A stretch of 42,881 nucleotides of DNA from Clostridiales bacterium (lineage in GTDB: Bacteria; Bacillota; Clostridia; Clostridiales; Clostridiaceae), in contig JAAYQS010000083.1 of the NCBI GenBank assembly GCA_012519155.1, positions 1 through 42,881 of the forward strand. The letters are read 5' to 3'. Every line of letters begins with the position of its first letter. The first letter of the stretch is position 1. The notes under the pieces are model-generated. The model had not been told where the DNA came from and did not search any database. It saw only the letters and a list, made by a program, of their open reading frames with translations. Positions 1-42,881 of the stretch are shown here, piece after piece. Both the position numbers and the translations under genes were made by a program.

Positions 1-182
1 GACAAAAAAATTTAAACTTAACTATGATAAAAGATTTAAAAATAATTATGCCACCAATAGAACTTCAAAATCAATTTGCAGACTTCGTTAAACAAGTCGA
101 CAAATTGAAATTTGAAATGGAAGAAAGCTTAAAAGAATTAGAAAATAAATTTAATTTACTAATACAAAAAGCTTTTAAGTGA
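1..182 (+). CDS. hsdS: Type I restriction specificity subunit HsdS, C-terminal end only (partial)
   Basis: The frame is open to the left edge of the window and ends in TGA at 180-182. The visible residues include PPIELQNQFADFVKQVDKLK followed by a charged helix ending in QKAFK, which is the typical last segment of HsdS, the DNA-recognition subunit of type I restriction-modification systems. That segment forms the conserved coiled coil contacting HsdM. The family usually continues a few residues further (GELF), so the end is slightly short. An internal ATG at 24 exists, but the frame has no stop upstream of it, so this is the end of a gene lying outside the window. It is host-flank DNA, not phage. 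Confidence 0.8.
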   Translation, partial: QKNLNLTMIKDLKIIMPPIELQNQFADFVKQVDKLKFEMEESLKELENKFNLLIQKAFK

Positions 183-267
183 TGCTGCAAATTTTATGTT
201 TTTTAAGAATAAATATAATATATGTGTAAATAATTATATTATATAAATTATTAAAAGGAATTATATT

Positions 268-591
268 ATGAAATTTGCAAAGAACATAAAAATATATCTA
301 CCAGATGGAGAATCAAACGGAAGATGCATATGTGAACTATCCAATTGGACCGGAAAAGCATATAAGTTGCCAAGAAATTATTATAAAGAAACATTAAATA
401 GAAAAGAACTTAATACATCAGCAGTGTATTTTCTTTTTGGTTATAGTGAAGAAGAAAGTATAAATCTTATTTACATAGGTGAAACAGAAAATATTCTAGA
501 AAGATTAAAGCAACATATTAATGATCCATCAAAGGATTATTGGAATGAGGCTATAATACTTATAAGTAAAGATGATTATCTTAATTATTGA
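268..591 (+). pseudogene. GIY-YIG/DUF4357 nuclease, 5' fragment, interrupted by a transposon
   Basis: This is the N-terminal part of a GIY-YIG nuclease-like protein. AVYFLFG at about residue 51 and IYIGETENILERLKQH at about 69-84 are the GIY-YIG core, including the conserved Arg. The start at 268 has AAAGGAA 9 nt upstream. The native frame runs to 585; the last Tyr codon and the TGA (589-591) belong to the inserted element. The missing half, carrying DUF4357, resumes in frame at 3637. Joined at the duplicated TTAAT, the two parts give 283 residues, a normal size for this family, which is often found beside restriction genes, as here beside hsdS. The fragment may still be translated but lacks the C-terminal domain. 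Confidence 0.88.
581..585. repeat. Left copy of 5-bp target-site duplication (TTAAT)
   Basis: TTAAT lies directly before the first base of the left terminal inverted repeat, and its partner is at 3632-3636. Five-bp duplications are typical of Tn7-, Tn5053/Tn402- and Mu-like DDE transposases that work with an AAA+ ATPase. Confidence 0.85.
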
Positions 592-610
592 ACATCAAAT
601 TATTTGATGC
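586..610 (+). repeat. Left terminal inverted repeat of the transposon
   Basis: It starts TATTGAACATC. Compared base by base with the reverse complement of 3607-3631, it matches at 17 of 25 positions, including the terminal TAT, the GAA at positions 5-7 and a TTAT-TGAT block at 15-23. Confidence 0.75.
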
Positions 611-636
611 TAGTATCCTAACTTTATTTGATGCTA
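593..636. repeat. Subterminal repeats at transposon left end (ATTTGATGCTA twice plus inverted CATCAAAT)
   Basis: ATTTGATGCTA occurs at 602-612 and 626-636, a period of 24 bp. CATCAAAT at 593-600 is the inverted partner of ATTTGATG at 602-609 with one base between. Repeated sites of this kind near one end are characteristic of TnsB/TniA/MuA-like transposase binding sites; that role is inferred. Confidence 0.6.
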
Positions 637-761
637 AAAATGAGTATATTCTTCAAAATTTTCAATGGAAATGAGGCTACTTCGTTACGGTTTATGATGA
701 TAAAAATTCTGAATATTAATAAAAATCCACAAATACCTTGTTGATATTTGCAGATTTTACT

Positions 762-1565
762 TTAGCCAAGTTCAGTTTCATTAACAGCAAGCATTATTAT
801 GTCACTATCAATTATATTCAAATTTTTTGTATTGCCTATCACAAGACTGGAATCACAGATTTTATTAATAATTCTAGGAACTCCGTTGGAAGCATTAGCA
901 ATTGCTTCGAGGGCAGTTTCATCAAAAATATCAGTATTACATTTAGCACCATTAAGTTTTGCTAATATATAGTCTTTTGTCTCTGATTTGTTGAGATTGT
1001 CTAAATTATAGTTCATTGTTATTCGTTGCCTTAACGGCTCATTAGCCACAAGCCTCATAGTATTATTTAGTTGGGGCAAGCCTACAAGGAGCACTATGGC
1101 ACGATCTCTTGAATCCATATCAAAATTAAAAAGCATTTTTAGATCATTAAGTATTCCATTACTCACATAATTTGCTTCATCAATAATTATTACAGGAGTT
1201 ATACGTTTTTCAACAGAATATCTGGTTATTTCATTTTGGATAATTTTAAAATTATCAATTTTTCTGCACATAGGTTCTAATCCAAGCTGTGCAGCCATAT
1301 TTTTATAAAATTCTGCAACAGTAAGTGTAGAAAGAGAACTATAGATAACTTTATAAAGTGATGAATTAAGGCTATTAGACCAGTTCCTTATTATTGTGGT
1401 TTTTCCTCGCCCTGGACCTCCAGTCAGGATTCCGAAACCTTTATTATTAAGTAAATAATTAAGTCTACAAATAACTTCTTTATAGTCAGAAGTTTCAACT
1501 ACTATTTCCTTAGAATTCTTTATAAATGGGTTAAAATCCATTCCATATCTGCTTATATAATCCAT
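762..1565 (-). CDS. AAA+ ATPase of the transposon (TniB/TnsC/ExeA-like)
   Basis: The 267-residue protein has Walker A GGPGRGKTT at 49-57 and Walker B VIIIDEAN at 125-132, followed by a sensor-type segment (VGLPQLNN) and an arginine-rich helix (EPLRQRI) that fits an AAA+ fold. In related elements the ATPase binds target DNA, selects the site and activates the DDE transposase. Its ATG overlaps the last base of the transposase stop codon (TAATG), indicating translational coupling with the gene before it. It is the last gene of the transposon operon and ends about 175 bp from the left terminus. The start is supported by this overlap and by the conserved N-terminus (FNPF). Confidence 0.85.
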   Translation of the reverse strand: MDYISRYGMDFNPFIKNSKEIVVETSDYKEVICRLNYLLNNKGFGILTGGPGRGKTTIIRNWSNSLNSSLYKVIYSSLSTLTVAEFYKNMAAQLGLEPMCRKIDNFKIIQNEITRYSVEKRITPVIIIDEANYVSNGILNDLKMLFNFDMDSRDRAIVLLVGLPQLNNTMRLVANEPLRQRITMNYNLDNLNKSETKDYILAKLNGAKCNTDIFDETALEAIANASNGVPRIINKICDSSLVIGNTKNLNIIDSDIIMLAVNETELG

Positions 1566-2809
1566 TAATCTTGTCCTCCAGTAAGCTTTATTTTTTCTCT
1601 TTTTATAACAGAATTATCATGTTTATTTAGTAATTTTATTTCTGTAAGTTCAGAAGTATTCTTATCAACTACATAAATTTTGCTTAAGTCTGGTGAATAA
1701 CGCAATGTTATTCTTTGTTTTGAATATTTATAATCAACTTCATATTCTGTTTCATCTATCATAACTACGTTATCGGCTGATACTCTTCTTTCATATTCAA
1801 GTAAAAAAGAAGTTTCAATTTGTTCATCTGTAAGCCTTTTAATCATGTGAGATTCCTTGAAAAACCTATCTTGTGGTGATAAACCATTTAGTGAAGAATG
1901 TATATGCTGATTATAACTATTAACATATGAAATAAGGCTTGTTCTGAGTTCATCTAAATTATTAAAATCGCTCATGTTAAGCTGAGACATCCACTGATCT
2001 TTTAATGTACGAAACCATCTTTCAATTTTAGCTTTAGATTGGGGAGTATAAGGTGCACAATAATTAATGCTAGTTCCTATTCTAGCTGCTAATAGTTCCA
2101 TTTGCTTGTTTTTATAAGAAGCTCCATTATCAAAGTTTAAAATTTTGGGTTTTCCGAATCGTGTAACAGCAGATTTTAAAACAGACATGAGATTTACGAA
2201 ATTATCATTAAAAAATACATCTATTCCTGTTATATATCTTGAAGCATCATCAATAAGTGCTATTATATAAACACGTTTCTTTTTACCATCTACCTTCAAG
2301 CAAGGACCAACACTGCTGTCACCACACCATACTTCATTTATATGAGCACGTTCATATCTTCGCATGTCCTTATTATTAGAATATTTATTCTCGAGCTTAA
2401 GCTTATTAACATATCTGTTAATTGTTGAAAGTGAAATATCTCCTTTAACAATAGTTCCATTGTTAATAAGCTTTTGATATATAAGTGTTGCTGGTATTCT
2501 TGGATATTCTTGTTTTAAATATTTAATTTGTTCTGTAATATCAGAATCTAATTTTCTTGATCTTCCAGTATCGCATCGCCTTACAGGCATGAGCGCTTCA
2601 AAACCATTATTTTTATAATTGTAATACCAACGTTCAAGAGTAGTAGCAGCAACTTTAATATCTTCTCCATCTGGAGTCTGATATACCTTGCCTGCGGCAT
2701 CTCGGAAAAATTGTTTAACACTTTTATTTTCATCATAAGTACCACTTATCAGAGGAGCTAAGATTCCGTACCTGAAAAGTGCTATTTCTTTTCTAGTTTT
2801 TTCATTCAT
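1565..2809 (-). CDS. DDE (rve-type) transposase, DD35E
   Basis: A transposase of 414 residues. An N-terminal helix-turn-helix region (about 1-135) precedes an integrase-core domain with a complete catalytic triad: Asp164 (WCGDSS), Asp227 (NFDNGA) and Glu263 (KIERWF), the last two separated by 35 residues. The C-terminal part (about 320-400) is a beta-rich region like the Mu-type C-terminal domain of TniA/TnsB/IS481 relatives. It would cut and join the element's ends. A strong Shine-Dalgarno sequence, AAGGAGGC, lies about 9 nt upstream of the ATG on the minus strand. The gene is intact and coupled to the ATPase gene downstream of it. Confidence 0.9.
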   Translation of the reverse strand: MNEKTRKEIALFRYGILAPLISGTYDENKSVKQFFRDAAGKVYQTPDGEDIKVAATTLERWYYNYKNNGFEALMPVRRCDTGRSRKLDSDITEQIKYLKQEYPRIPATLIYQKLINNGTIVKGDISLSTINRYVNKLKLENKYSNNKDMRRYERAHINEVWCGDSSVGPCLKVDGKKKRVYIIALIDDASRYITGIDVFFNDNFVNLMSVLKSAVTRFGKPKILNFDNGASYKNKQMELLAARIGTSINYCAPYTPQSKAKIERWFRTLKDQWMSQLNMSDFNNLDELRTSLISYVNSYNQHIHSSLNGLSPQDRFFKESHMIKRLTDEQIETSFLLEYERRVSADNVVMIDETEYEVDYKYSKQRITLRYSPDLSKIYVVDKNTSELTEIKLLNKHDNSVIKREKIKLTGGQD

Positions 2810-2875
2810 ATTCTGAAAAAGCCTCCTTTGTCTTATTACAATATAAGCTTATATCTACATAAATTAACAGTAAAA

Positions 2876-3424
2876 CTAAGTTATGTGGTTTTGCGAAAAT
2901 AAAATATTGGGGATGCATTTAATTTGCATAAATTGTCTTTTGAAGTTTTTTAAACATTGCTTTGAAATACTTAAATCTAATGAAATTTTAAATGAAGCAA
3001 TACGTTCCTTCCAATGCTTTAGATATTGTTTTATTATATAAAAAATATTGCTTTCATCAATAGATTCATTAGCTATCATAATAGGATCAAAAGAAGACTT
3101 GGTATTATAAGCATTAATAATTGAAATATGATCACATAAAAGAATTTGGGAATAAGGCACAATGCACTCTGGAAATATAGCATGAGTTTTGCCACAAGAT
3201 TTGCACCTTACCCTAAGAATTGTTATAGATGTTTTACCATAGCTATTTTTGATATTTCTTTTGTAATAACCATGCTTTACAAGTTGCCCGGACCTTCCGC
3301 AGGAACAAGTAAGTTTGTGAAAATCTATGTTTTTAATAAATTTATCATAAGATTTTTGCGTTAATGACTTGATTTTTACATCTAAATTAGATATGATTTT
3401 TGTATCATAAATATTAGTTATCAT
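2876..3424 (-). CDS. DUF6431-like zinc-ribbon protein of the transposon
   Basis: With the start at 3424 (MITNIYDTKI) the protein has 182 residues. Cys40 and Cys42 (LTCSCG) and the pair Cys74-Cys77 (RCKSCGKTH) form a zinc-ribbon-like module flanking HGYYKR, followed by the FPECIVPYS block that I associate with the DUF6431 family. The C-terminal half is helical and basic. The frame is open further upstream to a TTG at 3526, but that start lies inside an inverted repeat; neither candidate has a convincing ribosome site, so the start is uncertain. It is the first gene of the transposon operon, so a role in transposition, end binding or control is inferred. Its biochemical function is unknown. Confidence 0.65.
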   Translation of the reverse strand: MITNIYDTKIISNLDVKIKSLTQKSYDKFIKNIDFHKLTCSCGRSGQLVKHGYYKRNIKNSYGKTSITILRVRCKSCGKTHAIFPECIVPYSQILLCDHISIINAYNTKSSFDPIMIANESIDESNIFYIIKQYLKHWKERIASFKISLDLSISKQCLKNFKRQFMQIKCIPNILFSQNHIT

Positions 3425-3521
3425 AAGATTTATGGTTTGCAGAGTAACAAAACTTTGGTCGGGGATGTTGCTCTGCTTTTTCCTTTCTAAGATTAATATA
3501 AAATAATGATATACTAAAAAA

Positions 3522-3573
3522 GACAAGCATTAAATACTTTGACTATAATTTAGTCATGTAATTAATGCTTGTC
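3522..3573. repeat. Nested inverted repeat near transposon right end
   Basis: GACAAGCATTAA (3522-3533) is perfectly repeated in inverse at 3562-3573, and a second pair, GACTA (3541-3545) and TAGTC (3551-3555), is nested inside. It lies upstream of the DUF6431-like gene and 58 bp from the right end, so it could be a promoter/operator, a binding site for the transposition proteins, or a hairpin blocking read-through into the element. Confidence 0.6.
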
Positions 3574-3606
3574 CGTTATTTATTTTGAGGATATTTAAGC
3601 TTTTTA

Positions 3607-3631
3607 ATATCAGATAAAATGCTATTCTATA
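3607..3631 (-). repeat. Right terminal inverted repeat of the transposon
   Basis: Ends ...GCTATTCTATA immediately before TTAAT. Its reverse complement matches the left terminus at 17 of 25 positions. Confidence 0.75.
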
Positions 3632-3636
3632 TTAAT
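3632..3636. repeat. Right copy of 5-bp target-site duplication (TTAAT)
   Basis: TTAAT is followed by AAAGCACATG, the in-frame continuation of the GIY-YIG/DUF4357 gene. It pairs with 581-585. Confidence 0.85.
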
Positions 3637-4170
3637 AAAGCACATGTTAAATATCTCGAAAATAAGTTCTATGAAATAGCAAAACATGTTAACAGATACA
3701 AGGTAATGAATGAGCAAGTACCTACAAAATCTAATGTATCTGAAGCGGAAGAATCTGAACTTGAAGAGTTTATTTATAATGCAAAAATCCTTGTATCTAT
3801 ATTAGGCCATAAGGTTTTTGAAGATGTAGCTGAAAGAAAAACAGATAATGCTGATGCAGAATATTTGTACATCAAAAACAATAGAGGAATTTCAGCTACT
3901 GGAATAATGACTTCTGATGGTTTTGTGGTATTAAAGGGTTCAGTTATTAGCAAAATGGAATCTGAGAATTCTTTAAGGGATGGAGTTATTAAGCTAAGGG
4001 ATAAATATATACTTGATGGAAAGATTAAAGAGTATGTTTTAGTAGAAGATATTCTTTTTAGTAGTTCATCTACTGCAGCACAATTTGTTCTAGGTATTAG
4101 TATTAGTGGTCCAAGAGCATGGAAAAATAAAAATGGAAAAACATTAAAAGAAATAGAATGTGAATTATAG
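3637..4170 (+). pseudogene. GIY-YIG/DUF4357 nuclease, 3' fragment (DUF4357 domain)
   Basis: This is the C-terminal 177 residues of the gene split by the transposon. KAHVKYLENKFYEIAK continues the GIY-YIG domain. After a linker, a DUF4357 domain follows (about the last 60 residues, including FSSSSTAAQFVLGISISGP and NKNGKTLKEIE). The frame is open back to an ATG at 3619, but that start is transposon sequence and has no ribosome site. It joins in frame to 268-585. A strong terminator follows directly, so this was the last gene of its transcription unit. Confidence 0.87.
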
Positions 4171-4223
4171 AAATAATCTGTCATATATCAAAAATAGTGT
4201 TGATATATGACAGATTATTTTTT
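4171..4223 (+). terminator. Intrinsic terminator after the GIY-YIG/DUF4357 gene
   Basis: A perfect 20-bp inverted repeat (stems 4171-4190 and 4201-4220, 10-nt loop) begins right after the stop codon and runs into TTTTTT. Its symmetry (A-run on one side, T-run on the other) could also stop transcripts from the right. It marks the end of host-type genes before the prophage control region. Confidence 0.9.
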
Positions 4224-4233
4224 ACAAATTTAA

Positions 4234-4263
4234 TTGACATATATTACCAATAAAAGGTAAAAT
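4234..4263 (+). promoter_or_regulatory. Promoter for the XRE/ImmA-type operon
   Basis: A consensus -35 TTGACA (4234-4239) and a -10-like TAAAAT (4258-4263) are separated by 18 bp, just after the upstream terminator and facing the XRE gene. This implies a leader of about 220 nt before the ATG at 4493. Confidence 0.65.
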
Positions 4264-4273
4264 AATATTAACA

Positions 4274-4313
4274 GATTAGCTTACAGTATATGGGTAAATG
4301 CAATAAGTTAATC
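4274..4313. promoter_or_regulatory. Putative operator downstream of the XRE promoter
   Basis: GATTAGCTTA (4274-4283) and TAAGTTAATC (4304-4313) are inverted with 9 of 10 matches. GCTTACA at 4279-4285 is the same heptamer as in the early-operon operators at 5724-5807. Its place near the expected transcription start suggests autoregulation by the XRE protein (inferred). Confidence 0.5.
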
Positions 4314-4492
4314 TTATACAATAATTTTATCTAAAGCTGAGCGTACTAGTAGAAACTATGGCTATAAAAAATAAGGTAACAGAAAATATATTATGGAGGA
4401 TAAGTTTTAAGGATAAATGCTAAATATCTACTAAAAAAATTATAAGAGAGTTGAGTAAAGGAAAATGAGTATAATGAAAAGGATGAGTATTA

Positions 4493-4870
4493 ATGAATAG
4501 TGATTTAAATCAAAGCTTTGGAGAATTTATTGCAAGCAAAAGAGAAGAAAAGAAAATTACTCTTAGAGAAATGGCTAGATTACTTAAGATTACACCACCA
4601 TATTTAAGTGACATTGAGAAGGATAGACGTAACTCTCCTGACAAAGATAAACTTGATGAAATAGCAAAGATACTTTCATTAAGCGAGGAGGAATGCAGAT
4701 ATATGTACGATTTAGCAGGCAAAAAGAGAAATTCAATTTCTCCAGACTTACCAGAGTATATTATGGAAAGAGATTATGTAAGAATTGCACTTCGTAAAGC
4801 TATGGATTTAGGAATAGGAGAGGCAGAGTGGAATAAGTTTGTTCAAGAACTTGAAAAAAGAAAGGGGTAG
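4493..4870 (+). CDS. XRE-family repressor-like regulator (ImmR-type)
   Basis: A 125-residue protein with an N-terminal Cro/C1-type helix-turn-helix (about residues 10-65: ITLREMARLLKITPPYLSDIE with recognition helix PYLSDIEKDRR) and a helical C-terminus. It is followed 8 nt later by an ImmA/IrrE metalloprotease gene. In ICEBs1 and many Gram-positive phages that pair is the lysogeny switch: ImmR represses and ImmA cleaves it after a signal. Here both genes point the same way as the early genes, not divergently. AAAGGA precedes the ATG. Likely targets are the GCTTACA sites at 4279 and 5724-5807. A host regulator of similar architecture cannot be excluded. Confidence 0.8.
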   Translation: MNSDLNQSFGEFIASKREEKKITLREMARLLKITPPYLSDIEKDRRNSPDKDKLDEIAKILSLSEEECRYMYDLAGKKRNSISPDLPEYIMERDYVRIALRKAMDLGIGEAEWNKFVQELEKRKG

Positions 4871-4878
4871 TTTCGCTC

Positions 4879-5652
4879 ATGTATAATCCAAAGTTTCGCA
4901 CCAAGAGAAATGGTGTTCCCATTTTAAGTAAAAATGAAATTGATGACATTGCGGAAGAATGTCTTAAGGAATTTGCACCTAAGGCACTAGAAAAACCTCA
5001 GGCTATTGATGAAGATAGGTTCTTAACAGAATACTTAAAACTAATTCAAGATTTTCAGTTTTTAACTCATTGTGGTATATATCTTGGGATGACTGTTTTT
5101 AATGATACAAATAAAGTAATTGTATATAATCCAAGTACAAATAGGGCAGAATATATAAAAGCAAAAGGAGGTACTGTTATTATAGATAATACTTTATTAG
5201 AAGAGGGGCAGGAACACAGATATAGATTTACTGCAATTCATGAAGCTGGTCATTGGATTTTGCATAGGAAGAAGTATTGCATAAAAAATAAAAATCCATT
5301 AATATATGATCAATTTACAAAAGATAATTTTAAATGCAGAGCAGCAATAATAGATGATAAGGTGAAGCCAGTATGTGAATGGAATGATAATGATAGCATG
5401 GAATGGCAGGCAAATTATTTTGCTGCTGCAATTTTAATGCCAAAGCCAGTATTAATTGGGCTTTGTGAAAATTCTAGACTTATTAGAAATCTAGACCTTA
5501 GGAGTCTTGGAAATACAGATGTATATAATGATCTTTTAGCAACACATATTTCTCATGTATTTAATGTTTCATTAAGAGCTGCAAAAGTAAGATTATATTA
5601 TTTAGGATTAACAAAGGCAAAAGTTGAAAGTTACAAAGTATTAATTAATTAA
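4879..5652 (+). CDS. ImmA/IrrE-family metalloendopeptidase
   Basis: A 257-residue protein with the zinc-protease motif HEAGH at 121-125 and a downstream acidic helix (SMEWQANYFAAAILMP) that supplies the third metal ligand and the family's hallmark Ala-rich helix. Members cleave the XRE repressor encoded beside them, relieving repression after DNA damage or other signals. It follows the XRE gene by 8 nt with a GGGG ribosome site, so the two form one operon. The N-terminal approximately 60 residues are not part of the protease core. Substrate assignment to the adjacent XRE protein is by analogy with ImmR/ImmA. Confidence 0.87.
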   Translation: MYNPKFRTKRNGVPILSKNEIDDIAEECLKEFAPKALEKPQAIDEDRFLTEYLKLIQDFQFLTHCGIYLGMTVFNDTNKVIVYNPSTNRAEYIKAKGGTVIIDNTLLEEGQEHRYRFTAIHEAGHWILHRKKYCIKNKNPLIYDQFTKDNFKCRAAIIDDKVKPVCEWNDNDSMEWQANYFAAAILMPKPVLIGLCENSRLIRNLDLRSLGNTDVYNDLLATHISHVFNVSLRAAKVRLYYLGLTKAKVESYKVLIN

Positions 5653-5682
5653 CATAGGAAAAATTAATCATACTTTTTTATC

Positions 5683-5710
5683 TATAGCATCCATAATATT
5701 GGGTGCTATA
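5683..5710 (+). terminator. Hairpin after ImmA, weak terminator
   Basis: TATAGCATCC (5683-5692) and GGGTGCTATA (5701-5710) pair with one G-T wobble around an 8-nt loop. Only a mixed A/T tract follows, so termination may be partial. Confidence 0.45.
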
Positions 5711-5723
5711 AATATAGATTTTA

Positions 5724-5807
5724 TGTAAGCAGAAAAGCTTACAAGAATATAAATATAATGAATATAAGTATATATCTACGCTTACAGTGTAAGCAAATAT
5801 GCTAACA
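5724..5807. promoter_or_regulatory. Operator cluster upstream of the early operon (GCTTACA/TGTAAGC)
   Basis: TGTAAGC (5724-5730) faces GCTTACA (5737-5743) across 6 nt. GCTTACA (5780-5786) faces TGTAAGC (5788-5794) across one base, making a 15-bp perfect palindrome. A one-mismatch half-site, GCTAACA, lies at 5801-5807. A possible promoter is overlapped: CTTACA at 5738-5743 as -35 and an AT-rich -10 near 5761-5768. The same heptamer lies in the XRE promoter region. These are the best candidates for the binding sites of the XRE regulator. Confidence 0.68.
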
Positions 5808-5837
5808 AGTAAATAAGCAATAAGGGAGCGATGATTA

Positions 5838-5972
5838 ATGACTAAAATTATTAAGTGTTCATGCTGTAACAAAAGAATGTTTGATTTAGTTAAATTTACT
5901 GCAGGAGAAATGATAATTGAAATTAAGTGCCCAAATTGCAAAAAAATCGTGAAAGTTAATTGTAAAAAATAA
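5838..5972 (+). CDS. Com-like small zinc-finger protein (44 aa)
   Basis: A 44-residue protein with two Cys pairs, CSCC near residues 7-10 and CPNC at 31-34, the pattern of the Com family, whose founder in phage Mu activates translation of the mom gene. AGGGAG lies 9 nt upstream of the ATG. It is the first gene after the operator cluster. Directly after its stop there is a long hairpin with a T-run. A role in RNA or DNA binding is likely from the fold; the target is not known, although the phage does carry a DNA methyltransferase further on. Confidence 0.72.
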   Translation: MTKIIKCSCCNKRMFDLVKFTAGEMIIEIKCPNCKKIVKVNCKK

Positions 5973-5974
5973 CT

Positions 5975-6057
5975 ACCGAGCAAGTGATCCATATAAAATA
6001 TGAGATACCAAATGGCCGGAGTAAAGCTAAGAAATTAGTTTGCTCTCGGTCATTTTT
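5975..6057 (+). terminator. Large structured hairpin with T-run after the Com-like gene
   Basis: ACCGAGCAA (5975-5983) pairs with TTGCTCTCGGT (6040-6050) with a 2-nt bulge. Inside, CTAA-GAAA-TTAG (6027-6038) forms a second hairpin with a GNRA tetraloop. CATTTTTTATTT follows. It can act as an intrinsic terminator, but the internal structure suggests a folded RNA element. Confidence 0.6.
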
Positions 6058-6127
6058 TATTTAATATGCTTTTTTCTTTAGCTTTACAAAGTCAAATCTT
6101 TGTTGGTAAAGAAAGGAGCAATAAATT

Positions 6128-6523
6128 ATGAAAATATCTTATGAATTTTTAACAGGAGAAATATTAGAAATTGAGGTACCTGAAAATATAGGGAGAATAT
6201 CAATTGAAATTGATAGAGAGATTTTTAATTGTAATAGAAGAGAAACAAGGAGACATAACTCTATTAATTATATGGAAGATACAGGACTTCAATTTACTGA
6301 TAATGCAGAAAATATAGAGGAAAAGATTGAAACACAAGAAACAAACTTTGAAATAGAAAAAGCCATTGCTTCATTATTACCGGAGCAAAAAGATTTAATT
6401 AATAAGGTGTTTTATAAAAATATGAAAATATCTCATATAGCAAAAGATTTAGGAGTAACTGAAGCTGCTATTAGAAATAGGTTAAAAAAAATATATAAAA
6501 AATTAAAAAAAATATTAAATTAG
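6128..6523 (+). CDS. Sigma-70-region-4-like transcription factor
   Basis: A 131-residue protein. The N-terminal ~55 residues (KISYEFLTGEILEIEVPENIG, with the RRETRRHNS motif) match small sigma-like proteins common in clostridial phages and Tn916-type elements. The C-terminal half holds a sigma region 4-type helix-turn-helix (about 90-125: KISHIAKDLGVTEAAIRNRL). A good AAGGAG precedes the ATG. A role in directing RNA polymerase to early or middle phage genes is probable but not proven. A second, larger sigma-like protein is encoded at 10704. Confidence 0.75.
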   Translation: MKISYEFLTGEILEIEVPENIGRISIEIDREIFNCNRRETRRHNSINYMEDTGLQFTDNAENIEEKIETQETNFEIEKAIASLLPEQKDLINKVFYKNMKISHIAKDLGVTEAAIRNRLKKIYKKLKKILN

Positions 6524-6593
6524 GGGTTCGATTTGTTAATTCCTGTGGCTTATTTATGTAAGGATTATTAATTAAATTATGGAGGCAATAATT

Positions 6594-6755
6594 ATGCAAA
6601 GTATAAAAGTTGTAATTACTAGAAGAGGGCCTACTAATATTATTTTAAAAGAAAGTACAAGAGATAATTTAAATAAAGAGAATAATAACTCAAAAATAAT
6701 AAGAATTGAAAGGAGTTACAAAAATAATGAAAAATGCAATCATTTCTATCATTAA
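6594..6755 (+). CDS. Small protein of unknown function (53 aa)
   Basis: A strong GGAGG lies 9 nt before the ATG. The product is basic (MQSIKVVITRRGPTNIILK...), without recognisable motifs. It overlaps the start of the next gene by 29 nt in another frame. Spacing and ribosome site support translation; function is unknown. Confidence 0.5.
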   Translation: MQSIKVVITRRGPTNIILKESTRDNLNKENNNSKIIRIERSYKNNEKCNHFYH

Positions 6756-7002
6756 TGATTTAAAAAGTTTAATAGGACATTTGGAAGAATTACAAAATAC
6801 TCAAGAGCAAAACGGCATAAGTCCAAAGGATGTAGAAAAGAAAGTAACTATTGAAGAAGTAAGGGCTATTCTTGCTGAAAAATCAAAAGATGGAAAAGTT
6901 AAAGAAGTTAAAGCACTAATAAAAAAACATGGTGCAGATAAATTAACAGCTTTAAATCCAGATTGTTATAAAGAAATATTAAAGGAGGCAAAGAAATTAT
7001 AA
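6727..7002 (+). CDS. Conserved phage early protein, function unknown (91 aa)
   Basis: It starts MKNAIISIIN at 6727 with AAGGAG about 11 nt upstream; a TTG at 6706 is in frame but overlaps that ribosome site. The product is a helical, charged protein with a VTIEEVRAILAEKSKDGK segment and a repeated Lys/Ala pattern, resembling small proteins found before DUF2800 genes in clostridial phages (sometimes loosely annotated 'rrp5'). It overlaps the preceding small gene and ends 1 nt before the DUF2800 start. It is probably involved in phage recombination or replication by position only. Confidence 0.65.
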   Translation: MKNAIISIINDLKSLIGHLEELQNTQEQNGISPKDVEKKVTIEEVRAILAEKSKDGKVKEVKALIKKHGADKLTALNPDCYKEILKEAKKL

Positions 7003-7003
7003 A

Positions 7004-8134
7004 ATGGGAGAACATGCATATTTAAGTGCCAGTTCATCTCACAGATGGCTTAAATGTACTCCATCAGCTAATTTGGAAAAAGATTTTAAAGATGAGTCAT
7101 CGCCATTTGCAGAAGAAGGAACTGCAGCACATGAATTAAGTGAATACAAAATTAAAAAATTCTTGAAAATAAAATGTCCCAAACCAAAGAGTGAATATTT
7201 CACTGATGAAATGAATGAATATACAGATGTATATGTTAATTATGCTAAGGAGTTAATTTATAAGACAAGGAAACAATGTAATGATCCTATAGTTTTAGTT
7301 GAACAAAAACTTGATTTTTCAGAGTATGTTCAAGATGGATTTGGTACTGGTGATTTAGTAATAGTGGCAGATAATATGCTTCATATAATTGATCTTAAAT
7401 ATGGAATGGGGGTTAAAGTATCTGCAGAGAGAAATTCTCAGATGTTTTTATATGCACTTGGTGCAATTAATTTGTTTGAAGCATTATATGATATAAAAAC
7501 TGTTAGTATGAGCATTGTACAACCAAGACTTGAGAACATTTCAAATTATGAAATTTCAGTAGAAGAGTTATTAGAGTGGGCAAATACTGAATTAAAAGAA
7601 AAAGCTGATATGGCATATAAAGGTGAAGGAGAATTTATTGTAGGAGAGCATTGCAGATTCTGTAAGGCAAAAGCTATATGTAGGTCGAGAGCAGAATATT
7701 TAATGGAAATTGCAAAAATGGAATTTAAAAGACCTGACTTGTTAACTCAAGAAGAAATAGCTGAGGTATTAGTTAGAGCAGGTGAACTTGCAAGGTGGGC
7801 AAATGATATTTATGCATATGCTCAAAATGAAGCCATAACTAAAGGAGTAAGGTGGCAAGGATTTAAGCTTGTAGAAGGAAGGTCAAATAGAAAATATTCA
7901 AATGAAGAACAAGTGTCAAAAGCAGCTATAGATGCTGGATTCAAAGATATTTATAAACAGACACTTATTGGAATAACAGATATGGAGAAACTTATGGGCA
8001 AGAAAAAGTTTAATGAAATATTAGGAAAATTTGTGTACAAGCCAAATGGTAAAATAACTCTTGTTCCTGAAAGTGATAAGAGAGAAGAAATAAAAAGTTC
8101 AAATGCAGAGTCAGATTTTAAGGAGGAAAAATAA
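7004..8134 (+). CDS. DUF2800 protein, PD-(D/E)XK nuclease-like (recombination exonuclease candidate)
   Basis: A 376-residue protein typical of DUF2800. The N-terminus has LSASSSHRWLKCTPSANLE and EEGTAAHELSEY, the first helix of Cas4/RecB-like nucleases. GTGDLVIVADNMLHIIDLKYG at about 116-136 carries the D...(D/E)xK motif. A C-terminal cysteine cluster (about 205-223, CRFCKAKAICRSR) could bind a metal or Fe-S cluster. It is paired with the DUF2815 gene downstream, a combination seen in many Firmicutes phages and thought to form an exonuclease/ssDNA-binding recombination module. AAGGAGG lies just upstream, within the end of the previous gene. Confidence 0.82.
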   Translation: MGEHAYLSASSSHRWLKCTPSANLEKDFKDESSPFAEEGTAAHELSEYKIKKFLKIKCPKPKSEYFTDEMNEYTDVYVNYAKELIYKTRKQCNDPIVLVEQKLDFSEYVQDGFGTGDLVIVADNMLHIIDLKYGMGVKVSAERNSQMFLYALGAINLFEALYDIKTVSMSIVQPRLENISNYEISVEELLEWANTELKEKADMAYKGEGEFIVGEHCRFCKAKAICRSRAEYLMEIAKMEFKRPDLLTQEEIAEVLVRAGELARWANDIYAYAQNEAITKGVRWQGFKLVEGRSNRKYSNEEQVSKAAIDAGFKDIYKQTLIGITDMEKLMGKKKFNEILGKFVYKPNGKITLVPESDKREEIKSSNAESDFKEEK

Positions 8135-8680
8135 ATGAATAATAATATGCAAAATCAAACAAAGGTAATAGTTCCTTGCAGGTTATCTTATGCAAACATA
8201 TGGGAAGCACAGTCAATAAATGGTAGTGAGCCAAAGTATTCAGTATCAGCTATTATTCCAAAGAATGATAAAGCTACTCTAGCAAAAATTAAGTCAGCAG
8301 TTGAACAGGCAAAGAAGGATAGTTTATCAAAATGGGGTGGTAAGGTTCCTGCGAATTTAAAGCTGCCATTAAGGGATGGTGATATAGACAGACCTGATGA
8401 TGAAGCATATGCAAATAGTTATTTCTTTAATGCCAATAGCAAACAAGCACCTCAAATAGTAGATAAAATGGTACAACCTATTTTAGATCAGAATGAAGTT
8501 TATTCAGGTTGTTATGGAAAAATATCAGTTACTTTTTATGGATATAATGCCAATGGAAACAGAGGAATTGCAGCAGGACTTGGCAATATCCAAAAACTTA
8601 AAGATGGCGAGCCATTAAGTGGTAGAAGCAGAGCAGAAGATGATTTTGAAACTGAAGAAGATGATGATTTTCTAAACTAA
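8135..8680 (+). CDS. DUF2815 protein, probable ssDNA-binding/annealing protein
   Basis: A 181-residue protein matching the DUF2815 family: VIVPCRLSYANIWEAQ near the N-terminus, a central beta-rich region (KYSVSAIIPKND; SVTFYGYNANGNRGI) and a strongly acidic tail (EDDFETEEDDDFLN) like that of SSB proteins. It follows the DUF2800 gene directly with AAGGAGG upstream. A role in single-strand binding during replication or recombination is inferred from fold, tail and partner. Confidence 0.8.
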   Translation: MNNNMQNQTKVIVPCRLSYANIWEAQSINGSEPKYSVSAIIPKNDKATLAKIKSAVEQAKKDSLSKWGGKVPANLKLPLRDGDIDRPDDEAYANSYFFNANSKQAPQIVDKMVQPILDQNEVYSGCYGKISVTFYGYNANGNRGIAAGLGNIQKLKDGEPLSGRSRAEDDFETEEDDDFLN

Positions 8681-8684
8681 TGAC

Positions 8685-8712
8685 AAGGGCAGTATATTTT
8701 TGTACTGCCCTT
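8685..8712 (+). promoter_or_regulatory. Intercistronic hairpin before the DNA polymerase gene
   Basis: AAGGGCAGTA (8685-8694) and TACTGCCCTT (8703-8712) form a perfect 10-bp stem with an 8-nt loop. No T-run follows, so it is more likely an RNA-processing, stabilising or partial-termination element than a full terminator. Confidence 0.6.
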
Positions 8713-8737
8713 AAATAATAAGAAAATGGGGGTAATG

Positions 8738-10678
8738 ATGAGGAATCAATTAAGTATTGATATTGAAACATACTCTGATGTTGATTTAGTCAAGTGTGGA
8801 GTTTATGCATATGTTGATAGTCCAGCTTTTGAAATATTATTGCTTGCATACAGTTTTAATGATGATGAAACTAAGATTATTGATTTAGCATTAGGTGAAT
8901 CTATACCAGATAAATTAATGGATGCAATAATTTCTGATGAATGTATAAAAACAGCTTTTAATGCTAATTTTGAAAGAATATGCTTAAGTAAGTATTTAAA
9001 AAGAAAGTTAAAAGCTGACTCATGGTATTGTACAGCGGTTCAAGCTTCAATGTTGGCGTTACCATTAAGCCTAGAGGGAGTAGGAGAGGTATTAGGACTA
9101 AAAGATAAAAAAATGAAAGAAGGAAAAGATTTAATTAGATATTTTTGCATGCCTTGTAAATGCACAAAAGTAAATGGTATGAGAAAAAGGAATTTACCAA
9201 AACATGATATGGATAAGTGGAAAATATTTAAAAGTTATTGTATTAGAGACGTGGATGTTGAAAAAGCAATAAAGAAAAGATTAAATAGATTTCCTATACC
9301 ATCTAAAGAAATAGAATTATATAGGTTAGATCAGAAAATAAATGATAGAGGTATATTAGTTGACAAGGTTTTGGTGAAAAAGGCAGTTGAAATGGATATT
9401 CTTCACAAAGAGATAGTAACTAAAAGAGCATATGAATTAACAGGACTTGAAAATCCTAATTCAGTAGCGCAGTTAAAGGAATGGTTAATGGAGAGGAAGA
9501 TTCTAGTTGATAGTTTATCTAAAAAAGTAGTTTCAGAGCTTATTAATAGTACAGATGGTGAAGCTTTAGAAGTTTTAAAATTAAGACTCTTGATGGCAAA
9601 AACATCAGTAAAGAAATACGAGGCTATAGAAAGATCAGTATGTTCTGATGGGAGAGTGCATGGACTTTTGCAATTTTATGGTGCTAATAGAAGTGGAAGG
9701 TGGGCAGGAAGATTAGTGCAAGTTCAAAATTTACCACAAAATCATATTAGTGATTTAAATTTAGCAAGAGATTTAGTAAGGGAAGGAACCCTTGAAGAAG
9801 TTGAATTATTTTATGATAACGCACCAAGGGTATTATCAGAGCTAATAAGGACAGCTTTTATACCTAAGAAAGGATGTAGATTTATAGTAGCTGATTTTTC
9901 TGCTATTGAAGCTAGAGTATTAGCATACCTTGCGGGAGAAAAATGGCGGCTTGATGTTTTTGCTACTCATGGAAAGATATATGAAGCATCAGCAAGTGCT
10001 ATGTTTCATGTACCAATAGAACAGATAACAAAAGGTTCACCATTAAGACAGAAGGGTAAGATTTCAGAATTAGCGTTAGGTTATGGTGGTTCAGTGGGGG
10101 CTCTAATATCAATGGGAGCATTGGGCATGGGGATAGATGAAAAAGAATTACAATCTCTTGTAACTACTTGGAGAAATTCTAATCCTCAAATTACACAGTT
10201 TTGGTGGAGCATTGATAAAGCAGCTATAAACACAGTAAAAAATAAAATTCATTCGAAAGTTAGGTCAATATCATTTGATTATGATAGCGGAATATTATTT
10301 ATTACATTGCCATCTGGAAGAAAACTTTCGTATATAAAACCACGAATTGGTGTTAATCAATTTAATAGGGACAGCATTACTTATGAAGGTATAGGTGAAA
10401 GCAAAAAATGGACAAGAATTGAAACTTACGGACCAAAGCTTGTTGAAAATATAGTTCAGGCTGTTGCAAGGGATCTTCTTGCAGAAGCAATGATCAGACT
10501 AGATAAAAAGGGATTTAATATTGTGATGCATGTTCATGATGAAGTTATTTTAGAAGTGCCTATTGGTGTAAGTTCAGTAGATGAAGTTTGCAGCATTATG
10601 ACTGAGGTTCCTGAATGGCTAGAAGGAATTCCGCTAAATGCAGATGGCTATGAATGTGATTTTTATAAAAAAGATTAA
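8738..10678 (+). CDS. Family A DNA polymerase (phage replicative polymerase)
   Basis: About 646 residues. The N-terminal DEDD exonuclease has LSIDIETYSD at the start and NANFERICL and YCIRDVDVE later. Polymerase motif A is ADFSAIEARVLAYLAGE (about 382-398), motif B RQKGKISELALGYGG (about 434-448) and motif C HVHDEVILEV (about 599-608), all with their catalytic Asp residues. It would copy the phage genome. An ATG at 8726 is in frame, but the GGGGG run at 8728-8732 favours 8738 (or 8735). It sits between the DUF2815 gene and a sigma-like gene, in the usual early-gene order. Confidence 0.92.
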   Translation: MRNQLSIDIETYSDVDLVKCGVYAYVDSPAFEILLLAYSFNDDETKIIDLALGESIPDKLMDAIISDECIKTAFNANFERICLSKYLKRKLKADSWYCTAVQASMLALPLSLEGVGEVLGLKDKKMKEGKDLIRYFCMPCKCTKVNGMRKRNLPKHDMDKWKIFKSYCIRDVDVEKAIKKRLNRFPIPSKEIELYRLDQKINDRGILVDKVLVKKAVEMDILHKEIVTKRAYELTGLENPNSVAQLKEWLMERKILVDSLSKKVVSELINSTDGEALEVLKLRLLMAKTSVKKYEAIERSVCSDGRVHGLLQFYGANRSGRWAGRLVQVQNLPQNHISDLNLARDLVREGTLEEVELFYDNAPRVLSELIRTAFIPKKGCRFIVADFSAIEARVLAYLAGEKWRLDVFATHGKIYEASASAMFHVPIEQITKGSPLRQKGKISELALGYGGSVGALISMGALGMGIDEKELQSLVTTWRNSNPQITQFWWSIDKAAINTVKNKIHSKVRSISFDYDSGILFITLPSGRKLSYIKPRIGVNQFNRDSITYEGIGESKKWTRIETYGPKLVENIVQAVARDLLAEAMIRLDKKGFNIVMHVHDEVILEVPIGVSSVDEVCSIMTEVPEWLEGIPLNADGYECDFYKKD

Positions 10679-10703
10679 TAAAAATTAAGGGGTTGAGGTA
10701 AAT

Positions 10704-11288
10704 ATGTTAAGTAATGAAGAGTTATTTCTTATGGGAAATGTAGAAAAATTATACGAAAAGAATCAGCCATTTATGAATTTTATAGCTAAGAAATATGCTT
10801 CGCAAGATTGCTTGCTTGGAGAATTAGAATTTGATGATTGTATAGGATGTGGCAACATAGCTTTTGTAAAAGCATTAAAATCTTTTAATCCTGACAAATG
10901 CAAATGGACAACTTACTTTAGTAAAATTATGATTAATGAAATTTTAATGTCTAAAAGAAAAGAAAAAAATATAAGGTCTATATCACTTGATAGCTCTGTA
11001 ATTATTAATGGCGAAGATTCAGATATATTATTAAAAGATTTATTATATTCAGCAGATGATGTTGAGGAAAAAGCAATAAATTCAGTTACTTGTTCAGAAA
11101 TATTAGAAATAGTTAAAGGATTACCAGAAAGAAAGCGTAAGATTGTGCATTTATCAATAGCAGGAGAAACTCAACGAAATATTGCGAAAAAATTAAATTT
11201 AAGTCAGAGCTATGTGGCAAGAATTAAAAAGGTTACTTATAGAAAATTAAAAATGGCGTATATTACTAAAAGTCAAACTTTAAATTAA
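10704..11288 (+). CDS. RNA polymerase sigma factor-like protein
   Basis: A 194-residue protein with sigma region 2 (about 20-90: ELEFDDCIGCGNIAFVKALKSF and WTTYFSKIMINEIL) and region 4 (about 130-185: LPERKRKIVHLSIAGETQRNIAKKLNLSQSYVARIKK). Architecture and length resemble shortened SigF/SigG/SigK-type factors. In the phage it probably redirects host RNA polymerase to middle or late promoters. GGTTGAGGT precedes the ATG. Together with the small sigma-like gene at 6128 and the DUF1492 protein at 16086, the phage has three candidate transcription factors. Confidence 0.85.
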   Translation: MLSNEELFLMGNVEKLYEKNQPFMNFIAKKYASQDCLLGELEFDDCIGCGNIAFVKALKSFNPDKCKWTTYFSKIMINEILMSKRKEKNIRSISLDSSVIINGEDSDILLKDLLYSADDVEEKAINSVTCSEILEIVKGLPERKRKIVHLSIAGETQRNIAKKLNLSQSYVARIKKVTYRKLKMAYITKSQTLN

Positions 11289-11305
11289 TATGGCAGGTGA
11301 TTTTT

Positions 11306-13675
11306 GTGAAAATATCAATTGCTCATAATAGATTTGCAAAGAACTTGAAAAATATTGATATTAGCTGGTCTCAATTTTTATACAAAGTCAATAAACCTAT
11401 AAGAACAAAAGAAACAGTATCAGAATATAAAAGGATGCCTAAGGTAAATCAAGACAATATTAAAGATGTAGGTGGGTTTGTTGCAGGAAGCTTAAGAGAA
11501 GGTAAAAGAAAAAATGGTTATGTGGAGTATCGTTCTATGATTACCCTTGACATGGATTATGCATATTCAGGAATATGGGATGAAATAAGTATGTTTTTTG
11601 ATTTTACTTGCTGTATATATAGCACTCATAAAAGCACAGAGGAAAAACCAAGATATAGACTTATTATTCCTCTATTAAGAAATGTATCAGAGGAGGAATA
11701 TCCAGCTATAGCTAGAATGGTTGCAAAGGATATAGGAATAGAACTTTTTGATGATACAACTTACGAAGCAGCAAGATTAATGTATTGGCCAAGTTCCTCA
11801 AAGGATGGAAAATTCATTTTTAAAATGCAAGCTGGTAAATTTCTTGATCCAGATGAAGTATTATCTAAATATAAGGATTGGAAGGATGTGTCAAGTTGGC
11901 CTATATCCTCTAGGCAGGTAAAGATAATAAAAAGAAATATATCAAAGCAAGCTGATCCGCTTTTAAAGGAAGGAATAATTGGTGCATTTTGCAGGACATA
12001 TTCCATAGAAGATGCAATAGATGTATTTATTCATGATATTTATAAGCCAAGTGTTATTAGTGGTAGGTATGATTATATTCCTGCTGATTCAAGTGCTGGT
12101 GTTGTAATATATGATGATAAATTTGCATATTCACATCATGCAACAGATCCTGCATGTAATAGATTATTAAATGCTTTTGATATTGTAAGGATTCATAAGT
12201 ATGGGTATTTAGATAAGGATAAAGAAGCAGAAACATCAAAACTACCATCGTTTAAGGCAATGCAAGAAATGGCCTCAAAAGATGAAATGGTAAAAAGACA
12301 GATTTTATTAGAAAGAGAAAGAAAAGCTAAAATAGAGTTTAGTAAAAGTGAAGATTGGAGAAAGCAGCTTGAATATAATAAGCAAGGAATTATTGTTAAT
12401 AATCTTAGAAATCTCATTATCATTTTAAATAATGATGAAAATTTAAAGAGTATAGTTTTTAATGAGTTAAGCGATGGAATGGAGATTAAAGGAGATGTTC
12501 CATGGCAGCACCCTTCTAAATTTTGGAGAGACGCAGATGATGCTCAGCTTATTTCTTATATAGATTTAAATTATGGAAATTTCTCTGCAAGAAATTATGA
12601 TATAGCAGTATCTAAAGTTGCAGATGATAGATCATATCATCCAATTAGAGAATATTTAGATGCACTTCCTAAATGGGATGGTATAAAAAGAGTAGATACA
12701 CTTCTTATAGATTACTTAGGAGCTGAGAACACAAAATATGTTAGAGCAGTAACTAGGAAAACATTGTGTGCTGCAATAGCAAGAGTAAAGCATCCAGGAT
12801 GCAAGTTTGATACTATGCTTGTTTTATGTGGTCCGCAAGGTAAAGGCAAAAGCACATTAATTTCAAAATTAAGTATGGAATGGTTTAGCGATAGTATGCA
12901 ATTGTCTGAGACTAAAGACAAAACTGCAGCAGAGAAACTTCAAGGATATTGGGTGCTTGAAATAGGAGAACTTGCCGGACTTAGAAAGGCAGAAGTTGAG
13001 ACACTTAGAGGATTTTTATCAAGGCAAAATGATATTTACAGAGCAAGTTTTGGAAGAAGAGCTACTCCTCATCCTAGACAATGTATATTTATTGGGACGA
13101 CAAATGCTGAAAATGGTTATTTAAGAGATACTACTGGGAATAGAAGATTTTGGCCAGTGAAGACTCCTGGATGCGGAGCAGTAGCATCATGGAAATTAAG
13201 TTACGAAGAAGTGCAGCAGATTTGGGCGGAAACCTTAGTTTACTATGAAGCTGGTGAAAAATTATATCTAGATAAGGATATTTCTTTGGTTGCAGAAAAG
13301 AAACAACGTGAGGCTATGGAAGGTGATGATAGGGTTGGAATGGTACAAAATTATCTAGAGATGCTTCTGCCTGAAAATTGGGATAATATGAGTCTTTATG
13401 AGAGAAGAAATTTTATTAATGGTAATGAGTTTGATGGTAGCAAAGGCATTGGCGTCAATAAAAGAACCAGAGTTTGTAATATGGAGATCTACTGTGAATG
13501 TTTGTGTAAAGATAGAGGAACTTTTAAAAGACAGGATGCAAATGATATAGCAGCAATAATGGCCAAAATAGAAAACTGGGATAAAGCTGAAAATAAAATG
13601 AGATTTAATATTTATGGTGTCGTAAATGGATATGTTAGGGTTGCTAATGATAAGTTGTCAAATAAAAAATTATAG
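11306..13675 (+). CDS. VapE-type primase/helicase
   Basis: About 789 residues from the GTG at 11306 (AGGTGAT upstream; a GTG at 11297 overlaps that site). The N-terminal part (about 50-180: LDMDYAYSG, YSTHKSTEEKPRYRLIIPL) resembles an archaeo-eukaryotic primase-like domain. The C-terminal part is a virulence-associated E-type SF3-like ATPase with Walker A CGPQGKGKST at about 510, Walker B region LEIGELAGLRKAE and a downstream GTTNAENGYLRDTTGNRRFWP motif. It probably primes and unwinds DNA for the family A polymerase. It is the largest early gene. Confidence 0.9.
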   Translation: MKISIAHNRFAKNLKNIDISWSQFLYKVNKPIRTKETVSEYKRMPKVNQDNIKDVGGFVAGSLREGKRKNGYVEYRSMITLDMDYAYSGIWDEISMFFDFTCCIYSTHKSTEEKPRYRLIIPLLRNVSEEEYPAIARMVAKDIGIELFDDTTYEAARLMYWPSSSKDGKFIFKMQAGKFLDPDEVLSKYKDWKDVSSWPISSRQVKIIKRNISKQADPLLKEGIIGAFCRTYSIEDAIDVFIHDIYKPSVISGRYDYIPADSSAGVVIYDDKFAYSHHATDPACNRLLNAFDIVRIHKYGYLDKDKEAETSKLPSFKAMQEMASKDEMVKRQILLERERKAKIEFSKSEDWRKQLEYNKQGIIVNNLRNLIIILNNDENLKSIVFNELSDGMEIKGDVPWQHPSKFWRDADDAQLISYIDLNYGNFSARNYDIAVSKVADDRSYHPIREYLDALPKWDGIKRVDTLLIDYLGAENTKYVRAVTRKTLCAAIARVKHPGCKFDTMLVLCGPQGKGKSTLISKLSMEWFSDSMQLSETKDKTAAEKLQGYWVLEIGELAGLRKAEVETLRGFLSRQNDIYRASFGRRATPHPRQCIFIGTTNAENGYLRDTTGNRRFWPVKTPGCGAVASWKLSYEEVQQIWAETLVYYEAGEKLYLDKDISLVAEKKQREAMEGDDRVGMVQNYLEMLLPENWDNMSLYERRNFINGNEFDGSKGIGVNKRTRVCNMEIYCECLCKDRGTFKRQDANDIAAIMAKIENWDKAENKMRFNIYGVVNGYVRVANDKLSNKKL

Positions 13676-13680
13676 GCAAC

Positions 13681-13797
13681 TAGCAACAGCATATGTGTTT
13701 CTTGTTGCAATTAAAGTTGCTTGCATAAATATATTTAGCAACATGAACTAATTATTAATGTAATAAATGTATCTATTTTTGTTTCTTATGTTGCTAA
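13681..13797. repeat. Cluster of TAGCAAC/GTTGCTA repeats in an intergenic region
   Basis: GCAAC or its complement occurs six times between 13676 and 13797. The best pair is TTAGCAACAT (13735-13744) and its perfect inverse ATGTTGCTAA (13788-13797), separated by 43 nt. There is no gene in 13676-13917. It could be a regulator binding cluster, a replication-origin-like iteron set or an RNA structure; no consensus promoter was evident. Confidence 0.5.
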
Positions 13798-13917
13798 TAT
13801 TAATTAATAATTATTATTTTATATAAAAATATAGTAAATAGATAGAAAAATACACATTTGCATATACGCGCGTGTAATGAAATGTTAAGCAATATTAGTG
13901 TAGGGAGGGAATTTAAA

Positions 13918-14145
13918 GTGTCATTTTACGATTGGTGTGTTGATAAGTATGAAAAACCAAATACATTAGAAATAAAGTTTATAGAAGCTATTAGAGATGA
14001 TATTCATTTCCCTAAAAAATCAGTTTCGAAAATTGAGATATTGGCATATCTACTTTCAGATAGTAAGCTTATGGATTTTACTATGGTGTTTAGGAGGCTT
14101 TATGAGAGAGAGTACAGTAGAGAGTTTTTTAAACAAAAAGGTTAA
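13918..14145 (+). CDS. YozE/SAM-like fold protein
   Basis: A 75-residue protein starting MSFYDWCVDKYEKPNT at a GTG with a strong GGGAGGG upstream. The frame is open to an ATG at 13858, but the ribosome site and family start favour 13918. The SFYDW start and the IEAIRDDIHFPK...EILAYL pattern match the YozE SAM-like family of small helical proteins; no enzymatic role is known. Its last 44 nt overlap the VRR-NUC gene, indicating co-translation. Confidence 0.75.
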   Translation: MSFYDWCVDKYEKPNTLEIKFIEAIRDDIHFPKKSVSKIEILAYLLSDSKLMDFTMVFRRLYEREYSREFFKQKG

Positions 14146-14383
14146 AGAAAAAAAGGGATTATCTTTAAAATTTGTATCACCTGGGCTTGATGGGGTACCA
14201 GATAGAATAATCTTACTTAGAAATGGCAAAATTGCCTTTGCAGAAATAAAAGCTTCAGGTAAAAAGCTTAGAATAATGCAATTAAAAAGAAAAGCACAAA
14301 TTGAAAGTTTAGGTTTTAAGGTATTTGTTATAGATAATATTGAAATGATAGAAGGTGTGTTAAATGAAATACAATCCACATAA
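14102..14383 (+). CDS. VRR-NUC domain nuclease
   Basis: A 93-residue protein starting MRESTVESFL at 14102 with GGAGGC upstream (the frame is open further left but without a ribosome site). It contains the VRR-NUC core of PD-(D/E)XK-type Holliday-junction/flap nucleases: GLDGVPDRIILLRNGKIAFAEIKASG, with catalytic Asp in PDR and the ExK motif in AEIKA, near residues 29-53. It overlaps the YozE-like gene by 44 nt and the SNF2 helicase start by 20 nt. VRR-NUC and SNF2-like helicase pairs are standard in Firmicutes phage replication modules. Confidence 0.88.
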   Translation: MRESTVESFLNKKVKEKKGLSLKFVSPGLDGVPDRIILLRNGKIAFAEIKASGKKLRIMQLKRKAQIESLGFKVFVIDNIEMIEGVLNEIQST

Positions 14384-15728
14384 ATATCAGGAATATGCAG
14401 AAGATTTTATTATAGAGCATGAAGCATGCGCACTTCTATTAGATATGGGGCTTGGAAAAACAATAATAACATTATCTGCACTTTGGAAGTTGGTTTTAGA
14501 TCATTTTGAAGTTGGAAAAGTTCTTATAATAGCACCACTTAGAGTTGCAAAGGATACATGGCCAAAGGAAATAAAAAAGTGGGATCACCTAAATGGTCTC
14601 ACTGCATCTTTAGTAGTTGGGAACAAATGCCATAGAGAAAAGGCCTTAAATACAAAAGCTAATATTTATATAATAAATCGAGAGAATATTGAATGGCTAA
14701 TAAGTAACTATAAGTGGGATTTTGATATGGTTGTTATTGATGAACTTAGTTCGTTTAAGTCTAATAAATCAAAAAGATTTAAAGCACTTAGAAAGGTAAG
14801 GCCAATGGTAAAAAGAATAGTTGGTCTTACAGGAACTCCAGCACCAAATGGACTCATGGATTTATGGGCGCAGATTAATCTTCTTGATATGGGTGAAAGA
14901 CTCGGAAGATTTATTGGGGGGTATAGAGAAAGATATTTTATGCCGGACAAAAGAAACAGAGATATTATTTTTTCATATAGACCTAAAGATGGTGCTGATG
15001 ATGCTATATATAAAAAGATATCAGATATATGTATAAGCATGAAGGCTATAGATTATCTTGATATGCCAAAATGCATTTTTAATAAAGTTGAGGTGCTAAT
15101 GAATCCAAAGGAAGAAATTCTTTATAAAAAGTTAGAAAATGATATGATTCTTCCGTTTAAAGATGGAGACATTGATGCGGTAAATGCAGCAGCATTATCA
15201 AATAAACTTTTACAAATTGCAAATGGGGCAGTCTATGATGAAAATGGCAAGGTAAAAGTAATACATGACAAAAAGCTTGATGCACTTGAGGATCTTATTG
15301 AAGGAGCAAATGGAAAGCCAATACTTGTTTTTTATGAATATAAACATGATAGAGAAAGGATATTAAAAAGATTTAATGTTAAAGAAATAAACACATCAAA
15401 GGACATTACTTTATGGAATGAGGGAAAGATTCCAATAGTAATTGTACATCCAGCTTCAGCAGGACATGGGCTTAATTTACAAATGGGTGGGTCTACAGCT
15501 ATATGGTTTGGGCTTAATTGGAGTTTAGAACTGTATAAACAGGCAAATGCAAGGTTATGGAGACAGGGACAAAAAAATACTGTAATAATACATCATATAG
15601 TTACAAAAGGTACAATTGATGAAAATGTTATGGAAGCATTAGAAAGAAAAGAATTTGGAGAAGCTGCTTTAATTGAAGCAGTAAAAGCTAAAATAAAAAT
15701 GGAGGTAGACAATGGTGCAAATATTTAG
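14364..15728 (+). CDS. SNF2-family DEAD/H helicase
   Basis: A 454-residue protein. Motif I is LLLDMGLGKTIITLS at about 24-38, motif II VVIDELSSFKS near 124, motif III LTGTPAPNG near 155, and C-terminal motifs V-VI include GHGLNLQMGG and ANARLWRQGQK near 368-405. The set is that of compact phage SNF2-like helicases, which act in replication or recombination. The gene overlaps the VRR-NUC gene before it and the MazF-like gene after it, so all three are translated as a block. AGAAGGTG precedes the ATG. Confidence 0.92.
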   Translation: MKYNPHKYQEYAEDFIIEHEACALLLDMGLGKTIITLSALWKLVLDHFEVGKVLIIAPLRVAKDTWPKEIKKWDHLNGLTASLVVGNKCHREKALNTKANIYIINRENIEWLISNYKWDFDMVVIDELSSFKSNKSKRFKALRKVRPMVKRIVGLTGTPAPNGLMDLWAQINLLDMGERLGRFIGGYRERYFMPDKRNRDIIFSYRPKDGADDAIYKKISDICISMKAIDYLDMPKCIFNKVEVLMNPKEEILYKKLENDMILPFKDGDIDAVNAAALSNKLLQIANGAVYDENGKVKVIHDKKLDALEDLIEGANGKPILVFYEYKHDRERILKRFNVKEINTSKDITLWNEGKIPIVIVHPASAGHGLNLQMGGSTAIWFGLNWSLELYKQANARLWRQGQKNTVIIHHIVTKGTIDENVMEALERKEFGEAALIEAVKAKIKMEVDNGANI

Positions 15729-16071
15729 AGATAGTATTATCATGGTTGACTTTGGTGAAACCGTTGGCTCTGTTCAAAATGGAACAAGACCTGCAATTGT
15801 GGTTCAAAATGATATTGGTAATAAATATTCACCAACTACAATAGTTGTGCCTATTACAGCCAAAAAGAAAAAAGTAATGCCTACTCATTATGAGCTATCA
15901 TGTGATGATTATTGTTGTCTTAAATATAATAGTACAATACTAGCTGAGCAAATAGTCACAATTTCTAAGGAACAGATATTTGATGTATTAGGGCATTTAA
16001 ATAAAAAAGATAGTAATGAATTAAATAAAATTCTAAATGTAAGTATAAATTTAAGTAATCTTCAGAATTAG
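15712..16071 (+). CDS. MazF/PemK-family toxin-like protein
   Basis: A 119-residue protein with the MazF fold signature: FGETVGSVQNGTRPAIVVQND (about 13-33), then TTIVVPITAKKKK and the C-terminal ILAEQIVTISKEQI. MazF proteins are sequence-specific endoribonucleases. The ATG overlaps the helicase stop by 17 nt and uses the GGAGGT inside the helicase end. No MazE-like antitoxin is next to it: neighbours are the helicase and the DUF1492 regulator. It may cleave host mRNA during lytic growth, or the antitoxin may be elsewhere. The catalytic Arg (GTRPA) is present. Confidence 0.83.
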   Translation: MVQIFRDSIIMVDFGETVGSVQNGTRPAIVVQNDIGNKYSPTTIVVPITAKKKKVMPTHYELSCDDYCCLKYNSTILAEQIVTISKEQIFDVLGHLNKKDSNELNKILNVSINLSNLQN

Positions 16072-16085
16072 AGAGGTGAAACATT

Positions 16086-16496
16086 ATGACAAGGGAGGAA
16101 TTGTCACAACTTTATTATTTGAATAGAGAAGCAGAAGAAATGCAGGAAAGATTGGGAGAACTTGAAAACATAGCTACCTCTTCAACAACTATAATTACTG
16201 GTATGCCACATGGTACTGGGATCAGTGATAAAGTTGGAAATTACTGTGCTGAAATAGCTGATATTAAAGAATTACTTAATATTAATTTAAAAAGGTGCCT
16301 TTGTGAGATTAATAGATTAAATACATTTATTAATGGAATAGATGATAGCCAAATGAGGATGATAATGAGACTAAGATATATAAATGGGATGACTTGGAGT
16401 ATGGTTGCGGCTAATATAAGTGAGTGTGTATCAGAAGATAGTGTGAGAAAAGCACATGACAGATTTTTAAAAAATATTAGTTCTAGAGAAATCTAG
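16086..16496 (+). CDS. DUF1492/ArpU-type late transcription regulator
   Basis: A 136-residue protein with a helical N-terminus, an ITGMPHGTGISDKVG segment (about 38-52) and a C-terminal sigma-region-4-like helix-turn-helix (about 95-130: MRLRYINGMTWSMVAANI...EDSVRKAHDRFL). This layout matches the DUF1492/ArpU/RinA regulators that switch on phage late genes. Position at the end of the early region, just before the packaging genes, fits. GAGAGGTGA precedes the ATG. Its last codons are part of a terminator stem. Confidence 0.8.
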   Translation: MTREELSQLYYLNREAEEMQERLGELENIATSSTTIITGMPHGTGISDKVGNYCAEIADIKELLNINLKRCLCEINRLNTFINGIDDSQMRMIMRLRYINGMTWSMVAANISECVSEDSVRKAHDRFLKNISSREI

Positions 16497-16512
16497 GACT
16501 TCTCATTTTTTT
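16479..16512 (+). terminator. Terminator overlapping the end of the DUF1492 gene (copy 1)
   Basis: AGTTCTAGA (16479-16487), GAAA loop, TCTAGGACT (16492-16500), then TCTCATTTTTTT. It shares a 17-bp identical block (16480-16496) with the terminator at 17043. Confidence 0.75.
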
Positions 16513-16942
16513 ATATCAACTATATTATTTAAAGTATACAGATAAAGAGTCTATGATAGACTATTTATGGTCAGTTAAATTTTTGAGAAATGCTGTTGCA
16601 CATAATAGTTGTTTGATAAATACTCTTAAGACTCCATACACAATAATTAGAAAGAATAAAAAGATAAATACATATGTATCAAAAATAAAAGAGGTTAAAC
16701 CAGAAGAAAGAATAAAGAAAATTAAAAATCCAATTATTCATGACTTTGTAGTAACCTTGTATGTATTAGCACATATGATAAGCAGTGATGATTTAAGAAA
16801 ATCAGCGATTATAGAGTTAAAAGATTTAATTGATAATAGATTTATTCAGAATAAGGAGTATTTTGAGAAAAATCAAATAATAATAACAAATTATAAATTC
16901 ATTAAAAAAATTGTTGACTATTTTTATGAACTATGCGTATAA
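16487..16942 (+). pseudogene. Abi/HEPN (Abi_2-type) protein, N-terminally deleted
   Basis: The frame is open from 16487, with the first ATG at 16553. It encodes only the C-terminal ~130-150 residues of an Abi-family abortive-infection protein; full-length members have about 300. The hallmark FLRNAVAHNSCL contains the HEPN RNase motif R-x4-H and is followed by the typical helical tail (IHDFVVTLYVLAHMI). No ribosome site is evident before 16553. The fragment lies between two terminators sharing a 17-bp identical sequence, so the deletion or insertion probably arose by recombination at that sequence. It is likely a remnant of a defence moron; residual activity is unlikely but untested. Confidence 0.72.
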
Positions 16943-16953
16943 TATATTAACGA

Positions 16954-16975
16954 ATAAAAACAATATTGTTTTTAT
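16954..16975. terminator. 22-bp perfect palindrome after the Abi fragment
   Basis: ATAAAAACAAT and ATTGTTTTTAT abut. On either strand this gives a hairpin flanked by A/T tracts, so it may be the Abi gene's terminator. A small GGTGC-CT-GCACC hairpin follows at about 16982-16993. Confidence 0.5.
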
Positions 16976-17022
16976 CAGAAGGGTGCCTGCACCATTTTTG
17001 ATTTTTTAAAACAAAAATATTT

Positions 17023-17039
17023 TTGTGATAATATCACAA
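17023..17039. repeat. 17-bp palindrome TTGTGATA-A-TATCACAA
   Basis: Perfect 8-bp inverted halves around one A. It has the shape of a dimeric repressor operator; which protein binds is unknown. Confidence 0.45.
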
Positions 17040-17042
17040 TGT

Positions 17043-17070
17043 GGTTCTAGAGAAATCTAGAGCCTTTTTT
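17043..17070 (+). terminator. Strong terminator before HNH (copy 2)
   Basis: GGTTCTAGA (17043-17051), GAAA loop, TCTAGAGCC (17056-17064) and TTTTTT. It is the better of the two copies and lies directly before the packaging region. Confidence 0.88.
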
Positions 17071-17163
17071 GTTTTATCAATATTTGTCCGATTTGTCCGC
17101 TTATTTTATAATATAATAATAATATAGAATAATAAATGATATTAGAAAATGAGGTTGATATTG

Positions 17164-17502
17164 ATGCCAAGAAAACCTAAGAAACCATGTAAACATCCTG
17201 GATGTCCTAATTTAACTGATGGTGATTACTGCATAGAACATGCAAAATTTCATGTTCAAGATAGAAGTATATATAATTCTAAATGGAATAGAGTAAGGAA
17301 GATATTTTTAATAGCACATCCTTTTTGCGTTAGATGTAAGAGCGAAGGCAGATTGGTAAAAGCAACTGTTGTGGATCATATTGTTCCACATAGAGGTGAT
17401 AAAGCTTTGTTTTGGGATGAAGGTAATTGGCAGCCACTTTGTAAGAAATGTCATGATAAAAAGACAATGACTGAAGATAGATACGAAAAATATAAATATT
17501 AG
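17164..17502 (+). CDS. HNH endonuclease (packaging-associated)
   Basis: A 112-residue protein from 17164 (MPRKPKKPCKHPGCPN), with GAGGT 8 nt upstream; an ATG at 17149 overlaps that site. Cys pairs at the N-terminus (CKHPGC...YC) and CVRCK...CKKCHD bind zinc; the HNH core is VDHIVPHRGD, an Asn in EGNWQPLC and the final H-x3-K. Phages of the HK97 type place such an HNH gene next to cos and the terminase genes, where it acts with TerL in genome cutting. Here it is followed by a cos-like GC-rich block but is about 3.9 kb from TerS. Confidence 0.88.
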   Translation: MPRKPKKPCKHPGCPNLTDGDYCIEHAKFHVQDRSIYNSKWNRVRKIFLIAHPFCVRCKSEGRLVKATVVDHIVPHRGDKALFWDEGNWQPLCKKCHDKKTMTEDRYEKYKY

Positions 17503-17565
17503 TAAGAATGAAATATTAGTTTTTGGGTAAGATAAAATTAGAACTAATACAAGGAGGAATTAAGT

Positions 17566-17777
17566 ATGGCAAAGAAAAAAATGATGAAATTAAAGATATG
17601 TCTGTAAATAATATTATTAAGTATACTTCAGAACATCCTAAAGAAGGTGCTAGAACATCTAAAATTTTAGGAAAAGCAGCAGCAGATTGTTTAGGTATGT
17701 ATATCGAAGATAAGGTTGAAAGTGCTAAAAGGTATATGACACCAACAAAACAACTAGAAACAGAAACTGAGGTATAG
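17566..17777 (+). pseudogene. Small phage protein, frameshifted at an A7 run
   Basis: A strong AAGGAGG precedes ATG 17566 (MAKKK...), but this frame stops at 17605-17607. Reading one base back at the run of seven A (17575-17581) gives a continuous protein of about 70 residues: MAKKKNDEIKDMSVNN and so on to ...QLETETEV. The downstream frame alone is open from a TTG at 17523 that includes the ribosome site itself. So either one A has been lost, or slippage on the A-run makes the full product. No known domain recognised. Confidence 0.6.
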
Positions 17778-17783
17778 AAATTA

Positions 17784-17803
17784 AATGATAAGCATTTATC
17801 ATT
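17784..17803 (+). terminator. Small hairpin with A/T tail
   Basis: AATGATAA, loop GCAT, TTATCATT, then an A-run. A weak terminator or a bidirectional one. Confidence 0.4.
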
Positions 17804-17822
17804 AAAAAATGAATGAAGTTTT

Positions 17823-17936
17823 GTGATAGGGGGTATTAAAATCTCTAAAAAGGACAGGCTAAGGACCGCCGCCCCCTCACACGTGAAATTTCGCGAATTA
17901 GTCAAGGGGGATATATATCTGGAATATAAAATCTAA
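17823..17936 (+). other. GC-rich cos-like block between HNH and the next gene
   Basis: In very AT-rich surroundings this stretch contains GGGGG (17829-17833), GGACCGCCGCCCCCTC (17862-17877), CACGTG, TTCGCGAA and a second GGGGG (17906-17910). It lies in the position where HNH-encoding HK97-type phages carry cos, upstream of the terminase block. It can also be read as a 38-codon frame from GTG 17823 to TAA 17936, but there is no ribosome site and the composition is unlike the genes. A cos site is inferred, not shown; exact nick positions cannot be given. Confidence 0.5.
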
Positions 17937-17997
17937 TGTAACCTATAAAAATACATATGTTAAATAATTTTATATTTTGTTAAATAGTTTAGTATTT

Positions 17998-18035
17998 AGC
18001 CAAAAAATCATTAATTAAATATGGTTTTTTTGGCT
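17998..18035 (+). terminator. Terminator before the zinc-ribbon gene
   Basis: AGCCAAAAAA (17998-18007) pairs with TTTTTTGGCT (18026-18035), perfect 10 bp. The T-rich arm itself serves as a poor T-run; followed by ATTTC. Confidence 0.5.
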
Positions 18036-18069
18036 ATTTCTATATAATTCTTTAATTGAGGTGATATGT

Positions 18070-18495
18070 ATGAATCCTTTAAAGGGAAAGCAAATTAGGG
18101 AGCTTAGGTTAAATGGAGCTGGTTATAGATCAATAGCATCAATAGTTGGATTAACAAGAGATATGGTTAGAAATTATTGTAAAAAGCATAATTTAGCTGG
18201 CAATGCATCAGTATTAACTAGAAATTTAAATAAGGATATAGAGGATGGAGTTGTATGCTTGTATTGTGGTAAAAGAATAATTCAATCAGGGAAGGGAAGG
18301 CATAGAAAATTTTGCTCTGATTTATGCAGAAGAGAATGGTGGCAAACGCATCCTGAAAAACTTCATAAAAAAGACACTGCAATTTATGAATGTAGGTGTA
18401 AATATTGTGGTGAAAAATTTATTAGTTATGGCAATAAAAATAGAAGATATTGCAGCCATAATTGCTATATCAAGGATAGATTTTGGAAGGAGTAA
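18070..18495 (+). CDS. HTH plus double zinc-ribbon protein
   Basis: A 141-residue protein starting MNPLKGKQIRELR at 18070 with GAGGTGAT upstream. The N-terminus has a resolvase-like helix-turn-helix (about 8-35: GAGYRSIASIVGLTRDMVRNY). Two Cys modules follow: CLYCGK...CSDLC (about 61-85) and CKYCGEKF...YCSHNC (about 113-135), ending KDRFWKE. The last module resembles the protein encoded at 41379 beside the serine recombinases. Similar clostridial proteins are often labelled sigma-70-like. It is likely a DNA-binding regulator or a recombination accessory factor. It is followed 5 nt later by the methyltransferase gene. Confidence 0.7.
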   Translation: MNPLKGKQIRELRLNGAGYRSIASIVGLTRDMVRNYCKKHNLAGNASVLTRNLNKDIEDGVVCLYCGKRIIQSGKGRHRKFCSDLCRREWWQTHPEKLHKKDTAIYECRCKYCGEKFISYGNKNRRYCSHNCYIKDRFWKE

Positions 18496-18500
18496 GTAGA

Positions 18501-19724
18501 ATGGAATTTAAAAGACTAAAAATAGATGATTTGATTCCTGCTTCATATAATCCAAGAAAGAAATTGAAGCCTGGAGACAAGGAATTTGAAAAAATTAAAA
18601 ACAGTATAAAAGAATTTGGGTATTCTGAGCCTGTAATAGTTAATTCAGATCTAACTATTATTGGTGGGCATCAGCGAGTCTCTGTACTTCAAGCTTTGGG
18701 GTATTCTGAGATAGATTGTGTAGTAATTAACATTGATAAAACAAAAGAAAAGGCTTTAAATATTGCTCTTAACAAAATTACTGGAGAATGGAATAAAGAA
18801 TTATTGGCAGATTTAATTAAGGATTTACAAGATTCTGACTTTGATATTAATTTTACAGGTTTTGAGCCTCCTGAAATAGAACAACTTTTTAATTCTGTTC
18901 ATGATAAAGAAATTAAAGAAGATGATTTTGACGTGGATAAGGAATTGACAAAAGAAACAGTATCAATGAAAGGAGATTTGTGGCTACTAGGGAATCATAG
19001 ACTTATTTGTGCGGATTCTACAATACCTGAAACGTATGATAAATTGATGGAGGGAAAGAAAGCAAATCTTGTAATAACAGATCCACCTTATAATGTTAAT
19101 TACACAGGGGAAGCTGGAAAAATAAATAATGATAATATGAAGGATGAAGAGTTCTATAATTTTTTATTTTCGGCTTTTGTGAATGTGGAATCATCAATGG
19201 AAGATGATGCTTCCATATATGTATTTCATGCTGATACAGAAGGACTTAATTTTAGAAAAGCATTTAAAGCTGCTGGATTTTATTTATCAGGAACATGCAT
19301 ATGGAAAAAACAAAGTTTTGTTTTAGGTAGAAGCCCATATCAATGGCAACATGAACCTGTACTTTATGGTTGGAAAAAGTCAGGGAAACATGTGTGGTAT
19401 TCTGATAGAAAGCAAACAACAGTGTGGGAATTTGATAGACCAAGCAAAAGTGTTATTCATCCAACTATGAAGCCAGTAAATCTTATTTCATATCCAATTA
19501 AAAATTCTAGTATGAGTAACTGCATTATTTTAGATCCTTTTAGTGGAAGTGGTTCTACTCTTATTGCATCAGAGCAGACAAATAGAGTGTGTTATACTAT
19601 TGAAATTGATGAAAAATTTGTTGATGTGATTGTTAATAGATATATAGAATTTAAAGGCTCAAGCAATGATGTATTTTTAATTAGAAATGGCAAAAAAATA
19701 TCTTATAAAGATGTCATAAAGTGA
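18501..19724 (+). CDS. ParB-domain/N6-adenine or N4-cytosine DNA methyltransferase fusion
   Basis: A 407-residue protein starting at 18501, where AAGGAG is 8 nt upstream. Residues about 1-95 form a ParB-like nuclease/NTPase domain (LIPASYNPRKKL; IIGGHQRVSVLQALGY). The methyltransferase part has DPPYN at about 194 (motif IV) and, later, DPFSGSGSTLIA at about 344 (motif I), the order of beta-class enzymes. The phage probably uses it to protect its DNA from host restriction; a type I system is encoded at the left edge of this window. No cognate endonuclease is adjacent, so it is an orphan modification enzyme. Confidence 0.9.
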   Translation: MEFKRLKIDDLIPASYNPRKKLKPGDKEFEKIKNSIKEFGYSEPVIVNSDLTIIGGHQRVSVLQALGYSEIDCVVINIDKTKEKALNIALNKITGEWNKELLADLIKDLQDSDFDINFTGFEPPEIEQLFNSVHDKEIKEDDFDVDKELTKETVSMKGDLWLLGNHRLICADSTIPETYDKLMEGKKANLVITDPPYNVNYTGEAGKINNDNMKDEEFYNFLFSAFVNVESSMEDDASIYVFHADTEGLNFRKAFKAAGFYLSGTCIWKKQSFVLGRSPYQWQHEPVLYGWKKSGKHVWYSDRKQTTVWEFDRPSKSVIHPTMKPVNLISYPIKNSSMSNCIILDPFSGSGSTLIASEQTNRVCYTIEIDEKFVDVIVNRYIEFKGSSNDVFLIRNGKKISYKDVIK

Positions 19725-19768
19725 GATAAATATATTTTGATTTTATGCTAATAACCTCTTGCAATTAT

Positions 19769-19805
19769 GTGCTTTTAGAGTGATTAATGTAATGACGAAA
19801 AGCAC
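19769..19805 (+). promoter_or_regulatory. Hairpin immediately before the amidoligase ribosome site
   Basis: GTGCTTTT (19769-19776) and AAAAGCAC (19798-19805) are perfectly inverted, and AGGAGG begins at the next base. It could influence translation of the amidoligase gene. The GGCT gene has a comparable hairpin. Confidence 0.45.
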
Positions 19806-19818
19806 AGGAGGTAAGTAA

Positions 19819-20712
19819 ATGAGAAATCAAAGATTTGGAATAGAAATAGAATTTACAGGAATAACAAGAGAAATAGCAGCAAATGAAATTGCCAGTTATT
19901 ATAAAACAGAAAACTATTATATTGGTGGTGCTTATAGAACATATGAGGTAAGAGACAATAAAAGTAGGACATGGAAAATCATGAGCGATTCAAGTATAAT
20001 AGCAGAACAAAAATTTTGTGATAAAAAAATATCAGCAGATAGTAATTTTAAGGTAGAGCTTGTAAGCCCAATATTAACATATGATGATATTGATGATTTA
20101 CAAGGAATTGTTAGAAAACTTAGAAAGGCAGGAGCATTTATAAATAAAAGCTGTGGTATACATGTTCATATTGATGCTAAAGCACATACGCCATCAAGTT
20201 TAAAGAATTTAGTTAATATTATTGCAAGCAAAGAAAATATGATTTATAAAACTTTGGATATCCCCTATGAAAGACTACGATATTGTAAAAAAGTAAATGA
20301 AAAATTAATAGAAAAAATAAATTCAAAAAAACCAAAAACAATAAGTGAACTTGCAGACATATGGTATGAAGATTATGGTGTTCAAAGTAGGACTGCTCAC
20401 TATAATAACAGTAGATATCATGGATTAAATCTTCATAGCACATTTACTAAAGGCACAGTTGAGTTTAGAATTTTTAATTCAACGCTACATGCAGGAAAAA
20501 TCAAAGCCTACATACAATTTTGTTTAGCAGTGAGCTATCAGGCATTGATACAAAAGAAGGCAAGTTCAAAAAGGACAATAACTGATAATGAAAAATATGC
20601 TTTCAGGTGTTGGATGTTGAGACTTGGATTGATTGGCGATGAATTTAAAACATGCAGATATCATTTTTTGAAGAATTTAGAAGGAAACAGTGCATGGAGA
20701 CATGCAGTATAA
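19819..20712 (+). CDS. Amidoligase-family enzyme (Amidoligase_2, COOH-NH2 ligase fold)
   Basis: A 297-residue protein with the motifs of the glutamine-synthetase-like amidoligase superfamily: FGIEIEFTG near 6-14, VELVSPIL near 77-84, CGIHVHIDA near 113-121 and VEFRIFNST near 214-222, supplying the predicted metal/ATP-binding acids and His. Members are predicted to join a carboxyl group to an amine with ATP; the substrate in phages is unknown. It stands next to a gamma-glutamylcyclotransferase, a repeated pairing that suggests making and breaking of a gamma-glutamyl or isopeptide linkage. AGGAGG precedes the ATG. Confidence 0.85.
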   Translation: MRNQRFGIEIEFTGITREIAANEIASYYKTENYYIGGAYRTYEVRDNKSRTWKIMSDSSIIAEQKFCDKKISADSNFKVELVSPILTYDDIDDLQGIVRKLRKAGAFINKSCGIHVHIDAKAHTPSSLKNLVNIIASKENMIYKTLDIPYERLRYCKKVNEKLIEKINSKKPKTISELADIWYEDYGVQSRTAHYNNSRYHGLNLHSTFTKGTVEFRIFNSTLHAGKIKAYIQFCLAVSYQALIQKKASSKRTITDNEKYAFRCWMLRLGLIGDEFKTCRYHFLKNLEGNSAWRHAV

Positions 20713-20717
20713 AAGAG

Positions 20718-20737
20718 GCCTGTGTTAATACACAGGC
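20718..20737 (+). promoter_or_regulatory. Hairpin between amidoligase and GGCT genes
   Basis: GCCTGTGT-TAAT-ACACAGGC, 8-bp perfect stem just after the amidoligase stop. No T-run follows, so it probably adjusts mRNA stability or relative expression. Confidence 0.55.
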
Positions 20738-20763
20738 TAAATATGAAAGGAGAGAAATTGGAT

Positions 20764-21186
20764 ATGAAAAGAAAATTATATGTTGCATATGGTAGTAACT
20801 TACATAAGGAACAAATGAGTTATAGATGCAAGGATGCAGTTGAAGTAGGAACTGGCATAATTAAAGATTATGAACTATTATTTAAAGGATCTAAGACAGG
20901 GGCTTATGCAACTATAGAAAAGAAAGAAGGAAGTATAGTTCCTGTGCTTGTTTGGGATATTTCTGAAGATGATGAAAAGTCATTAAATAGATATGAAGGG
21001 TATCCAAAGTTTTATTTTAAGAGGGATATTGAAGTTGTAATGGATAGTGGTGAAGTTATAGAGGGTATGGTCTATATTATGGATCAAACAAGAAAAAATG
21101 GAATTCCTAGTGATTGGTATTATAATGTGATTAAGGAATCCTATAAGAGGTTAGGATTTGATATACAATTATTAAATAATGGTTAA
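20764..21186 (+). CDS. Gamma-glutamylcyclotransferase/AIG2-like protein
   Basis: A 140-residue protein starting MKRKLYVAYGSNL at 20764 with AAAGGAG upstream (an upstream TTG in frame lacks a site). The YGSNL substrate-binding loop is at 8-12 and the catalytic Glu is in NRYEGYPKFY near residue 79. GGCT enzymes release 5-oxoproline from gamma-glutamyl amines. Paired with the amidoligase, it may trim or reverse a gamma-glutamyl modification of a peptide, protein or small molecule; the substrate cannot be read from sequence. Confidence 0.87.
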   Translation: MKRKLYVAYGSNLHKEQMSYRCKDAVEVGTGIIKDYELLFKGSKTGAYATIEKKEGSIVPVLVWDISEDDEKSLNRYEGYPKFYFKRDIEVVMDSGEVIEGMVYIMDQTRKNGIPSDWYYNVIKESYKRLGFDIQLLNNG

Positions 21187-21206
21187 TATATAATTAGGAT
21201 TATTAA

Positions 21207-21302
21207 TTTTCAAATTTATCAGATGATGATACAGTAGAAATTTCAGATGGCACTGAAATCAATGTATTTGATATATTAGAAAAATTGCAAGAAAATGAAT
21301 AG
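21207..21302 (+). pseudogene. Remnant of a small coding frame before terS
   Basis: Reading ...LSDDDTVEISDGTEINVFDI...QENE to a TAG, this 31-residue frame has protein-like composition but no start codon (a stop lies just upstream). A single indel near 21212 would link it to ATT ATT AAT TTT. It appears to be a decayed small phage gene; family not recognised. Confidence 0.4.
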
Positions 21303-21323
21303 AAATATTTTACGAATATTTAT

Positions 21324-21352
21324 GGTCTTATTTAATAAAGTAAGGCCTTTTT
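21324..21352 (+). terminator. Terminator upstream of terS
   Basis: GGTCTTA (21324-21330) and TAAGGCC (21341-21347) form a 7-bp stem with one G-T wobble, followed by TTTTTC. It separates the accessory genes from the packaging operon. Confidence 0.7.
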
Positions 21353-21377
21353 CTTATGATTAAAAGGAGGTGAGATT

Positions 21378-21857
21378 GTGGTGCAAAGAGGAAGAAAACC
21401 AAAACCAAGAGCAATAAAAGTTTTAGAAGGAAATCCAGGTAAAAGACAATTAAATTTTAGCGAACCAAAGCCCGTTAAGAAAGCACCAAGATGTCCTAAT
21501 TGGCTCGAAGATGAAGCTAAAAAAGAATGGAAGAGGATGGCTAAGCAGTTAGAACACTTAGGAATACTTACTGAAATTGATATGGCTGCATTTGCAGGGT
21601 ATTGTCAAGCATATGCTAGATGGAAAGAAGCTGAAGAATTTATTACAAAGCATGGAACTATTGTAAAAACACCAAGTGGCTATTGGCAGCAGGTGCCACA
21701 AGTTTCAATTGCACAGACATATTTGAAAATAATGAATAAGTTCTGTGAACAATTTGGATTAACGCCATCTTCAAGAACAAGAATAAATGCAGATGTTAAT
21801 AAAGTTACAGAGACAGATCCTATGGAATTATTATTGCTAAAGGGTGGTGGTAGTTAA
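21378..21857 (+). CDS. terS: Terminase small subunit, P27 family
   Basis: A 159-residue protein starting at tandem GTG codons (21378 or 21381) with AAAGGAGGTGA upstream. RGRKPKPRAIKVLEGNPGKR at the N-terminus and PRCPNWLEDEAKKEWKRMAK are characteristic of the P27-like TerS family, which recognises phage DNA at cos/pac and hands it to TerL. Its TAA overlaps the TerL ATG by one base. Together with the HNH gene this points to HK97-type cos packaging. Confidence 0.92.
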   Translation: MVQRGRKPKPRAIKVLEGNPGKRQLNFSEPKPVKKAPRCPNWLEDEAKKEWKRMAKQLEHLGILTEIDMAAFAGYCQAYARWKEAEEFITKHGTIVKTPSGYWQQVPQVSIAQTYLKIMNKFCEQFGLTPSSRTRINADVNKVTETDPMELLLLKGGGS

Positions 21858-23410
21858 TGTATGATGAAAACAAAGCATATCAAACATTACAATTTATTAA
21901 TTGTTTAAAACACACTAAGGGAAGATGGAGAGGTGTTCCTTTTGATTTACTTCCATGGCAAGATAAAATTATTAGAGATGTTTTTGGAACTATTAAGGAA
22001 AATGGATATAGAAAATATAATACAGCGTATATTGAAATTCCTAAGAAAAATGGAAAGTCAGAACTTGCAGCTGGAGTTGCACTTTATATGACTTGTGGTG
22101 ATGGGGAATGGGGAGCTGAAGTGTATGGCTGTGCATCAGACAGGCAACAGGCTTCAATTGTATTTGATGTTGCAGTAGATATGGTGGACCAGTGCCCTGC
22201 TCTTAAGAAAAGAATAAAACCAATAATGTCAGTAAAGAGATTAGTATATAAGCCAACTAATAGTTTTTATCAGGTATTATCTGCGGAAGCATATACAAAG
22301 CATGGACTTAATGTTCATGCAGTGATATTTGATGAGCTTCATAGTCAGCCTAATAGAGAATTATTTGATGTAATGACTAAAGGTTCAGGTGATGCAAGAA
22401 CACAACCATTATTTTTCTTAATTACAACAGCAGGAACAGACAGAAATTCAATTTGTTTTGAACAGCATCAAAAAGCAATAGATATTTTAGAAGGTAGGAA
22501 GATAGATCCTACTTTCTATTCAGTTATATATGGAATTAAAGATGATGACGACTGGAGTTTAGAAGAAAACTGGTATAAGGCTAATCCTTCTCTTGGGCAC
22601 ACTATTGATATAGAAAAGGTAAGAAATGCATATATAAGTGCAAAGGAAAATCCAGCTGAAGAAAATATATTCAGGCAGTTAAGATTAAATCAATGGGTAA
22701 AACAATCTACAAGATGGATGCCTATGGATAAGTGGGATGAATGTGATTTTGATATAGATTTAGAATTATTAAAAGGAAGAGTATGTTATGGTGGATTAGA
22801 TTTATCAAGTACTTCAGATATTACAGCATTTGTTTTAGTATTTCCTCCAAGGAGAGAAGATGAAAAATATATATTACTTCCTTTCTTTTGGATTCCAAAG
22901 GATAACTTAAAACTTAGAGTTAGAAGAGATCATGTGCCTTATAATATATGGGAAAAACAAGGTTTTTTAAAAACTACTGAAGGAAATGTAATTCATTATG
23001 GATTTATTGAAAAGTTTATTGAGGAACTTGGAACTAAATATAATATTAAGGAAATCGCATTTGATAGATGGGGAGCTGTTCAGATGGTTCAAAACTTAGA
23101 AGGAATGGGATATACAGTAGTACCTTTTGGACAAGGTTATAAAGATATGAGCCCACCAACTAAGGAACTTATGAAACTAGTATTAGAAAAGAAGATAGTT
23201 CATGGTGGTAATCCTGTGCTTAGATGGATGATGGATAATATTTTTATTAAACAAGATCCTGCTGGAAATATAAAGATGGATAAGGAAAAGAGTACTGAAA
23301 AGATTGATGGAGCTGTAGCTACTGTTATGGCATTGGATAGAGCTATTAGAAATAAAGGAAATAGTAATAGTAATAGTGTGTATGATGATAGAGGAATTTT
23401 AATTTTATAG
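21857..23410 (+). CDS. terL: Terminase large subunit
   Basis: A 517-residue protein. The N-terminal ATPase has a Walker A-like EIPKKNGKSELAAG (about 57-70) and Walker B VIFDELH (about 153-159), with coupling motif FFLITTAGT. The C-terminal RNase H-like nuclease has GGLDLSSTSDITA (first acid about 311), FDRWGA, and a final acidic DGAVATVMAL. It cuts concatemeric DNA and drives it into the prohead. The sequence is typical of the TerL group paired with P27 TerS. Start overlaps the TerS stop. Confidence 0.95.
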   Translation: MYDENKAYQTLQFINCLKHTKGRWRGVPFDLLPWQDKIIRDVFGTIKENGYRKYNTAYIEIPKKNGKSELAAGVALYMTCGDGEWGAEVYGCASDRQQASIVFDVAVDMVDQCPALKKRIKPIMSVKRLVYKPTNSFYQVLSAEAYTKHGLNVHAVIFDELHSQPNRELFDVMTKGSGDARTQPLFFLITTAGTDRNSICFEQHQKAIDILEGRKIDPTFYSVIYGIKDDDDWSLEENWYKANPSLGHTIDIEKVRNAYISAKENPAEENIFRQLRLNQWVKQSTRWMPMDKWDECDFDIDLELLKGRVCYGGLDLSSTSDITAFVLVFPPRREDEKYILLPFFWIPKDNLKLRVRRDHVPYNIWEKQGFLKTTEGNVIHYGFIEKFIEELGTKYNIKEIAFDRWGAVQMVQNLEGMGYTVVPFGQGYKDMSPPTKELMKLVLEKKIVHGGNPVLRWMMDNIFIKQDPAGNIKMDKEKSTEKIDGAVATVMALDRAIRNKGNSNSNSVYDDRGILIL

Positions 23411-23453
23411 ATTAATAATTAAAACAGGTATATAATAAAAATATTATAAAGTA

Positions 23454-23493
23454 TCAATGTATTTTGGTATCATATGATACCAAAATACATTGA
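23454..23493. terminator. 40-bp perfect palindrome after terL
   Basis: Twenty bases (starting TCAATGTATTTTGG) are perfectly inverted with no spacer, centred on 23473/23474. As RNA it is a very long hairpin but without a T-run. It marks the left border of the toxin-antitoxin-like insertion between terL and the portal gene. It may act as a bidirectional terminator or as a binding site for the adjacent HTH antitoxin. Confidence 0.75.
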
Positions 23494-23516
23494 CTAGTTT
23501 AAGTATGGAGGGTATA

Positions 23517-23957
23517 ATGGTATCAAAAGATGGTAATACTGAAAAATATATAGAATCAAAAGAGGAAGTCGAAACATATGTTGCAAAGCTAAAATATTCT
23601 TTGACGAAGCCCGCAACCAAAATAAACTTTCAAGAAAAAAGAAAAGTTGATGAAAATAGACAAGAGGAATATACAAATAAATTTACAATTGGAGATTTGT
23701 TCCCTGACGAGAGTCCAAAAGAAGCACTAAAAAGAGAATTAAATAATATAATGGTAGAAGACTATATAGAAACCGTAAAAGATTTAAGATATCCTAAAAG
23801 AAGTGATATGAGGGTATTTGGAAAAGTATATAAACAAAAAGATGTTTATATAAAAATAAGAGTTGAAATAATATCAGATGATTATATTTTCGTAATGTCT
23901 TTCCATTATTCTACTAGAAGTTTTTCTGATGAAACATTTCCTTATAAGAGGAGGTAA
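23517..23957 (+). CDS. Candidate toxin partner of a Panacea-type antitoxin (146 aa, unknown family)
   Basis: It starts at 23517 with GGAGGG 4 nt upstream; a TTG at 23490 lies within the palindrome. I do not recognise the family with confidence. The N-terminal half is charged and helical; the C-terminal half is beta-rich (GKVYKQKDVYIKIRVEIIS then YIFVMSFHYSTRSF) and ends in a basic FPYKRR, broadly like RelE/MqsR-type RNase toxins. It sits 5 nt before an MqsA/Panacea-type antitoxin gene, the usual toxin-first order of MqsRA-like modules. Toxin status rests on position. Confidence 0.5.
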   Translation: MVSKDGNTEKYIESKEEVETYVAKLKYSLTKPATKINFQEKRKVDENRQEEYTNKFTIGDLFPDESPKEALKRELNNIMVEDYIETVKDLRYPKRSDMRVFGKVYKQKDVYIKIRVEIISDDYIFVMSFHYSTRSFSDETFPYKRR

Positions 23958-23962
23958 ACAAA

Positions 23963-24979
23963 ATGAAAGTAATAACAACAATGAATAAGTTATGCTTAAG
24001 TTGTATGGAAGTTCACAATGTTAAGGAAGTTGAAGTAGAGGAAGAAGTAATATTTAAAGAGCAAAAAGTTAAGTATATGGCTACATATGAATATTGTGAT
24101 AAAACTGAAGAATTTACTGAAACAGAAGAAATGATAGATGGTAATGATATAAAATTAAAAAATGCTTACAGAAAAATAGTAGGATTACTGACTTCTGATG
24201 AAATAGTTAATATTAGAGATAAATATGGTGTTAGTCAAAAGGATTTTTCAGAAATATTAGGTTGGGGAAGAGCAACTATTACTAGGTATGAAAATCATCA
24301 GGTACAAGATGTTGCTCATGATGATTTTTTGAAAAAAATTGATTCTGATCCTGAATGGTTTTTGGAGTTGTTAGATAGAGCAAAGGATAGGATAAGTGAA
24401 AAAGCCTATAATAAGTATCAAGAAAGAGCAAAAGATATATATAATTCAATAAAAAATGAATATTTAGTGGGGTATATAAGAGCAGTATATGCTAAAATTC
24501 ATGATAATTTGTTGGTTGGATGTAATGCATTAAATATTAATAAGATAGTTGATGAAGTTAATTATTTAGCACAAAAAGTACAAAGTTTGCATAAAGTCAA
24601 GCTAATGAAGATGTTATGGTATTCTGATACGTTATCATATAAGAGAAGAGGTTTTTCAATAACTGGATTGGCATACAGAGCACTTCCAATGGGGGCAGTT
24701 CCTGAAGGCTATGAACAGATTGTTTTATTAGAAGGTGTAACTTATGATAATAAGTTATATGGTGAAAATATTGCATATAAATTTAAGCCTACCAAGGATT
24801 ATAAAATTAAATTTTTGTCTAATGATGATATGTCAATAATAGACGATGTTATCGAAAAATTTGGTGGTATGAAAACTGAAGAAATTGTAGATGTTATGCA
24901 TGAAGAAGTGGCATATAAAGAAACAGGTGCAAATGATTTGATTTCATATCAATTTGCAGAAGTACTTTCAATTGAATAA
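23963..24979 (+). CDS. Zinc-finger/HTH/Panacea (DUF4065, SocA-like) antitoxin
   Basis: A 338-residue protein in three parts. An N-terminal MqsA/YgiT-like zinc finger begins CLSCMEVHNV (residues 9-18), although the second metal pair looks incomplete (a single Cys in YEYCDK). An XRE-type HTH follows at about 88-115 (YGVSQKDFSEILGWGRATITRYE). A C-terminal Panacea domain begins near 200 with VQSLHKVKLMKMLWYSD. Panacea-domain proteins (PanA) neutralise many unrelated toxins and can defend against phage. The module lies between terL and portal, bounded by a palindrome and a terminator: a moron in the late operon. AGGAGG precedes the ATG. Confidence 0.82.
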   Translation: MKVITTMNKLCLSCMEVHNVKEVEVEEEVIFKEQKVKYMATYEYCDKTEEFTETEEMIDGNDIKLKNAYRKIVGLLTSDEIVNIRDKYGVSQKDFSEILGWGRATITRYENHQVQDVAHDDFLKKIDSDPEWFLELLDRAKDRISEKAYNKYQERAKDIYNSIKNEYLVGYIRAVYAKIHDNLLVGCNALNINKIVDEVNYLAQKVQSLHKVKLMKMLWYSDTLSYKRRGFSITGLAYRALPMGAVPEGYEQIVLLEGVTYDNKLYGENIAYKFKPTKDYKIKFLSNDDMSIIDDVIEKFGGMKTEEIVDVMHEEVAYKETGANDLISYQFAEVLSIE

Positions 24980-25015
24980 TATAATTTTAAGAAGTATTTT
25001 TAGATAATTTACGAT

Positions 25016-25045
25016 ACCACTTAATCATTAATTAAGTGGTGTTTT
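25016..25045 (+). terminator. Terminator after the Panacea antitoxin
   Basis: ACCACTTAAT (25016-25025), loop CATTA, ATTAAGTGGT (25031-25040), then GTTTTT. Perfect 10-bp stem closing the moron before the portal gene. Confidence 0.85.
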
Positions 25046-25108
25046 TGCATACAAAATAATAAAATAGAGTAAGAATATTAAGATATATAAGTGTTTTTGG
25101 GAGGAAAT

Positions 25109-26410
25109 ATGAGGATAAGAAAGTTTTTGGAGACAAAACAAAATTTAGATAAACCTAAAAATAGTTTATCAAGTAGTTTTTATTCTTTTTTATTTGGTTC
25201 AACAACAAGTGGAAAAAGTGTAAATGAAAGAACGGCAATGCAAACCACAGCAGTTTATTCCTGCGTTAGAATACTTTCAGAAGCAATAGCATCTCTTCCA
25301 CTTCAACTTTTCATATATATATGGCAGGGGAAAGAAAAAGCAATTAGCCACAATTTATATTATCTGCTCCATGATGAGCCTAATCCAGAGATGACTTCAT
25401 TTGTGTTTAGAGAAACACTTATGAGTCATCTTTTATTGTGGGGAAATGCTTATGCACAGATTATTAGAGATGGAGCAGGAAGGGTAAAAGCTCTTTATCC
25501 ATTACTGCCAAGTAAAATGGAGGTAGATAGAGCTGATAATGGAGAAATCTATTATATTTATTCAAGATATACTGATGAAAATCCTAATATTAAGGAGCAT
25601 GGACAGGTAATATTAAGAAGTGATGAAGTACTTCATATTCCAGGGTTAGGTTTTGATGGACTTGTTGGATATTCACCAATAGCAATGGCTAAGAATGCAG
25701 TAGGTATGACACTTGCTTGTGAGGAATATGGAGCAAGTTTCTTTGCAAATGGAGCAAATCCTGGAGGAGTTCTTGAACATCCTGGTGTTGTAAAAGATCC
25801 TAAAAGGGTAAGGGATAGTTGGAATTCAGTTTATCAAGGAACAAAAAATGCACATAGAATAGCTGTTTTAGAGGAAGGTATGAAATTTCAAAGCATAGGA
25901 ATACCTCCAGAACAGGCACAGTTTTTAGAGACGAGGAAATTTCAGATTAATGAAATTGCTCGTCTTTTTCGTATTCCTCCACATATGGTTGGAGATTTGG
26001 ATAAGTCAAGTTTTTCTAATATAGAGCAGCAGAGTCTTGAATTTGTTAAGTACACTTTAGATCCTTGGGTAATAAGATGGGAACAATCTCTGCAAAAAGC
26101 ATTATTACTTCCTGGTGAGAAAAAGCAGTATTTTATAAAGTTTAATGTGGATGGATTACTAAGAGGGGATTATGCAAGCAGAATGAGTGGATATGCTACT
26201 GGAAGGCAGAATGGTTGGTTATCAACAAATGACATTAGAGAACTTGAAAATATGAATCCAATATCACAAGAGGAAGGAGGTAATTTATATCTTATAAATG
26301 GTAATATGACAAAGCTTAAGGATGCTGGAATTTTTGCTAGTAAAAATGAAAGTGAGGGCAAGAATAGTGAAGAGAAAATTTTGGAACTGGATAAAAAACG
26401 AGGACACTAG
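25109..26410 (+). CDS. Portal protein (HK97-type)
   Basis: A 433-residue protein starting MRIRKFLETKQ with GGGAGG 7 nt upstream. VNERTAMQTTAVYSCVRILSEAIASLP near 36-62 and the later LFRIPPHMVGDLDKSSFSNIEQQ are signatures of HK97 gp3-type portals, the dodecameric ring through which DNA enters the capsid and to which the connector attaches. The C-terminal 44 nt overlap the prohead protease start, indicating coupled translation. Confidence 0.95.
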   Translation: MRIRKFLETKQNLDKPKNSLSSSFYSFLFGSTTSGKSVNERTAMQTTAVYSCVRILSEAIASLPLQLFIYIWQGKEKAISHNLYYLLHDEPNPEMTSFVFRETLMSHLLLWGNAYAQIIRDGAGRVKALYPLLPSKMEVDRADNGEIYYIYSRYTDENPNIKEHGQVILRSDEVLHIPGLGFDGLVGYSPIAMAKNAVGMTLACEEYGASFFANGANPGGVLEHPGVVKDPKRVRDSWNSVYQGTKNAHRIAVLEEGMKFQSIGIPPEQAQFLETRKFQINEIARLFRIPPHMVGDLDKSSFSNIEQQSLEFVKYTLDPWVIRWEQSLQKALLLPGEKKQYFIKFNVDGLLRGDYASRMSGYATGRQNGWLSTNDIRELENMNPISQEEGGNLYLINGNMTKLKDAGIFASKNESEGKNSEEKILELDKKRGH

Positions 26411-27050
26411 AACGTTATTTCTTAATGGTGAAATATCTAATGAAACTTGGTATGGAGATGAAGTTACACCTAAGATATTTAAACAAGAACTAATCTCTGG
26501 TGAAGGAGATATAACAGTATGGATTAATTCACCAGGTGGTGATTGCTTTGCAGCTGCACAGATTTATAACATGCTAATGGATTATAAGGGTAATGTTACT
26601 GTGAAAATAGATGGGTTAGCAGCATCAGCAGCTTCAGTAATTGCAATGGCTGGGACAGAAGTAATAATGTCACCTGTAGCTATGATGATGATTCATAATC
26701 CTATGACTGTTGCCATAGGAGATAGCTCAGAAATGAAGAAGGCAATAGATATGCTTTCAGAAGTTAAAGAAAGTATTATTAATGCTTATGAATTAAAAAC
26801 TAGCATGAATAGGACAAAAATATCAAATCTTATGGATTCAGAAAGCTGGTTTAATGCTAAAAAAGCTGTAGAGCTTGGATTCGCAGATAGAATTATGTTT
26901 CAGGAAGATAAAAAGGAGGATAATGAAGTTGAAGCTGTTATGTTTTCTAGAATGGCAGTTACAAATTCATTAATAGATAAATTAATACCTAAGAAGAATA
27001 AAACAAAGATTTCTGATTTAGAAAAAAGATTAGAATTAATTAAGCCTTAG
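26367..27050 (+). CDS. ClpP-like prohead (head maturation) protease
   Basis: A 227-residue protein. I place the start at the GTG 26367 (MKRKFWNWIKNE), about 10 nt after GAGGG and matching the usual start of the family; an in-frame ATG at 26322 is less likely. WINSPGGDCFAAAQIYNML, catalytic Ser in GLAASAASVIAMAG and His in MMMIHNPM give the Ser-His pair of the ClpP fold. It processes the scaffold region of the capsid protein during head maturation. It overlaps the portal gene by 44 nt. Confidence 0.92.
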   Translation: MKRKFWNWIKNEDTRTLFLNGEISNETWYGDEVTPKIFKQELISGEGDITVWINSPGGDCFAAAQIYNMLMDYKGNVTVKIDGLAASAASVIAMAGTEVIMSPVAMMMIHNPMTVAIGDSSEMKKAIDMLSEVKESIINAYELKTSMNRTKISNLMDSESWFNAKKAVELGFADRIMFQEDKKEDNEVEAVMFSRMAVTNSLIDKLIPKKNKTKISDLEKRLELIKP

Positions 27051-27062
27051 GAGGATTTGTGT

Positions 27063-28268
27063 ATGAGCAAAGTTTTAGAGTTAAGGGAAAAAAGGGCAAA
27101 GGCATGGGAAGCAGCAAAAGCATTTCTTGATAGTAAAAGATCTGGTAATGGATTGCTATCTGCTGAAGATACTGAAGCATATGAAAGGATGGAAGCTGAT
27201 GTTGTAAACTTAGGTAAGGAAATAGACAGACTAGAAAGGCAGGCTGCTATTGATTTAGAACTTTCAAAACCAATAAATGCACCAATTACTAATAAGCCTA
27301 ACAATATGATAGGAACTGATAGTAAATCAGGAAGAGCCAGTGATGAGTATAATAAGGCATTCTGGGATAATTTAAGAAAGAAAAATTATTATGATATTCA
27401 GAATGCACTTCAAGTAGGCACAGATAGTGAGGGTGGTTATTTAGCACCAGATGAATTTGAAAATACTTTAGTTGAAACTTTAACTGAAGAAAGTTTCTTT
27501 AGAGGACTTGCTAATGTAATTACAACTTCAAGTGGTGATAGAAAAATTCCAGTTGTTGCATCAAAAGGAACAGCTTCATGGATTGATGAGGAAGGTGCAT
27601 ATCCCGAAAGTGATGATTCTATAGGACAAGTTTCAATTGGTGCATTTAAACTAGCTACTATGATAAAGGTATCTGATGAATTATTAAATGACAGTGTCTT
27701 TAATATTGAGAGTTATATTGCAAAAGAATTTGCTAGAAGAATTGGAACTAAAGAAGAAGAAGCATTTTTAGTTGGTGATGGTAAGGGTAAACCTACTGGA
27801 ATATTTAATGTAACTGGAGGAGCGCAGGATGGAACAACAACATCAGGAACAAATATAAGCTTTGATGATGTTATGGATTTATTTTATTCATTAAGATCAC
27901 CATATAGAAAGAATGCTTCATTTATTATGAATGATTCAACAGTAAAGGCTATTAGAAAGTTAAAAGATTCTAATGGCCATTATTTATGGCAGCCATCACT
28001 TACAGCAGGAACACCTGATACTATTTTAAATTGTCCAGTTAATACATCTATTTTTGTACCAGAAATAGCATCTGGATCAAAAGTAATGTCATTTGGTGAT
28101 TATAAATATTATTGGATTGCAGATAGACAGGGAAGAAGTTTTAAAAGATTAAATGAACTTTATGCAGCTACAGGGCAAGTTGGATTTCTTGCAAGTCAGA
28201 GAGTTGATGGAAAGCTAGTACTTCCTGAGGCTGTTAAAGTTATGAAGATGAAAGGAACATCATCTTAA
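27063..28268 (+). CDS. Major capsid protein (HK97 fold)
   Basis: A 401-residue protein starting MSKVLELREKRAKAW with AGGAGG 7 nt upstream. The first ~100 residues are a charged coiled-coil scaffold (delta) domain expected to be removed by the protease. The HK97-fold core begins near 110 (QVGTDSEGGYLAPDEFENTLVETL) and includes VVASKGTASWIDEEGAYPESD and VGDGKGKPTGIFN. It builds the icosahedral head. Position after the protease is standard. Confidence 0.95.
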   Translation: MSKVLELREKRAKAWEAAKAFLDSKRSGNGLLSAEDTEAYERMEADVVNLGKEIDRLERQAAIDLELSKPINAPITNKPNNMIGTDSKSGRASDEYNKAFWDNLRKKNYYDIQNALQVGTDSEGGYLAPDEFENTLVETLTEESFFRGLANVITTSSGDRKIPVVASKGTASWIDEEGAYPESDDSIGQVSIGAFKLATMIKVSDELLNDSVFNIESYIAKEFARRIGTKEEEAFLVGDGKGKPTGIFNVTGGAQDGTTTSGTNISFDDVMDLFYSLRSPYRKNASFIMNDSTVKAIRKLKDSNGHYLWQPSLTAGTPDTILNCPVNTSIFVPEIASGSKVMSFGDYKYYWIADRQGRSFKRLNELYAATGQVGFLASQRVDGKLVLPEAVKVMKMKGTSS

Positions 28269-28293
28269 GTTTTATTATAGGTGGTGATTAGGT

Positions 28294-28568
28294 GTGATTG
28301 TAACATTAGAAGAAGCAAAATTATTTTTAAGGGTAGATGGTGATGAGGAAGATGATCTCATCACTAATTATTATTAACTTCTCAGGATTTATGCGAAGGA
28401 GTATTAAGATATTCATTATCTGAATTTGAGGAAGTTCCTGAAATAGTTAGGGAGAGCATCTTATATTCAGCAGCTAACATGTATGAAAATAGGGATAACT
28501 TTAATTCAAAGGAGATAATAGAAACTATATCAAGACTTTTATTTGGCTATAGAAAAGAGGAATGGTGA
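28294..28568 (+). pseudogene. Head-tail connector (gp6-like), frameshifted
   Basis: From GTG 28294 the protein reads MIVTLEEAKLFLRVDGDEED...LITN, then stops at TAA 28375-28377. In the frame one base back it continues LLLTSQDLCEGVLRYSLSEF and so on to RLLFGYRKEEW, stop 28566-28568. Restoring one T in the AATTA at 28366-28370 gives a 91-residue protein with the typical sequence of HK97 gp6-like DNA-packaging/connector proteins. These form a ring under the portal and are normally essential. Either a point deletion, a sequencing error or an unusual -1 frameshift explains it. Confidence 0.85.
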
Positions 28569-28572
28569 TTTT

Positions 28573-28905
28573 ATGGATATTGGTGAATTAAGACATAGAA
28601 TCATTTTTCAAAAACAGGTTATTGAAGTAAATGAAAATGGATTTGAAGAAGTATCGTGGGAAAATTATAAAACTGTATGGGCTTCAGTTAGCAATCTTTC
28701 AGGTAGAGAGTATTTTCAGGCTGCTGCTATTCAGAAAGAAAATACAGTTAAATTTAAAATTAGATATATTGATTTATTAGATACATCAATGCAAATTGTA
28801 TTTAATGAGAAAAGTTATAATATTATATCTATTGATAATGTTAAATATGAAAATAGGTATATTGAAATAAAGGCTTTTGGGGCTGATAAAAATGGCGAAG
28901 ATTGA
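28573..28905 (+). CDS. Phage head closure protein (SPP1 gp16-like)
   Basis: A 110-residue protein starting MDIGELRHRIIFQK at 28573. RHRIIFQKQV near the start, TVWASVSNLSGREYFQAAA and a beta-rich C-terminus match the phage head-tail adaptor/head-closure family that seals the filled capsid. It starts 5 nt after the connector stop and overlaps the next gene by 14 nt. Confidence 0.88.
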   Translation: MDIGELRHRIIFQKQVIEVNENGFEEVSWENYKTVWASVSNLSGREYFQAAAIQKENTVKFKIRYIDLLDTSMQIVFNEKSYNIISIDNVKYENRYIEIKAFGADKNGED

Positions 28906-29290
28906 ACTTCAAGGCATGGCTGAGCTTATTGATAAAGTAAATAAGATGGGTGAAAGAGGGGAAGAAATAAAAAAGAAAGCACTAGAGAGAGCAGGAAAAT
29001 TAGTAAAGGAGAGCATGGAAAAGAAGGCTCCAAGATCAGCCGATAGTAAGAAGCACATGGCAGATAATATTAGTATTTCAGCTATAGAAAAAGAAGATGG
29101 TGTTGATATTATTAAAGTAGGTCCTAATAAAGGAGACAATTCTGAGTTTTTCTATAGTAAATTTACTGAATGGGGAACAAGTAAAATTGCAGCACAACAT
29201 TGGGCAGAAAATTCTATTATAGAAAATAAAAAAGAGATTAATAGCGTTATTGAATATGAGCTTAAAAGGGGGCTTAATGATTTTGATTAA
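28892..29290 (+). CDS. HK97 gp10-like head-tail/neck protein
   Basis: A 132-residue protein starting MAKIELQGMAELIDKVNK. The N-terminal amphipathic helices with Lys/Glu repeats, KAPRSADSKKHMADNI and the TEWGTSKIAAQHW segment near the C-terminus match the HK97 gp10 family of tail-completion proteins. Overlaps both neighbouring genes by 14 nt, in the standard order. Confidence 0.88.
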   Translation: MAKIELQGMAELIDKVNKMGERGEEIKKKALERAGKLVKESMEKKAPRSADSKKHMADNISISAIEKEDGVDIIKVGPNKGDNSEFFYSKFTEWGTSKIAAQHWAENSIIENKKEINSVIEYELKRGLNDFD

Positions 29291-29627
29291 TAAAGTAATT
29301 ATTGAAGCATTAAGACCGTTAAAAATTCCAGTAAGTTTTCAGAAATATAGTGGAAGATCCATTGAATATATCACTTTTCATGAGTATTTTCAAAATGGAG
29401 AAGAATATGAAGATGATGATGAATCATTAACAGGTCATTATGTTCAAGTAGATGTTTGGAGTAAAGGTGATTATAGCAATTTAGTTATACAGGTAAAAAG
29501 ACTATTAAGTAAAAAAAATTTTATAAGAATTAATGAAATAGATCTTTATGAGGAAGAAAACAGACTTTATCATAAAGGTCTAAAATTTTATTATTTAGAA
29601 AACAAAGAGGAGGTACAAGATGACTAG
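29277..29627 (+). CDS. Minor tail-terminator/tail completion protein
   Basis: A 116-residue protein starting MILINKVIIEALRPLK with AAAAGGGGG upstream. The IPVSFQKYSG...YITFHEY and HYVQVDVWSKGDYSNLVIQVK segments fit the gp17/DUF3168-like tail-terminator group that caps the tail tube. It overlaps the gp10-like gene by 14 nt and the major tail gene by 8 nt. Function is assigned partly by gene order. Confidence 0.8.
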   Translation: MILINKVIIEALRPLKIPVSFQKYSGRSIEYITFHEYFQNGEEYEDDDESLTGHYVQVDVWSKGDYSNLVIQVKRLLSKKNFIRINEIDLYEEENRLYHKGLKFYYLENKEEVQDD

Positions 29628-30189
29628 ACAAATTGGATTTAAGGATATTCATGTTGCGATTCTAGAATCTGATACATTAAATGGCACAACATATAAAACA
29701 CCTGAAAAGCTTGAAAGAGCAATAAGTGCTAAGTTATCACCTAAAAGTAATTCTGAAAATATGTATTCAGATGATACAGTTGAAGATGTAATTACAGCAT
29801 TTGATGGTGTTGATGTTGAAATAGAATTAAATCAATTATCACTTGCAAGTAGAGCAAAGCTTCAAGGATCAAAAATAGTTAAGGGTGTACTAATTGAAAA
29901 TAAAGATGATATTCCACCTGTAGTTGCATTAGGTTTTAGATCAAAAAAGACTAATGGAAAGTATAGATATGTTTGGTTATTAAAAGGAAAATTTGAGTTA
30001 ACAGCTGACGAATATGATACTGAAGGTGAAAAACCAGATCCCAAGAGTTCTAAGTTATCAGGTAAATTTTATTCTAGAGATTATGATGGAAACTATAGAT
30101 TTATTATAGATGAGGATGATGAAGGTGTAGATATGGAAATAATTAAAGCATGGTTTACTAGTGCTCCTGATATATCTAAGGAGAATTAA
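29620..30189 (+). CDS. Major tail protein (phi13-like)
   Basis: A 189-residue protein with IGFKDIHVAILESDTLNGTTY at the N-terminus and ENMYSDDTVEDVITAFDGVDVEIELNQL, matching the phi13-family major tail protein whose hexameric rings form the tail tube. AGGAGG precedes the ATG. A non-structural EVE-like gene follows instead of the usual tail chaperone. Confidence 0.92.
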   Translation: MTRQIGFKDIHVAILESDTLNGTTYKTPEKLERAISAKLSPKSNSENMYSDDTVEDVITAFDGVDVEIELNQLSLASRAKLQGSKIVKGVLIENKDDIPPVVALGFRSKKTNGKYRYVWLLKGKFELTADEYDTEGEKPDPKSSKLSGKFYSRDYDGNYRFIIDEDDEGVDMEIIKAWFTSAPDISKEN

Positions 30190-30259
30190 TTATGTATATT
30201 ATGAAAATTATGGTAAAATGTATTTAGAGAAGTATTAGTACTGATGAGGAGGCAGAAAG

Positions 30260-30646
30260 ATGCAGTATTATTTTGAACCTGTCAATTTAAAGCAATGGAA
30301 TATGTTTGAAAAAGTAAAGAATGTAGGGCACATAGAGCCATTTTTAGCAGTTAAAAGCATGAAAATCGGGGATATTGTATTATTACATGTTGGTAAACAA
30401 GACAATAATGTAGAAAGTGGAGTCTATGCATATGGAGAAGTAGTTAAGGAACCCTATATATTAAAGGATAAACCAGAAGATTATTGTAATAATAAAAATA
30501 CAGTTGATGTAAAGATACAATATATTAATTATAATGAACCAATTCTTAATTCTGATAAATGTAAACTTATTTTTACACAATTTAGAAGAGTATATAAATT
30601 ATCTGATAATTCAGTTAATGAATTAATGAAATTGGCAATATTATAA
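30260..30646 (+). CDS. EVE/PUA-like domain protein (accessory gene in tail operon)
   Basis: A 128-residue protein. The N-terminal YYFEPVNLKQWNMFEK, then MKIGDIVLLHVGKQDN and VYAYGEVVKEPY suggest an EVE/PUA-like beta-barrel, the fold that recognises modified bases in nucleic acids. It is wedged between the major tail protein and the tail chaperone genes, where phages normally have nothing. GAGGAGGCAG precedes the ATG, and the 70 nt upstream contain a TAAAAT that could be part of its own weak promoter. Likely a moron. The fold assignment is moderate; function unknown. Confidence 0.55.
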   Translation: MQYYFEPVNLKQWNMFEKVKNVGHIEPFLAVKSMKIGDIVLLHVGKQDNNVESGVYAYGEVVKEPYILKDKPEDYCNNKNTVDVKIQYINYNEPILNSDKCKLIFTQFRRVYKLSDNSVNELMKLAIL

Positions 30647-30677
30647 TAGATGAAAAATAAATTATGGTGGTGATAAA

Positions 30678-31001
30678 TTGAAGGCATCAGAACTAAAAAA
30701 TAAAGGTATTAAATTTAAACTGCAGGATAAAGAATATGAATTGAAATTTAATATGAATACTTTTTGTGAGTTAGAAGAAGTATACGGAGACATTAATAAA
30801 GCATTTGACGATTTACAAAAAATGAAGGTTAAGGCAATTCGGGCATTAATCTACTCAGCTATTAAGATAGAGGATGAATCTGTTACATTAAAATCAGTAG
30901 GAAGCATGTTGGGGCTTGAGGATTTAGAGCGTTTAGGAGAAACATTAAATAAGGGATTAAGTGAAGCTATGCCAGAAGTTGAGGAAGGCATGGGGGAATA
31001 G
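30678..31001 (+). CDS. Tail assembly chaperone (gpG-like)
   Basis: A 107-residue protein from TTG 30678 (MKASELKNKGIKFK) with GGTGGTGAT upstream. The FNMNTFCELEEVYGD and ALIYSAIKIEDES segments match the GTA/lambda gpG-like tail chaperones that wrap the tape measure before tube assembly. It ends EGMGE, where the last codons lie on a G5 run that allows a -1 shift into the next frame. Confidence 0.88.
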   Translation: MKASELKNKGIKFKLQDKEYELKFNMNTFCELEEVYGDINKAFDDLQKMKVKAIRALIYSAIKIEDESVTLKSVGSMLGLEDLERLGETLNKGLSEAMPEVEEGMGE

Positions 31002-31195
31002 ATAGCCATACTGATTCTGAAAATTGGAATTGGGAATGGCTTTTTTATTTAGGAACAAATTTATTAAAGATGGATGAAGAGCAGTTTTGGAATAGTACTC
31101 CAAAGAAATTAACTGCTCTTTTTTCAGTTTATAAGATAGCAAATGGTATAGAAAGTAATAATGAAACAGAATATATTGATAATATTTTGCTTTAA
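30678..31195 (+). CDS. Tail assembly chaperone gpGT, made by -1 frameshift
   Basis: If the ribosome slips back one base after GGG 30993-30995 (run GGGGG at 30992-30996, then AATAG), reading continues as GIDSHTDSENWNWEWLFYLG and so on to ...YIDNILL, stop at 31193-31195. The result is a 172-residue protein. The extension has the WxxxW and YLGTNLL features of gpT-like extensions. Such G-to-GT frameshifting is nearly universal in long-tailed phages upstream of the tape measure. The mechanism here is inferred from the overlapping frames and the slippery run. Confidence 0.82.
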
Positions 31196-31216
31196 AAAAG
31201 GGGGTGGTGTTAGACT

Positions 31217-33856
31217 ATGGCTAAAGATGGAAATACTGTAGTTGCTAGAATAGGACTTGACGATAAAGGCTTCCAAGAAGGAGTAAGCAGGATACAAAGA
31301 AATCTAAAGCTTGTACAAAGTGAATTTGTTGCAGCTAGTTCTAAGATTAAAGATTTTGGAAAATCTGAAGAAGGATTAAGACTAAAACAAGATATACTAA
31401 ATAAGCAGATTGATCTTCAGAAACAAAAGGTTGCGGCGTTGAGTAAAAGCTATCAGGAAAGCGCTGCCAAGAAGGGTACAGATGCAAAAGCAACTGAAAA
31501 CTTGAAAATTAAATTGAATTATGCTCAAGCTGAATTAAATAAGATGCAAAATGAACTTACAAGTGTAAATAAGGAATTAGAAGTTCAAAGTAGTAGCTGG
31601 ACAAAGGTTGGAAAAACTTTTGAAGGTGTTGGAAGTAAAATGCAGAATATTGGCAAGGGATTTTCATCAGTAGGAAGTACATTAACAAAGTCTATAACAA
31701 CACCTATTGTAGCAGCAGGAACAGGACTAATAAAACTTGAATCAGAATTTGAAAAAGCTAATAATACAATCAGAATAGGAACAGGGGCTACAGGAGAAGC
31801 ATTAAAAGGATTAGAAGATGATTTTAAAAATGTATATACCTCAGTAAATACTAGCATGAGCGATGCTAGTCAGGTAATTGCAGATTTAAACACTAGAACT
31901 GGACTTAGCGGTGAATCACTTCAGAGTTTATCTACTCAAATGCTAAGGCTTGCTAAAATAACTGGAGAGGATATAAATACACTTATCCCAGCTGCAACTA
32001 GAATGTTTCAAGATGCAGGAATAAGCACAGAAGATTATGGTGATGCTTTAGACTATACGTTTAAAGTAAGTCAAAGTACAGGAATAGGTGTCTCAAGATT
32101 GCAAGAATTAATGACACAATTTGGTGGCCCACTTAGACAAATGGGTTTTGATTGGCAAACTTCTGCAGTTATGCTTGGTAAATTTGAAAAGGAAGGTGTA
32201 AATACAAATCTTGTACTTGGTAGTTTAAGAATTGCACTTGGTAAAATGGCAAGGGAAGGTATTAGCGATCCTAAGCAAGCACTTAGTGAAATGATAGCAA
32301 AGATAAAAGAAGCAGGAACTGCTGGCGAAGCTAATTCATTAGCATTAGATATGTTTGGGGCAAAGGCAGGGCCAGATATGGCGGCTGCAATTAGAGAAGG
32401 CAGATTAAATCTTGATGAATTATTAAACAGTATTAATGGAAGTCCGGAAACAATTGAAAAGGCAGCAAAGGATACTGAAACAGTAGGCGATAAGTTTGCA
32501 ATATTAAAGAATAAAATGCTTGTTTCCCTTGAACCACTTGGCAAGAAATTAATTGAAGCAGTTGAAAAAGCAATGCCATCAATAGAAAAATTAATTGAGG
32601 GTATTACTAAAATAGTAGAAAAATTTTCATCATTAAGTCCAGCACAACAAGATTTAGTTTTGAAATTTGCATTAGTTGTAGCAGCTATAGGACCAGTAGT
32701 TTCTATTATAGGTAAAGTAATAACTATTGGTGGCACATTGATGTCTACAATTGGATCTATATCTACTGCTATTGGTGCAGCTGGTGGGGCAAGTGGTGCG
32801 TTAGGGGCGGCTTTTACCGTATTAACAGGACCAGTGGGAATAATAATAGCAGCACTTGCAGGACTCATTGGAGTGTTTGTTGCTCTATATAAAAATAATG
32901 ATGATTTTAAAAATACAGTAAATTCAGCGTGGAATGAAATTAAGAATGTAATAGGTGGAATTATCAATGGACTCAAGGAATTGTTTGGTGCATTTATTGA
33001 ATTTGCTAAACAAATATGGAGTCAATATGGTACAGATATCATTAATATAATTTCTAATATCTTTACAATTATAACTACAGTAATAAAAACTGCTTTAGAT
33101 GTTATTAAAAATATTATTAGCATTGCTATTAATCTAATAAAAGGTGATTGGCAAGGAGTATGGGATGGAATAAAAAACTTAGTTTTTGGTGTTTGGGAGG
33201 GAATAAAAACAATTATTTCTTCTTCATTAGTGATAATAAAAAGTACATGTAATTTAGTACTAGGTGGCATAAAAGATTTTATTTCAAATACATGGAATGC
33301 TATTAAAAGTATTACAACTATAATTTTGGAAGGTATAAAAGGTACAGTAACTTCAGCATGGAATGGAATAAAAAATATAACTAGTTCCGTTTGGAATAAT
33401 ATTAAAAATTTAATCATTAGTCCGATACAAGCTGCAAAAAATACAGTATCTAATATTGTAAATAGCATTAAAGGCTTCTTTAGTAATATTCGTTTTCCAG
33501 AGTTGAAATTTCCTAAGATTAAGATGCCTCATTTTGTTATACGAGGTGAATTTAATTTAAATCCTCCAAGTGTCCCAAGTTTGGGGGTTGATTGGTATGC
33601 AAAGGGAGGTATATTTAATGGGCCAAGTATTATTGGAGTTGGAGAAGCAGGAGCTGAAGCTGTGTTACCAATTGACAGATTAGATGAATTAATGGCAAAA
33701 GCAATTGCTAAAACTCAAGGAAATACACAGAGCAATAGTAGTATAAATCTAAACATCGAAAAATTTGTTAATAATACAGATAAAGATATAGAAACACTAG
33801 CTTATGAATTAGAATTTTACAGACAAAGAATTTCTATGGGTCAGGGGGGCAGATAA
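31217..33856 (+). CDS. Tape measure protein
   Basis: An 879-residue protein. N-terminal coiled coil (about 15-130), then a TP901-type tape-measure core with VADLNTRTGLSGESLQSL-like helices and hydrophobic segments at about 485-560 (VVAAIGPVVSIIGKV; VGIIIAALAGLIGVFVAL). Then Trp-containing repeats of the type WNGIKN/WEGIKT (about 575-745) and a C-terminal GVGEAGAEAVLPI. It sets tail length and passes through the tail tube; at about 1.5 angstrom per residue, a tail of about 130 nm is expected. GGGGGTGG precedes the ATG. Confidence 0.95.
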   Translation: MAKDGNTVVARIGLDDKGFQEGVSRIQRNLKLVQSEFVAASSKIKDFGKSEEGLRLKQDILNKQIDLQKQKVAALSKSYQESAAKKGTDAKATENLKIKLNYAQAELNKMQNELTSVNKELEVQSSSWTKVGKTFEGVGSKMQNIGKGFSSVGSTLTKSITTPIVAAGTGLIKLESEFEKANNTIRIGTGATGEALKGLEDDFKNVYTSVNTSMSDASQVIADLNTRTGLSGESLQSLSTQMLRLAKITGEDINTLIPAATRMFQDAGISTEDYGDALDYTFKVSQSTGIGVSRLQELMTQFGGPLRQMGFDWQTSAVMLGKFEKEGVNTNLVLGSLRIALGKMAREGISDPKQALSEMIAKIKEAGTAGEANSLALDMFGAKAGPDMAAAIREGRLNLDELLNSINGSPETIEKAAKDTETVGDKFAILKNKMLVSLEPLGKKLIEAVEKAMPSIEKLIEGITKIVEKFSSLSPAQQDLVLKFALVVAAIGPVVSIIGKVITIGGTLMSTIGSISTAIGAAGGASGALGAAFTVLTGPVGIIIAALAGLIGVFVALYKNNDDFKNTVNSAWNEIKNVIGGIINGLKELFGAFIEFAKQIWSQYGTDIINIISNIFTIITTVIKTALDVIKNIISIAINLIKGDWQGVWDGIKNLVFGVWEGIKTIISSSLVIIKSTCNLVLGGIKDFISNTWNAIKSITTIILEGIKGTVTSAWNGIKNITSSVWNNIKNLIISPIQAAKNTVSNIVNSIKGFFSNIRFPELKFPKIKMPHFVIRGEFNLNPPSVPSLGVDWYAKGGIFNGPSIIGVGEAGAEAVLPIDRLDELMAKAIAKTQGNTQSNSSINLNIEKFVNNTDKDIETLAYELEFYRQRISMGQGGR

Positions 33857-33858
33857 TA

Positions 33859-34560
33859 ATGTTGAGCTTTATTTTTGGTGATAAGGATAGTTTTAATGAT
33901 TATGGTATAAAAATATGCTCAAGACCTAAAATAGTTCTTCCAAAGAAACGAGTAACAGAAATGATTATTCCAGGAAGAGATTCTGCAGTGAAGTTTGACG
34001 AAAATACATATGAAGATATTAATATCTCTGTTGAGTGTAATATTATGGATAAGGATTTATCAAATAAAATTGATGATATAAAAAGTTGGCTTATTAAAAC
34101 TGGAACAAATGATTTGATTTTTAGTTATCAGCCTAATAAAAAATATATTGCGTATATGGCAAATAGTATTGATTTTTCACAAATTTTAAAAGTTATATCA
34201 AGGTTTGTAATTATTTTTAGATGTGAACCTTTTAAATATGAAACAAAACAAGAGACTATAAATGTAGTTAAACCAGAAATAATTGTAAATCCTGGTACCA
34301 TATACTCTAAGCCAATTATTAAGGTAAAAGGTACGGGAAATATTGAACTTAAGATTAATTCTCAGATTATTGAAATAGAAAATTTGGATGGAGTCATTAT
34401 TTTAGATAGTATATTAGAAGATGCTTATAATGAAGAAAAACATAATATGAACTTCAAAATAAATGGTGAATTTCCCATTTTAGAAGAAGGGGAAAACAAT
34501 ATTCTATGGACAGGAGGAATATCGAATATAGAAATAACACCTAATTGGAGGTGGATATAA
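33859..34560 (+). CDS. Distal tail protein (Dit)
   Basis: A 233-residue protein. FIFGDKDSFNDYGIKI and RDSAVKFDENTYEDINISVEC at the N-terminus, and a galectin-like C-terminal half, match the Dit family, the hub that joins the tail tube to the baseplate. It starts 2 nt after the tape measure stop and is followed 1 nt later by the tail endopeptidase gene. Confidence 0.88.
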   Translation: MLSFIFGDKDSFNDYGIKICSRPKIVLPKKRVTEMIIPGRDSAVKFDENTYEDINISVECNIMDKDLSNKIDDIKSWLIKTGTNDLIFSYQPNKKYIAYMANSIDFSQILKVISRFVIIFRCEPFKYETKQETINVVKPEIIVNPGTIYSKPIIKVKGTGNIELKINSQIIEIENLDGVIILDSILEDAYNEEKHNMNFKINGEFPILEEGENNILWTGGISNIEITPNWRWI

Positions 34561-34561
34561 T

Positions 34562-36190
34562 TTGATATTCGTTTATGACAAAAAAACTAGAAAAGGAGAG
34601 TTCTCAAATAATGGACTTGCTGTATTAAATGAATGTTCAGAGGCATACATTACAGAAGAACTCAATGGACAATATTTTTTAGAGTTAAAGTATCCAGCAA
34701 AATCCCCAAAAGCAAAATATCTTATACGATTTAATATTTTAAAGGCAGAAGGTCAACTATTTAGGATATATAAAATTGAAAGAGATCAAGAAACAAATTT
34801 AATAACAGTATTTGCAAATCACATATTTTATGATTTATCAAATTATTTTATTGAAGACAGCAGGGTAGAAAAAGGATCAATTAAAACAGCAATGATGAAA
34901 GCTATGGTTGGCGACTTATCAACTATATATACTGTTGATAGTGATGTACTTAGCCCAAATACTTTATATATGGTTGAAATGAATCCTGCAGAGGCAATGT
35001 TTAAGATTATTGAGAGATGGAAATTAGGAGAACTTTATAGAGATAATTTTGATATAAAAATATTAAAGGCAATAGGGAAAGATTCAGGAGTATTAATTTC
35101 ATATGGAAAGAATATAAAGGGGTTTAAAATTACAGAAGATTCAAGTAATATTGTTACTAAAATTTATCCTAAAGGTGCTAATGGAATTAAACTTACAGAA
35201 AAGTATATTTTAGTTCCTAACTGGGATGGTGAAGAATTTCCTCCATTTCCAATGATAAAAAAAGTAGAATTTAAAGAAGCAAATGATGAAGTTACATTAA
35301 GGCAGTTAGCTAAAGAAGCCGCAAAGGAAATTGGTCTGTCAAATGTAAATATTAGCATAGATTTTTTAGAACTATCAAAAACAAAACAATATGAGAAATT
35401 TAAAGAATTAGAAAAAGTATCAATAGGAGATATTGTTACAGTCCACCATAAAAAGTTTAAGATAAATGCTAAAGTGAAAATTATAAAAATAAAAAGAGAT
35501 TTGTTATCTGGAATAAATACAAAAGTTGAGCTTGGTCAGCCATTAAAGAATATCTTAAAATCTTTAGATGCAACAACTATTATAAAAAATGCAACAGATG
35601 AAATAGGAAATCAAGTGGCACAAACATTATCATCAATGTTATATTATGCAAATGCTGTGGAATTAACGGTTTCAACAATTCCTATTCAGCCAGTATATCT
35701 TGGAATTGGTGCAGTAGCTAATACTAATTTATCATTGAATTTATCAATTAGTTGCATAGCTGAAGTTGACTGTACTTTAACTATTAAAATTGAGTTAGAT
35801 GGAACTGAAATATCTTTTAAGCCAAAACAAAAACTATTGCAAGGAGCTAATACATTAGGTATACCTCTTGGAATACCACAAGTACCTTTAGGTGGTCATT
35901 ATATTGGTATGCATTTAGTTGTAGATACAGGGAAAATAAGTATTCCAATATATAATTTCCAATGCATGATTGATGGAAGAAATCTTCAAGGTGGTTTAAG
36001 CACTGAATTACCACATGCAGAGGTTATGTTGGATATTCAATATGAAGATCTTAGAAATAAGTATATTAATAAGCAAAGCGCAGATGTAATTTTGTGCAGT
36101 GAAATAAATGATTCAATATTGGAAAAGATTAAATATATTGATGTTGGAAAAGATAAAATTTCACAGTCATTGGTAATTACTTTTAGTTAG
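34562..36190 (+). CDS. Tail-associated protein Tal/prophage endopeptidase-like
   Basis: A 542-residue protein with a TTG start (MIFVYDKKTRKGEFSNNGLA) and AGGTGG upstream. The first ~340 residues match the gp27/Tal-like N-terminal hub domain of siphophage baseplates (AYITEELNGQYFLELKYP; EMNPAEAMFKIIERW). The C-terminal ~200 residues are beta-rich and may be a carbohydrate-binding or structural module; no catalytic endopeptidase motif was seen. It plugs the tail tip below Dit. Confidence 0.85.
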   Translation: MIFVYDKKTRKGEFSNNGLAVLNECSEAYITEELNGQYFLELKYPAKSPKAKYLIRFNILKAEGQLFRIYKIERDQETNLITVFANHIFYDLSNYFIEDSRVEKGSIKTAMMKAMVGDLSTIYTVDSDVLSPNTLYMVEMNPAEAMFKIIERWKLGELYRDNFDIKILKAIGKDSGVLISYGKNIKGFKITEDSSNIVTKIYPKGANGIKLTEKYILVPNWDGEEFPPFPMIKKVEFKEANDEVTLRQLAKEAAKEIGLSNVNISIDFLELSKTKQYEKFKELEKVSIGDIVTVHHKKFKINAKVKIIKIKRDLLSGINTKVELGQPLKNILKSLDATTIIKNATDEIGNQVAQTLSSMLYYANAVELTVSTIPIQPVYLGIGAVANTNLSLNLSISCIAEVDCTLTIKIELDGTEISFKPKQKLLQGANTLGIPLGIPQVPLGGHYIGMHLVVDTGKISIPIYNFQCMIDGRNLQGGLSTELPHAEVMLDIQYEDLRNKYINKQSADVILCSEINDSILEKIKYIDVGKDKISQSLVITFS

Positions 36191-36205
36191 ATTGGAGGAG
36201 ATAAA

Positions 36206-37561
36206 ATGCCTTTAAGACAAAGTATTGCGTATAATAAAAATTTACTTACAGGTGAAATGAATGTATTAACTAAGATGAAACCAATAGCTCCAGTAAGGGG
36301 AATGGCAAAAGTACAATTAATTGATGCAGAGAATGGTAAAGTAATATATGAAGCTCATACTGAAAACATTATTAATAGTATTGTAGCTAAGTATGCTTTT
36401 ATGGAGTTTTTCTATTTTAAGTTAAAGGGTGAAACAAGTAAATCATATTTTCAGGCTCCATTTGATTATCTTTTATTGACAGATTATGAAGGTGAAGAAG
36501 ATCCACAAATAAAGTATTATCGCGGTAGTGTAATTGGATATGCTAATAAGAATACCACGTATATAGGTAATAGTAACGTTAAAGGAACAATTAATGTATC
36601 TGAAAGTGATTTGGATGTTAATGGAACTGGATTAATACATTTTGTTTTTGATTTCCCTACTAATGCTGCAAATGGAACATTTAATACTATATGGTGGGTT
36701 AGTGAGTTATCTAAAGGCATGAAACTTAATAAATCTTTTAGCATTAGCTGTACATCTATTAGGGAAGACAATTATAATTATGCAGGAAGTAATTACCCAA
36801 GTGTTTGTATGTTTAGGAGTCAAAATAAATGGGTATGTATTATTGGAAAAGGTAATTCCGAAAGCCATCTTTCAGTGTTTAAACCATTTTATGCTTTAAT
36901 ATTAAATGATGATTTTACTTTTTATAAATGTATTGAATTAGGGAATAAACTTAGTACGAAATTTACCAATGTGTCTTGTGGATTTGGATGTAGCAATAAT
37001 GGGGTTGTTATTATTAATGGTTATGAAAAATCAAATAACGTGGCAATAATTGATATTGATACCGAGCAAATAACATATTTAAGTATTGATACTAGTGAAA
37101 TTGGATATCAGAGTATATATATTAATATTATTGATAATAAGATATATATTAGTGGTCAAAAATTTTGTGAATATGTGATAAATGGAAGTAGTGTGACTTT
37201 AATAAAGAATTATGGTGATGCTATTCCCTATTTTTTTGCAAAAATTGATAATAAAATAGCATTTTTAAATACAAATAATCGTATTGCATATATAGAAAAT
37301 GGAATGGTAAAGGAAAGTGCAATTGCAATAGAATCATATTATTATGAACGTCATATGGTATTCAGACCAGATAATTCTGATGTTGGATATGTGCTAAAAA
37401 ATATATCAGTTAAAGATGGATATGATGTTACATTAACTGTTGAAGAATATATAACTCAGCCAATTGTTGGTGCTCAAACGCTACTTGCAAGTCCAGTTAC
37501 AAAAACACCAACAAATACAATGAAGATACAATATGATTTTCAAATAGAAAAAATCTTATAA
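36206..37561 (+). CDS. Putative receptor-binding/baseplate protein (451 aa)
   Basis: Not recognised as a named family. The N-terminal ~70 residues (PVRGMAKVQLIDAENGKVIYEA) resemble baseplate attachment domains. The rest is rich in beta strands and aromatic residues with repeated short blades (VVIINGYEKSNNVAIIDID, NKIYISGQKF, NKIAFLNTNN), suggesting a beta-propeller or similar host-binding fold. Position between the tail hub and the holin is where siphophages place receptor-binding proteins. GGAGGAG precedes the ATG. Confidence 0.65.
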   Translation: MPLRQSIAYNKNLLTGEMNVLTKMKPIAPVRGMAKVQLIDAENGKVIYEAHTENIINSIVAKYAFMEFFYFKLKGETSKSYFQAPFDYLLLTDYEGEEDPQIKYYRGSVIGYANKNTTYIGNSNVKGTINVSESDLDVNGTGLIHFVFDFPTNAANGTFNTIWWVSELSKGMKLNKSFSISCTSIREDNYNYAGSNYPSVCMFRSQNKWVCIIGKGNSESHLSVFKPFYALILNDDFTFYKCIELGNKLSTKFTNVSCGFGCSNNGVVIINGYEKSNNVAIIDIDTEQITYLSIDTSEIGYQSIYINIIDNKIYISGQKFCEYVINGSSVTLIKNYGDAIPYFFAKIDNKIAFLNTNNRIAYIENGMVKESAIAIESYYYERHMVFRPDNSDVGYVLKNISVKDGYDVTLTVEEYITQPIVGAQTLLASPVTKTPTNTMKIQYDFQIEKIL

Positions 37562-37580
37562 GGAGGGCATATAGATAAAA

Positions 37581-37994
37581 ATGAAAAGTTTATTTAATTT
37601 CTTTCAAGTAGTTATTACTTCTTTTGGTGGGTATTTGGGGTGGCTTTTAGGAGGTGTAGATGGTTTTATGTATGCATTAATTTTTTTGATTATTGTTGAT
37701 TATTTTACTGGCATTATGGTAGCAATACTAGGAAAAAATCTTTCAAGTGAAATAGGATTTAGAGGCATTTTTAAAAAAATATTAATATTGATGTTGGTAG
37801 GTGTAGCAAATGTTATGGATATTTATTTGATTAAAAACGGTAGTGCAATTCGTACTGCTGTTATTTTTTTCTATGCATCAAATGAAGGAATAAGTATTTT
37901 GGAGAACTCAGTAAAAATAGGACTTCCGGTCCAAAAAAAATTAAGAAATATTTTAAAACAATTAAAATCTCAAGGAGGTAATGAAAATGAGTAG
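37581..37994 (+). CDS. Phage holin
   Basis: A 137-residue protein of the toxin-secretion/phage-lysis holin type (holin_4/Cph1-like). At least three hydrophobic segments are visible: about 5-40 (VVITSFGGYLGWLLGG..YALIFLI), 62-80 (KKILILMLVGVAN) and 88-103 (AVIFFYASNEGISIL). The pairing FTGIMVAILGKNLSS is typical. It forms the lesion that lets the amidase reach the wall. The stop overlaps the amidase start. Confidence 0.92.
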   Translation: MKSLFNFFQVVITSFGGYLGWLLGGVDGFMYALIFLIIVDYFTGIMVAILGKNLSSEIGFRGIFKKILILMLVGVANVMDIYLIKNGSAIRTAVIFFYASNEGISILENSVKIGLPVQKKLRNILKQLKSQGGNENE

Positions 37995-38658
37995 AGTATG
38001 TTTTGATTATGGACATGGTGGAGAAGATCCAGGTGCAACTTATAAAGGAAGAAGGGAATCAGATGAGGTGTTACAAATAGGACAAGCAGTAGCATCAGAA
38101 ATAAGAAAACATGGAGTTACAGTAGATGAAACAAGAACAGGTAACAATACTGTCAGCCTATATAATCGAAGTGCTTATGAAAACAATAATAATTATGATT
38201 ATTTTGTATCCTTTCATAGAAATGCATATGAGCCTGAAGTTGCTAATGGTGTTGAAGTATACACATATACTAATTGTAGTAATAAAGCTAAAGAATTAGC
38301 AAAAAGGACATTAAGTTCTCTCATAAATGTTGGATTCTATAATAGGGGTGTAAAGAGTGCTAATTATTATGTTTTAAGGGCTACTAAGGCACCTGCAATT
38401 CTAATTGAGATAGGATTTATTGATAATTCAAATGATAATAGGATTTTCGATACAAAACGAAATGAAATAATTGCTGCATTAAGCAAAGCTATATTAGAGC
38501 AATTAGGAATTGTATACTCAGCGCCTAATAATGTAGTTCAAGATAATAATGGAGCAATATATAGAGTGCAGGTTGGTGCATATAGGGGTAAGGGTAATGC
38601 TGAAATAATGCTTAATAGGTTAAAAAATGCAGGTTTTGAAGGGTATATAAGTCAATAA
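37987..38658 (+). CDS. N-acetylmuramoyl-L-alanine amidase endolysin with SPOR-like tail
   Basis: A 223-residue protein starting at 37987 (MSRVCFDYGHGGEDPG), with GGAGG 8 nt upstream. Amidase_3 zinc ligands: His in DYGHGG, Glu in RRESDEV and His in SFHRNA; catalytic Glu in IEIGFIDN near residue 140. After a linker, residues about 188-223 begin a SPOR domain (YRVQVGAYRGKGNAEIMLNR) that is only about half the usual ~70 residues. The enzyme cuts peptide from glycan in peptidoglycan, releasing progeny with the holin. Confidence 0.92.
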   Translation: MSRVCFDYGHGGEDPGATYKGRRESDEVLQIGQAVASEIRKHGVTVDETRTGNNTVSLYNRSAYENNNNYDYFVSFHRNAYEPEVANGVEVYTYTNCSNKAKELAKRTLSSLINVGFYNRGVKSANYYVLRATKAPAILIEIGFIDNSNDNRIFDTKRNEIIAALSKAILEQLGIVYSAPNNVVQDNNGAIYRVQVGAYRGKGNAEIMLNRLKNAGFEGYISQ

Positions 38659-38728
38659 ATACTTGATTATTTAGTGGTATTGAGTGATAAATGTAGTTAC
38701 TGAAGTTAAAGTGCAGGAGGTAATATAT

Positions 38729-39985
38729 TTGAAAATAAATATAATTAATTCAAGTATTCATAGAGAGATAAAGAAGAAAAAAGTGTGTGCCTATGCAAGA
38801 GTTTCAACAGATAAGGAAAAGCAAGGTGAATCTCTTCAAAATCAGATTGAATACTATGAAAGAAAGATAAAGTCAAATGATGCTTATGAATATGTTGGAA
38901 TTTTTGCAGATCAAGGAATATCTGGTTTTACAGATAAAAGAGCAGAATTTAGAAAAATGATTAATCTTGCAAGAAAAGGATGTATTGATATTATTACAAA
39001 ATCAATTTCTAGATTTGCAAGAAATACAGCTACTGTTTTAAGAATCGTTAGGGAGCTTAAAACATTAGGTGTGGAAGTTATATTTGAAAAAGAAAATATT
39101 AACACATTATTTGGGGACGGTGAGCTTATGCTTACTGTCCTTTCTTCTTTTGCACAGGAAGAAAGCAGATCTGTTAGTGAAAATATGAAATGGGCGTTTA
39201 GAAAGAAATTTGAGCGTGGAGAATTGGTATTAAATACAAAAAGATTTTTAGGATATGACAAGGATGAGTATGGGGATTTAATTATAAATGAATATGAAAG
39301 TAAAATAGTACAATACATCTTTTCGGCTTATTTAAATGATAATGGAATGCATAAGATCGCAAAAGAGCTAAATGTTTGTAATGTACCAACAGTTACTGGT
39401 GCTAAATGGAGTAGCGAAGAAATAAAAGTAATTTTAAGTAATGAAAAATATAAAGGAGATGCGCTTTTACAAAAATACTATACACCAGAAAATAAGAGAA
39501 AAAGAACTGTAAGAAATAATAACAGAATTGATAGTTATTATGTGGCTGATAATCATCCAGCAATTATTACAATTGAGGATTGGAATAAGGTTCAAGAAAT
39601 TATGAAATCTAAGAAAAAGAAAAATGTAATATACACTAAAAGATATGAATTAAGTGGCAAACTTATTTGTGGAAAGTGTGGTGCAAAGCTTAAAAGAAGA
39701 ATCATTAATGGGAAAAAGGTTCAATGGATTTGTTCAACTTATATTAAACAAGGAAAAAAGTCTTGCTCTGGAATTAGATTAGATGATGATATTGTAAGCA
39801 AGTTAAGTATAAAGACAGAAACTATTGTAAGGGAGGAAATAAAAGATGGCAAGAAGCATTACAGTTATTCCAGCAAATACTCAGAATCAAAGGAATCTAT
39901 CAGAGAACAGGACTATCAAAAGAAAAAGAATGGCCGCGTACTGCAGGGTATCAACAAATCAGGAAGAGCAGTTATTAAGTTATGA
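38729..39985 (+). CDS. Serine recombinase 1 (large serine integrase-type)
   Basis: A 418-residue protein from TTG 38729 (MKINIINSSI; AGGAGG 8 nt upstream). The N-terminal resolvase domain has the catalytic Ser26 in AYARVSTDKE; a recombinase domain and a Cys zinc-ribbon (LICGKCGAKLKR...WICSTYIKQGKKSC, about 310-345) follow. Its C-terminal ~45 residues share DNA with the start of recombinase 2 in another frame. Recombinase pairs like this integrate and excise clostridial phages and elements. Only one may carry out integration. Confidence 0.9.
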   Translation: MKINIINSSIHREIKKKKVCAYARVSTDKEKQGESLQNQIEYYERKIKSNDAYEYVGIFADQGISGFTDKRAEFRKMINLARKGCIDIITKSISRFARNTATVLRIVRELKTLGVEVIFEKENINTLFGDGELMLTVLSSFAQEESRSVSENMKWAFRKKFERGELVLNTKRFLGYDKDEYGDLIINEYESKIVQYIFSAYLNDNGMHKIAKELNVCNVPTVTGAKWSSEEIKVILSNEKYKGDALLQKYYTPENKRKRTVRNNNRIDSYYVADNHPAIITIEDWNKVQEIMKSKKKKNVIYTKRYELSGKLICGKCGAKLKRRIINGKKVQWICSTYIKQGKKSCSGIRLDDDIVSKLSIKTETIVREEIKDGKKHYSYSSKYSESKESIREQDYQKKKNGRVLQGINKSGRAVIKL

Positions 39986-41258
39986 AAACCAAGTGAATTT
40001 TTATACACAGTATATTAATAATAATTCACAGTATGAATTTGCAGGTATATATGCTGATGAAGGATTAAGTGCAACCAATACTAAAAAAAGAGAAAATTTC
40101 AATAGAATGATAAAAGATTGTACTGATGGGAAAATAGATATGATAATTACAAAATCTATATCTAGATTTGCAAGGAATACATTAGATTGTTTAAATTATG
40201 TAAGGCAGCTTAAGGAACTTGGTATAGGCATAATATTCGAAAAAGAAAATATAAATACTTTAGATAGTAAGGGAGAAGTTTTATTAACAATACTAAGTTC
40301 TCTTGCTCAGGATGAAAGCAGATCTATTTCTGAAAATTGTACTTGGGGTATTAGAAGAAGATTTGAGCAAGGTAAGGTAATAATAAATGAAAGCAAGTTT
40401 TTAGGATATGAGAAAGACAAAGAAGGACATTTAATTATTAATCATAAGGAAGCTAAAATTGTTAAGAGGATTTATGAAGAATTTTTAGATGGAAACGGTG
40501 TAAACCAAATTGCAAAGGATTTAGAAAGAGATAGAATCAAAAGCTTTAATAAAAATAATAAATGGTATGGAAGTACTATAGAAAGTATTCTTACAAATGA
40601 AAAATATAAAGGTGATGCTCTTCTTCAAAAAACATATACAGTAGATTTTCTTAGTAAGAGTAGAGAAAAGAATGAAGGGCAGGTTCCACAATATTATGTA
40701 GAGGATAGCCATGAAGCAATTATTGAAAAAGAAATATGGGAATGCGTGCAACTAGAATTTGATAGAAGAAGGAAATATACAAAGGAATATCATATTCAAA
40801 GCTTTTGCAGAAATTCAAAAAATAATCCACTAGCAGGAAAGGTTATTTGTGGAAAATGTGGATATGTATATACTAGAAAAAAGTGGGTGAAAAATAAATT
40901 GGGAGATAAAAGACTAGTATGGCAATGCAGTACGAGATATAAAGTAAAAGGAGTACTTGGATGTGATAATAGACATATTGATGATGATATACTAAATAAA
41001 GCTTTTGTATCAGCATATAATTGGCTTGTTGATAATAAAGAGGATAATATAAAGAGATGGGAAAGCTTAAAGGAGGATGATGATTTATTTATAAGGTATA
41101 AGGCTAAGCAATTTATTGATATAGTTAATAACAGAGGTAAGATAAGAGAGATTGAGGCAACTTTAGTTAATAGTATACTTTATAATATTGTTGTTAAGGA
41201 AGATGGAAATGTAATTGTAAGATTTGTGGAAGGAACAGAGGTTGAATGTGAAATTTAA
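39846..41258 (+). CDS. Serine recombinase 2 (large serine integrase-type)
   Basis: A 470-residue protein starting MARSITVIPANTQNQ. The catalytic Ser36 lies in AAYCRVSTNQE; TKSISRFARNTLD and ENINTLDSKGEVLLTILSSLAQDESRSISEN are resolvase-domain hallmarks. The zinc ribbon is KVICGKCGYVYTR...WQCSTRY. It is closely similar to recombinase 1 through most of its length and overlaps it by 140 nt, an unusually long overlap. AGGGAGG lies 7 nt upstream of its ATG. The pair may work as a heteromer at asymmetric att sites. Confidence 0.9.
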   Translation: MARSITVIPANTQNQRNLSENRTIKRKRMAAYCRVSTNQEEQLLSYENQVNFYTQYINNNSQYEFAGIYADEGLSATNTKKRENFNRMIKDCTDGKIDMIITKSISRFARNTLDCLNYVRQLKELGIGIIFEKENINTLDSKGEVLLTILSSLAQDESRSISENCTWGIRRRFEQGKVIINESKFLGYEKDKEGHLIINHKEAKIVKRIYEEFLDGNGVNQIAKDLERDRIKSFNKNNKWYGSTIESILTNEKYKGDALLQKTYTVDFLSKSREKNEGQVPQYYVEDSHEAIIEKEIWECVQLEFDRRRKYTKEYHIQSFCRNSKNNPLAGKVICGKCGYVYTRKKWVKNKLGDKRLVWQCSTRYKVKGVLGCDNRHIDDDILNKAFVSAYNWLVDNKEDNIKRWESLKEDDDLFIRYKAKQFIDIVNNRGKIREIEATLVNSILYNIVVKEDGNVIVRFVEGTEVECEI

Positions 41259-41272
41259 TAATTAAGATTTAG

Positions 41273-41317
41273 GTGCTGCAAGTTGGGGAGTAATTCAACT
41301 TGTGGCACTATTTTTTT
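41273..41317 (+). terminator. Terminator after the recombinase pair
   Basis: GTGCTGCAAGTTG (41273-41285) and CAACTTGTGGCAC (41296-41308) form a 13-bp stem with two G-T wobbles, followed by TATTTTTTT. TTGACA at 41319-41324 just after it could be the -35 of the next gene, but no well-spaced -10 is seen. Confidence 0.85.
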
Positions 41318-41378
41318 GTTGACAAAAAAATAAAACAGAGTGATTACTATATTTAAGTCTTTGTTAAGGAGAGAAAAA

Positions 41379-41795
41379 ATGAAAGAAGAACAAAAGAGAA
41401 AAGTAGTAATATCATTTAGAAAAAATGTAAATAAAGAAAATAAAAGTATTGAAATAAAAGAAGAGGAATATGATTTGTGTTTGAATTGCAATAAGAAGTT
41501 TAAGAGAAATAATAGAGGTCGTAGAAAAAAGTATTGCAGCAGTAAATGTAGAGGAGAATACTACTATAAAAACGGAAATACTAAAACATATAGGTATCGC
41601 TGTGAGTATTGTGGTAAAAGCTTTGAGGGATATTGTAAAGCAAGGAAGTATTGTTCAAAGGAATGTTATGTAAAGGATAGATTTTGGAGGGAAGAGGAGA
41701 AGATTGAGTTTGTTAGGAAGGTTCTTAATGGGGAAGAAATTGAAGAATTACCTAAATGGTTATTAAAACAAAAAATCAAAAATAAATTTAGTTAA
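41379..41795 (+). CDS. Double zinc-ribbon protein beside the recombinases (related to the 18,070 protein)
   Basis: A 138-residue protein starting MKEEQKRKVVISF at 41379 with AAGGAG 8 nt upstream. Two Cys modules, CLNCNKKF...YCSSKC and CEYCGKSF...YCSKEC, end in YVKDRFWREEE, very similar to YIKDRFWKE at the end of the protein encoded at 18070. The N-terminus is a short basic region in place of the HTH. Lying directly after two serine recombinases, it is a candidate accessory or directionality protein, but that is inference. Confidence 0.68.
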   Translation: MKEEQKRKVVISFRKNVNKENKSIEIKEEEYDLCLNCNKKFKRNNRGRRKKYCSSKCRGEYYYKNGNTKTYRYRCEYCGKSFEGYCKARKYCSKECYVKDRFWREEEKIEFVRKVLNGEEIEELPKWLLKQKIKNKFS

Positions 41796-42157
41796 CAAAA
41801 GATATAGGAGCATTATTGCAAATTAAGACTTAATTATAATAAGTGAATATAATATATAATTGTTTAATTTTCAAAAGCTATAACATTTAAACAAAAGAAT
41901 ATAATATATACTAATGAATATGAAAATAATCTCAGTATTGATTTTAGTATAGTAATTGATTCAATTTGGAAGTCGTTGGGCTAGTAAAAAAACTATTATT
42001 TAGTTTTTATTTTTTAACTATGTAAAAGTTAACATGTTTTTAGAATAAATTAACAATATATACATTGGGTGTTTACGACGTTGTGATAGCATAAAAATAT
42101 AATTTATTTTTGTAATCATAATAGTAAGATAGATATTTAAATGTAGGAGGGAAAAAT
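41796..42157. other. Intergenic region, probable right border of the prophage
   Basis: No gene longer than a few codons is supported on either strand. It is extremely AT-rich with scattered runs such as AACTATTATTTAGTTTTTATTTTTTAAC. The right attachment site probably lies here or just before the recombinases, but no direct repeat shared with the 4221-4492 region could be identified by eye. Confidence 0.5.
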
Positions 42158-42709
42158 ATGGGGGAATATATTAAAGATAAGAAGAATATGAAATTTCAGA
42201 GTCAGGATGCTTTAAAATCTGTAGAAAGTGTTATAGATGATGCAGATAAAGCCTTAAATGATAAATCAAGAAAAATGGATAATTCACCAATAAAAGATGT
42301 TGTTGCAGGTGCTGTTGGCGCTGGTGTTGGTGCAGGCATAGGATTTGCAGGACTATATTTTGGAGGTTCTGTAGTAGGTTTAAGTGCAGCAGGTATAACA
42401 AGTGGATTAGCAGCTGCAGGAGGAATTGTTGGAGGGGGTATGGCTGCTGGAGTGGCTGTTCTTGCTGCACCTGCAGTTATACTTGGTGGTATTGGTATAG
42501 GTATTGCTGCACATAGAAGAAATGAGAAGTTACGTCAAGCAAAAGAATTAGTGTATAAGAATGCAATTAGTAAACAAACTGCCATTGTGAAAGCATTAAA
42601 AGAAGAGTCAAACGCTGATAAAGATAGAATTGAATACCTTAATGGATTAAATATTTTGTTACAATCAGCTATAAAAGATTTAAAGCATGATCTTGGAATT
42701 GATGCTTAG
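42158..42709 (+). CDS. Glycine-zipper membrane protein (host flank)
   Basis: A 183-residue protein with a soluble N-terminal helix (about 1-45), then a long Gly/Ala-rich hydrophobic region (about 46-118; e.g. VVAGAVGAGVGAGIGFAG, GLAAAGGIVGGGMAAGVAVL) able to span the membrane two to four times, and a charged coiled-coil C-terminus (about 118-183). GGAGG precedes the ATG by 7 nt. Function unknown; the repeats resemble glycine-zipper channel or stress proteins. Likely part of a host operon with the next gene. Confidence 0.6.
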   Translation: MGEYIKDKKNMKFQSQDALKSVESVIDDADKALNDKSRKMDNSPIKDVVAGAVGAGVGAGIGFAGLYFGGSVVGLSAAGITSGLAAAGGIVGGGMAAGVAVLAAPAVILGGIGIGIAAHRRNEKLRQAKELVYKNAISKQTAIVKALKEESNADKDRIEYLNGLNILLQSAIKDLKHDLGIDA

Positions 42710-42727
42710 ATAAAGATGGGAATGTTA

Positions 42728-42881
42728 ATGAGTAAATTTAAATATTCTGATGAAGAATTACAGATTAATAAAGCATTGAAGATGAATCAAGATACTTCAA
42801 AAACAATGCTTAATGGTAATAATATGGCAGGTATAAGAAAAGATGCTGATTCAAATATTGGTGTTTCTTTAGAATTATTAC
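42728..42881 (+). CDS. Hypothetical protein, 5' part (runs off the window)
   Basis: The open frame starts MSKFKYSDEELQINKA at 42728 (an ATG at 42722 is in frame) and continues to the window edge. The start is charged and helical with no known motif. It follows the glycine-zipper gene by about 18 nt and is probably in the same operon. Confidence 0.55.
   Translation, partial: MSKFKYSDEELQINKALKMNQDTSKTMLNGNNMAGIRKDADSNIGVSLELL

Follow-up and report, generated by a model that had tools for sequence, protein, structure and literature searches.

A predicted amidoligase and gamma-glutamylcyclotransferase gene pair of a temperate-phage-like clostridial contig and its relatives in phages and conjugative elements

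What would a phage do with two neighboring enzymes that might make and break the same bond? The question is raised by a 42,881-nucleotide contig from a Clostridiales bacterium (JAAYQS010000083.1 of assembly GCA_012519155.1; this whole stretch of DNA is referred to here as the window), in which the gene for a predicted amidoligase is followed by that for a predicted gamma-glutamylcyclotransferase (GGCT).

The two genes and their setting

The window is a temperate-phage-like contig with transposase, transposition protein, DNA polymerase, helicase, portal, head, and tape-measure genes, and a Pfam scan also revealed HNH, ParB-methyltransferase, and terminase genes. The pair is located on the plus strand between the methyltransferase, which lies just upstream, and the terminase (Table 1). 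The two frames match PF12224 and PF06094, respectively, and in agreement with a preliminary description of the locus, the genes are adjacent and lie among DNA modification and packaging genes. Each of these two families has a single match in the 2.7-Mb assembly, namely, the window protein.

Table 1. Features in and around the amidoligase and GGCT genes of the window
Feature	Position	Strand	Evidence or remark
Amidoligase, 297 aa	19819..20712	+	PF12224 Amidoligase_2, E 2.6e-75; predicted glutamate-cysteine-ligase/glutamine-synthetase-like ligase
GGCT/GGACT, 140 aa from ATG 20764	20764..21186	+	PF06094, 1.6e-14; human GGCT 2pn7, E 8.8e-6
Promoter-like site (CTTGCA ... AGAGTGATTA)	19758..19786	+	Motif recurring in related phages
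Hairpin 1, 9-bp arms 19768-19776/19798-19806 around AGAGTGATTA box	19768..19806	+	
Hairpin 2, 8-bp arms, 4-nt loop, between the two genes	20718..20737	+	z -5.5
Terminator-like hairpin and T tail, before terminase small subunit	21324..21347	+	

The amidoligase scores 253.9 bits against PF12224, for which the curated cutoff is 22, and also matches phrog_2443. Its predicted model falls within the glutamine synthetase (GS)/glutamate-cysteine ligase (GCL) fold superfamily: in a structure comparison, the nearest folds were those of the glutamate-cysteine ligase family (YbdK, plant GCL, and GshA, with 9 to 14 percent identity in the alignments), followed by GS and Dop, and GmaS and the glutamine synthetases ranked lower than the glutamate-cysteine ligases. 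By analogy with GS, we take the conserved acidic, histidine, and arginine residues to be catalytic. D57 and R217 are kept in 167 of 167 distinct amidoligase domains, H115 and E215 in 166, and E9, E11, E80, and H117 in 165, and all nine key residues (E9, E11, D57, E80, H115, H117, H206, E215, and R217) are kept in 161 of the 167 active-type amidoligases. The protein is thus predicted, from its sequence and structural model, to be an ATP-dependent ligase that probably forms amide bonds.

For the GGCT, the Pfam scan was run on the frame from 20722 to 21186 and returned PF06094 (GGACT; 54.9 bits versus a cutoff of 22.8) and PF13772 (4.8e-8); the frame also matches phrog_2520. GTG 20722 was rejected as the start codon, as it is located inside hairpin 2, and ATG 20764, which has a ribosome site (AAAGGAG at 20746-20752, 11 nt upstream), is the likelier start. 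Human GGCT (2pn7) is the best PDB sequence match; the similarity is weak, and the YGSN motif is common to both proteins. This motif (Y9-G10-S11-N12) and E78, presumably the catalytic glutamate, are kept in 144 of 144 distinct GGCTs. The enzyme is predicted to release 5-oxoproline; GGCT-fold proteins can have other activities. Hence, both active-site sets are intact in the window proteins, as had been proposed, and the catalytic residues are retained in most homologues.

Pairing in phages and conjugative elements

Relatives were gathered by similarity to the window amidoligase, from sets that overlap and are not representative of all Amidoligase_2 proteins. They comprise 80 of 144 confirmed IMG/VR loci, 80 of 131 from GTDB genomes, 30 loci (the window's own included) written out from 51 matching genomes among 194 of the same family, and four regions fetched from the 101 phage records in which the amidoligase had a match. 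A pair was counted when a GGCT gene was found no more than 2.5 kb downstream on the same strand, and only loci with at least 1 kb of downstream sequence were considered. By this measure, the amidoligase gene is followed by a GGCT gene in 70 of 79 IMG/VR, 73 of 78 GTDB, 27 of 29 same-family, and 3 of 3 fetched phage loci. The pairing is therefore real and conserved among close relatives, and in this set, far from being rarely found together, the two genes are usual companions.

No GGCT was found near the amidoligase in 16 loci with enough downstream sequence. Among these, L057, L062, L063, L064, L067, L069, L140, L142, L144, and L148 form a lineage with an amidoligase and without a GGCT, whose GTDB members are Acidaminococcus and in most loci of which a different conserved open reading frame (ORF) of about 160 aa lies downstream of the amidoligase; the others are L068, L074, L085, L093, L098, and L153.

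We consider it highly improbable that the two are unrelated cargo genes that lie side by side by chance and share no substrate. It is of note that some loci carry the ligase only and that this GGCT is matched at 1e-5 in no more than 44 phage records, compared with 101 for the amidoligase, so that more than half of the latter show no match to it; more distant amidoligases may do without a GGCT. Against chance, however, stands the co-occurrence of the genes in most close relatives of both element types, and their trees correlate (r of 0.41 over 139 pairs, compared with 0.10 for the best of 500 permutations), with values of 0.58 within 100 phage-type pairs and 0.64 within 29 conjugative-type pairs. 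Moreover, all 40 GGCT-bearing phage records listed, of the 44, have an amidoligase, 39 of them among the amidoligase matches listed and 1 by annotation.

The second type of element is marked by an ATPase gene for which "VirB4-like" is our own label; in L187 and L163, Pfam identified TraG-type P-loop and AAA_10 domains in its product. A relative of this ATPase is present at 33 GTDB and 2 same-family loci, and in 35 of 35 its end and the amidoligase frame that follows are at most 517 nt apart. TrbL is encoded in L187 and was found by BLAST in 6 of 29 conjugative loci with long flanks. A GGCT is present in 34 of the 35 loci, the exception (L165) ending soon after the amidoligase, and a homologue of the NlpC/P60 protein of L187 or the M23 protein of L178 follows the pair in 33, the exceptions (L165 and L175) having less than 1 kb of downstream sequence. 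These two hydrolase queries cross-match, and the catalytic domain was checked in L187 and L178 only. Among the VirB4-like loci fetched as a control, L198 and L204 have the hydrolase downstream without the pair, L196 has an amidoligase, and the remaining loci gave no hydrolase match within flanks of about 1.5 kb. Because L198 and L204 have the hydrolase in the absence of the pair, adjacency to a peptidoglycan hydrolase is weak support for a cell wall target. We also noticed a C5 cytosine methylase gene upstream of the VirB4-amidoligase-GGCT block in L187 (1022-2743) and L163 (496-2424).

The locus had been put forward as the best candidate in the window for an undescribed pathway. The pairing itself is already described, being in print for several phages and a Clostridium difficile island. 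A table from 2012 lists a DNA methylase, a virulence-related protein, an amidoligase, an AIG2/GGCT-like protein, and a phage terminase (PMC3485107), and elsewhere an amidoligase and a GGCT/AIG2 protein are given as neighboring genes 97 and 98 (PMC5513430), two amidoligases are followed by a GGCT (PMC11253131), and the genes concerned are ORFs 35, 37, and 39 (PMC11318856). In these papers, the amidoligase is either immediately next to the GGCT/AIG2 gene or separated from it by a few genes. The pair is not among the nine core genes of the Heliusviridae given in passages of PMC9226167. A modification of the cell wall or surface against superinfection has already been proposed with reference to Iyer et al. 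(PMC11318856 and PMC11253131, both citing Iyer et al. 2009, and PMC5498523), and no enzyme assay of the pair is reported in the relevant passages of the cited papers.

Similar to the window, the phiEco32-, RIO-1-, and LUZ24-type podoviruses have an amidoligase and a GGCT, there nonadjacent, in one gene block for which wall modification was proposed (PMC3890496 and PMC5498523). As described in passages of those papers, these blocks add a COOH-NH2 ligase or second amidoligase, an ATP-grasp enzyme, and a glutamine amidotransferase. None of the four GATase_6 matches in the assembly studied here is on the window contig, and PF14395 (COOH-NH2 ligase) gave no match in a search run without a positive control. 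Among clostridial phages, records of "Ca. Heliusvirales," prophages of C. clostridioforme and Terrisporobacter, and the phage part of C. difficile Tn6164 have the same general order as the window, with a methyltransferase, in some a paralogue of the amidoligase, the amidoligase, the GGCT, and the terminase, and with small ORFs intervening in some; unlike them, the window has neither the paralogue nor the RNA element R1 described below. The window pair thus belongs to an already known kind of gene pair, one that is frequent in clostridial phages and present in conjugative elements. What looks new lies in the relatives, namely, a structured GGCT leader, a paralogue that appears catalytically dead, and the conjugative version; no description of these three was found in the passages of the amidoligase and cyclotransferase literature searched.

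Flanking signals, the RNA element R1, and the amidoligase paralogue

The promoter-like pattern, which was written after the sequences of relatives had been inspected, matches the window twice, upstream of the amidoligase gene and at 8080 on the minus strand. It is found no more than 140 nt upstream of the amidoligase in 74 of 101 phage-type, 3 of 14 unassigned, and 0 of 31 conjugative-type cases, and it also precedes 40 of 76 paralogues by no more than 160 nt. The motif is shared beyond the pair, with 116 further matches in 1.09 Mb of phage-type loci, a figure in which many neighboring starts are counted twice. We infer that the window site is a putative promoter. Hairpin 1 surrounds the box of this site, which is preceded by a TTG-type hexamer. 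At this position in 73 phage-type loci, the window included, the longest arm pair has a mean of 6.1, versus 4.6 with one side shuffled; arms of at least 7 surround the site in 29 of the 73, and the arm sequences differ. This inverted repeat could be an operator or an RNA hairpin. At the other end of the pair, a terminator-like site is located no more than 300 nt from the GGCT stop codon in 25 of 90 phage-type loci, including the window, compared with 0.5 expected from mononucleotide shuffles. Flanked in the window by both the promoter-like and the terminator-like signal, the pair looks like an autonomous, moron-like unit, as in prophage cargo.

Each gene had been said to follow a perfect 8-bp hairpin near its ribosome site. 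Both hairpins are present, perfect, and so placed, but the arms of hairpin 1 are 9 bp long and it also overlaps the promoter-like site. Each alone is a weak signal, since such inverted repeats are common in this AT-rich window: perfect 8-bp repeats with loops of 3 to 25 nt occur at 78 start positions, versus 43.6 (standard deviation, 7.9) in 30 first-order Markov sequences. Nor do the two form one kind, as they had been grouped, for hairpin 1 lies at the promoter-like site, and hairpin 2 occupies the position of a structured leader in relatives.

The stability of hairpin 2 is unusually high given its sequence, and relatives also show structure at this position. Fold z-scores were calculated for amidoligase-GGCT gaps of 40 to 200 nt, a range that the shorter gaps of most conjugative loci do not reach. 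The mean was -2.77 for 78 phage-type loci, including the window, with 58 below -2, and was -1.56 for 7 conjugative loci and -1.26 for 6 others. Many phage-type loci share an element, R1, composed of a 6-bp stem, CTT, and then AGGTGGTAG[AG]AGG. With a model built from 26 sequences, 49 matches at an E value of no more than 0.1 were obtained in 100 sources totaling 1.135 Mb; 22 of them are in training loci and match by construction. In 48 of the 49, the amidoligase ends no more than 80 nt upstream and the GGCT starts no more than 80 nt downstream, and the remaining match immediately precedes the second of two GGCT genes in L046. The L046 region from about 4150 to 7396 contains both of these genes, with R1 before each, and a paralogue-like frame, which suggests that R1 travels with the GGCT. 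In IMG/VR, the exact motif is present on 44 contigs, with a GGCT just downstream in 40 and an amidoligase just upstream in 38; the other 4 contigs carry one near-identical high-GC sequence.

The stem of R1 covaries in the relatives. After reanchoring by script, 41 of 56 distinct cores are fully paired, 13 have 5 of 6 pairs, and 2 have fewer, compared with 1.4 percent fully paired after shuffling of the 5' side, and double-sided changes are seen at 5 of 6 positions. The reanchoring left the loop length free and was chosen after the sequences had been seen, MAFFT having misplaced rows with a different stem. In the MAFFT alignment itself, 87.7 percent of cells are paired, a value reached by 0 of 500 shuffles; its stem covariation score was beaten by 2 of 500 shuffles, a slid version of the stem scored higher, and only one pair has a double-sided change, no better than in shuffles. 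RNAalifold on alignment A5 gave only a 4-bp helix, and we placed the 6-bp stem manually, guided by column counts. No Rfam family matched at gathering thresholds in the nine loci searched. The window has no R1 match (the best hit, with filters off, was 9.9 bits and away from the gene junction), and its hairpin 2 resembles R1 in position only. R1 provides a concrete handle for testing, and a conserved leader on the GGCT gene suggests that the dose of this enzyme matters.

Another reading is a guard pair, in which the ligase would cap an essential amine and thereby harm the cell or a rival, with the GGCT as an antidote dosed through the RNA leader. In many relatives, a structured leader precedes the GGCT alone, so that the amount of this enzyme may be adjusted separately, yet the ligase has no GGCT nearby in the 16 loci listed above, and we regard this arrangement as quite unlikely.

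Many related phages encode a second full-length amidoligase homologue, usually just upstream of the first. The kinship rests on profile comparison (hhalign probability, 100; E value, 2.7e-41; 236 columns); PHROGs place the three tested paralogues with amidoligases, and Foldseek with the paralogue model gave no significant match. We found 81 distinct paralogues and counted residues in the 59 with at least 180 aa. No more than two of the nine key residues are kept in any of the 59, and none is kept in 35, from which the paralogue is judged to be catalytically dead. A C-terminal part is conserved in both amidoligase and paralogue, and in the latter, N257, K259, R263, R280, and G289 are present in 59 of 59, A292 in 58, R268 and G270 in 57, and G273 in 46. 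Where 1.5 kb of upstream sequence was available, the paralogue gene lies upstream in 52 of 68 IMG/VR and 28 of 75 GTDB loci; all 4 phage records also have it there, and in 2 further IMG/VR loci it is downstream only. It was not found in the window or its assembly. Parsimony on the amidoligase tree gives 11 changes between presence and absence of the paralogue, which is an upper bound, as loci with short flanks were counted as lacking it. Going by gene order, the matching gene is the one printed as a "virulence-related protein" in the table of PMC3485107. The existence of such a dead copy suggests an enzyme with two subunits.

Possible functions of the pair

The make-and-break cycle of an amide or gamma-glutamyl bond envisaged in the preliminary description is a reasonable prediction in light of the adjacency and wider pairing of the genes, their conserved residues, and a ligase model close to gamma-glutamyl ligases; a gamma-glutamyl cycle in particular is sensible because the nearest folds are glutamate-cysteine ligases. 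The chemistry and the target that follow are inferred. Our best explanation, held tentatively and with slightly less than even confidence, is a moron-like unit of a temperate phage that makes a reversible gamma-glutamyl cap and so changes the reception of competing mobile DNA. The amidoligase, with ATP, would join the gamma-carboxyl group of glutamate to an amine on a cell surface or cell wall target, and the GGCT would take the gamma-glutamyl group off as 5-oxoproline, restoring the amine; with one enzyme adding and the other removing, the cap would be reversible. If expressed in the lysogen, the cap could alter how the cell receives rival mobile DNA, by superinfection or entry exclusion. Phages and VirB4-bearing conjugative elements are unrelated as mobile elements, but both carry the pair and both need control over the entry of rival DNA, and we count this in favor of the cap. 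For a cyclotransferase to act, the alpha-amine of the glutamyl group must be free. An ordinary D-glutamyl bond within peptidoglycan therefore cannot be the substrate, and a pendant glutamate has to be assumed.

Alternatively, the cycle might concern a small molecule and no wall target at all: the ligase would form a gamma-glutamyl amine, for instance, from a polyamine or an amino acid, which the GGCT would break, so that free amine or 5-oxoproline would be tuned in the course of infection. The ligase fold is nearest to glutamate-cysteine ligases and then to GmaS and glutamine synthetases, all small-amine enzymes, and the solved-structure relative of the GGCT is the human enzyme. However, on its own, this fails to account for the occurrence of the pair in both phages and conjugative elements or for the conserved C-terminal part that the ligase has in common with the dead paralogue, and we consider it rather unlikely.

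The proximity of DNA methylases, to the pair in two conjugative loci and of a methyltransferase in the window, speaks against the surface cap, and the pair may have a DNA-related role. It might decorate phage DNA or a base-linked amine together with the neighboring ParB-methyltransferase; a ParB-N and N6/N4 methyltransferase is encoded just upstream in the window, and a C5 methylase is upstream in the two conjugative loci. Against this, no base-hypermodification enzyme was found among the 20 window proteins scanned (10 by Pfam and 10 others by PHROGs), and DNA modification seems very unlikely.

Returning to the reversible cap, a fuller picture, which we regard as doubtful, would have phages and conjugative elements share gamma-glutamyl capping by an active ligase, accompanied in many phages by the dead paralogue, with GGCT output in phages controlled by an uncatalogued structured RNA leader that sets the extent of cap erasure. 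The window would then be a reduced form without the dead partner, in which a plain hairpin replaces the leader. R1 and the dead paralogue make the old prediction of a phage-made wall or peptide modification directly testable.

Several other features of the window were noticed. A transposase (PHROGs 310) and a DNA transposition protein (PHROGs 296) are encoded on the minus strand at 762-2809, and judging from these genes, the phage, which has its own DNA polymerase and helicases, may be transposable. Between terminase and portal, an antitoxin-like gene with SocA/Panacea, MqsA-like, and HTH matches is located on the plus strand at 23963-24979, and a 155-aa ORF just upstream of it (23490-23957) could be its partner. 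A very long hairpin with 19 pairs, scored as terminator-like on the minus strand, is located at 23453-23494.
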